From positions 1 to 28,946 of the IMG/VR virus record IMGVR_UViG_3300027659_000158: a stretch of DNA of 28,946 bases; one strand, 5' to 3'. Below, one piece after another: positions 1-28,946 of this stretch. Source of the stretch: a virus. The stretch's first letter is position 1. Every line of letters begins with the position of its first letter. The position numbers and the translations under genes were made by a program. The notes below the pieces were generated by a model that saw nothing but the letters and a program-made list of their open reading frames with translations, searched no databases and had not been told where the DNA came from.

Positions 1-205
1 GCAATGCTCTCCAATCTTCTGCTCCGTGATCACGAACTATACCCTGCATAGCAATGGTTGCCTGTGCTTTAGCTTTTTTTATTTCTGCCTTGTGCCAAGG
101 TTCAAGATCAGATCGGTTAACACCGAATGCAGACATGGCCAATTTAATGTCTATGCCTCTCTGAACATTCTCTAGCATTTCGTAGAAGGTATCTGAATCA
201 ATCAC
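1..205 (-). CDS. Terminase small subunit-like protein (partial, runs off left edge)
   Basis: Open from a GTG at 205-203 to the window edge, about 68 residues, so the C-terminus is missing. The start is supported by an AAAGGAG ribosome site about 11 nt upstream and by a 4-nt GTGA overlap with the stop of the preceding gene. The protein begins MIDSDTFYEMLENVQRG, then has LAMSAFGVNRSDLEPWHKAE, a stretch rich in Ala/Lys/Gln, and DHGAEDWRAL. This pattern (a short helix-turn-helix with an 'A...GV..S....W' core, a helix of 'AKAQA' type, then 'DWRA') is what I know from helix-turn-helix terminase small subunits and related DNA-binding phage proteins. If so, it recognises the packaging site, and the large terminase should follow beyond coordinate 1. 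It could instead be another phage regulator of the same fold. Confidence 0.55.
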   Translation of the reverse strand, partial: MIDSDTFYEMLENVQRGIDIKLAMSAFGVNRSDLEPWHKAEIKKAKAQATIAMQGIVRDHGAEDWRAL

Positions 206-393
206 GATTTTGGAAACTCCTTTCCACCGGGAAATTCAACATCTTGAGGTGTTTCTGGATCTAATAGCATTCTCATCAATTCAAGCGTTTCTGATATGTA
301 AATCATGCTTGCAGCGATAGACTTCTGGGTTTCTCCTTTTTCAAACGCACCAATGGCTTCTACCATCCAATCAGCACCAGCTTTAGTTAACAT
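202..393 (-). CDS. Hypothetical 63-residue protein upstream of the terminase-like gene
   Basis: Starts with ATG at 393, preceded by an AGAAAGGAAG ribosome site at good spacing, and ends in a TGA that overlaps the GTG of the next gene, so the two are translationally coupled. The product is acidic and mostly helical: an N-terminal part (KAGADWMVEAIGAFEKGE), a middle with SIAASMIYISETLELMRMLL, and a tail rich in Pro/Glu/Gly. I see no membrane segment and no catalytic motif, and do not recognise the family. Its place directly before a terminase small subunit-like gene suggests a packaging or head accessory role, but that is only inference. It lies on the far side of a plus-strand island, so it needs its own promoter or read-through from the main operon. 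Confidence 0.65.
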   Translation of the reverse strand: MLTKAGADWMVEAIGAFEKGETQKSIAASMIYISETLELMRMLLDPETPQDVEFPGGKEFPKS

Positions 394-394
394 A

Positions 395-423
395 TTGCTT
401 CCTTTCTAAAACAAGGGTAAAAT
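395..423 (+). promoter_or_regulatory. Sigma70-like promoter for the plus-strand gene pair
   Basis: TTGCTT at 395-400 and TAAAAT at 418-423 are separated by exactly 17 nt. The predicted start of transcription falls near 430, about 30 nt before the ATG at 462, which has an AAGGGG ribosome site. It is the only promoter-like pair I see ahead of the plus-strand genes. Matching is by eye (about 4 of 6 and 5 of 6 to consensus). Confidence 0.5.
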
Positions 424-461
424 ACTTAATGGTAGTCTAGCAAAAAACCAAGGGGATTTCG

Positions 462-980
462 ATGGCAGATTTAGTAGGTTCGATAGAAAAACTGAAGAAC
501 CTGATTAGGAGTAGGGCCTCAAAGACCAGCAAGGTTACAGGTTCAAATCCTAATCCAGATGTAGAGACAACGGAAGGTTCCGTTGTATACAGACCACCTT
601 CGGTTTGGATGGATTACCTTGAATATTTCCCAATGGCTAAAGCTCAATCTGGATCTGTAGTAATGAGGCCAAAGAAGGGCGGGTTCATTCACACCGGATA
701 CATCTACCCAAGAGTTGGTAAGGCTACATTTAATAAATGGGCAGCTAATAATTGGAGGGGTGGATTCATCTACTGGTATGGATCTCCTTCGCTTAAGGAT
801 TACTCAATAATTGCAAGAAGAGCAAGACCATTTAGAAGAGGTGGAACAGGACGATTGGGCATGGCAACTATTGCTAAAAGAAAGCATCGTGGTACACAAT
901 ACAATCTTATTCCGCAATCTATACAGCAAAGAGGTGTACAGAGCAGAAAGATGGCTAAAAAACAAAAGTGGAGGTTATAA
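462..980 (+). CDS. Hypothetical basic protein, first gene of the plus-strand island
   Basis: A 172-residue ORF on the strand opposite to the surrounding operon. The ATG is preceded by CAAGGGGATTTCG (AAGGGG ribosome site), and the stop TAA overlaps the ATG of the next gene (TAATG). The product is strongly basic, with a disordered Ser/Lys/Asn-rich first 40 residues, an aromatic middle (WMDYLEYFP, WAANNWRGGFIYWYG) and an Arg/Lys-rich C-terminal third (RRARPFRRGG, AKRKHRG, KMAKKQKWRL). This suggests nucleic acid binding, but I recognise no family. Being an inverted, independently promoted insertion in a virion operon, it fits the 'moron' type of accessory gene. A T-loop-like string inside it (540-550) is not a tRNA. 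Confidence 0.65.
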   Translation: MADLVGSIEKLKNLIRSRASKTSKVTGSNPNPDVETTEGSVVYRPPSVWMDYLEYFPMAKAQSGSVVMRPKKGGFIHTGYIYPRVGKATFNKWAANNWRGGFIYWYGSPSLKDYSIIARRARPFRRGGTGRLGMATIAKRKHRGTQYNLIPQSIQQRGVQSRKMAKKQKWRL

Positions 981-1285
981 TGTATTTAAATCCTTACTAC
1001 CGTCACATCCAAGATTTGAAGCGTTCATTTGCTAGGGGTATTACTCCAGAGCATATGGATGCGATTAGATCTATGCTTGTACGGAAAGCACTTCGTGGAA
1101 ACATCAAAGCTGCCGAAATGATTCTCAGGGTTGACCAATGGCAAATGACTCTCGATAAGGGTTCAGATGCCAAGAACGAAATCCAATCGATTATGGGTTC
1201 ACCTACGGACGGACTGATGAAACAAATTCGCCCCGGTTCAATTGGACTTTCAATTAATAACCTTGAAGAAAAAAAGCAAGCTTAA
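980..1285 (+). CDS. Small helical protein, second gene of the plus-strand island
   Basis: I take the ATG at 980, not the one at 968, because GGAGGT at 970-975 is then a perfect ribosome site at correct spacing and the start overlaps the TAA of the upstream gene. The product has 101 residues. Residues 20-60 (ITPEHMDAIRSMLVRKALRG then NIKAAEMIL) resemble the 'ALkGdvkAAellL' helical pattern seen in some phage packaging-associated and helix-turn-helix proteins (DUF5681-like, from memory). The C-terminal half is low in structure and has no recognisable motif. It is co-transcribed with the basic protein before it. A DNA-binding or regulatory role is plausible but unproven. Confidence 0.65.
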   Translation: MYLNPYYRHIQDLKRSFARGITPEHMDAIRSMLVRKALRGNIKAAEMILRVDQWQMTLDKGSDAKNEIQSIMGSPTDGLMKQIRPGSIGLSINNLEEKKQA

Positions 1286-1297
1286 TACAATAACATC

Positions 1298-1389
1298 GTC
1301 CGAATGGAGCTAGGGCTTGTTTTCACAATTTCCTGAGACTCATCTCAACCGAAGTAGAATTGTGTCAGGTTGAGAGGTTTCATTCGGAC
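1298..1389. other. 92-bp element with 9-bp terminal inverted repeats and internal interlocking pairings
   Basis: GTCCGAATG at 1298-1306 is exactly complementary to CATTCGGAC at 1381-1389. Inside, CACAATT (1324-1330) pairs with AATTGTG (1358-1364), and CTCAACC (1344-1350) pairs with GGTTGAG (1368-1374). The order A-B-A'-B' is that of a pseudoknot. A competing nested fold has TGAGA (1334-1338) with TCTCA (1343-1347). ATC flanks both ends directly. It fills the gap between convergent genes. No T-run follows on either strand, so it is not a standard terminator. It may be a structured RNA, a regulatory barrier or a small inverted-repeat insertion. Confidence 0.5.
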
Positions 1390-1392
1390 ATC

Positions 1393-2301
1393 TTAAATAT
1401 AAATCGAAAATATTCCTGTCGCAGTAGATGTTTCACCTTCTGGAATATATCCAGAATTAAAGCTTAACACAATTATTTGTCCTATTGATGCTGAAACAGA
1501 ACCAGTAATATATCCAGTAAACCTGTTTGCAGAACCCTGTTGAAAACCACTTACTGTCATCGATGCAGTTGCTTCAGTTTTATCTGGATCATAAACCTTG
1601 TATTTATATTTAAGCGTTCCATTTTTCTCCGCTCTAAAGCTAATATACTGCGTAGTTCCATCACTAAACATAGTTACTTCAAGAGGTTCGTTTGGAACTG
1701 GCGATATATTACTAATCCCTTTTCCAGAATAAGTTGCTGCTCCTGTTTGATTTAAAAATGTAAATCCAATTGGAGATATTGGTGGTGGTGGTGGTGGTGT
1801 AGGAGGTGGTGTTGGTGCTGGAGGTGCAGCACCACCTGTCGTATCTACTCTGATAGCTGGAATAATTTTATCTGGATCAAAATCAACAAAAAATGTTTCA
1901 CTTGGATTAAGATCTTTGACAACTGTGTAATCATAATAACCAATTAAACGATTACTTATATTTGTGTTATAAATAACAAAATATCTAAGCGGGCCAAAGA
2001 ATTGATTGTCTGGACAAACAAACTCTAAGTTTTCTAAAAACAAACTATAGATACCATCGTTCTCAACATATTTTGTAACAACTAATTCATATCCACCAGA
2101 AGGGTATGAAACACTTCCAAAAGGTTCTGGAAAATCCGTAGTGTTCCAATTAGTAAGAGTCAATGGAGGGGGAACATATATCTCTTCGTCAGGGTCGTAC
2201 ACACCCGCTGTAAGTGCCATTTTTAAAACATCTGTTTCTAGGTTATGCAAGCCATCTGCAAAGTCCTCTGCGAAACAATTGAATGGAACCAATGATGCCA
2301 T
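1393..2301 (-). CDS. Virion protein with tail-protein N-terminal domain, polyproline linker and beta C-terminal domain
   Basis: 302 residues. The ATG has an AAAGGTG ribosome site. Residues 1-60 (FNCFAEDFADGLHNLETDVL, then KMALT) match the start of a phage virion protein family I know as 'F..f...l..g.hnl.tDtlKvaLT'. Residues 157-176 are a Pro/Thr/Ala linker including a run of prolines. Residues 178-302 form a beta-rich domain with GTLKYKYKVYD and YITGSVSASIGQIIVLSF. That domain is homologous by eye to the C-terminal domain of the Pro-Thr spike at 8718-9365. A virion-attached fibre or spike with an exchangeable tip is likely; the ligand is unknown. It is the last minus-strand gene before the inverted island. 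Confidence 0.7.
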   Translation of the reverse strand: MASLVPFNCFAEDFADGLHNLETDVLKMALTAGVYDPDEEIYVPPPLTLTNWNTTDFPEPFGSVSYPSGGYELVVTKYVENDGIYSLFLENLEFVCPDNQFFGPLRYFVIYNTNISNRLIGYYDYTVVKDLNPSETFFVDFDPDKIIPAIRVDTTGGAAPPAPTPPPTPPPPPPISPIGFTFLNQTGAATYSGKGISNISPVPNEPLEVTMFSDGTTQYISFRAEKNGTLKYKYKVYDPDKTEATASMTVSGFQQGSANRFTGYITGSVSASIGQIIVLSFNSGYIPEGETSTATGIFSIYI

Positions 2302-2316
2302 AAACTACACCTTTTA

Positions 2317-3786
2317 TTATTCGCCAGAATAGTCAGAACATTTCCAACATAATTGAACTTTTTCATCATTTCCAGATTGTCTACAAGTTCCATGTTTCTT
2401 GCATTCATGGAGAACACTACCACCGCATCCACATGATGCAACCTGTTCTAAAGCCATACCTAAACTTACGCATGGCTTTTGTTTTACTTGATAAATCTTT
2501 CTTACCATTTCTCTGGCTTGAGCTAAATTTGAATCAAATAAATCAACTGATTTTTTATCTGGCTCAACTAGAGGTTTTTCAGCATCTATAGTATTTAACT
2601 GGATCGAATCTTGAATAGGATTCACTTGGCAATCTTCAACAATTGCTGTTGGAAATTCCATTCCGTAAAATTGAAAAACAGGATCACCAGCAAGAAGACC
2701 AGTAAAGTCAGCTTGCATAATAAAAGGGCTTGTGTACTTTAAAATAGTTAATGAACCTATAACCCAAGGGCCTGGCATTATTCCTTGCAATCTTGCAGCT
2801 ACACAGATTGAATTAGCTTTAATAGTTTTCAAAATTACTTGATATGCACCGTAACCAGAATAACCAATATAAGCGTGTTGAATTCTTTGTATGTTGCTTA
2901 ATGGATATTCGTCAGGACAACCAGCAATTAAAAAATCATTTTGATTGTTTAATGTTGGGTTTAACTGATATCCATCCCAATAATAACAACCACAATAACC
3001 AGATTCACAACCGGGGTTATTAACACCTAATTGAACTACTTGAGGAGTCCAAGAAACTTTATCTTTAGGAGAAACCAAAGCAACTAAACAAGAATACTCA
3101 CGATAAAATCCACCTCGTTTTACTCTTAAATTGCATTTTGGTGCTGAAGGTTCATAGCTAATAGAACATCCAAAATGATAGCTAAGAAGAACTACTGTTC
3201 CTTTTACATACTTTACTTCTCCACCGCAATCTTCTTGGTTAAAAGAAGTTGCCATTAATGGTGCTTCGTAGTATCTCGCATCATATCCATCTGATGCAGC
3301 AGAAAATGGTGTTTCAGTCATATCCATTGTTACTGAATTACAAACAACATATTCCAAACTCTCAGGCATTAATCTAGAAGTTGTATATGAAACACTCAAT
3401 TTCCCTTCTGATATAGCAGTCATTACTACATCAATTTTTATTCTAAATCCGGCATCTGGAGAATTATGAGAAGTTGTGTGACTAGATGTTCCAGTCCATG
3501 TACTATTGTTTACACTCTCTTCATTGTAGTTAGAAGGGCAGCCAATTGTTGTAAAAAACATATTTCCATTATATAGCCTTGTTCCAATAAGATCTCCGTT
3601 GCAATCTTCTCTGTAAGTGTAAAAAGATGCCATTCCAGAAATAAAAGGTTGTTTTAAAAAACAAACCAATGAGCAATTTATATCAAACCCCTTTGTGATG
3701 ACTGGATCTGGATCACATAAGTTATATCCTATCCTATCTACATGATCTTTGTGAAGAAGGGCTTTTCCGCTAATAACATATGCCAT
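2317..3786 (-). CDS. Large virion-like protein with Cys/His zinc ribbon-like C-terminus
   Basis: 489 residues, starting with ATG at 3786 overlapping the TAA of the upstream gene. The bulk is beta-rich with scattered cysteines and no recognisable enzyme motif. The last 50 residues carry C-x-C-G-G, H-x-C-x2-H-x2-C and C-x2-C-x-D-Y (ASCGCGG, CKKHGTC, LCWKCSDY), which looks like a metal-binding knuckle. From memory, C-terminal motifs of this kind ('CaxHGxC...CxxCpDY') are frequent in planctomycete proteins of unknown function, hinting at the host. Neighbouring genes on both sides look like virion components, so I infer a structural role, possibly a spike or base-attached protein. No homology search was possible. 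Confidence 0.6.
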   Translation of the reverse strand: MAYVISGKALLHKDHVDRIGYNLCDPDPVITKGFDINCSLVCFLKQPFISGMASFYTYREDCNGDLIGTRLYNGNMFFTTIGCPSNYNEESVNNSTWTGTSSHTTSHNSPDAGFRIKIDVVMTAISEGKLSVSYTTSRLMPESLEYVVCNSVTMDMTETPFSAASDGYDARYYEAPLMATSFNQEDCGGEVKYVKGTVVLLSYHFGCSISYEPSAPKCNLRVKRGGFYREYSCLVALVSPKDKVSWTPQVVQLGVNNPGCESGYCGCYYWDGYQLNPTLNNQNDFLIAGCPDEYPLSNIQRIQHAYIGYSGYGAYQVILKTIKANSICVAARLQGIMPGPWVIGSLTILKYTSPFIMQADFTGLLAGDPVFQFYGMEFPTAIVEDCQVNPIQDSIQLNTIDAEKPLVEPDKKSVDLFDSNLAQAREMVRKIYQVKQKPCVSLGMALEQVASCGCGGSVLHECKKHGTCRQSGNDEKVQLCWKCSDYSGE

Positions 3787-4877
3787 TATGCACCAACCAT
3801 TATTTTTAGATTTCCAAAGGGAAGAATAACTTCTTTTATCGCATCATCGCCCAATTCCAATTGTGAAGGTCTAACCTTTAAGTTCATTGGCATAATATAA
3901 CTTACAGAACCAGTATTTTTTTTAAAGAATGTAGTAAAATAGTTATTTTCTGGATCATTTAATACCCCTTTGTTTTCAAGATACCATCTCAATCTACCAA
4001 CCCTTGGACTCAAAATATTTTTTCCAGCAAGAAATATATTTGCTTCAAGACCAATGTTCTGAGCAGATGCAGAAATATTTGAAAACAAACCATTGTATTC
4101 TGGTAGATCAACAAAAGGTAATTTAAAAGCAGTTTCACCATAAAACAAAACAAATGCTAATCCGTCAAACTCACCAATCAATTTTTCATCAAGATCAAAA
4201 ACTCTTAATGGGTTTAAAAAAGGCATGAAATTTAATTGAGTAGTTTCGACACTAGACCTATCTATTTTTCCACCACCACCTTCATAATTTATTTCTGTGT
4301 AATAAGGTTCTGGAACATTTTTGTTTGAGAACATCCAGCCAGCAGGTTTTCTTACTGTAATAGAATCTTCTGGACTATATGGATAAACACCAGAAAATTC
4401 TAGTGGATCAATCAGATGTGATTGAATATCTGTAGGATTAGCATCTAGAAAATTGTAAGATAGCCTGCCTTTTTTTAACTTTGATATTGGATTGACTTTA
4501 TGTTCCGAAAGCGGGATTACCGCTAAATTGTTTTTAAATTTAGGCCCAACAAATTCATACATACATATTGGTGGATTTCCAGAGCAATTAACCCCACGAA
4601 TACCCCAACTATTTATGTCGTTGATATCAAAATAATAATTGCTAAAAAATGTTCTTTGAATGTCTGATTCGTTATAAGAAAAACCAGACAATCTCTGATC
4701 GTAAATTGATTCGCCAACTCTGTCGGTGCTGTTTTTCCATTGATTTAAATTAGTCCTAAGAGTAGATATTGAGGCATTATCAAAGGAAATGTAAGCTGTA
4801 CAATCGCCTATAGGCGAAAACCTTCTTGCATTTCCGTAGCAAGTTCCATCAATTTTAATTCCATATCCATGTTTCAA
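3786..4877 (-). CDS. Hypothetical virion-like protein with TTG start
   Basis: 363 residues. The start must be TTG at 4877-4875: there is no ATG in frame until about residue 105, the TTG overlaps the upstream TGA as TTGA, and AGGA lies 8 nt before it. The protein starts MKHGYGIKIDGTCYGNARRF. It is rich in Asn, Ser, Phe and Tyr, has no membrane segment and is predicted mainly beta from its alternating pattern. It lies between two other cysteine-containing virion-like genes and overlaps both by 1-4 nt, so the group is made as one polycistron. I do not recognise the family; a tail tip or spike component is the best guess from context. Confidence 0.6.
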   Translation of the reverse strand: MKHGYGIKIDGTCYGNARRFSPIGDCTAYISFDNASISTLRTNLNQWKNSTDRVGESIYDQRLSGFSYNESDIQRTFFSNYYFDINDINSWGIRGVNCSGNPPICMYEFVGPKFKNNLAVIPLSEHKVNPISKLKKGRLSYNFLDANPTDIQSHLIDPLEFSGVYPYSPEDSITVRKPAGWMFSNKNVPEPYYTEINYEGGGGKIDRSSVETTQLNFMPFLNPLRVFDLDEKLIGEFDGLAFVLFYGETAFKLPFVDLPEYNGLFSNISASAQNIGLEANIFLAGKNILSPRVGRLRWYLENKGVLNDPENNYFTTFFKKNTGSVSYIMPMNLKVRPSQLELGDDAIKEVILPFGNLKIMVGA

Positions 4878-5362
4878 AATGATATTCCTGTGATGTCAAT
4901 ATGAAATTTACAATCCATATTATTAAAGTCTTGGCTCATTGTAAAAGTTGTTGCACTACAGTCAGCAGAAGTCACAGGATCACCACTTGGCCCAGAAGTT
5001 GGATTGCCAAGAATAGCAACACCATCTCTTGCTTGTTCAGAAAGCGTTCTGTAACTTAAAGCTAAAGGATCAATAATCGCAACAACAAAAGGAACAGGAG
5101 GTTCTCGAAAAGGTGCTTGATAAAAAGATTGATCTTCGCAATCTTTGGTGGTTCTAGTGAATGCTACAGCAGTTGGAGTTCTTGGAAAATCTGTACACAT
5201 CCCATCTGGTGCAGAAACCATGTACCATGTACCATAAAAAACTTTAGGAGTTTTCCCTTTCCAATCACACATATAAACTTTGTAATAGAGTGGTGGTGTA
5301 TCTCCAGTTGGATTTTCTTTTGGATCATAACAATTAAAATTTTCTTCTCGTTCTTCTGCCAT
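4874..5362 (-). CDS. Hypothetical cysteine-containing virion-like protein
   Basis: 162 residues from ATG at 5362, chosen over an upstream in-frame ATG (5416) because GGAG sits 7 nt before 5362 and because the upstream gene ends at 5367. The protein is acidic at the N-terminus (MAEEREENFNCYDPKENPTG), then has VYMCDWKGK and a Pro-rich middle (REPPVPFVVAIIDP), and ends DCKFHIDITGISF. Seven cysteines are spread along it, more than usual for phage structural proteins, a feature shared with its downstream neighbours. Function is unknown; context suggests a virion component. Confidence 0.6.
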   Translation of the reverse strand: MAEEREENFNCYDPKENPTGDTPPLYYKVYMCDWKGKTPKVFYGTWYMVSAPDGMCTDFPRTPTAVAFTRTTKDCEDQSFYQAPFREPPVPFVVAIIDPLALSYRTLSEQARDGVAILGNPTSGPSGDPVTSADCSATTFTMSQDFNNMDCKFHIDITGISF

Positions 5363-5366
5363 GATA

Positions 5367-5837
5367 TTACTCCGCTGCGTAAGTGACTCTAAGAACATTT
5401 CCAACGCATTGAACATTTGTTACTGATCCAACAGGAGAACTTGTTCCAAGAAACTCAAAAATTTCTCTACCATCAGATTTATCAACCCCCCTTGATCTAG
5501 CAAGATAAATCAAACCATTACCAGTATAATTTCTTCTACTAAAAGAAGAATCAAGGTTGTAAGGAACTGAATACATTTTTACACAGGTTAATCTGGTATT
5601 ATAATCAGCAAATAAACCTCCAACCGCTCTTACAAAAGTTTCACCATTCCAGTTAACTTCGTAAAAGTCGTGATACCTATGATATCCAGCAGCAGCATTC
5701 GATGTGTCTACAGATATTCTTGCGTTAACACAAACATACACAAAGGGGGTGTTGCCTTCGTTGCTTATGGTAATACTACCAGATGCAGCATCAAAGCCAA
5801 CATTCATCCCAGAACCTTGTACTGGTTGTATACGCAT
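5367..5837 (-). CDS. Hypothetical protein, first gene after the lysis-cassette terminator
   Basis: 156 residues. ATG at 5837 is preceded by AGAGGT. The sequence is beta-rich, with a glycine/serine N-terminus (MRIQPVQGSGMNVGFDAASG), SITISNEGNTPFVYVCVNAR and a C-terminus ending VQCVGNVLRVTYAAE. No catalytic motif or signal peptide is seen. It stands directly downstream of an intrinsic terminator (5849-5882) with no clear promoter in between, so its expression probably depends on read-through of that terminator. It begins a four-gene run of cysteine-containing virion-like proteins. I do not recognise the family. Confidence 0.6.
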   Translation of the reverse strand: MRIQPVQGSGMNVGFDAASGSITISNEGNTPFVYVCVNARISVDTSNAAAGYHRYHDFYEVNWNGETFVRAVGGLFADYNTRLTCVKMYSVPYNLDSSFSRRNYTGNGLIYLARSRGVDKSDGREIFEFLGTSSPVGSVTNVQCVGNVLRVTYAAE

Positions 5838-5848
5838 TAGCTACCTCT

Positions 5849-5882
5849 AAAAAAACAGGACACAGTTTTACTTGTGTCCTGT
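5849..5882 (-). terminator. Intrinsic terminator after the lysis cassette
   Basis: On the minus strand, ACAGGACACA and TGTGTCCTGT (plus-strand 5873-5882 and 5855-5864) form a perfect 10-bp stem with an 8-nt loop, immediately followed by a run of seven T (plus-strand A run 5849-5855). It lies between the small secreted protein gene and the next virion-like gene, separating the lysis cassette from the downstream module. Since the downstream genes face the same way without an obvious promoter, it is likely partial. Confidence 0.85.
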
Positions 5883-5907
5883 GGTTATCTATATATCTTA
5901 GCTAAGA

Positions 5908-6117
5908 CTATCGGCCACAGCAACTTGACCCACGAAGGCTAAAACGAAGTTTGCCTCCACGGAAGACTTTTGCATCAGTCTTTACTGTTTCAATCTTAAT
6001 GGTTTTTTCAACCTTTTTTTCGATCTGTACTGCGGGTGCAGAACATTGTCCGTTGGAACAACTCTTGCGAATAGGCAGATCGATAACCATTCCAACCGCT
6101 AACACTAGACTAAACAT
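5908..6117 (-). CDS. Small secreted or membrane-anchored Cys-rich protein
   Basis: 69 residues from ATG at 6117, selected over upstream starts because AGGAGGAAGC ends 3 nt before it (strong ribosome site). Residues 1-12 (MFSLVLAVGMVI) are hydrophobic and look like a signal or anchor. They are followed by RKSCSNGQCSAPAV, a Lys/Val/Glu-rich stretch and a basic C-terminus ending SSCCGR. A hydrophobic start followed by a C-x-N-G-x-C-x-x-P motif is something I associate with small planctomycete secreted proteins. It follows the cysteine peptidase gene closely and precedes the terminator, so it belongs to the lysis cassette. A spanin-like, inhibitor or disulfide-linked envelope role is possible but unproven. 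Confidence 0.6.
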   Translation of the reverse strand: MFSLVLAVGMVIDLPIRKSCSNGQCSAPAVQIEKKVEKTIKIETVKTDAKVFRGGKLRFSLRGSSCCGR

Positions 6118-6155
6118 AATGCTTCCTCCTAAAGAAAAAAAAGTAACCAAACACA

Positions 6156-7157
6156 TTATATCGACCACTCGATAGTTCGTGCAGGGTATCCATCAAAATT
6201 AGAGAAAGAAAAAACTTCCTCTGCACAGATTCTATCCATATCCTTGGCTTTAATCCAGTACGAACCCTTAGGCTCATCAAAATTTCCCGGTGGTGTTCCG
6301 TGAGCATTACCCCATGAATTTTGGATCAAAAAGATTAATCCGAAATCTGGATGAGTAGTAAAGCCCAAGCATGATTGCTGATGCCCCCACGAATCGTTTC
6401 TTGTCGCTAACTGGATAGAAGGGGTTCCAGATGGCTTTATCTTGAGATCGCTAAAACCCCACCATCCAGAAGCAATGGTGACAGGGTATCCATGCGATAA
6501 AGCCTGTTTGACCTCGTCACTATTTTTAAGCTTTGATGTACTTTGAACTTTGAACTTATTAGCAGACTCAGAAAGATCAATTGGTGGCTTATCTCCGTTT
6601 GACCATTGAGTTTCGGCTTTAGCACCAAAAGTCCAAGATCCATCTTGTTCTTTAATGGGTTGCGGGTAACTAGGATCTAGTGGTGGACAACCATCTTCAT
6701 TAAGCGATTCTGCCATGCTTGAGCCAAAAGACCCTTCTCCTGTTCCATGCAATCCACCTCGAACCCTAGATTGACCATAATTGTAGAGAATGAATGGGAT
6801 TCTCCATTCCTCGAATGTTTGTCTTTGGGTAATGATTTCAACCGCTTGGAGCGTTGCCATCACGGCTAAAGCACCATGACCTACACATGATCCTGTTTTT
6901 TGATCCCAAGGAAAAAATTCATATCCGGCAGCTTGATTAACCACCTTATACAAAAGGGATTCTTTCAAATCTAATGAAGGCCCAGCGATTTGAAAAGGAA
7001 CAAGTTTTGCATTGAACTTGTCTTGAAGTTCTTTGGGTTGCAAAACAATTGGAAACCAGCCAAATTTATTTGGTGATATTGGTTCTACTTGTATTGGAAC
7101 CTCTTTTTTATCTAGATTTTCTTTTTTCCCAAATCTTGGTCTTTTTTCCATAGCCAT
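6156..7157 (-). CDS. Papain-like (family C1) cysteine peptidase
   Basis: 333 residues. ATG at 7157 overlaps the upstream TAA (TAATG) and has AAAGGAG upstream. The papain tetrad is visible: Gln86 in DQKTGSC, nucleophile Cys91 in CVGHG, His259 in SWGHQQS, and Asn280 in QNSWG, the classic C1 signature. Spacing between Cys and His (168) is usual for C1 peptidases. No signal peptide is evident; the first 30 residues are charged. There is no propeptide of usual length and no cell-wall-binding repeat. It sits among holin-like and secreted proteins, and no amidase, lysozyme or other peptidoglycan hydrolase is visible. It could therefore be the lysin or an envelope protein-degrading enzyme. Alternatively it could process virion proteins. 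The fold assignment is firm; the biological role is inferred. Confidence 0.85.
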   Translation of the reverse strand: MAMEKRPRFGKKENLDKKEVPIQVEPISPNKFGWFPIVLQPKELQDKFNAKLVPFQIAGPSLDLKESLLYKVVNQAAGYEFFPWDQKTGSCVGHGALAVMATLQAVEIITQRQTFEEWRIPFILYNYGQSRVRGGLHGTGEGSFGSSMAESLNEDGCPPLDPSYPQPIKEQDGSWTFGAKAETQWSNGDKPPIDLSESANKFKVQSTSKLKNSDEVKQALSHGYPVTIASGWWGFSDLKIKPSGTPSIQLATRNDSWGHQQSCLGFTTHPDFGLIFLIQNSWGNAHGTPPGNFDEPKGSYWIKAKDMDRICAEEVFSFSNFDGYPARTIEWSI

Positions 7158-7792
7158 TACTTCAACTCCTTTGATATTTGATTAAACTCGTTAGTAAGAA
7201 GATCCCTAAGTTTCTGATCCAACTTCAATGAGCCATCCTTGGGAAGTTTTTGATTCAGTCTTTTACCTATCACATCCCTGAGATTAGAAAGCTCGTTTTC
7301 CATGAATTGCTTATTGATTGTTGCCTTGGCAGCTTTAAAAATATCTGTAAGAAATTCGTAGTCGTTTTTCTGACATTCTTTTGCAAGCTCATCGTAGAAC
7401 ATAGACAACCATTTGACTTGATCTTTGTCTTCTTTTGCTGCTGCTGCTTTGATATCACCATCAGGATTTACTGGTGGAGTAGGTGGAGCGGGAGCGGGTT
7501 CATCACCGATCACAACAGATGTAAACGCTGGATCAGATGGGCCAGATTCGTTTCCAACATAAGCAAACAATCTGTACACACCTTGGATTTGCGAAGTGAC
7601 TACCAAGGTTTTAGAATCTTTAAGCAAATCAACAGGGAAAATATTTAGTCCTTTGTCGATTGAAACCCATTTTACAAACTTGGATTCTGTCTTTGCTGGA
7701 ACGCTTATAAACGCTCCCGGTTGCCCAGAAACCTTTGCAGGGAGTTCTATAGTTGGAATTTGAAGAAACACTAAAAACAAGATGTTTATCAT
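7157..7792 (-). CDS. Secreted Ig-like domain protein of planctomycete type
   Basis: 211 residues. ATG at 7792 overlaps the stop of the HNH frame, with AAGGAATC as ribosome site. Residues 1-13 (MINILFLVFLQIP) form a short hydrophobic leader. Residues 17-95 form an Ig/PKD-like beta domain (SGQPGAFISVPAKTES, KWVSIDKGLNIFPVDLL, GVYRLFAYVGNESGPS). A Pro-rich linker follows (DEPAPAPPTPPVNPDGD), then a charged helical region to the end. This layout, with 'VsikaeTdg..VkW...d.GLnvfP.dLL...YRLlAyt...g..S', is one I know from Gemmata and relatives and is a host clue. In the lysis cassette it may bind the envelope. The function is not established. Confidence 0.7.
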   Translation of the reverse strand: MINILFLVFLQIPTIELPAKVSGQPGAFISVPAKTESKFVKWVSIDKGLNIFPVDLLKDSKTLVVTSQIQGVYRLFAYVGNESGPSDPAFTSVVIGDEPAPAPPTPPVNPDGDIKAAAAKEDKDQVKWLSMFYDELAKECQKNDYEFLTDIFKAAKATINKQFMENELSNLRDVIGKRLNQKLPKDGSLKLDQKLRDLLTNEFNQISKELK

Positions 7793-8079
7793 GGTCGATT
7801 CCTTATTTTTTCAGCAATCACTTTACAGTCTAATAAACAGGTGGGGTTATAAGACCGCCAGTTTTTTAAATGCCCCAGAAGCAAATGGCAAACTCTACAC
7901 AATGTTGCCATGTTTTTTCTGTCATATTCCCCTTCTGGATATAGTGAATACGGTATCAGATGATGCACTTGTAGTTTTTGGGGATCTTCTTCAAGGCAAG
8001 CTATACAGCAGGGGTTATCTGCAATATATTCATTCCTCTCTTTGCCCCAATTCGATCCCCGATTATAAAAAAACGGAGA
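7789..8079 (-). pseudogene. HNH endonuclease domain without its own start codon (frameshift-dependent or broken)
   Basis: This frame is open for 96 residues after a TGA at 8082-8080 but contains no ATG, GTG or TTG before the conserved core. Numbered from 8079: C25-x2-C28 and C61-x2-C64 are zinc knuckles, His39-His40 (LQVHHLIPY) is the HNH histidine, Asn56 lies in DRKNMATLC, and His65/His70 lie in CHLLLGHL, followed by the family tail KNWRSYNP and IRNRP. This matches a well-known phage HNH family, complete from the zinc knuckle to the C-terminus. It lies in the +1 frame relative to the 8063-8383 gene and overlaps its end at a T7 run, so a +1 slip would yield a 197-residue fusion. Otherwise it starts at an ATT (plausible ribosome site AGAGAGG), or the run was mis-sequenced. 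Confidence 0.8.
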
Positions 8080-8383
8080 TCAATAACTTTAGTGCAGTCT
8101 TCAAAACGATTGCCCAAGGAATTATTCCAATCGTAACTGGGTTGCCGTGGAAATCACCTTGAGGAATCGCTTGCTCAAGAATTGCTGCAAAATCTTCAAG
8201 AGACACTTCTGGTTCTTCAAAAATTAGTTTATCGTCAGGAACAACTTGATCGGCAGCATAGCCAACAATGTTCCAAAGTGCATTACAAAATTCTTTGTTG
8301 CCTACATCTGGACTCTTTCCACGGAGTCTGTTCACAACGAGCATCATGGCATCTGTAGGCATACTTTTTGGAAAATCAATCAT
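8063..8383 (-). CDS. Hypothetical protein with hydrophobic C-terminus, between holin-like gene and HNH
   Basis: 106 residues. ATG at 8383 overlaps the TGA of the upstream gene (ATGA), and an AAGGAAG ribosome site lies within that gene. The N-terminal part (MIDFPKSMPTDAMMLVVNRL) is helical. An acidic middle follows (DDKLIFEEPEVSLEDFAAIL). The C-terminus (IIPWAIVLKTALKLLISVFL) is hydrophobic, ends naturally and may lie in or on the membrane. I recall similar short 'P.d....v..klrg' proteins with a 'PW..llk..l.ll' ending in other phages of this kind, but with no assigned function. It may be a lysis accessory protein. A +1 slip at its final codons would replace Leu106 with the HNH domain. Confidence 0.65.
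   Translation of the reverse strand: MIDFPKSMPTDAMMLVVNRLRGKSPDVGNKEFCNALWNIVGYAADQVVPDDKLIFEEPEVSLEDFAAILEQAIPQGDFHGNPVTIGIIPWAIVLKTALKLLISVFL
8067..8073 (-). promoter_or_regulatory. T7 run, candidate +1 frameshift or slippage site
   Basis: On the minus strand the upstream gene ends GTT TTT TTA TAA. The seven T let tRNA-Phe move forward one base and continue as TAT AAT CGG in the HNH frame, just before the TAA stop. A T6 transcript from polymerase slippage would give the same fusion. A one-base sequencing error would also explain it. Confidence 0.4.
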
Positions 8384-8649
8384 TGCTTCACTTCCTTTTT
8401 TAAAGTTCTGGTGTAATTTAACACCTCTGTTAAAATCCTCAAACTTTCAGCTTGAGCTTTGGCTACCTCGCCAATCGAGTTTTCTAATCGATCTATGAAC
8501 AGCATATGTCTTTGATGTAAGGGTAATAAGATATTACTTCCCAGCCATCCAAAACCTTTATAAGTTGTCCAAAGCATAAAAATCAGAAAACTTAAAGAAA
8601 CCCCGAAACGCTCAAATATGTCGATGATATTGATTTCTGCGAACATCAT
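8380..8649 (-). CDS. Holin-like one-pass membrane protein
   Basis: 89 residues from ATG at 8649. Upstream in-frame starts (TTG, ATG ATG) overlap or crowd the ribosome site; GGAG at 8662-8659 is 9 nt from 8649. Residues 1-15 are amphipathic. Residues 16-37 (FGVSLSFLIFMLWTTYKGFG) form one membrane span. Residues 45-89 are charged and helical (FIDRLENSIGEVAKAQAES), ending in a basic tail (TLKKEVKQ). A single span plus a coiled-coil-like C-terminus resembles BhlA-type and similar class III-like holins. It heads the lysis cassette next to the peptidase, which supports the call. Topology and pore formation are not shown by sequence alone. Confidence 0.65.
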   Translation of the reverse strand: MMFAEINIIDIFERFGVSLSFLIFMLWTTYKGFGWLGSNILLPLHQRHMLFIDRLENSIGEVAKAQAESLRILTEVLNYTRTLKKEVKQ

Positions 8650-8673
8650 TTTCATCATCTCCAATAAATAAGC

Positions 8674-8682
8674 ATTTTATCA
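8674..8682 (-). promoter_or_regulatory. Possible extended -10 promoter for the lysis cassette
   Basis: On the minus strand TGATAAAAT (TG-n-TAAAAT) occurs in the gap between the Pro-Thr spike gene and the holin-like gene, 25-30 nt ahead of the start. No good -35 is seen at 17 nt. The location before the lysis genes makes it worth noting, with low confidence. Confidence 0.3.
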
Positions 8683-8717
8683 TTTAAGGCCCAAAATTGG
8701 AACAGTTTTTTGACCTT

Positions 8718-9365
8718 TTAAACAGAAATATAAATTGATGTTACGATCAAATAAGTCATACCGGGATACCCTCCACCAATGCTGAAAAGTATAGCCAAAG
8801 AGTCACCAGAAGAAATTCCTATCGTTCCAGTAAAACTCATTCCATTGGCATACAAAACACCTTCTATGTAAGTTCCATTGATCGTAACATAACCCATTGC
8901 ACCAGAACTCATCATGTCATAAAGACTAAAATTATAATAAAGAGTTCCGCTAACCGAAGCTTGGTAATTTATTGTCAGCGAATCATTAACATAACCTGTT
9001 AATGGAGACATCATTGAGCCATCACCAGTAACTGTATGACTACTGCTGGTCTCTGAAATTTTGACTAAATTTGGTGTAGGAGTAGGAGTAGGTGTAGGAG
9101 TAGGAGTAGGGCTAGGTGTTGGTGTTGGAGTCGGAGTAGGAGTAGGTGTAGGTGTAGGTGTAGGAGTAGGGCTAGGAGTAGGAGTAGGAGTCGGTGTAGG
9201 AGTCGGTGTGGGTGTGGGGGTTGGTGTGGGAGTGGGTGTAGGAGTGGGGGTAGGAGTAGGAGTAGGGCTAGGTGTTGGTGTTGGAGTCGGAGTAGGACTT
9301 GGACTAGGGGTAGGTGCAACATTTTTAATATTTACCACTCTGGAAGTAAAATTAGTTACTGTCAT
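8718..9365 (-). CDS. Tail spike/fibre with Pro-Thr repeat stalk and beta tip domain
   Basis: 215 residues, starting with ATG at 9365, not the upstream 9428 ATG that lies inside the neighbouring gene. GGAG is 10 nt upstream. Residues 1-17 ([17 protein letters not shown]) are a short anchor. Residues 18-98 are an almost pure Pro-Thr/Pro-Ser repeat, probably an extended rigid stalk. Residues 99-215 are a beta-rich tip ([29 protein letters not shown], ending SIYISV). The tip aligns by eye with the C-terminal domain of the 1393-2301 protein, so the two share a tip module. It lies directly before the lysis cassette as the last fibre gene. A host-surface or decoration adhesin is likely. Confidence 0.75.
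9068..9318 (-). repeat. Six-base Pro-Thr coding repeat with internal 156-bp-offset duplication
   Basis: About 40 imperfect 6-bp units (CCNACN type on the minus strand) encode the Pro-Thr stalk. A 47-bp block at 9095-9141 recurs exactly at 9251-9297. The offset of 156 bp is 26 units, which keeps frame and phase, so it looks like expansion by unequal recombination or slippage. Both third positions vary between units, which suggests the tract is old enough to have drifted or is kept imperfect to limit slippage. Confidence 0.85.
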
Positions 9366-9366
9366 G

Positions 9367-9696
9367 TTATGAAATCTCCGCACCAAATAAAGAAAAGCCA
9401 ACCGAACCAGCAGTAGATTGAACAACAATTACATCTGTTGCAGATAATGTAATTCCTATTGTGAGAAAAATTGAATCTGAAGCTGCAATAGGGGAATCAT
9501 AAGCAATATACATTTCGTCAGAAATTGATACACCTAACTTTTTAACAGCTATTCTAAAGGTTCTTGCTGATGCGGTTTGATTGCATATTGCTAATGTCGA
9601 AACAATAGTGCTTGTTGCTGCTGGAACTGTATACAAGTTGGTTAGCGTTGCTGCTGAAGGTATAACCTGACCTAGAACCTTATGGACTTGTGGCAT
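9367..9696 (-). CDS. Small virion protein of a widespread phage tail-associated family
   Basis: 109 residues. ATG at 9696 overlaps the preceding TAA (TAATG), with GGGGGT upstream. The sequence ([71 protein letters not shown]) closely follows a family I know from many marine and freshwater phages: 'kvlgQ..p.attlttlYtvPa.tstvvSt..vcNr', ending 'vsfnafG.Eis'. It is generally annotated as hypothetical or as a structural protein beside tail fibres. A single jelly-roll-like beta domain is expected. Its precise position in the virion is unknown. It is co-translated with the fibre gene before it. Confidence 0.75.
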
Positions 9697-10385
9697 TACA
9701 TACCCCCGAATAAAAATGGATGAAATATGTCTTTTGCAAAATTTGGAATTGCAACGGTTGTCGCTTCAGTTATCTGACCTTTAGAACTTACTGTCAAAAC
9801 AGGAATCGCTGCTACTGAACCATATTTTCCAGAAACTACACCAGTATTAGCAATAGCTAAAGTAATTGTTCCAGAATCTGTAATTGGTGAATCATAAACC
9901 ATAAGGTCAGTAGAATCTATAGCTACCGAACTTACGCTCCCAATAATTCCACCAGTAAGAATTTGCAATGGAGATCCCGGTGTTCCATCTCCAGTAAGAC
10001 TTGCATCGTGACTTACTTCTGTAAGATATATTCCAGACAAATCTGGAATGTCATTGGAAACAAGACTTCTAAAAGAAGGTTGACCAGTAGCATTTGTTTT
10101 GCCACACAAAACTGTATTCTTTGCGACATTTTCAAAAGCTATGTCTATAACACCGCTGGAAACAATCGGACTTCCAGAAACAGAAAAAATAGAAGGTGCT
10201 GTAATTCCAAAGGAACTAGTTGAAGGAGTGGTGCTTTCGTATCTGAAAACAGCAACACTAATATCATCTACAGTTATTACTTTAGAACCGGGATCTGAAG
10301 ATGTTACAACAACTTTCTGATCGTTCACGGAAACCGCAAACGATTCTTGTTGAACAGTCACATTTGCAAAAATATCTGTTGCCAT
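9696..10385 (-). CDS. Tail fibre protein, paralogue of the 14400-14873 protein at the N-terminus
   Basis: 229 residues, ATG at 10385 with AAGGGT upstream. Residues 1-50 (NVTVQQESFAVSVNDQKVVV ... VAVFRYESTT) align with the start of the 14400-14873 protein (KVTVQEEPVKVLVTQSKIVA ... VAVFRYETTT), which suggests a common baseplate-anchoring domain. The rest consists of fibre-type repeats: SVSGSPIVSSGVIDIAF, NDIPDLSG, YDSPITDSGTITLAI and SSKGQITEATT, which are frequent in cyanophage-like tail fibres. It ends with FLFGGM. No chaperone or enzymatic domain is visible. It is the distal partner in the fibre cluster. Confidence 0.75.
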   Translation of the reverse strand: MATDIFANVTVQQESFAVSVNDQKVVVTSSDPGSKVITVDDISVAVFRYESTTPSTSSFGITAPSIFSVSGSPIVSSGVIDIAFENVAKNTVLCGKTNATGQPSFRSLVSNDIPDLSGIYLTEVSHDASLTGDGTPGSPLQILTGGIIGSVSSVAIDSTDLMVYDSPITDSGTITLAIANTGVVSGKYGSVAAIPVLTVSSKGQITEATTVAIPNFAKDIFHPFLFGGM

Positions 10386-10398
10386 TTTTATACCCTTA

Positions 10399-10896
10399 TT
10401 AAATTAATTCTACTTCTTCTGTAGTTGTTGCAGATTCAACTGCTCTTCTTTTTGCTGCAAAATCTTCTGACATTTGTGATCTTGCTGCACCATATCTAAG
10501 AAGTAAAATAGTCATTTCAGATATTGTTTCAAAATTAACAACTGAATTATTCATGGCTATAATTGATGGTACAGCAAGGCCCATTGATGCTGCTTCTTTT
10601 GCTAATGAGAAAACACCCACTAAAAGAGCAACATCAGACGCAGTAATACCAAGATTAAAACCTTGACCAGAATCCCAACCTGTTTTCTCTACTTCAAGCC
10701 ATTCAGCGTCTATTTGCTTTAACTTTGATTCTTTTGCTAAAGATAAAGGAAAGTCTTCAATAGCTTTATTCACTAAAACTAATTGAGCTTCTGTAGGTTC
10801 AGAGATGTAGTCTACTCGGTAGGTTCCATCCCCATTGTCGGAGATACCGTGTATTGGGGCAATCGAGTTAATCTTTTCGTGTAATACAATTAACAT
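10399..10896 (-). CDS. Tail fibre assembly/accessory-like protein (DUF4376-like)
   Basis: 165 residues. ATG at 10896 with AGAAAGGAATC upstream. Residues 1-50 contain DNGDGTYRVDYISEPTEAQL. The middle has EWLEVEKTGWDSGQGFNLGI followed by a helical region (DVALLVGVFSLAKEAASMGL), and the C-terminus is helical and charged (YGAARSQMSEDFAAKRRAVE). The pattern 'GW.sgqGf.lgit..dv.lL.g....Ake....g' is like DUF4376, which is found in or next to phage tail fibre genes. The family call is from memory and not verified. Its place between fibre genes suggests a fibre accessory or chaperone. Confidence 0.55.
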   Translation of the reverse strand: MLIVLHEKINSIAPIHGISDNGDGTYRVDYISEPTEAQLVLVNKAIEDFPLSLAKESKLKQIDAEWLEVEKTGWDSGQGFNLGITASDVALLVGVFSLAKEAASMGLAVPSIIAMNNSVVNFETISEMTILLLRYGAARSQMSEDFAAKRRAVESATTTEEVELI

Positions 10897-10918
10897 TGTG
10901 ATTCCTTTCTAAAGTAAC

Positions 10919-11806
10919 TTAACACCAAAAAGTACCTTCAAGAAGACCTTGAATGTAAGTGCTACTAGTACCATATTGCATCATTGTAATATAATGATAT
11001 CCTAGAACTGATCCCCTAGTTGAGTAAGTTCTTCCTGCTCGGCTGGTAACATCTATAGTGTCATAACCCGGTGTTCCCCCATCCCATGCAGCAGCTTGAG
11101 AAGTAATCGCTCCGGTTGAAGCACAGCCAAACCCAACTGATATTCCACGGTCTAATCCAACTACATAGCCTATTATTAAACCAGTATCCGCTCTCCACGC
11201 TCTCCATGCTGCTGTGGTGTAAGTGTGTCCTGTGTAACCATAATAAGTATAAGTATCCATTTTAACTGCTCGCTCTACTTGATTATTCACATTCCACACA
11301 AGCCTATTATTAAGACTGTCTGCTGTGGTAGTAGTTGAAGTAGTTCTAAATGTACCTAAGTATCTTCTAGTTAAAGCACCTGTCTTTAGATATACACCAT
11401 CTGTCAAAGCTAAAGAAGTAGCTCTTGCTGTATCTGAAGTCCATGCAAGAGATTCTAAAGTTAATGTTCCTGAGTTGTTGTACATAAACACATCGTAGTT
11501 TCTTCCAGATATTAAAGTTCCTAATGCCAATGTTCTTTCTGTAAAGGAATAAGAAGACCAGCTTGTACCATCATAAAGACTAATTCTATTCCCATTGTAT
11601 GGGGTGTAGTAAAGCGTTGAGGTGCTTATATCAGTCGTTGGAACAGGAACACCAGAGCTAACTGTGAGTCTTCCAGATGAAAAAACATTGCCAATTGAAG
11701 TAGAAGGTTGTGTTGAGAGCCATGCCGTACCATTCCATGTCCATGACTTATTATTATAAGAATAGACTTGGTTTGTTGATGGAGATGCTGGAAAGTCAAC
11801 TGGCAT
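10919..11806 (-). CDS. Receptor-binding tail fibre protein A
   Basis: 295 residues. ATG at 11806 with AAAGGA upstream. Residues 1-35 include the compact repeat NNKSWTWNGTAWLS typical of phage fibre N-termini. Residues 45-180 (GRLTVSSGVPV, LYYTPYNGNRISLYDG, LTRRYLGTF, NNRLVWNVNNQVERA) form a domain widespread in phage fibres ('GRLTL.sGvPv...d......lyYtPY.Gn.i.lydG...... RRYLGti...... WNy.NrV'). The C-terminal 115 residues are variable, ending GYHYITMMQYGTSSTYIQG. The same domain occurs in the next upstream gene, so they are tandem paralogues. A host receptor-binding role is likely from fibre context; no ligand is predicted. Confidence 0.8.
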   Translation of the reverse strand: MPVDFPASPSTNQVYSYNNKSWTWNGTAWLSTQPSTSIGNVFSSGRLTVSSGVPVPTTDISTSTLYYTPYNGNRISLYDGTSWSSYSFTERTLALGTLISGRNYDVFMYNNSGTLTLESLAWTSDTARATSLALTDGVYLKTGALTRRYLGTFRTTSTTTTADSLNNRLVWNVNNQVERAVKMDTYTYYGYTGHTYTTAAWRAWRADTGLIIGYVVGLDRGISVGFGCASTGAITSQAAAWDGGTPGYDTIDVTSRAGRTYSTRGSVLGYHYITMMQYGTSSTYIQGLLEGTFWC

Positions 11807-11815
11807 AAAATTCCT

Positions 11816-13366
11816 TTAGCATAAAAGAATACCACTAGCTTGAAAATCGTAATATGTAGCAGCACCAGCCGATTCTGTATTCTGTAATCCAGTTAGGTAG
11901 TGAAATCCCAGATTAACTTGACCAAGTGAAGTTATTGATCTTCTGGTAAATCCTGCTGGCCTATCGTCTACTACTGCTACACCAAATTGAACTGTTGTTG
12001 AATCAATTGCAATCAAAACATTACAGCTAGTTCCACCACTCATTACAGGAGCATATACAGTAGCTAAAAATGTTTCTGCATTTATTCCTGTTATAAAATA
12101 CAACCTAGTAATGCTTGTTCCACCGTTGTATTCTCTAACACCTCCATTATAAGAATGGCTAAGAGAATATACATATCCTTGCATGGATCTTGAAACTTTA
12201 TTGTTAAAATTCCAAACAAGCCTGTTGGTTGTTGAGTCTGTAAACTGTGTAGAAGCATTACTTCTTATTGATCCTAAATATCGTCTGGTGGTGTCAGAGG
12301 TTTTAACATAGACTCCATTTAAGAGTGATATCGCACTAGACCTAGTGGTGTCGTTAGTCCACGCTGAACTGTACTCTAGCGTAACTGTTGATCCGCTTAC
12401 ATAGGCGAATATATCGTAATTAGAATTAGCTGACAAACCCGAAGTTGTTATTGATAATTCAGCAAAGGTATAAGCGTTCCAGTTTGTTCCGTTATAGAGG
12501 CTAAGAAGATTTCCATTGTATGGAGTGTAGTAAACAGTTGTTTTTGCTGTCTGATCTGTTGACGAAACAGGAACACCAGACTCTAGAGTAAGTCTACCAT
12601 TAGATTGTATAGCAGCAGCACCAACGCTAGGGCTTCCAGCTTCTACCCATTGAGAGGTGCTTCCGTCATTTATGTAAACTAACAACGCTGCATCGTCTGT
12701 GTCGTACCAATGATCTCCAACAGCAGGGCTTGAAGGTGCAGATGAACTAGCCGTGTAATTAACTCTGCTTGTCCATGTAGGGGCAGATGTTGCATTGGAT
12801 TGCAATACTTGCCCTGCTGTTCCCGCTGCAAGAAAACTTGTTGCACCAGATCCTGTGTTGTACGGAACTTGACCAGCACCACCACCAGCAAGATTAGTCG
12901 AAATTGATGCTGTTCCAGTTAATGAAGCGGTAATTGTTCCAGCAGAAAAGTTTCCAGAAGCATCTCTTTGAACAACAAAAGAAGCGGTGTTTGCACTCGC
13001 TGCGTTAATCCCAATCGTACCTGTCGAAGTTATCGTTCCACCAGTAATTGGTGAAGTTGTTGCTATTGATGTTACTGTTCCAGATGCAGTTCCACTAGAA
13101 GCAGCAGTTATTCTTCCTTGGGCATTGACAGTAATATTACTATTTGTGTACGAACCAGCAGTGACAGCAGTTGTGCTTAACTGAGTGTTAGATACTGTTC
13201 CAGTATGATCAGAAAACGCTAAAGACGAAACCAAAACATTTGCATTACCCGCAGCATTTCCAATCCAAATCTTACCATCGGTAGCATTAATACCGAGTTC
13301 TCCACTCGCTAATGTAGGAGTATTAGAAGCTGTGTAAGATCGTTTTGGTTTAATGGTGTTAGCCAT
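11816..13366 (-). CDS. Long tail fibre with repeat stalk and receptor-binding domain B
   Basis: 516 residues from ATG at 13366, which overlaps the previous TGA by one base (TGATG). A TTG three bases earlier is not needed. Residues 1-50 (RSYTASNTPTLASGELGIN, DGKIWIGNAAGN) form a phage fibre head repeat. Residues 50-250 are Ser/Thr/Gly-rich stalk repeats (ITVNAQGRITAAS, ATTSPITGGTITSTGTIGI). Residues 257-395 are the GRLT/YYTPYNGN/RRYLG domain shared with protein A. The final 120 residues are unique, ending in GFHYLTGLQ and a Cys. Shared core with divergent tip suggests two alternative or complementary receptor specificities. Confidence 0.8.
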   Translation of the reverse strand: MANTIKPKRSYTASNTPTLASGELGINATDGKIWIGNAAGNANVLVSSLAFSDHTGTVSNTQLSTTAVTAGSYTNSNITVNAQGRITAASSGTASGTVTSIATTSPITGGTITSTGTIGINAASANTASFVVQRDASGNFSAGTITASLTGTASISTNLAGGGAGQVPYNTGSGATSFLAAGTAGQVLQSNATSAPTWTSRVNYTASSSAPSSPAVGDHWYDTDDAALLVYINDGSTSQWVEAGSPSVGAAAIQSNGRLTLESGVPVSSTDQTAKTTVYYTPYNGNLLSLYNGTNWNAYTFAELSITTSGLSANSNYDIFAYVSGSTVTLEYSSAWTNDTTRSSAISLLNGVYVKTSDTTRRYLGSIRSNASTQFTDSTTNRLVWNFNNKVSRSMQGYVYSLSHSYNGGVREYNGGTSITRLYFITGINAETFLATVYAPVMSGGTSCNVLIAIDSTTVQFGVAVVDDRPAGFTRRSITSLGQVNLGFHYLTGLQNTESAGAATYYDFQASGILLC

Positions 13367-14388
13367 CAAAAAGTACCCCCATCAACGATCACACCATCAA
13401 GTACAGTTGCAGAAAGAACAGTATTTCCGTTTATCTTAAATGCTTTTCCACTAGCAAGATTAATGTGGTCTGAGAAATCCCATGAGGTTGTTGCAGCAGT
13501 ATACAGTATCGTGTGATCTGAGACTGACTTCAAGGTTATACCACCTCCATCCGCTGTGGATTCGCTGGGTGTGGTAACTTTTCCAAGCTCAATGTTCTTG
13601 TCTGCTACTGTTAAAGTTGTCGAGCTAATTGTGGTTATAGAGCCTTGAACTTCTAAAGTACCAGTAATTGTTACATTTCCAGAAACAGTTCCACCAGATG
13701 TAGACAAATAACTAAGTGCTGGAATATCAGCAGCAACTAATGCACGAAAAGTAGGAGTTGCAGCAGATCCAGTTGTTGGGCCTGACCAAACATAATTCGC
13801 TGTTTGCGTTGCTAATGAAAGAGCAAGTGTACCGCTTGTTGTAATAGGTGAACCAGAAACAGAAAGGATCGAAGTTGGAACTGTTGCAGCAACCGAAGTT
13901 ACTGTTCCTGTTCCGTATGAAGTAGTGTCCAATGACCAAGTGTTGGCAGCAGTCTTTTTTAGCAGTCCTGATGTGCCAGCCAATGCAGCAATTGCATCAA
14001 GATCAGCATCCCAAGCTTGTACATTCGTTCCGATTGCTAAACCTAAAGCGGTTCTTGCATCTGATGCTGTTGAACTTCCAGTACCACCTCTGTTGACAGG
14101 TAATGTAAATCCAGAGGGAAAAGTTATTGATGTGTTGGTAAAACTTACAGCGTTAGAAAATGTTTTTTCTCCAGAAACAGTTTGGGTTGTTCCAATTGTT
14201 ACAAACCCGCCTGTTCCCGCAATAGCGGTAATAGAAGAAGCAATGCCAGATCCAGCATCACCAAACCCATAATAAAGAGTATTGTCATTTTCGTTATATA
14301 ATAGCTCCCCATTATAAATTCCTGTTACACCGCTTACACCCGCTGCACCTGACGAACTTCTACGCTTAATTCTGATTACATTAGCCAT
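13366..14388 (-). CDS. Tail fibre protein with cyanophage-like stalk repeats
   Basis: 340 residues. ATG at 14388 with AGGAG upstream. Starts MANVIRIKRRSSSGAAGVSG and has GELLYNENDNTLYYGFGD, the 'geLayne.d..LyyG.gd' head-of-fibre motif of many aquatic phage fibres. The central repeats include PVNRGGTGSSTASDARTALG and WDADLDAIAALAGTSG. A C-terminal domain has TLTVADKNIELGKVTTPSES, INLASGKAFKINGNTVLSA and the end VDGGTF. This end resembles the VDGGSF end of the next upstream gene. Known relatives are structural tail fibres. It overlaps the next fibre gene by one base. Confidence 0.8.
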   Translation of the reverse strand: MANVIRIKRRSSSGAAGVSGVTGIYNGELLYNENDNTLYYGFGDAGSGIASSITAIAGTGGFVTIGTTQTVSGEKTFSNAVSFTNTSITFPSGFTLPVNRGGTGSSTASDARTALGLAIGTNVQAWDADLDAIAALAGTSGLLKKTAANTWSLDTTSYGTGTVTSVAATVPTSILSVSGSPITTSGTLALSLATQTANYVWSGPTTGSAATPTFRALVAADIPALSYLSTSGGTVSGNVTITGTLEVQGSITTISSTTLTVADKNIELGKVTTPSESTADGGGITLKSVSDHTILYTAATTSWDFSDHINLASGKAFKINGNTVLSATVLDGVIVDGGTF

Positions 14389-14399
14389 TTTAAAAACTC

Positions 14400-14873
14400 C
14401 TAAAAGGAACCGCCATCGACCATGTTTTGATTAGTAAATTTACTTGCTCCTAATGACCATTTAATAATATCGTCATTAGCTACGCTTGTAATTGCCACAT
14501 CTGAAAGTCCAGCCAAAGTTCCAGAACCACTAGTTCCGTTTTCTGCTGCTGTGACTCTTCCCTTACTGTCCACAGTTATGTTCGCTGATGTATAGCTTCC
14601 AGAAGTAACCCCTGTCGAAGAAAGTTTTAAATCGATAGTTCCAGAATCTGTAATCGGTGAACCAGTAATTTCCAAATCTTCTTCATCAGAAGTTACACCA
14701 ACATAAGTCACTCGTTCAAAAGCACCTGTTGTTGTTTCATATCTAAAAACAGCAACAGTATTTTCCTTAGAAACAATAACCTGAGAAACAGGATCACTAC
14801 CAGTTGCAACTATTTTTGACTGAGTCACCAAAACTTTAACAGGTTCTTCTTGAACAGTAACTTTTGATGGCAT
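14400..14873 (-). CDS. Short tail fibre/adaptor protein
   Basis: 157 residues. ATG at 14873 preceded by AGGAG. The N-terminal 50 residues are paralogous to the 9696-10385 fibre (see that entry). They are followed by repeats such as EITGSPITDSGTIDLKLSST and NITVDSKGRVTAAENG, and the sequence ends with FTNQNMVDGGSF. The same repeat types are seen in the longer fibres nearby. It is short enough to be an adaptor linking longer fibres to the baseplate. It is encoded directly after the BppU-like protein at 14882-15232, which is consistent with baseplate assembly order. Confidence 0.7.
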   Translation of the reverse strand: MPSKVTVQEEPVKVLVTQSKIVATGSDPVSQVIVSKENTVAVFRYETTTGAFERVTYVGVTSDEEDLEITGSPITDSGTIDLKLSSTGVTSGSYTSANITVDSKGRVTAAENGTSGSGTLAGLSDVAITSVANDDIIKWSLGASKFTNQNMVDGGSF

Positions 14874-14881
14874 AATTGCTC

Positions 14882-15232
14882 CTATGGTACTGGTCTAGTA
14901 ACCTCTGGACTCACCCTAAATGACCCTTGAACTAAACGAATAACCTCTGGGTAAGTTGTAATTTCAAGGTCATATTTATAAGTTCCAACAGGTAATGTTG
15001 TTGTATCGTTAGCACCAATATTAAGCGTAATGGTGTTGTCCTCTAAGGTTATTCTTCCATTTGATGTAGCCAAATCTATGATAATTGTAGCGGACTCTGC
15101 GGAAGGTCTGACTTGCATTCTTGCTGTACTAGACGAGTAATCTGGAAGCGAATCATCAGCGTTAACAACCGATATGATTCTTCGGAATGTTGCACCTTGT
15201 TCGCAAATTATATCATAATTTCCAGCTAGCAT
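14882..15232 (-). CDS. Baseplate-associated small protein (BppU N-domain-like)
   Basis: 116 residues. ATG at 15232 with GAGGTG upstream. Contains MLAGNYDIICEQGATFRRII, STARMQVRPSAESATIIIDL, ITLNIGANDTTTLPVGTYKY and DLEITTYPEVIRLVQGSFRV. This is the standard beta-sandwich pattern 'l.i..GaTf...i.....dg...dlt..tarmqiR....s..i..l' ending '..G.y.ydlei......v..l..G...v...vT', which is widespread in phage baseplates and fibre hubs. It probably anchors fibres. The family resemblance is by eye but strong. Confidence 0.75.
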   Translation of the reverse strand: MLAGNYDIICEQGATFRRIISVVNADDSLPDYSSSTARMQVRPSAESATIIIDLATSNGRITLEDNTITLNIGANDTTTLPVGTYKYDLEITTYPEVIRLVQGSFRVSPEVTRPVP

Positions 15233-15251
15233 ATGTCACCTCTCATGGGGT

Positions 15252-16520
15252 TTAGACAGTAGTCATTTTATACGGCAATGCGTTAAATATCAATTCAAAA
15301 GGGTAACTATCGTATATTGGTTTTTTCTTTAAATTATTAGGAGGAACAGGGCTGTCTACATCTTCCGATATGACAGGATAGTATTTTTTGTTTATATTGG
15401 ATTGAGCCAAATTATGGCCAGCATTGATATAACTTCTATTAGATGAATTTATAATGCCAGCCGGTGAACTTGGATAAGGAGTTCCACTAGTTGTGGTCGA
15501 AAAAACAGGAATGTAAAGAAAGCTCAATACTATGTCAGTATATAGCAAAGACTCTAAATTTGGTAAATTTTCTATATCTGATAAATCGTAAGAGTTAAAA
15601 TCAAATTGTGCTTTCATTTTTTGTGTATTAGTAAACCCTGTAAAAAGCAATTCTCCGGGCTTGAATCCCATCCATTCGTTTTGATTTACTCTTCCAAGTG
15701 CTTCATAAATATTAGTGGATGCAGGGTCTTTTGGATTTACAAATTTGTATGGAACTTGAAACCATGTGACTTTTAATACAACTTTTGGAACTAATGTTTT
15801 CCCATAAAAACCAACTATTGTTTGGTTGTTTACTTGGGAAACATCTGATGAAAATTTATAAGCCCCGCCTTTCATTGTCAAAAATTCAGCAGAAGGTTCT
15901 GTAACATATGTGGTATATCGTGTGTATTCTCTAATTGGGTTTCCAGAACAAGAATTTATACCTCCGTCATCCATATAGTAATCTCCATCAGCACCATCAA
16001 TTCTGTATTCACCTTCATATAAATCGTCAAGAGCATCAATAGCTTGGTCACTAACAACAAGATATGGTCTTGAAGAAAACTCAACAGTAACTTCGTACTT
16101 GTCATATACAACAAAATATGGGGCAACATATTGCCATGAATTTGCCGGAGAAGTATCTACTGATAAAAGGTCAGTAGTAATATCGCCTTCAACTTTTCTT
16201 TCAAGACCAATTCCTTTTATGCTTGATATTCTTTCTGCATATAACCAGCGAAATTGAGGATGAGCCATAGGTGGAGTTCTTTTTAAAGAACCATCTACTG
16301 TATTTATTTCTGTTTTACCTAAAACTTGTTGGCAAAACAATGAAAGTGGATTTCCTTCAATATCTAATTTTTCATCTATTCCGTTTACAATATAAGTTAG
16401 TGATGCCCTTGAATCACCATCTATTGATATAGATGTTGAATTAGGAGAAGTGCTAGAAATCTTTTCAGATATATCTCCATCATCCCACAAATCTAGCTTG
16501 TCAAAAGGTACAACAGGCAT
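15252..16520 (-). CDS. Baseplate or distal tail protein (first after the tape measure)
   Basis: 422 residues. ATG at 16520 with AGGAG upstream. It directly follows the tape measure gene, the usual place of distal tail or tail tip proteins. The sequence begins MPVVPFDKLDLWDDGDISEK and is beta-rich, with DSRASLTYIVNGIDEKLDIE, PMAHPQFRWLYAERISSIKG, and EVTVEFSSRPYLVVSDQAI; the last resembles 'vtv.F...pY.v..d.......' stretches of tail-tip proteins. There is no peptidase or lysozyme motif. I cannot assign a named family, so the role is inferred from position and composition. Confidence 0.6.
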   Translation of the reverse strand: MPVVPFDKLDLWDDGDISEKISSTSPNSTSISIDGDSRASLTYIVNGIDEKLDIEGNPLSLFCQQVLGKTEINTVDGSLKRTPPMAHPQFRWLYAERISSIKGIGLERKVEGDITTDLLSVDTSPANSWQYVAPYFVVYDKYEVTVEFSSRPYLVVSDQAIDALDDLYEGEYRIDGADGDYYMDDGGINSCSGNPIREYTRYTTYVTEPSAEFLTMKGGAYKFSSDVSQVNNQTIVGFYGKTLVPKVVLKVTWFQVPYKFVNPKDPASTNIYEALGRVNQNEWMGFKPGELLFTGFTNTQKMKAQFDFNSYDLSDIENLPNLESLLYTDIVLSFLYIPVFSTTTSGTPYPSSPAGIINSSNRSYINAGHNLAQSNINKKYYPVISEDVDSPVPPNNLKKKPIYDSYPFELIFNALPYKMTTV

Positions 16521-16537
16521 TTTTATCTCCTAAAATT

Positions 16538-19500
16538 TTAAACACTTAACTCAAGTTTTTCTTGTTTATTCAAAGCAACAGGAATTCTTCCTTCAAGAGC
16601 AACTGGAGGTGCTGCTTGTGGTTTATTTCCATTAGCTTTCTTTATTCCTTCTGCAAAAGCATCTGCAAGATTCCCCTTGTCTAATTTTCCAGCAATATCA
16701 CCAAGCATATCTTCTTGTGTCTTTGCTCCAGATGCTGCCATCAATGCATTTTTTCTAACTTCATCACCAACACCCGAAATTGATGTTGAAGATACTTCTC
16801 TTACCGCAGCACCAGTAGAAGATCCTTTTTTTATCCTATCTTGTTCTGCTGGTTTACCCTGCTTAAGACTTTCACCTGACTTTGATATTGCTTCTCCACC
16901 TTTAGCAATACTTTCCCCAACATCTCCCATAAGAGGTATGTACGATATTACTTTTCCTAATCCTTGAATAATCAATCCGATTATGTTTACAAAAGCACCT
17001 AGCAAAGTTTGTATTATTCCAAGAGTTGTTTTTATAACAACAGTTAAGACTCCAAAAGCACCACTAAGGGTTGCCATAGCAACATATATAATTGGTTCTG
17101 CTAAAACACCAATTGTTTGAACTAACGCAGATGTAAAGGCAGTTAAAAACTCTATTATCGGCTTTATAACATTTGTAATCCCAACAATTATAAGAGCAAA
17201 TTTGTCAAGTACTGGGCCAATAACGCTGTATAAAACCGCTCCAAAATCAAGCAAAGGAGAAGCGATATTATCAAATGCAACCGCAGATTTATTTATCGAA
17301 GGAGTCAACTTCTTCATCGAGAAGTCTACATAGTCTGCATACTTCTTAAGCAATGGTGTTAAATATTCAACCGCTGGCACTAAAGCTCTTCCTATTACAC
17401 CACTAAGATCATTCATCACTATTTCAAGCTTTTGCATTAACGCAGGATTTGCTTTTGAAACCATTGGGCCAAAAACAGCAAGTGCTTGATTGGCTATCTT
17501 TACTGATTGAACAACGCTATTTAACGCTATACCTAATGCAGTAGATGCAATTCCAACCCCAGGAAATTTCCCAGTAAAATCTTTGATCTTTTTACCAAAC
17601 GATTCAAAGTCGATTTTCTTGAGTATATTTCCAATGTTTCCACCACCACCACCACCCTGTGGTGAAGCAGCAGAAGAAGAAGACGGAGGATTAGGGTTAT
17701 TTGGTGGTGCAGCAGATGAAGCATTGGTGGTATTGGTGACATTGGAAACATTAGTGGCATTTGGTGCATTAGATGCAACAGCAGAGGAAGCATCGGGAAC
17801 CTTGTTGGCAACTGCTTCAAAAGCAGGGATTGCAGAAGATGTCGCTTCAGCAGCAGCAGCAGCAGTAGAAGCAGCAGCACTAGTTGCTTCAGCAGCAGCA
17901 GCAGCGGTTTCAGCAGCAGCAACTGTTGCCGTTTCCGCTACAGCACCACCAACCACAGCAGCAGTTTCCGCAGCAGCAACACCAGTAGCAGCAACGGCAG
18001 CACCAGCAACTATACCACCGGGATTATGGTACTCAGGTTTTTTGCTTTTTTTACCGCTATTTATCGATTCAAGTTCTTTTCTGTTTTCTGGATCTTGTGC
18101 AGCACCTTTGTTTACAACGAACTCACCGGGAGTTAGCATTGCTGGCTGAGTATCAGTACCCTTTGGCTTCATAGGCCCAGAAGCATCACCACCATCAGCA
18201 AGATACGAAACATCCCCGCCCTTAGACATTTGCTTTGGTTGCTTGTAACCAATACCTTTAGCAATCATCTTTAAGCCATAGTTAACTAATGGGCCTCTAA
18301 ATAATGGCGAAAAGTTTTGAAACCCAGCAATCATAGAATCCAATTCTTTTTGGGTTCTTTGATTTGCTTGCTCAAGTTGCCTAGCAGCTTGTTGTTGCTG
18401 TTTGATAAAATCTTCTTCTGCCTTTGAAGATTCTTGTGCTTCTTTTACAGCAGCTTTTGCAGACTCCTGTGCTTCTTTTTTTGACTTATTCCTAAAGTAA
18501 GTTCTTAATGTTTTTAGTGCCTTATCTTCTTCTTGCTCCGCTTTTTCTTTTCTTTTTGCTGCATCTTCAATAGCTTGGGCAGCAGCATCTGCTGCATCAG
18601 ACAATGCTTTTGCAGCAGAATTTGCAGAAGCAATGTCCGCTTGTTCTTTGTCTTTTTTAGCCTTTTGATTTGCTAAATCTTCTTCTTCTAAACGAGGCCC
18701 AACAAATTTCTTGGTTCCCGGTGTACCAAGGGATCTTACTATTTTTTCTTCTTTTTCTTTTTTCTTCTGTTCTTCTTTTTGTGGTTTTTCTTCAGCCTCT
18801 TTTCTTTTTCTTTCTGCTTCTAATAAACGAAGATCACGGAGTTTTTTATTTGTTTCATCTCTTTCTTTTTTTACTTGTAATTTTCTTTTGTTTTCTTCTT
18901 CTTCTTCTTGAGTTAAAATCTTTGGAGCTTTTGCAACTTTTGGTTGTTCAACCTTCAAAACCTTTTTTTGTGGTTCTTCAACTTTTGGTTGTTCAATCTC
19001 CGCAACTTCAATCTTTGGAGCTTTTGGTTTAGCTCTAGAAACTCTAGCTTTTGGTTTAGCCTGTTCGGTTTTTTCTGCAAGACTATATACAGCAGATTTA
19101 TTAGGGTCTTTTTTTATTTTGCCTTGATCAATCAAATTTTTTAAAGCTTTGCTAACAACATCGTTGTCTTTTACTTTTGCGGAAAACTCTCTTAATTTTT
19201 TCCAAAATGTTTTGAAATCTCCAGCTAAAGCTTTAAGAATTAATGCTTCAGCATCAGCAAGCTTCTTTTTTTCTGTGTTTTTTTCTTTATCTGATTCTTC
19301 TTTTTTTTCTTCTTTTAAAGGAGCTTTTGGTTGTGATTCAACTTTGATTTCTACAGGAGAAGCAACAGGTTCTTTTTTTACTTCTGATTTTTTGGCCCTA
19401 ACTTTTACTTCTGGATTTTTTTCAATTACCTTTTCTTTTTCTTTTGTTACTTCTTTTGTAGATGCTTCCTTGGCCTTAGTTGTCTGTTTTACAGCTTTCT

Positions 19501-19702
19501 CAGGCTTGGTTACTATTTGGACTTTGATTGATTTGATTGCGTTTACAAGGGTTGTTTGGAGCCGTTTAATTGCCGTGGTTAAGCCATTAAAGCTTTTGGT
19601 GAAATCCCTAGATCCAGCTTTAACACTTTGGGCAATATCTTCAATTGCACCCACAAAATCAGTTGCTGTGTCTTCTTCTGATTTTAATGGAATATCTGCC
19701 AT
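16538..19702 (-). CDS. Tail tape measure protein
   Basis: 1054 residues, ATG at 19702 overlapping the TAA of the T-domain frame (TAATG). This is the longest gene and follows the G/GT chaperones, the classic siphovirus position. Residues 1-480 are extremely Lys/Glu/Ala-rich and coiled-coil-like (EEEEENKRKLQ, KEQADIASANSAAKALSDA). Around 490-560 is a conserved tail motif with GGDVSYLADGGDASG and AMLTPGEFVVNKGAA. An Ala/Ser/Asn linker follows (about 570-690). Residues about 720-940 contain several hydrophobic segments (LIIVGITNVIKPIIEFLTAF, LGIIQTLLGAFVNIIGLIIQ), expected for membrane passage of DNA. The tail length should be in the region of 150 nm if the usual ~0.15 nm per residue holds. No lysin domain is seen. 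Confidence 0.9.
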   Translation of the reverse strand: MADIPLKSEEDTATDFVGAIEDIAQSVKAGSRDFTKSFNGLTTAIKRLQTTLVNAIKSIKVQIVTKPEKAVKQTTKAKEASTKEVTKEKEKVIEKNPEVKVRAKKSEVKKEPVASPVEIKVESQPKAPLKEEKKEESDKEKNTEKKKLADAEALILKALAGDFKTFWKKLREFSAKVKDNDVVSKALKNLIDQGKIKKDPNKSAVYSLAEKTEQAKPKARVSRAKPKAPKIEVAEIEQPKVEEPQKKVLKVEQPKVAKAPKILTQEEEEENKRKLQVKKERDETNKKLRDLRLLEAERKRKEAEEKPQKEEQKKKEKEEKIVRSLGTPGTKKFVGPRLEEEDLANQKAKKDKEQADIASANSAAKALSDAADAAAQAIEDAAKRKEKAEQEEDKALKTLRTYFRNKSKKEAQESAKAAVKEAQESSKAEEDFIKQQQQAARQLEQANQRTQKELDSMIAGFQNFSPLFRGPLVNYGLKMIAKGIGYKQPKQMSKGGDVSYLADGGDASGPMKPKGTDTQPAMLTPGEFVVNKGAAQDPENRKELESINSGKKSKKPEYHNPGGIVAGAAVAATGVAAAETAAVVGGAVAETATVAAAETAAAAAEATSAAASTAAAAAEATSSAIPAFEAVANKVPDASSAVASNAPNATNVSNVTNTTNASSAAPPNNPNPPSSSSAASPQGGGGGGNIGNILKKIDFESFGKKIKDFTGKFPGVGIASTALGIALNSVVQSVKIANQALAVFGPMVSKANPALMQKLEIVMNDLSGVIGRALVPAVEYLTPLLKKYADYVDFSMKKLTPSINKSAVAFDNIASPLLDFGAVLYSVIGPVLDKFALIIVGITNVIKPIIEFLTAFTSALVQTIGVLAEPIIYVAMATLSGAFGVLTVVIKTTLGIIQTLLGAFVNIIGLIIQGLGKVISYIPLMGDVGESIAKGGEAISKSGESLKQGKPAEQDRIKKGSSTGAAVREVSSTSISGVGDEVRKNALMAASGAKTQEDMLGDIAGKLDKGNLADAFAEGIKKANGNKPQAAPPVALEGRIPVALNKQEKLELSV

Positions 19703-20070
19703 TATTTAATTCCCGGTGGTAAGCTTCCAAATTGCTTAATCCAAGACGATTTCATCTTGGCTTGACTCATCCCTAATGATGCTCCCATTTTCATAAATTT
19801 ATCGTATTTTTGCAACAGCATATCTTCTGGGGAGGCCTTTTTTTTCCTAGTATTCCATTCATGCTTTTCGTCAGGAATAGAAATAGGAACACCCTTATCA
19901 TCCCTCTTTCGATAATACAACTCAACTATTTGCCTATCGGTCAACTGCTCAATCTCCCAAGGTCGAAGGAGATAAGGTTTATCCATCAAATTTACATAGT
20001 AGTTTTTTAAATTAGGTGGAGGTATTGGTTCTTTTGGATTAAAAGACCCATCACCTACACCTTCTTGCCG
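19702..20070 (-). CDS. T-domain of the tail assembly chaperone GT, made by -1 frameshift
   Basis: Read in the -1 frame from the slippery site at 20076-20070, the sequence is open to 19702 and adds about 122 residues to residue 136 of G. It passes through RQEGVGDGSFNPKEPIPPPN into DKPYLLRPWEIEQLTDRQI and ends SWIKQFGSLPPGIK. The full GT would be about 258 residues. The part beginning at 19986 has an ATG but no ribosome site upstream, which fits production only as a fusion. Known T-domains recruit the tube subunit to the tape measure. Basic and mostly helical, it precedes the tape measure as expected. Join: 20477-20070 with 20070-19702. Confidence 0.85.
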   Translation of the reverse strand, partial: RQEGVGDGSFNPKEPIPPPNLKNYYVNLMDKPYLLRPWEIEQLTDRQIVELYYRKRDDKGVPISIPDEKHEWNTRKKKASPEDMLLQKYDKFMKMGASLGMSQAKMKSSWIKQFGSLPPGIK

Positions 20071-20477
20071 TTTGGGAAGGATTTATCCCTAACGATTTCC
20101 ATGACCGCTTCAAACCTGTCATTCTCAGCAAGCATGACATCTTGAACTTCGTTCTCAGGTGCTGAAAACAATATAGATGCAAATGACAATGCTCCAGATG
20201 GAGTTGACAATGCTGCTATGGAATTCTCGCTACCAAAAGAATAAATTCCGCTCGCAATGTCTCTGGTTACAGAAGAAATCGCTTCACGGAATTCAACAGG
20301 TTCTAGTCTATCCTTCATTGAGAAAACAGAATCGAGAGCCTTCTTCTCCATTCGCTTTTCAAATTCAGCTTTGACTCTCTGAGTAATTAATCCAGCGGTA
20401 TATTTTTTACCATTGTATTCAATGGTCAAAGATCCTTCACCGCTGGAATTCAACAAATTACCAACTGTATCTGACAT
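20055..20477 (-). CDS. Tail assembly chaperone G
   Basis: 140 residues. ATG at 20477 with GAAAGGAAG upstream. It lies between the tube genes and the tape measure, as gpG does in lambda. Composition is acidic and helical (SLTIEYNGKKYTAGLITQRV, EFEKRMEKKALDSVF, AENDRFEAVMEIVRDKSF). The C-terminus NGKKV is reached in the zero frame, and a CCCAAAC site five codons before the stop lets a fraction of ribosomes enter the T frame. The short form is thought to be the major product. Position plus frameshift make this call secure although the sequence itself is poorly conserved. Confidence 0.85.
   Translation of the reverse strand: MSDTVGNLLNSSGEGSLTIEYNGKKYTAGLITQRVKAEFEKRMEKKALDSVFSMKDRLEPVEFREAISSVTRDIASGIYSFGSENSIAALSTPSGALSFASILFSAPENEVQDVMLAENDRFEAVMEIVRDKSFPNGKKV
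20070..20076 (-). promoter_or_regulatory. CCCAAAC -1 programmed ribosomal frameshift site
   Basis: On the minus strand the codons TTC CCA AAC GGC place C CCA AAC in the X XXY YYZ phase. A -1 slip continues in the frame that stays open through the tape-measure-proximal T-domain to 19702. The zero frame ends at TAG 15 nt later. No strong downstream hairpin is obvious by eye. Confidence 0.85.
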
Positions 20478-20502
20478 AAATGCTTCCTTTCAAAAAAACT
20501 AA

Positions 20503-20907
20503 TTAATCTGTAAATTCTGAAACATAACCAACCCTAAAATCAAACTCTCCATATGTAGCAAAAGTCAAAGATATTTTCTGAACATCTTTTACATCTGCTG
20601 TATAAGTCAAAGCGGTTATAACGCAATTAGTTATAGCTATAAATTGTTCTGGAGTATCTCCATCAAGAATCGTTATTGTACCAACAGATCCTTGCTTTAA
20701 ATCTTCGTATCCACCAACAACTTGAAGCAAATCAAGTGTAATCTCTGCTGAATACAAACCAATTGCATGAGAATCAAAACCTTGATTCGTGAAATTAGTA
20801 GTATCAACAAGTTCTGCTTTTGAATTTACAGAAATGTTGGTTGCTGGAAGATCATCTGCAAAACCAGAAAGTCTGACTCTTCCATTTTTACCCGATAAAA
20901 TAGCCAT
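20503..20907 (-). CDS. Tail tube-like protein 2
   Basis: 134 residues. ATG at 20907 with AAGGAG upstream. The product is beta-rich: GRVRLSGFADDLPATNISVN, ELVDTTNFTNQGFDSHAIGL, YSAEITLDLLQVVG, and ITALTYTADVKDVQKISLTF. The last stretch aligns with VSQVTYDVAVKDVQKIKLTL of the upstream gene, showing the two are paralogues. A position just before the G/GT chaperones is that of a major tail tube protein. Either this or the upstream copy is the main tube subunit; the other may be a tube initiator or terminator form. Confidence 0.7.
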   Translation of the reverse strand: MAILSGKNGRVRLSGFADDLPATNISVNSKAELVDTTNFTNQGFDSHAIGLYSAEITLDLLQVVGGYEDLKQGSVGTITILDGDTPEQFIAITNCVITALTYTADVKDVQKISLTFATYGEFDFRVGYVSEFTD

Positions 20908-20946
20908 TTTTAAATCTCCTTGGATTATAACTAGTAATCGAAATTT

Positions 20947-21501
20947 TTAACCTAATTTGTAATCAGCAAAGTTTACTGTTGGTGTAGCAGAAGGAATCAA
21001 AGTTAATTTGATCTTTTGTACATCTTTAACAGCAACATCGTAAGTTACTTGGGAAACAGTACAATTTTCAAACACAAATTCGGTTCCAGCATTGCTTGAT
21101 GCTTTGTATTCATTAGTTGCTAATGATGATTCTGTACTGGTTGGCAATCCAACTGGAGAGGTAAATGGGGATAAACCAAGAAATCCATCCCTATTACCAT
21201 CTGGAGAAAGCTTTAGATCGCATTTCATGCCAGCAAATATAACAGGCATATTTGGTGAATGAGTTCCACCATCAAAATTGCCTTTGTCATAAACAGCTTC
21301 TACAGTTATTTCAGCACTTTGAATTCCGTCTGAAAGAACTACAAATCCTCTACCATTGTAATTACTTGCATCTGGAGTATCATGCTTTGTAGCGATAGAA
21401 ACAGATGTACAAGGAAGAAATATTGGTGTTAAATCGTCAGTTCTTTCTATGTAAAGACTGGCAATTTTACCTGTTAGAAAAATATTGTCTATTGCAGCCA
21501 T
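20947..21501 (-). CDS. Tail tube-like protein 1
   Basis: 184 residues. ATG at 21501 with AAGGAG upstream. It contains GKIASLYIERTDDLTPIFLP, SVSIATKHDTPDASNYNGRG, SDGIQSAEITVEAVYDKGNF and the shared C-terminal VKDVQKIKLTL. The architecture (alternating beta strands with 'd.....r.f....g...s.eit.e..yd') is that of phage tail tube proteins. It is 50 residues longer than its paralogue, with the extra part in the middle (LSPDGNRDGFLGLSPFTSPV). It follows the tail-completion gene, as expected in siphovirus operons. Confidence 0.7.
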   Translation of the reverse strand: MAAIDNIFLTGKIASLYIERTDDLTPIFLPCTSVSIATKHDTPDASNYNGRGFVVLSDGIQSAEITVEAVYDKGNFDGGTHSPNMPVIFAGMKCDLKLSPDGNRDGFLGLSPFTSPVGLPTSTESSLATNEYKASSNAGTEFVFENCTVSQVTYDVAVKDVQKIKLTLIPSATPTVNFADYKLG

Positions 21502-21516
21502 TTTTAACTCCTTAAA

Positions 21517-21999
21517 TTAAACTATACCTTGTTCCATGAAACCATATGATACCTTAAAACCAGTCACATTGTAAACTGTATTCGGGTTTGAATTAACCGA
21601 AAAAGGTTGAATGCCCTTGATGTTTATTCTTGTCGGACTTAGTGATTCGGGAAACTGACTTATCTGAAATATTTGCTTTCTTATTTTGTACCTGTCATCA
21701 AGATCAGTATAAGTCAAATCTCTAGAATACTCTTGAATGTAATAAACCCTGACAGAGTATATGTATTCAGATATACCACCAAAAACTTCTATTCCAAGTT
21801 CTTCGCCTTCTTCAGAAGGTGCTATTACTATGCATGGGAATACATCTGATTCCCTTATGACCGCACCCTTACGCTTATATATTGTCGTGTAACCAAAAGT
21901 AGTCAATGTGGTCGCTAATGTGTCAATAATAGTGGTGTACCGATCATTGACATTTGCTGCCATGATTGGTCTGTTTTTGCTAAAAACTCTTTTGTTCAT
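21517..21999 (-). CDS. Tail completion/terminator-like neck protein
   Basis: 160 residues from ATG at 21999, two bases after the TAA of the upstream gene; a longer frame starts inside that gene and is not needed. The internal MAANVNDRYTT at 21963 is an alternative start without a ribosome site. Features: helical DRYTTIIDTLATTLTTFGYT, then FPCIVIAPSEEGEELGIEVF and IYSVRVYYIQEYSRDLTYTD. An N-terminal helix followed by beta strands and a position between connector proteins and tube genes fits a tail terminator or tail-to-head joining protein. No strong family signature. Confidence 0.6.
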   Translation of the reverse strand: MNKRVFSKNRPIMAANVNDRYTTIIDTLATTLTTFGYTTIYKRKGAVIRESDVFPCIVIAPSEEGEELGIEVFGGISEYIYSVRVYYIQEYSRDLTYTDLDDRYKIRKQIFQISQFPESLSPTRINIKGIQPFSVNSNPNTVYNVTGFKVSYGFMEQGIV

Positions 22000-22001
22000 G
22001 T

Positions 22002-22325
22002 TTAGCTCTGTTGAGTACAATCGAGTCCGTAATATTCTCTGTTTCCAGAGTTATCAATGCTGTTGACATAATACTTTACTGAACCAGCATCTGTTATTTC
22101 GCAATCAACCATAGGTTTGAATGGAGTTATATTTGCCTTCCAAACTAAAAACCTTGTGATGTTTTCAATCTTAGCTACACCACTTTGATCGGTATAAGCA
22201 AGGGTCATTGCTCTTCTAAATCCGTAATTAGTAGTGGTAGGACTAACATCACCGGGATTTTTTAAATTTAAAACCTCTGGATTATCAAACACATGAAATT
22301 CTTGAGACAAATCTAGAGTAGGCAT
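22002..22325 (-). CDS. Small head-tail connector-type protein
   Basis: 107 residues from ATG at 22325; AAGAGGTG precedes it, so the earlier TTG/ATG positions (22331) are not needed. The product is MPTLDLSQEFHVFDNPEVLN, FRRAMTLAYTDQSGVAKIEN, ITRFLVWKANITPFKPMVD, ending YYGLDCTQQS, predicted mainly beta. It lies in the run of short genes between the capsid and tail tube, normally connector, stopper and tail completion proteins. I do not recognise the family, but position argues for a stopper or neck role. Confidence 0.55.
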   Translation of the reverse strand: MPTLDLSQEFHVFDNPEVLNLKNPGDVSPTTTNYGFRRAMTLAYTDQSGVAKIENITRFLVWKANITPFKPMVDCEITDAGSVKYYVNSIDNSGNREYYGLDCTQQS

Positions 22326-22334
22326 ACACACCTC

Positions 22335-22547
22335 TTACATAAATTGTGTTTTAAATGTCTGAGGGCTAGTATATGTCATCAACTTGTTTAGCTGAGTAAT
22401 ATGCTGCAATGTTTGCTGTCTCCATTCTGTTCTGGAAACCGCAACTCCTTCCCATGAATAGGAAGGTTGAGGACTGGCAGAATCAGTCACTAACGCATTT
22501 ATATAGTTGTTTCTTATTGTCAGGAGGTTTTCGGCTGGAGTCGGCAT
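22335..22547 (-). CDS. Small helical connector-region protein
   Basis: 70 residues from ATG at 22547, with AGAGGTG directly upstream. The ATG at 22553 would overlap the ribosome site. The product is MPTPAENLLTIRNNYINALV, SYSWEGVAVSRTEWRQQTLQ, HITQLNKLMTYTSPQTFKT. It is helical and resembles short 'tl..i..n...aL......pkp.ysidG..v.w..y' proteins that I recall just after capsid genes in other phages, of unknown function. It follows the capsid gene and precedes the next connector gene by 9 nt. A head completion or neck accessory role is inferred. Confidence 0.55.
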   Translation of the reverse strand: MPTPAENLLTIRNNYINALVTDSASPQPSYSWEGVAVSRTEWRQQTLQHITQLNKLMTYTSPQTFKTQFM

Positions 22548-22610
22548 AATCACCTCTTAAAAAGAAAGTCAGGGGTCAAGAACTGACCCCCAACTTTAGG
22601 GTAGGTAGGA

Positions 22611-23828
22611 CTAAGCGGGAAGACCTTGAACCACATAGCGTGGATCAGTAACACCAGCGGAACCCCACCAAGAAGCTTTAATCGCAACAGCGATATCTTG
22701 GTTGAATTCTGCCCAATTATTGGCTGGTGCTTGAACAACTTCCATAGGCTTGGCTTCTCGCCATACAAAAGCCTTTTTGAAGTTGCCAAGGTAAACATAC
22801 TTGTCTGCGGTGGAAGCAGCAATACCGCTGGTTACCAACAGGTTTCTCGCATGGGAAGATGTGAGAAGACCATAGTTGTTATCCAATGGGTTAGGACTTT
22901 CCAACTGCTCAACATCACCAGAGGTGGCATAAGGCCCATTCTTGGTGGTGGTCTGAGGATTCAAGATCCTAGAAGCAGTATATTTCTGGAAAGGCATAAC
23001 AAGCATCTGCATACCGGGGCCAAAGATATCGATTGGCTTGCCAGTATTAGGGTCTTTCATCTGGTAAAACAACTGTTCTAGCGTATTGATGCTAGCGAAG
23101 TTGCTCAACGCATAAGAAGTTACCTTGTTGACATAGCCAAAGGACATACCAGCTTGGGCAGTTGCTGAATAAGTATTCAAGGTTACTTCTGCACCAGTTG
23201 CAGTTCCGTAAACATGACTACCTGTGAGGCCGAGAACTGTGTTAAGAATTCTCTCTTCACGCACTAGACCGCAATAAGTACCCACAGATTCAGCAGATGC
23301 TAAAGCTTGGGAAGTCTTATCCGAATAAATCATTTCAGCGGTAATCGCACAAATCCTACCAACCTTTTCAATGGCTGGAAGACGAATATAATTACCAGAG
23401 AACTGAGTCTGTGGATAAGGCATACCGGGCTGAACAACCTCTGGCGAAGGACTGATGTCGCTCAACCAAGGGATGATCTCGCTAGCAAGGTTTTGACCAG
23501 CAGGGATGGTCGATACAAGTTGGTCACCAATGAATGATGCCAATTTGTATTTTTCTTGAACAGTAGTGATAAGAATCTGACCAGTAATGGCAGCAAAGTT
23601 AGAAGCATCGACTGCTTCGGTTGCTTCCATGAAGGTTCGCTCTGGGCCATTGTAACGAGTAAGCTGTTCAGCCCAATCGTCACCCATGATGCCTTCTGCA
23701 AGACCTCTAAGGGAGATGCGATTTACCGCAACATCACCTTTAGCGATAGATTCCGAAAAGAACTGCTTGGTTTTAGCCAAACCATTTTGTTGGCCAAATT
23801 CCTTCAGCTTTTTACCTAAACTCTTCAT
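22611..23828 (-). CDS. Major capsid protein, HK97 fold
   Basis: 405 residues. ATG at 23828, AGGAGAATAGC upstream. An N-terminal charged helical segment (residues 1-30) lacks the long HK97 delta domain. The core has FIGDQLVSTIPAGQNLASEI, IRLPAIEKVGRICAITAEMI, YSDKTSQALASAESVGTYCG, and near the end FVWREAKPMEVVQAP and FNQDIAVAIKASWWGSAGVT followed by PRYVVQG. The last motif ('f..Di....ka..f.g..v.dPrav...') is the standard C-terminus of HK97-type capsids. A separate decoration protein and a protease with nested scaffold lie upstream. Base composition is higher in G+C than in the fibre region. Confidence 0.88.
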   Translation of the reverse strand: MKSLGKKLKEFGQQNGLAKTKQFFSESIAKGDVAVNRISLRGLAEGIMGDDWAEQLTRYNGPERTFMEATEAVDASNFAAITGQILITTVQEKYKLASFIGDQLVSTIPAGQNLASEIIPWLSDISPSPEVVQPGMPYPQTQFSGNYIRLPAIEKVGRICAITAEMIYSDKTSQALASAESVGTYCGLVREERILNTVLGLTGSHVYGTATGAEVTLNTYSATAQAGMSFGYVNKVTSYALSNFASINTLEQLFYQMKDPNTGKPIDIFGPGMQMLVMPFQKYTASRILNPQTTTKNGPYATSGDVEQLESPNPLDNNYGLLTSSHARNLLVTSGIAASTADKYVYLGNFKKAFVWREAKPMEVVQAPANNWAEFNQDIAVAIKASWWGSAGVTDPRYVVQGLPA

Positions 23829-23852
23829 GCTATTCTCCTAAAAAAGTTGTGG

Positions 23853-24323
23853 TTACTTAGCCACAGGGTTTTGACCAGACAACAATTGGAATTTAACAGT
23901 ACCTGTACCAGCAAGTGCTTCAACAACTCGACCAATAGCCAAAGCAGCGGAAGCAACTTTAACCAAAGATTGGGGCTGAAGAACAGTACCAGAGTTTGTT
24001 GGGCCTACGAAATCCCCAACGAGAAGGGCAGAACCAGTATAATCACCTTGGAAGATACCAGAGCAATCTACACGGATCTGATTGGCTACAGAATTGCCGT
24101 ATACAAGTGCTGTATTTGCAATCTTAGCTTGACCAGAAACACCTAACAAAGCACTCGCAAACGCAGTTTGAGTGGTTGCTAAGTCGGTAGTCCAAGCGAA
24201 ATCAGAAGCGGAAATAGCACTACCCGAAGATAAAGCTACTAGATCGCCAACTGCAATCGCCTTATTAGTGGCAACAGGAGCCACCACAGGATTAGTCGCA
24301 TTGAAACTGTAAGTAATCGCCAT
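23853..24323 (-). CDS. Capsid decoration/stabilisation-like protein
   Basis: 156 residues. ATG at 24323 with AAGGAG upstream. Ala/Val/Ser-rich and beta-structured: KAIAVGDLVALSSGSAISAS, ALLGVSGQAKIANTALVYGN, NQIRVDCSGIFQGDYTGSAL, VGDFVGPTNSGTVLQPQSLV. It resembles small head proteins of the 'aia.GDlVal.sg........d' pattern (DUF2190-type), which lie between scaffold and major capsid genes and decorate the capsid. The stop is 24 nt from the capsid start. A weak hairpin (TGTGG/CCACA) spans its stop and might limit or support expression of the capsid gene. Confidence 0.7.
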   Translation of the reverse strand: MAITYSFNATNPVVAPVATNKAIAVGDLVALSSGSAISASDFAWTTDLATTQTAFASALLGVSGQAKIANTALVYGNSVANQIRVDCSGIFQGDYTGSALLVGDFVGPTNSGTVLQPQSLVKVASAALAIGRVVEALAGTGTVKFQLLSGQNPVAK

Positions 24324-24345
24324 ATCATAGACTCCTTAATGATGG

Positions 24346-24966
24346 CTATTTGCCAAGGACATTTTCTCTAAACTGTTGATAATTCGACTCGCCTTGGATT
24401 GCAGTCGAACTAACCGGCTTAACACTTGCCCGAACAAGAGCAACCTTTTTCCTGTCTTCAATCGCTTCTGCCCACATCGTTTCACCGATAGCGGAAAGTT
24501 GCTTTACAAACACAGGGGTTGGCTCCAATTTACTTTCTCTAAGCAAAGAAAGTATTTTTTCTTCATTAAGCTTTTCAGCTTTCCACTTGCGAAGTTCAAT
24601 AAGTTCGTTAATTGACTCCTTCTTTTCGTCATCCATTTCTTCTTCGCCAGATTCTTCATCACCAAGGTTTGCCTGTGCGGGTGTACCTTGAGTTTTGTTG
24701 GTTCCGGTTACATCTGTGGTTTCGGCAGCCATATCGCCAACACCAAGACCAGTGGCAGCAGCAATAAGATCAAGAATCATCTTGCCTTTAGCCGAACCTT
24801 CGCCCGGCCCAACGCAAATTTCCATAATTTTCTTGAGCATATCAGAAGCCGGTTCTTCCGAAGTCGGTTCAGCAGTTGGTTCTTGTGCGGGTGCAGCATC
24901 TGGAACCTCTTCCTTATACATTTCCTTGACAGGATTTTCTTCGGTCATCATTTTGTCATTTTTCAT
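24346..24966 (-). CDS. Scaffold protein from an internal start within the protease gene
   Basis: The ATG at 24966 (Met157 of the protease frame) is preceded by a near-perfect AAGGAGA (24978-24972) with 5-nt spacing, inside an otherwise continuous gene. The product would be 206 residues, acidic and helical: KNDKMMTEENPVKEMYKEEV, Pro/Glu/Ala-rich segment, then NLGDEESGEEEMDDEKKESI and a coiled-coil-like EKILSLLRESKLEPT. Acidic, Glu-rich and helical is the normal character of phage scaffolds, and a nested in-frame start is the known lambda C/Nu3 arrangement. Both forms share the C-terminus. Strong ribosome site and domain boundary support the call. Confidence 0.75.
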   Translation of the reverse strand: MKNDKMMTEENPVKEMYKEEVPDAAPAQEPTAEPTSEEPASDMLKKIMEICVGPGEGSAKGKMILDLIAAATGLGVGDMAAETTDVTGTNKTQGTPAQANLGDEESGEEEMDDEKKESINELIELRKWKAEKLNEEKILSLLRESKLEPTPVFVKQLSAIGETMWAEAIEDRKKVALVRASVKPVSSTAIQGESNYQQFRENVLGK

Positions 24967-25434
24967 TGCAGTCTCCTTGGATTCAAAAATGGTGGTGGTA
25001 GTTGCAGGGTTTGCAACTAGATCCACCGATCTAACTCTGTCGATTCTTACTACTCTTTCTGTACCATCTTGGTCTGGAATTGATTTGCCACTAACGAGAT
25101 GGCTAAAGCCTACATCACCGAGGCCATTATTTTCAGCGAACCACAAAAACGAATCAATCCCATCAGCATGGGGGTTGTATCTGAAGTCAGCGTATAAACC
25201 TTCTGAGGTAAAGCGGACATTTTGAAGCCATCCTAGCCGATCAGAAAACAAAGGTGCTTCGGTTTTGTGGTCTTTATTTACTGGAGCGTTTTCGTAAAGC
25301 GGAACTGCATCACGAATCGCTTTAGGATCGTAGATTCTGCCATTCATAGAGTTAAACCCAAGCACTTTTACACCGTAAACAATGCACTTGTTTCGGTCTA
25401 CTGCACCAGATTTATTTTCTAAAACGGCATTCAT
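24346..25434 (-). CDS. Prohead protease with C-terminal scaffold
   Basis: 362 residues. Residues 1-155 are a prohead protease of the herpes-assemblin-like group: VKVLGFNSMNGRIYDPKAI, His56 in NKDHKTEAP, Ser111 in VGFSHLVSG, and the 'RVRSVDLVANPATTTTIF' end, which is characteristic of these maturation proteases. His56 and Ser111 are the likely catalytic pair. Residues 157-362 are scaffold. No ribosome site precedes the ATG at 25434; instead a promoter-like sequence ends 6 nt before it, so the transcript may be leaderless. The adjacent portal, decoration and capsid genes complete the head module. The protease domain would remove the scaffold during capsid maturation. Confidence 0.85.
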   Translation of the reverse strand: MNAVLENKSGAVDRNKCIVYGVKVLGFNSMNGRIYDPKAIRDAVPLYENAPVNKDHKTEAPLFSDRLGWLQNVRFTSEGLYADFRYNPHADGIDSFLWFAENNGLGDVGFSHLVSGKSIPDQDGTERVVRIDRVRSVDLVANPATTTTIFESKETAMKNDKMMTEENPVKEMYKEEVPDAAPAQEPTAEPTSEEPASDMLKKIMEICVGPGEGSAKGKMILDLIAAATGLGVGDMAAETTDVTGTNKTQGTPAQANLGDEESGEEEMDDEKKESINELIELRKWKAEKLNEEKILSLLRESKLEPTPVFVKQLSAIGETMWAEAIEDRKKVALVRASVKPVSSTAIQGESNYQQFRENVLGK

Positions 25435-25440
25435 AGTATG

Positions 25441-25470
25441 ATATTACATTCCATCGTCTAGCTGTGTCAA
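25441..25470 (-). promoter_or_regulatory. Sigma70-like promoter for a leaderless protease/scaffold transcript
   Basis: On the minus strand TTGACA (25470-25465, full consensus) and TAATAT (25446-25441) are 18 nt apart in the 39-nt gap after the portal stop. The first base of the ATG (25434) is 7 nt past the -10, which is a normal transcription start. No ribosome site exists between, so translation would be leaderless. Confidence 0.55.
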
Positions 25471-25473
25471 CAA

Positions 25474-27324
25474 TTATTCCGTAACTGATGATGTATTTGT
25501 TGGTGTGCTGAGTTTTTCTGGTGAAGAACTTGACATGGTTTGTACAGGTTCTGGAATCTTGACTACTACATCACGGAACATGAGATCAATCATCTCTGGT
25601 GTAATTGCAGGGAAGGATGCTCTTGCAACTGCTTTGCCACTTTCCATTGGAATTTCACCAATAGTACATCGATGAATGATGTCTACAAGTGATGCAATCT
25701 GTGTTCCATTAAGTGCGGAATCTTGAACCTGATCGCCACCACCAATACCTTGCGTAGCACCACCAGTATCTACTCTTGATGATGGGTTCATTGGGTCGGT
25801 ATCAGTTGCACTAGCCTTTTCGTCTACAATAGGTTTGATGAAGTTTGATGCTTCCGTGTCGTTATCAAGTCCGAGTTCAGCACGAATCGTCTGAATGGAC
25901 TTCACCCCCATCGAGTGATACACATTGTTCATTTCTGCTTCCTTCTGATGTTCTCTTGATTGTAGAGAATACGCTTCAGAAGTAATCTTGATGTTCTTGA
26001 GGATTTCCTTGGGAATAATTCCGTGTTCGGACGCAAGGTGAATCTGTGACCAAGCAAGTGACTTGTTTGGTTCAAATCGGCATTCAGCTAAAGATCGCCC
26101 AACGATTCCTTGCCATCGCTCAAAGGTTCGCCTTGCTGGAGCTTCTGCAATGAGTGCTGAACTGTAGTTATTATTCGATGCGTCACCGGACATGAGTGTT
26201 TCGCTGATTCCAAAGCGTGTTGCAAGGGATCGGAGGTTTGCTTGGAGAACTTGGATAAGTCCAGAAGCGTCAACATTAGCACCGGGGAATTCGTAGTCGA
26301 TGTTTGCTGGAGCGGTAATGATTGATCCATAGCCGAATCTCTCCAATCCAATAGTTTCGGTAGCACCCATATTGTTGCTTCCACCGAGCGTAGCATCGAT
26401 CTGAGAGTCTACAAGTGATGACATCGAGTCAGGAGCGACATTGTTGATCTTTCGCACCATTGCGATCTTTGCTCTCGCTTTCGCCATCGTGACTGTAGAT
26501 GCAAGGATATCCTCACAATTGGTCAAGTTTTGAAACACAGGGTAGAAGGTAGTCAATCCCCTCTTCGCATTAGCGTTTGTGCCAATTTTGATGTGTATGA
26601 TGTCTTCAGCAGGGATAAATGTTGGTTCTCTAGATACTGTAGGCTTCAAAATCACCTGATAACCAAGAACCGAGTTAATATCGTCTTCTTCGCACACGAT
26701 ACCAAATGAGTCTTTTGGCGAGCCAATATCGGTAGCATACCCTCTGACCAATTCTGGCTCAATAAAGCGAATTACAAGCATCCCATTGGCTTGCGGGAAC
26801 TTTCTCAGGAACACTTCTCCGTCAACATGAAGACGATATACGATCTCGTTCTCCACATCGACCATATTGTTGTATTCTCTGAAGATGTCGAGTGATGCCT
26901 GACATCGCTTTAGAAGATCTTCCGGTACAGGGTTCTTCAGATCAATTGATGCTACCCGCCACTTGAATCCCGCAGAACCAACAACGAATGACTGAAAACA
27001 CTGTACTAGTCCATGAGCAAACTCATTGGTAGCAAATACGAATCTAGCACGATCCCTGATGCTTTTTAACTGCCACCAAGACAGATAGATCGGGAGTTGC
27101 TCACCTGACAGGTAATTGTCTCGAACAGCTAACTGTGCCGGATTGACCCAACCACCCATCCCAGCATTAGGAAACTGGAATGCACCATATTCTGATGGGT
27201 CGTTCCAGAATGGCCCCCATCCTGTCTGATAACTTCCAGTATCATACGAAATAGACTCCTTGATCGTTTTTTTAGATCTTGAAGTCCTAGGAACTGATTT
27301 TGGTGACGGTTTTTTCTTTGCCAT
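25474..27324 (-). CDS. Portal protein
   Basis: 616 residues. ATG at 27324 with AGGT upstream. A basic N-terminus (MAKKKPSPKSVPRTSRSKKT) is followed by a portal core: LKSIRDRARFVFATNEFAHG, NEIVYRLHVDGEVFLRKFPQ, EPELVRGYATDIGSPKDSFG, PAEDIIHIKIGTNANAKRGL. The clip/wing helices have LQANLRSLATRFGISETLMS and NYSSALIAEAPARRTFERWQ. The C-terminal part has QIASLVDIIHRCTIGEIPME and PAITPEMIDLMFRD, a frequent C-terminal segment in this portal group. It forms the DNA channel of the head and is placed before protease and capsid as usual. The adjacent terminase genes are absent here. Confidence 0.88.
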   Translation of the reverse strand: MAKKKPSPKSVPRTSRSKKTIKESISYDTGSYQTGWGPFWNDPSEYGAFQFPNAGMGGWVNPAQLAVRDNYLSGEQLPIYLSWWQLKSIRDRARFVFATNEFAHGLVQCFQSFVVGSAGFKWRVASIDLKNPVPEDLLKRCQASLDIFREYNNMVDVENEIVYRLHVDGEVFLRKFPQANGMLVIRFIEPELVRGYATDIGSPKDSFGIVCEEDDINSVLGYQVILKPTVSREPTFIPAEDIIHIKIGTNANAKRGLTTFYPVFQNLTNCEDILASTVTMAKARAKIAMVRKINNVAPDSMSSLVDSQIDATLGGSNNMGATETIGLERFGYGSIITAPANIDYEFPGANVDASGLIQVLQANLRSLATRFGISETLMSGDASNNNYSSALIAEAPARRTFERWQGIVGRSLAECRFEPNKSLAWSQIHLASEHGIIPKEILKNIKITSEAYSLQSREHQKEAEMNNVYHSMGVKSIQTIRAELGLDNDTEASNFIKPIVDEKASATDTDPMNPSSRVDTGGATQGIGGGDQVQDSALNGTQIASLVDIIHRCTIGEIPMESGKAVARASFPAITPEMIDLMFRDVVVKIPEPVQTMSSSSPEKLSTPTNTSSVTE

Positions 27325-27342
27325 TTTTCGGTGACCTGATAA

Positions 27343-27642
27343 CTATTTGTTTAAGGCCACAAATCCACTTAGTGTTCCAGATGTATTTCCAGATACTGTA
27401 AGTTTTATTCCGGCAGCACTTCTCAGAAGACCGTTACCTTGTACTGCACTGGTAAGTGTCTCGTATTGCGGAATATGGATCTTGCCTGACATTGCAGTTG
27501 TTTCGTCAGCTTCAAAGAACTGAATGGTACAGTCGCAATCCGGTTGCAACACAAATGCGTGTACATGGCCCGCACCACTAGCAATGATTGTTATTGTTCC
27601 CGGTATAGTCTGGGAAATTGGCATAGAACTGTCTGCTGGCAT
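27343..27642 (-). CDS. Small head protein upstream of the portal
   Basis: 99 residues. ATG at 27642 with a perfect GGAGGT ribosome site at 27652-27647. The product contains SQTIPGTITIIASGAGHVHA, FVLQPDCDCTIQFFEADETT, SGKIHIPQYETLTSAVQGNG, and ends LTVSGNTSGTLSGFVALNK. It is a compact beta domain with a 'G.vhgf.l....c...i.f.dg......g.i.l' pattern like small phage proteins of the portal region (role unknown; head-tail joining or decoration are both possible). It is the first gene of the operon and has the best promoter and ribosome site in the window. Confidence 0.7.
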   Translation of the reverse strand: MPADSSMPISQTIPGTITIIASGAGHVHAFVLQPDCDCTIQFFEADETTAMSGKIHIPQYETLTSAVQGNGLLRSAAGIKLTVSGNTSGTLSGFVALNK

Positions 27643-27667
27643 ATAAACCTCCGGTTAAGATGTACAC

Positions 27668-27695
27668 ATTGTATTAGGTTGTTTGGGAAATGCAA
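27668..27695 (-). promoter_or_regulatory. Main sigma70-like promoter of the virion operon
   Basis: On the minus strand TTGCAT (27695-27690) and TACAAT (27673-27668) are 16 nt apart, 26 nt upstream of the first gene's ATG (27642) and ahead of its GGAGGT site. Each box differs from consensus at one or two bases. It is the best candidate to drive the long minus-strand operon. Confidence 0.6.
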
Positions 27696-27808
27696 GTAAA
27701 AATCAAGTTGACGATTTCAGAAAATTGAAAAAATTTTTTAGGCCCACTTTTGATTTTTGCGTTTTCAAAGATGACGGTTTCCAAAAATACTCTCGTAGTT
27801 GAAATGGG

Positions 27809-27829
27809 GGTGCGGGGGGTTTCCGCTCC
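27809..27829. other. GC-rich hairpin in AT-rich region
   Basis: GGTGCGG (27809-27815) pairs with CCGCTCC (27823-27829) in six of seven positions (one T-T mismatch), with a 7-nt loop. It lies within a GC-rich island about 30 bp long and is flanked by AT-rich sequence, upstream of the operon promoter. There is no T-run next to it on either strand, so it is not a typical terminator. Confidence 0.4.
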
Positions 27830-27866
27830 GCCACAAAATTAATAGGGAAAGTCACTTTATACAAAT

Positions 27867-28010
27867 AGTATAAATATATTAATAGTAAAAAGATATTAAC
27901 TACTTACATAGTATTAATATATTTTAACTTAAAAACTATTAGCTATATTGTTAGTATTAATATATATCATACATAAAAGATATTAGCTATATTTGTAGTA
28001 TTAATATATA
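27867..28010. repeat. Degenerate 43-bp tandem repeat, over three units
   Basis: Units start at 27867, 27910, 27953 and 27997 (spacing 43, 43, 44), each opening with AGTATTAATATATT-like sequence, followed by a variable middle, then AAAAGATATTAGCTATATTTGT-like ends that vary between units. The fourth unit is partial. The period is close to four DNA helical turns, as in iterons. Two further copies of the AGTATTAATA core are at 28229 and 28387. Confidence 0.65.
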
Positions 28011-28171
28011 TTAGGTATACGCTGCGAAACAGCTTGTTTTATAGCATATAATTATCTACTATGAATATACATTATGCGTGTTCACCCGATCACAATTAAG
28101 AGTTATTAGGTATACAATAGGGGTGATCAGGGATTAGCTACTTAACAACTATTCTATGATTAGATATATAT

Positions 28172-28189
28172 AAAAAAAAAAAAAAAAAA
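28172..28189 (+). repeat. A18 homopolymer
   Basis: An uninterrupted run of 18 A sits between TATATAT-like sequences. Its length is prone to sequencing and assembly error, so the exact count should not be trusted. A shorter T10 run is at 28721-28730. Confidence 0.9.
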
Positions 28190-28398
28190 TATAATAAGCG
28201 GAAACGGAAATATATATAAGAGTTATTAAGTATTAATATCTATATGCCATACAATCCCCCACTATCAACCTACTCTATCAACCTGGCCTAACAATAGTAT
28301 ACTTAACAACTATTTAATATATAATTATACTACCTGGGCTTGCACTAATCCGATAGTGTACACTGTATAGTATTTGCTACTTAATAAGTATTAATACA

Positions 28399-28514
28399 GG
28401 GCCTTTTCTTAAAAGTGAGAAAATGCGTTAAAGGCCCCTAGAATGAATAATTATTAACTATTCGTGATTTGGGTCGACCATTTTAAGTTTACAATCTAGG
28501 GCCATTCTAGGGCC
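28399..28514. repeat. GGCC-centred inverted repeats
   Basis: GGGCCTTT (28399-28406) pairs with AAAGGCCC (28430-28437), loop 23 nt. The right arm extends into GGCCCCTAGAATG (28433-28445), which pairs with CATTCTAGGGCC (28503-28514) with one bulged C. The shared GGCCC means the two hairpins are mutually exclusive. TCTAGGGCC is also directly repeated at 28495-28503 and 28506-28514. In otherwise AT-rich sequence this is a notable cruciform or protein-binding candidate. Confidence 0.6.
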
Positions 28515-28946
28515 TGCAATGGCATAGTCTAAAATAGAGTATTCGCTCTTTATGATACCCTATTTTGAATGATTATAAACATAGTGAACAATAATTAAGG
28601 GTACGCAAACATATCACTGGTTATACTTAGTATGACTAATGCTTATTCATCCCCTATATATAATGATACGATTGCACTTAATATGTTTACCTTAAAAAGG
28701 GCCTGCGGGCGGTCATATCGTTTTTTTTTTATTTTATAAAGAGATTAAACATAATATCATTATTCCATTAAACTACCTGTTTTAAACCATTTTTAGCCCT
28801 ATTTTAACCTGTTCTTAATTATTTTTAAGATTCTATCTGATTAAAAAATACTATAAAACAAGGCCTTTTTAGCTATTTTGAACTAAACACCAAATAATTA
28901 TTAAGTTGGGCTGTACAAATACCGATTTCATCATTAATATATCTAT

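Follow-up and report, generated by a model that had tools for sequence, protein, structure and literature searches.

Peptidases of the papain-like superfamily have been described in phage lysis before. CHAP and NlpC/P60 endolysins belong to this superfamily (PMC10318531), and papain-family domains occur in mycobacteriophage lysins, where the N5 domain of lysin A is one part of modular proteins and matches C39-like peptidases (PMC3314691); the novelty of a papain-like lysin is reduced by the latter report. Slippery runs are known from the tail genes of different phages, which shift by -1, +1 or, in Mu, by -2, according to PMC5009743. Phage lysis of planctomycetes appears almost undescribed in the literature searched, and most peptidoglycan-synthesis genes were reported to be dispensable in Planctopirus limnophila (PMC10632474).

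The window analysed here is a stretch of 28,946 nucleotides, the IMG/VR record IMGVR_UViG_3300027659_000158. Judged from sequence, a papain-like peptidase occupies, in uncultured viruses related to planctomycete prophages, the place where other phages keep their cell-bursting enzyme. We consider it probable, from the modelled fold and the gene context, that the surrounding genes are the lysis cassette of such a tailed virus, with this C1A peptidase as the most likely lytic enzyme. The features of the region are the following:

8380-8649, minus strand: holin-like protein with one transmembrane segment and a charged helical C-terminus; TTG start at 8664; no family match in the family searches
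8063-8383, minus strand: 106-aa protein with a hydrophobic C-terminus, the proposed N-terminal partner of a frameshifted HNH nuclease
8067-8073, minus strand: T7 run (GTT TTT TTA TAA in the frame of the 106-aa protein), where decoding is proposed to slip into the -2/+1 frame
7789-8073, minus strand: HNH nuclease frame between the 106-aa and 211-aa genes (Pfam PF01844, E 1.7e-7)
7157-7792, minus strand: 211-aa secreted protein, with a short N-terminal hydrophobic segment, an Ig/PKD-like part, a Pro-rich linker and a helical part (from sequence)
6156-7157, minus strand: C1A papain-like cysteine peptidase of 333 aa, with Gln86, Cys91, His259 and Asn280, without signal peptide
5908-6117, minus strand: small Cys-containing secreted protein; ATG with AGGAGG upstream; a longer frame runs from GTG 6168
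5855-5882, minus strand: terminator-like hairpin followed by a T tail, at the end of the cassette (hairpin scan)
24346-25434: head protease, a gene distinct from the papain-like peptidase (family scan; prophage matches)

The five genes of the preliminary description were confirmed at their positions, all on the minus strand. They had been called consecutive and said to end at a terminator; all five are present, but the HNH frame, which had been overlooked together with its start-less T-run layout, interrupts the series, and the hairpin, although found, is weak evidence alone because such sites number 9 per 12 kb against 8.2 in shuffles. The cassette sits among tail-fibre genes, with the peptidase between fibre and tail genes. 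The small Cys-containing gene is retained after the peptidase in locus L196 and in the relatives G002 and G005, and the holin-like gene has a layout similar, by eye only, to that at 10549-10881 of planctomycete prophage L258. For the 211-aa protein, phmmer gave a weak similarity (E 0.0023) to a holin-PKD protein encoded in prophage L259, and hhalign a doubtful one to the partner proteins of L100 and L204 (prob 18, E 0.0013); its comparison with the marine-virus partner protein was negative.

At the level of predicted fold and active site, to which the claim is confined, 6156-7157 encodes a cysteine peptidase with the papain fold (C1A), as had been proposed. Gln86, Cys91, His259 and Asn280 are invariant and in order in a 44-row alignment of relatives; in a wider alignment of 14 rows, C91, H259 and N280 are invariant and Q86 is kept in at least 90%. 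The Gln-Cys spacing is one residue longer in papain. An AF2 model that used distant relatives reached a pTM of 0.78 and a mean pLDDT of 70, with low confidence for the N-terminal residues 1-32, whereas 20 close relatives alone gave a pLDDT of 34. Foldseek matched the model to C1A chains, xylellain and cathepsins among them, with a probability of 1.00, and structural alignment (VIA-align) to the same enzymes gave Z up to 14.8 (14.6-14.8 for xylellain 3ois and cathepsin B1 4i05). Fold and catalytic Gln-Cys-His-Asn are those of the papain/cathepsin enzymes; the peptidase of the window differs from them in its identity, 11-18% among the matches listed, and in being viral and placed in a lysis-type cassette, and Pfam PF00112 is either not matched (window peptidase) or matched below its cut-off (L088, 16.9 bits against 20.7).

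No match to the peptidase was found in Pfam, PHROGs or NCBIfam, nor did tblastn with five peptidases find one among GenBank phages, where the window DNA had no match either. Sequence searches of solved structures gave nothing with the single protein and a marginal xylellain match with the profile (E 0.014). CHAP and NlpC/P60 were matched neither by Pfam nor among the solved-structure matches listed, which is no proof of absence, and Foldseek against lysin A was weak (prob 0.35-0.63). Among the structural neighbours in BFVD are entries labelled 'N acetylmuramidase (Fragment)' and 'Peptidoglycan binding-like'. The family scans recognised no known peptidoglycan-hydrolase domain and no peptidoglycan-binding domain; the enzyme is a stand-alone C1A-type peptidase, unlike the modular mycobacteriophage lysins reported in PMC3314691.

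The peptidase has close relatives at 29 loci, and relatives are encoded by more than 500 viral stretches, so that the gene set is more than a chance assembly. In unrelated lineages and inside prophages, genes for holin-like proteins and for secreted proteins or lipoproteins adjoin that of the peptidase, in agreement with the earlier proposal of a lysis cassette built around it. Of six small holin-like neighbours of marine relatives that were tested, four hit holin families of PHROGs (E 4e-4 to 6e-3) and the other two hit nothing; the helical partners with one transmembrane segment in marine viruses and in planctomycete MAGs are homologues of each other (hhalign 99.8, E 3.6e-29). By eye, the marine members are situated among glycosyltransferase-like genes, a subtilase-like ORF adjoins the peptidase in L208 and a trypsin-like ORF does so in L123, and a large fibre-like gene follows it in L090, L097 and L112. 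In prophages of planctomycete chromosomes, the peptidase was found beside small membrane, PKD, secreted or lipoprotein genes: between capsid and tail genes in L259, immediately ahead of terminase-portal-capsid in L255 and L254, and in L255 together with a thioredoxin-like protein (PF13899, E 1.3e-7). An export feature, either an N-terminal hydrophobic segment or an RR motif, is present on the peptidase in 11 of 19 planctomycete loci; a signal is absent in the other eight and in the window. Two Mucilaginibacter chromosomes carry relatives without visible phage context.

The prophages in planctomycete chromosomes have the capsid, portal and head protease of the window in common with it, as well as the same peptidase, and the peptidase profile hit 13 of 392 Planctomycetota genomes (centre genome counted) against one of 395 Bacteroidota genomes (the centre genome itself). 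By these shared genes, the virus is kin of planctomycete prophages, in keeping with the planctomycete host that the preliminary description had considered.

That description had seen no amidase, glycosidase or L,D/D,D-peptidase in the window, a subset of whose ORFs was scanned here (10 against Pfam, 20 against PHROGs); the observation now extends to three circular relatives, in whose near-complete ORF sets no conventional endolysin family was recognised. No lysin family was among the 25 of 28 Pfam families listed from 60 ORFs of the circular relative G002, nor did the nine families assigned to another 33 ORFs from relatives include one. The pieces of G002, G004 and G005 contain 319 ORFs of at least 75 aa, of which 148 were without similarity to any scanned protein; nearly all of these are antisense or overlapping, by eye, and a lysin of unknown family could be among the unannotated ORFs. 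A large terminase that had seemed to be missing was found by direct search in five of six records; that of G002 had been lost from the ORF list, probably since its ORF overlaps the convergent primase gene.

The prophage kinship, the membrane-protein neighbours, the export signals and the lack of a known lysin in the circular relatives lend support to both the lysis-cassette and the planctomycete readings. As the peptidase of the window lineage has no signal, the holin-like membrane protein is proposed as its release route; in many related prophages, the peptidase would be exported by a membrane segment at its N-terminus or by a twin-arginine motif. Once past the inner membrane, it would cleave peptide bonds in the envelope, those of envelope proteins or those of peptidoglycan stem peptides, and the Ig/PKD-like or lipoprotein partner may aid at the outer layers in a spanin-like manner. 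Lytic action by the peptidase is an inference, and so is the idea that it targets proteins of the envelope and not peptidoglycan peptides; its export in this lineage and the roles of the partners are likewise only proposed.

There is a considerable chance that the enzyme simply cleaves peptidoglycan stem peptides, as known endolysins with endopeptidase activity do, and differs from these in sequence family alone; this chance overlaps with that given to lysis, as it splits the question of substrate within it. The papain-family N5 domain of mycobacteriophage LysA (PMC3314691) and the names of the BFVD neighbours favour such an activity, whereas the closest solved structures, among the matches listed, are protein-degrading C1A peptidases and not NlpC/P60 or CHAP, a peptidoglycan-binding domain was not recognised, and the dispensable synthesis genes of P. 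limnophila (PMC10632474) argue against it. The position of the cassette among tail-fibre genes leaves room for a virion or maturation enzyme, kept beside the fibre genes and acting in fibre or tail processing or in local envelope digestion at entry, for which the fibre-like genes of L090, L097 and L112 and the missing signal peptide would also speak. We regard this role, which had been set against lysis from the outset, as unlikely: export signals in 11 of the 19 planctomycete relatives misfit cytoplasmic assembly and lower the virion-protease reading, what is conserved next to the peptidase is membrane or secreted proteins and not one virion protein, and the head protease is a separate gene. 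That the cassette alters the surface of the living host (receptor shaving, superinfection exclusion, anti-defence or nutrient release) is improbable, although the exported peptidase with its thioredoxin-like protein in some prophages (L255), the other protease-like ORFs of L208 and L123 and the glycosyltransferase-like surroundings would suit it, since the peptidase lies beside holin-like genes, in prophages within the structural operon and not as an isolated lysogenic gene, and no lysin candidate would be left.

The HNH frame is present in some relatives and absent in others; 31 distinct 3' ends were counted. The CxxC...HH...CxxCH motif (zinc knuckle and HNH) was found in 25 of 25 distinct HNH frames, and dN/dS is 0.05-0.44 between the T-run and the HH motif. 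In the window, no start codon precedes the zinc knuckle, and the frame opens at the T-run that ends the 106-aa gene, as it opens at the T-run in all 26 HNH-bearing distinct sequences. The T7 at 8067-8073 is the sole T7 in 23,472 coding bases counted. All 22 distinct sequences with the HNH in the -2/+1 frame have a T7 ahead of it, the four distinct sequences with it in the -1 frame have T6 with a hairpin there, and where the HNH is absent the run is interrupted by C (four sequences); this correspondence points to the T-run as a site of programmed frameshifting or slippage. The T6 group has an in-frame slippery heptamer U UUU UUA, which is an HIV-type slippery site, a spacer and a downstream structure in all four sequences. 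The 7-bp hairpin follows a 6-nt spacer, the 45-base stretch folds at -10.0 to -15.8 kcal/mol (z -2.0 to -3.7, mononucleotide shuffles), and L028 has a compensatory synonymous change in it. No downstream hairpin was found in the T7 group (21 sequences, z -0.4 to 2.1), where transcriptional slippage is also possible.

Ordinary initiation does not explain the HNH frame in general, as 10 of the 26 sequences lack any ATG, GTG or TTG from the frame opening to the HH motif, and 12 of the remaining 16 have one right beside this motif, past the zinc knuckle; it may apply in L012, L020, L021 and L023, where a GTG lies ahead of the knuckle. Production of the nuclease seems to depend on slippage of decoding at the T-run. 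The slippery run recalls phage tail genes, and different members of the group would use -1 and -2/+1 shifts as different phages do in those genes, but the downstream product here would be an HNH nuclease joined to the product of a lysis-cassette gene, a fusion not found in the literature searched. The -1 shift with T6 and hairpin, the -2/+1 shift with T7 and the broken run without nuclease would form a natural experiment.

Tentatively, and with more doubt than confidence, it may be proposed that planctomycete phages lyse their hosts proteolytically. An exported papain-type peptidase that stands alone, or in some prophages is joined by a thioredoxin-like protein, would dissolve a protein-rich, cysteine-rich envelope, in bacteria of which one species can dispense with most of the peptidoglycan-synthesis genes tested; the cassette in the group of the window would also hold an HNH that arises solely by frameshifting, as a fusion with a protein of the cassette. 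The lysis reading bears on the old question of which component keeps the planctomycete envelope intact; should the lytic enzyme prove to be protein-cutting, the load-bearing layer of this envelope would become testable with a phage tool.

The preliminary description had listed five consecutive genes in a lysis cassette at 5908-8649. All five were found on the minus strand of the window, but an HNH nuclease frame intervenes between the 106-aa gene (8063-8383) and the gene of the 211-aa secreted Ig-like protein (7157-7792). The virus record is 28,946 bases long, and its minus-strand genes lead from portal, head protease and capsid, past tail and fibre genes, to the cassette:

25474-27324, minus strand, portal
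24346-25434, minus strand, head protease
22611-23828, minus strand, capsid, labelled by its match to planctomycete prophages
8067-8073, minus strand, T7 run at the end of the 106-aa gene
7789-8073, minus strand, HNH frame
5882-5855, end of the cassette, terminator-like hairpin, of a kind not enriched over shuffles when such sites were scanned

Immediately upstream of the cassette, 8718-9428 encodes a protein that resembles a fibre and contains a long Thr-Pro repeat (PTPTPSPTP), also present at loci L001, L002, L009 and L026.

A second finding within the cassette coordinates is the HNH frame, which may be expressed through frameshifting. A search with the 106-aa gene gave 131 matches, corresponding to 31 distinct 3' ends, one of them a cut piece. 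A T7 run with the HNH in the +1 (= -2) frame is present in 22, and a T6 run with the HNH in the -1 frame in four (L020, L021, L023, L028). The four without HNH (L001, L009, L014, L017) carry TTTTCTTA in place of the run; if they belong to one clade, as is possible, the TTC change may have arisen just once. In the 26 HNH-bearing sequences the frame opens at the run or just ahead of it and the conserved protein starts with FF at the run; ATG, GTG and TTG are absent from the run to the zinc knuckle in 22 of them, including the window. Judged from the sequence, the start of the T7 run coincides with the position needed for both tRNAs to slip by two bases, and that of the T6 run with the position needed for a one-base slip. 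T7 occurs once in the 23,472 bases of window coding sequence, at the 106-aa/HNH site. Of 36 pairs compared from the run to the HH motif, 23 had unsaturated dS; in these, dN/dS was 0.05-0.44 for the HNH frame, and it was mostly higher for the other two frames. In the T6 group, a hairpin of 7 bp follows the heptamer after six bases (-15.8 or -10.0 kcal/mol), and in L028 one of its G-C pairs is A-T through two synonymous changes; no hairpin of this kind was found in the T7 sequences. Phages are described as using -1, -2 and +1 frameshifting (PMC5009743), and no case of a frameshifted HNH or homing endonuclease fusion was found among the open-access papers listed, including PMC10885494.

The papain-like (C1A) peptidase of the cassette (6156-7157), used as a single query, had no match in Pfam, PHROGs or NCBIfam, nor among GenBank phages or the sequences of the PDB. 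Close relatives were found at 29 loci in viral contigs, and profile queries detected more than 500 viral stretches encoding relatives. The farthest are 26-32% identical, on contigs of up to 158 kb which, from their gene content, we take to be marine. Gln86, Cys91, His259 and Asn280 are invariant in the alignment of 44 relatives. The AlphaFold2 model built from it (pTM 0.78, mean pLDDT 70) had xylellain as its top Foldseek match (E 5.9e-8, prob 1.00), followed by cathepsins and plant papains, with VIA-align Z up to 14.8. Among viral models, the Peptidase_C1 protein of one uncultured phage was the top match; proteins named N acetylmuramidase (fragment) and peptidoglycan binding-like matched as well, and mycobacteriophage Lysin A did so weakly.

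The idea of a lysis cassette holds better than expected from one window, as the peptidase adjoins holin-like, membrane or secreted genes in relatives. The planctomycete prophage L259 has, in this order, terminase, portal, capsid, holin-PKD-like protein, peptidase (with an N-terminal membrane segment), one-TM protein and tail genes; prophage L255 has membrane protein, one-TM protein, peptidase, thioredoxin-like protein, terminase, portal, head protease and capsid, labels in both being assigned by eye except for named families. In virus L100, a peptidase bearing a twin-arginine motif is accompanied by a holin-like gene and an Ig-like secreted protein. Four of six small holin-like neighbours tested in viral relatives gave weak PHROG holin matches, and 11 of 19 planctomycete peptidase loci encode a hydrophobic segment at the N-terminus or an RR motif (19-residue and 15-residue scans combined). 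The one-TM helical partner is homologous across viral relatives and planctomycete MAGs (prob 99.8). Against the lysis-cassette reading, the 211-aa window protein matches partners in relatives weakly or not at all. Thioredoxin-like secreted proteins flank the peptidase in planctomycete prophages (L255:10661-11185, L254:8715-9275, L256:9610-10182) and in virus L100 (6826-7452); the L255 protein, the one scanned against Pfam, matched PF13899 (E 1.3e-7). By eye, a subtilase-like ORF (L208:8307-9260, Pirellulaceae MAG) and a secreted trypsin-like ORF (L123:3928-4665, virus) also lie near the peptidase.

Among 84,980 species genomes, peptidase relatives occur at 13 loci in 11 genomes, six of these loci belonging to planctomycete MAGs (5 genomes) and the others to a Lokiarchaeota bin (2 loci), SAR202, Flavobacteriales, Flavipsychrobacter and two Mucilaginibacter strains. 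Also against the lysis-cassette reading, no phage genes were found near the Mucilaginibacter (Bacteroidota) chromosomal copies, L201 and L202, which adjoin a deacetylase-like ORF. Because viral contigs may be misbinned, whole genomes were tested with a peptidase profile, which was positive in 13 of 392 Planctomycetota (centre genome counted) versus 1 of 395 Bacteroidota (the centre itself); several matches sit in 5-8 Mb contigs. The suggested planctomycete host is likewise better founded than one window led us to expect. Prophages L254, L255 and L258 in planctomycete chromosomes carry capsid (E 5e-28, 2.6e-30 and 6.5e-21) and head protease genes matching those of the window, and the portal matches in L254 and L255 (E 5e-32 and 6e-30). 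The head protease of the window is present in 15 of 294 genomes of Planctomycetota and in none of 296 of Bacteroidota. The prophage regions, with their ORFs pooled, match PHROG terminase, portal and head protease families, of which Pfam confirms the first two in L259 and the terminase in L255.

Other lysins were sought in six related virus records, G001-G006. G002 (48.8 kb), G004 (46.5 kb) and G005 (48.5 kb) each have ~127 bases common to both ends and were taken as complete circles. No lysin was among the best 25 of 28 Pfam families for the 60 ORFs of G002, the remaining three ranking below the last of these (E 0.0047), and no lysis family was among the best 25 of 74 in the PHROG scan. A further 33 ORFs (G001, G003-G006) gave nine Pfam families, none a lysin. 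The large terminase was identified by its match to phrog_2 in five of the six records (G002:525-1925, G001:4490-5893, G003, G005, G006); Pfam at E 0.01 gave no terminase family for two scanned homologues (L030:4448-6028, L037:8670-10313).

We propose that the peptidase is the lytic enzyme of the cassette. In the window lineage it would be let out by a holin-like protein, and in other lineages it would be exported by itself, its substrate being possibly an envelope protein or the stem peptide. This reading fits the papain-family domains described in mycobacteriophage lysins (PMC3314691) and reports on the planctomycete wall: planctomycetes are reported to possess peptidoglycan (PMC4432640), and in P. 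limnophila the majority of peptidoglycan synthesis genes is described as non-essential, while a YTV-domain protein is suggested to influence wall rigidity by way of its cysteines (PMC10632474). The peptidase represents a new sequence family with a known fold, as predicted by the model, and a plausible new role.

Follow-up and report, generated by a model that had tools for sequence, protein, structure and literature searches.

A candidate programmed ribosomal frameshift that may fuse a four-helix phage protein to an HNH nuclease without a start codon

How can an HNH nuclease be produced from a reading frame that has no start codon of its own? The question is raised by a gene pair on the minus strand of the window, which is the complete analyzed stretch of 28,946 nucleotides of the virus record IMGVR_UViG_3300027659_000158 (Table 1). 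The HNH frame is located between a TGA at 8082-8080 and its terminating TGA at 7791-7789, and it opens just 14 bases ahead of the TAA of the upstream gene for a 106-residue protein. A sequence-only reading of this locus had stated that the frame opens after a TGA without ATG, GTG, or TTG, that it is +1 to the 106-residue protein, and that both meet at a run of seven T residues (T7) near the stop codon of the latter. All of this, including the positions, was found to be right. A +1 join of the two frames leads to 197 residues, the size given before, and a −2 join to 198 residues.

Table 1. Positions of the features of the gene pair and its junction in the window
Feature	Position	Strand	Remarks
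106-aa upstream gene (zero frame)	8063..8383	minus	stop TAA at 8065-8063
Start-less HNH frame	7789..8079	minus	+1 relative to the 106-aa gene
T7 slippery run	8067..8073	minus	mRNA GUU UUU UUA UAA; includes U UUU UUA
Spacer, slippery site to stem	8061..8065	minus	5 nt in the window; contains the zero-frame stop
Stem 5' arm, GGGGAUC	8054..8060	minus	covariation and fold
Stem 3' arm, GAUCCCC	7980..7986	minus	covariation and fold
Inner helices	7991..8050	minus	8042-8050 with 7991-7999; apical 8019-8028 with 8002-8011
HNH domain, PF01844	7879..8007	minus	Pfam profile match, E 2.7e-12 to 1e-10, residues 25-67
Next gene, 211 aa	7157..7792	minus	ATG overlaps the HNH stop (ATGA)

The gene pair and its relatives

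The HNH frame encodes a predicted HNH endonuclease of the PF01844 family with the motifs C25xxC28, H39H40, and C61xxC64 (numbered as HNH-frame residues), and the PHROGs comparison also identified it as a phage HNH protein. The earlier statement that the domain is complete, with two CxxC pairs and HH, thus holds. A dN/dS of about 0.09 to 0.25 indicates purifying selection on this frame, which is incompatible with the degenerate copy that had been considered as a refutation. Within the first 18 codons past the run, where the overlap with the upstream gene has ended, pN was about 0.2 to 0.35 compared to a pS of about 0.6 to 1.0 between clades.

The 106-residue protein and the HNH half were modelled separately with AlphaFold2. 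The former gave four helices at residues 10-20, 29-46, 62-77, and 90-105 with a mean pLDDT of 79; the C-terminal helix is predicted to be hydrophobic, with a highest 19-residue hydropathy of 1.9. Pfam and PHROGs yielded no named family for this protein and Foldseek no significant structural match for its model. Neighboring genes encode a short protein that has a single hydrophobic segment and, on the downstream side, a protein carrying papain-like motifs. The latter motifs, GSCVG and NSWG, are present in a 333-residue protein (6156-7157, minus) without a Pfam or PHROG match, and a 94-residue neighbor also had no family match in Pfam or PHROGs. Assignment of the region to a lysis cassette, as in the sequence-only reading, is not established by these neighbors, which have no Pfam or PHROGs assignment, and this label is a guess. 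An intergenic run of eight T residues (6135-6142, minus) is situated just past the end of the 333-residue gene. About one third of a 236-residue protein (8718-9428, minus; 239 residues in the homologue of L003) is a (PT)n repeat, which may be a spacer of a tail or fibre protein.

A search with the 106-residue protein identified 38 viral contigs, an alignment search 57, and a search with an HNH alignment 80, with overlap between these sets. Alignments were used as queries because the single HNH sequence matched only one locus. No relative of the 106-residue protein or of the capsid was found in records of cultured phages, and the genome collection contained only two, both in contigs of metagenome-assembled genomes (MAGs) and probably of phage origin. 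Additional scans did not add further members.

The relatives were sorted into four arrangements. In arrangement (a), 28 contigs including the window and the MAG contig L098 possess the T7 run and an HNH frame in +1 without a conserved start codon; the junctions are GTTTTTTTATAAT, GTTTTTTTATAAC, ATTTTTTTGTAA, and CTTTTTTTATTGTAG. These contigs originate from many metagenomes plus the independently assembled MAG, and both run and phase are kept across clades with upstream proteins about 51 to 97% identical. The codon before F is that for V, I, or L (GTT, ATT, or CTT), always ending with TT. Arrangement (b), a sister group of five contigs (L024, L025, L059, L129, and L130), has a T6 run, in all cases GCT TTT TTA TAG, with HNH in the −1 frame and no shared start. 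In arrangement (c), HNH is absent from this position and the run is broken to GTT TTC TTA TAA in all five contigs, an interruption that may possibly represent one event; four of the five records had no HNH match in the available sequence and one contains an HNH elsewhere. Arrangement (d) comprises about 30 more distant contigs, 30 to 41% identical, in which HNH has an ordinary start codon (ATG or GTG), mostly within the final 11 to 15 bases of the upstream gene. At the position of this start codon, CCG, CTG, CGA, or CGC is present in the T7 clades. In the unrooted tree of the upstream protein, a well-supported split separated arrangements (a), (b), and (c) from (d). Since the distant relatives use a standard HNH start, frameshifting would be a trait of one clade and not of the whole gene pair.

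The alignment of homologous phages proposed in the sequence-only reading thus revealed conservation of overlap and phase in the 28 T7 contigs, and reads with T6 or T8, named there as a counterargument, have no counterpart among them, as no length variants of the same geometry occur. A standard start in relatives had been named as another: none is conserved within the T7 clade, but the distant relatives have one.

The HNH proteins of the window and of L002 are about 82% identical to that of L032 and about 55% to that of L003, while both flanks match L003. The HNH segment has thus apparently been exchanged between lineages as a cassette, one border of which is close to the slippery site.

RNA structure downstream of the run

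Apart from the T7 at the junction, no run of exactly seven T residues occurs in the coding strand of the 8,532 annotated codons. With V-F-L as the encoded residues and the codon usage of the phage itself, however, the probability of such a run by chance is about 0.22, so that the run by itself is not improbable.

The stem-loop at the junction of the window had a minimum free energy of −29 kcal/mol and a z-score of −3.55. An outer stem, GGGGAUC/GAUCCC, encloses about 65 nt, with 99.3% of the cells paired in 20 distinct sequences. It begins 5 to 6 nt behind the heptamer in all sequences, 6 nt in most relatives. Its closing pair varies between A-U, G-C, and U-A and its fourth pair between A-U, G-U, and G-C; the covariation score exceeded those of all 500 shuffles and of every slid control. 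Compensatory double changes (C-G/A-U and A-U/G-C) are present in the main clade's inner helix, and support for the inner pairing is weaker in the clade of the window. In the consensus fold of all clades the outer stem predominates, since the inner helices vary from clade to clade.

Folds of single sequences gave z-scores of −1.8 to −3.8. When synonymous codons were shuffled with protein and codon usage kept, not more than 6 of 500 shuffles were as stable in 11 of 12 sequences of the recoding clade and L030 fell short with 64 of 500, counts that should not be read as probabilities because all sequences compared are related. Scans of complete loci yielded junction z-scores of −2.6 to −4.5 in loci with HNH and +1.0 in an HNH-less locus; the junction was the lowest or second-lowest scanned segment in five of the seven HNH-containing loci and the third in the other two.

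Relatives with a standard HNH start had z-scores mostly near zero, and the stem was weak or absent in most. Exceptions were L035 (z about −3) and L080 (z about −2.5) with a stable fold at the HNH start, which may be a coupling element or a remnant. A distinct local hairpin, GGGGC-UGGAAGUG-GCCCC, is present in the T6 clade and is GAGGC/GCCUC in L130, a double change from G-C to A-U with both changes synonymous. Rfam contained no match for the junction RNA, and no Shine-Dalgarno-like stimulator was apparent upstream of the junction.

Routes to expression of the HNH frame

The junction is likely a programmed ribosomal frameshift signal that fuses the four-helix protein to the HNH nuclease, an interpretation supported by the conserved phase, the absent start codons, the selection on HNH, the conserved stem and its spacing, and the broken run in the relatives that lack HNH here. 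The locus combines a start-less overlapping frame, a run in fixed phase, a stem within 5 to 9 nt, and selection on the shifted frame, as in a frameshift cassette. Ribosomes translating the 106-residue gene would be stalled by the RNA stem that starts 5 to 6 nt downstream, with UUU occupying the P site and UUA or UUG the A site. Most of them would terminate at UAA and release the 106-residue protein alone, and a fraction would shift to the net +1 frame and thus into the HNH frame, yielding a minority protein of 197 to 198 residues. HNH would be expressed only as a C-terminal extension of the 106-residue protein, probably keeping the nuclease scarce and tied to the complex of this protein. Gene callers would miss the N terminus of such a nuclease, or its whole gene, because it would be made by frameshift fusion.

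A slip of the ribosome itself, its direction, and its efficiency are inferred from the sequences. The earlier proposal of a +1 frameshift fusion is supported with respect to the net frame and the fusion, but the movement itself may be −2. In the T6 sister clade, a −1 slip on U UUU UUA would suffice, T6 being the exact run for it. The T7 clades keep the P- and A-site position and the spacing of the T6 clade, but their target frame is +1. A −1 signal of the X_XXY_YYZ type has its downstream gene in the −1 frame, which is the case in the T6 clade only and not in the T7 clade.

Given ribosomal frameshifting, a −2 slip is the more probable movement in the T7 clade, with the P-site tRNA-Phe re-pairing fully with UUU two bases back. 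This direction is favored because a structural stimulator is the kind of element that drives backward slips, because T7 is the shortest run that permits full P-site re-pairing two bases back, and because the codon before F varies between V, I, and L but always ends with TT. A shortened spacer at the HIV site raises −2 relative to −1 slips, and −2 frameshifting has precedents in phage Mu, arteriviruses, and Trichomonas vaginalis virus 1 (PMC5009743). Against −2, the easiest slip on U7A should be −1, which would lead only to the short, unconserved tail of about 12 to 24 residues present in the −1 frame of the T7 clades. The main alternative under the same premise is a true +1 slip, which is less probable here. 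Among known cases, +1 is the commoner route than −2 into this frame. Whether one gene pair uses three routes to HNH, an overlapping start, −1 on U6, and −2 on U7, with the run length matching the shift, is close to an even call and tentatively put forward.

The best-surviving rival places the slip in transcription: RNA polymerase would slip on T7 or T6, so that some mRNAs carry U6/U7 and are conventionally translated into the fusion. A homopolymeric T run is indeed present, and one-base length changes would account for the T6 and the T7 geometry. Slippage of this kind is known for bacteria, typically at runs of about 9 T residues, and the enhancing hairpin in the nascent RNA of a Roseiflexus insertion sequence is located 5' of the run (PMC5009743). 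Runs of 6 or 7 are short for strong slippage, however, the conserved structure of the phages is 3' of the run, and a spacing of 5 to 6 nt suits the ribosome, which makes transcriptional slippage unlikely.

Alternatively, HNH may be made separately by termination-reinitiation or from a non-AUG codon, with no fusion at all. The distant relatives do start HNH at an overlapping ATG or GTG, and the ATT at 8025, the only near-cognate codon ahead of the HNH core in the window, is preceded by GAGAGG about 9 nt 5' of it. This ATT is not conserved, however, nor is any other near-cognate start among the T7 relatives, many of which have no such codon at all, and nearly all distinct T7 junctions are devoid of ATG, GTG, and TTG before the HNH core; the only late GTG, in L032, is missing from its sister contigs. 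CTG alternates with CCG among the T7 junctions through a change synonymous in the upstream gene, and ATT and CTG were rejected as starts because they are not conserved. Moreover, AlphaFold2 predicts a helix at HNH-frame residues 11-21, just before CxxC, with a pLDDT above 90. It is mostly encoded 5' of the ATT, so that a start there would remove most of this conserved, confidently modelled helix. The conserved T run and the stem would also be left unexplained, and a separate HNH is therefore very unlikely.

Phase variation, in which changes of the DNA run length toggle the fusion on and off, would fit a homopolymer at a gene end but is highly improbable, as no in-frame variant exists among the 28 T7 contigs and the run length is fixed within clades. 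An indel error of sequencing or assembly, or a pseudogene, had been regarded as the main alternative, T7 being a classic indel site, and has virtually no chance of being true, since T7 and the identical phase recur in 28 contigs including an independently assembled MAG, HNH is under purifying selection, and no in-frame run-length variant occurs.

Comparison with known frameshift systems

Frameshifting in tailed double-stranded DNA phages is well known and has been described mostly for tail chaperones. The sequence-only reading stated that no case of such a nuclease fusion is known to be described, and the literature searched here, with incomplete coverage, likewise contained no HNH produced by a frameshift onto another protein. 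Frameshifting itself is not new, but this gene pair, its probable −2 direction, and the switch between lineages are. A single T of the slippery run and, apparently, the direction of the shift distinguish the relatives, so that determinants of −1 versus −2 (or +1) shifts could be tested on natural sequences. If the three-route reading is true, it would add a second example of −2 frameshifting in phages and provide a natural series for the determinants of slip direction.

The tail-assembly chaperone genes G/GT shift by −1 in lambda, by −2 in Mu, and by +1 in others (PMC5009743). In both systems a short gene ends in an overlap with the next frame and has a slippery site; a minority C-terminal fusion is made from G/GT and proposed for the HNH pair, and the direction of the shift, which varies among phages in G/GT, probably also differs between the relatives here. 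The HNH pair, however, is not a tail chaperone, its added domain is a nuclease, and it does not adjoin the tape-measure gene: it is about 8 kb away from the 1054-residue gene, which is directly preceded by a different pair. There, C CCA AAC (20070-20076) forms the end of a 140-residue gene (20055-20477, minus) that precedes this tape-measure-like gene, and the −1 frame of the 140-residue gene is open into a 95-residue open reading frame (19702-20076, minus), apparently a −1 frameshift of the classical G/GT tail-chaperone type.

The −1 signal of the HIV type shares the heptamer U UUU UUA, the spacer of 5 to 6 nt, which is the canonical range for frameshift stimulators (PMC5009743), and a stem behind the spacer. 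The match is complete in the T6 clade, whereas the HNH of the T7 clade is in the +1 (−2) and not in the −1 frame. Among relatives of Trichomonas vaginalis virus, the downstream frame is reached by −2 in one and by −1 in others (PMC5009743). A −2/−1 switch between relatives would be common to both, but double-stranded DNA phages and other genes are concerned here, and the run length changes with the direction. Compared to the small phage HNH endonucleases of PHROG 144 and kin, domain family and motif are the same, but the HNH described here has no start codon of its own and, under the best explanation, would be expressed as a fusion.
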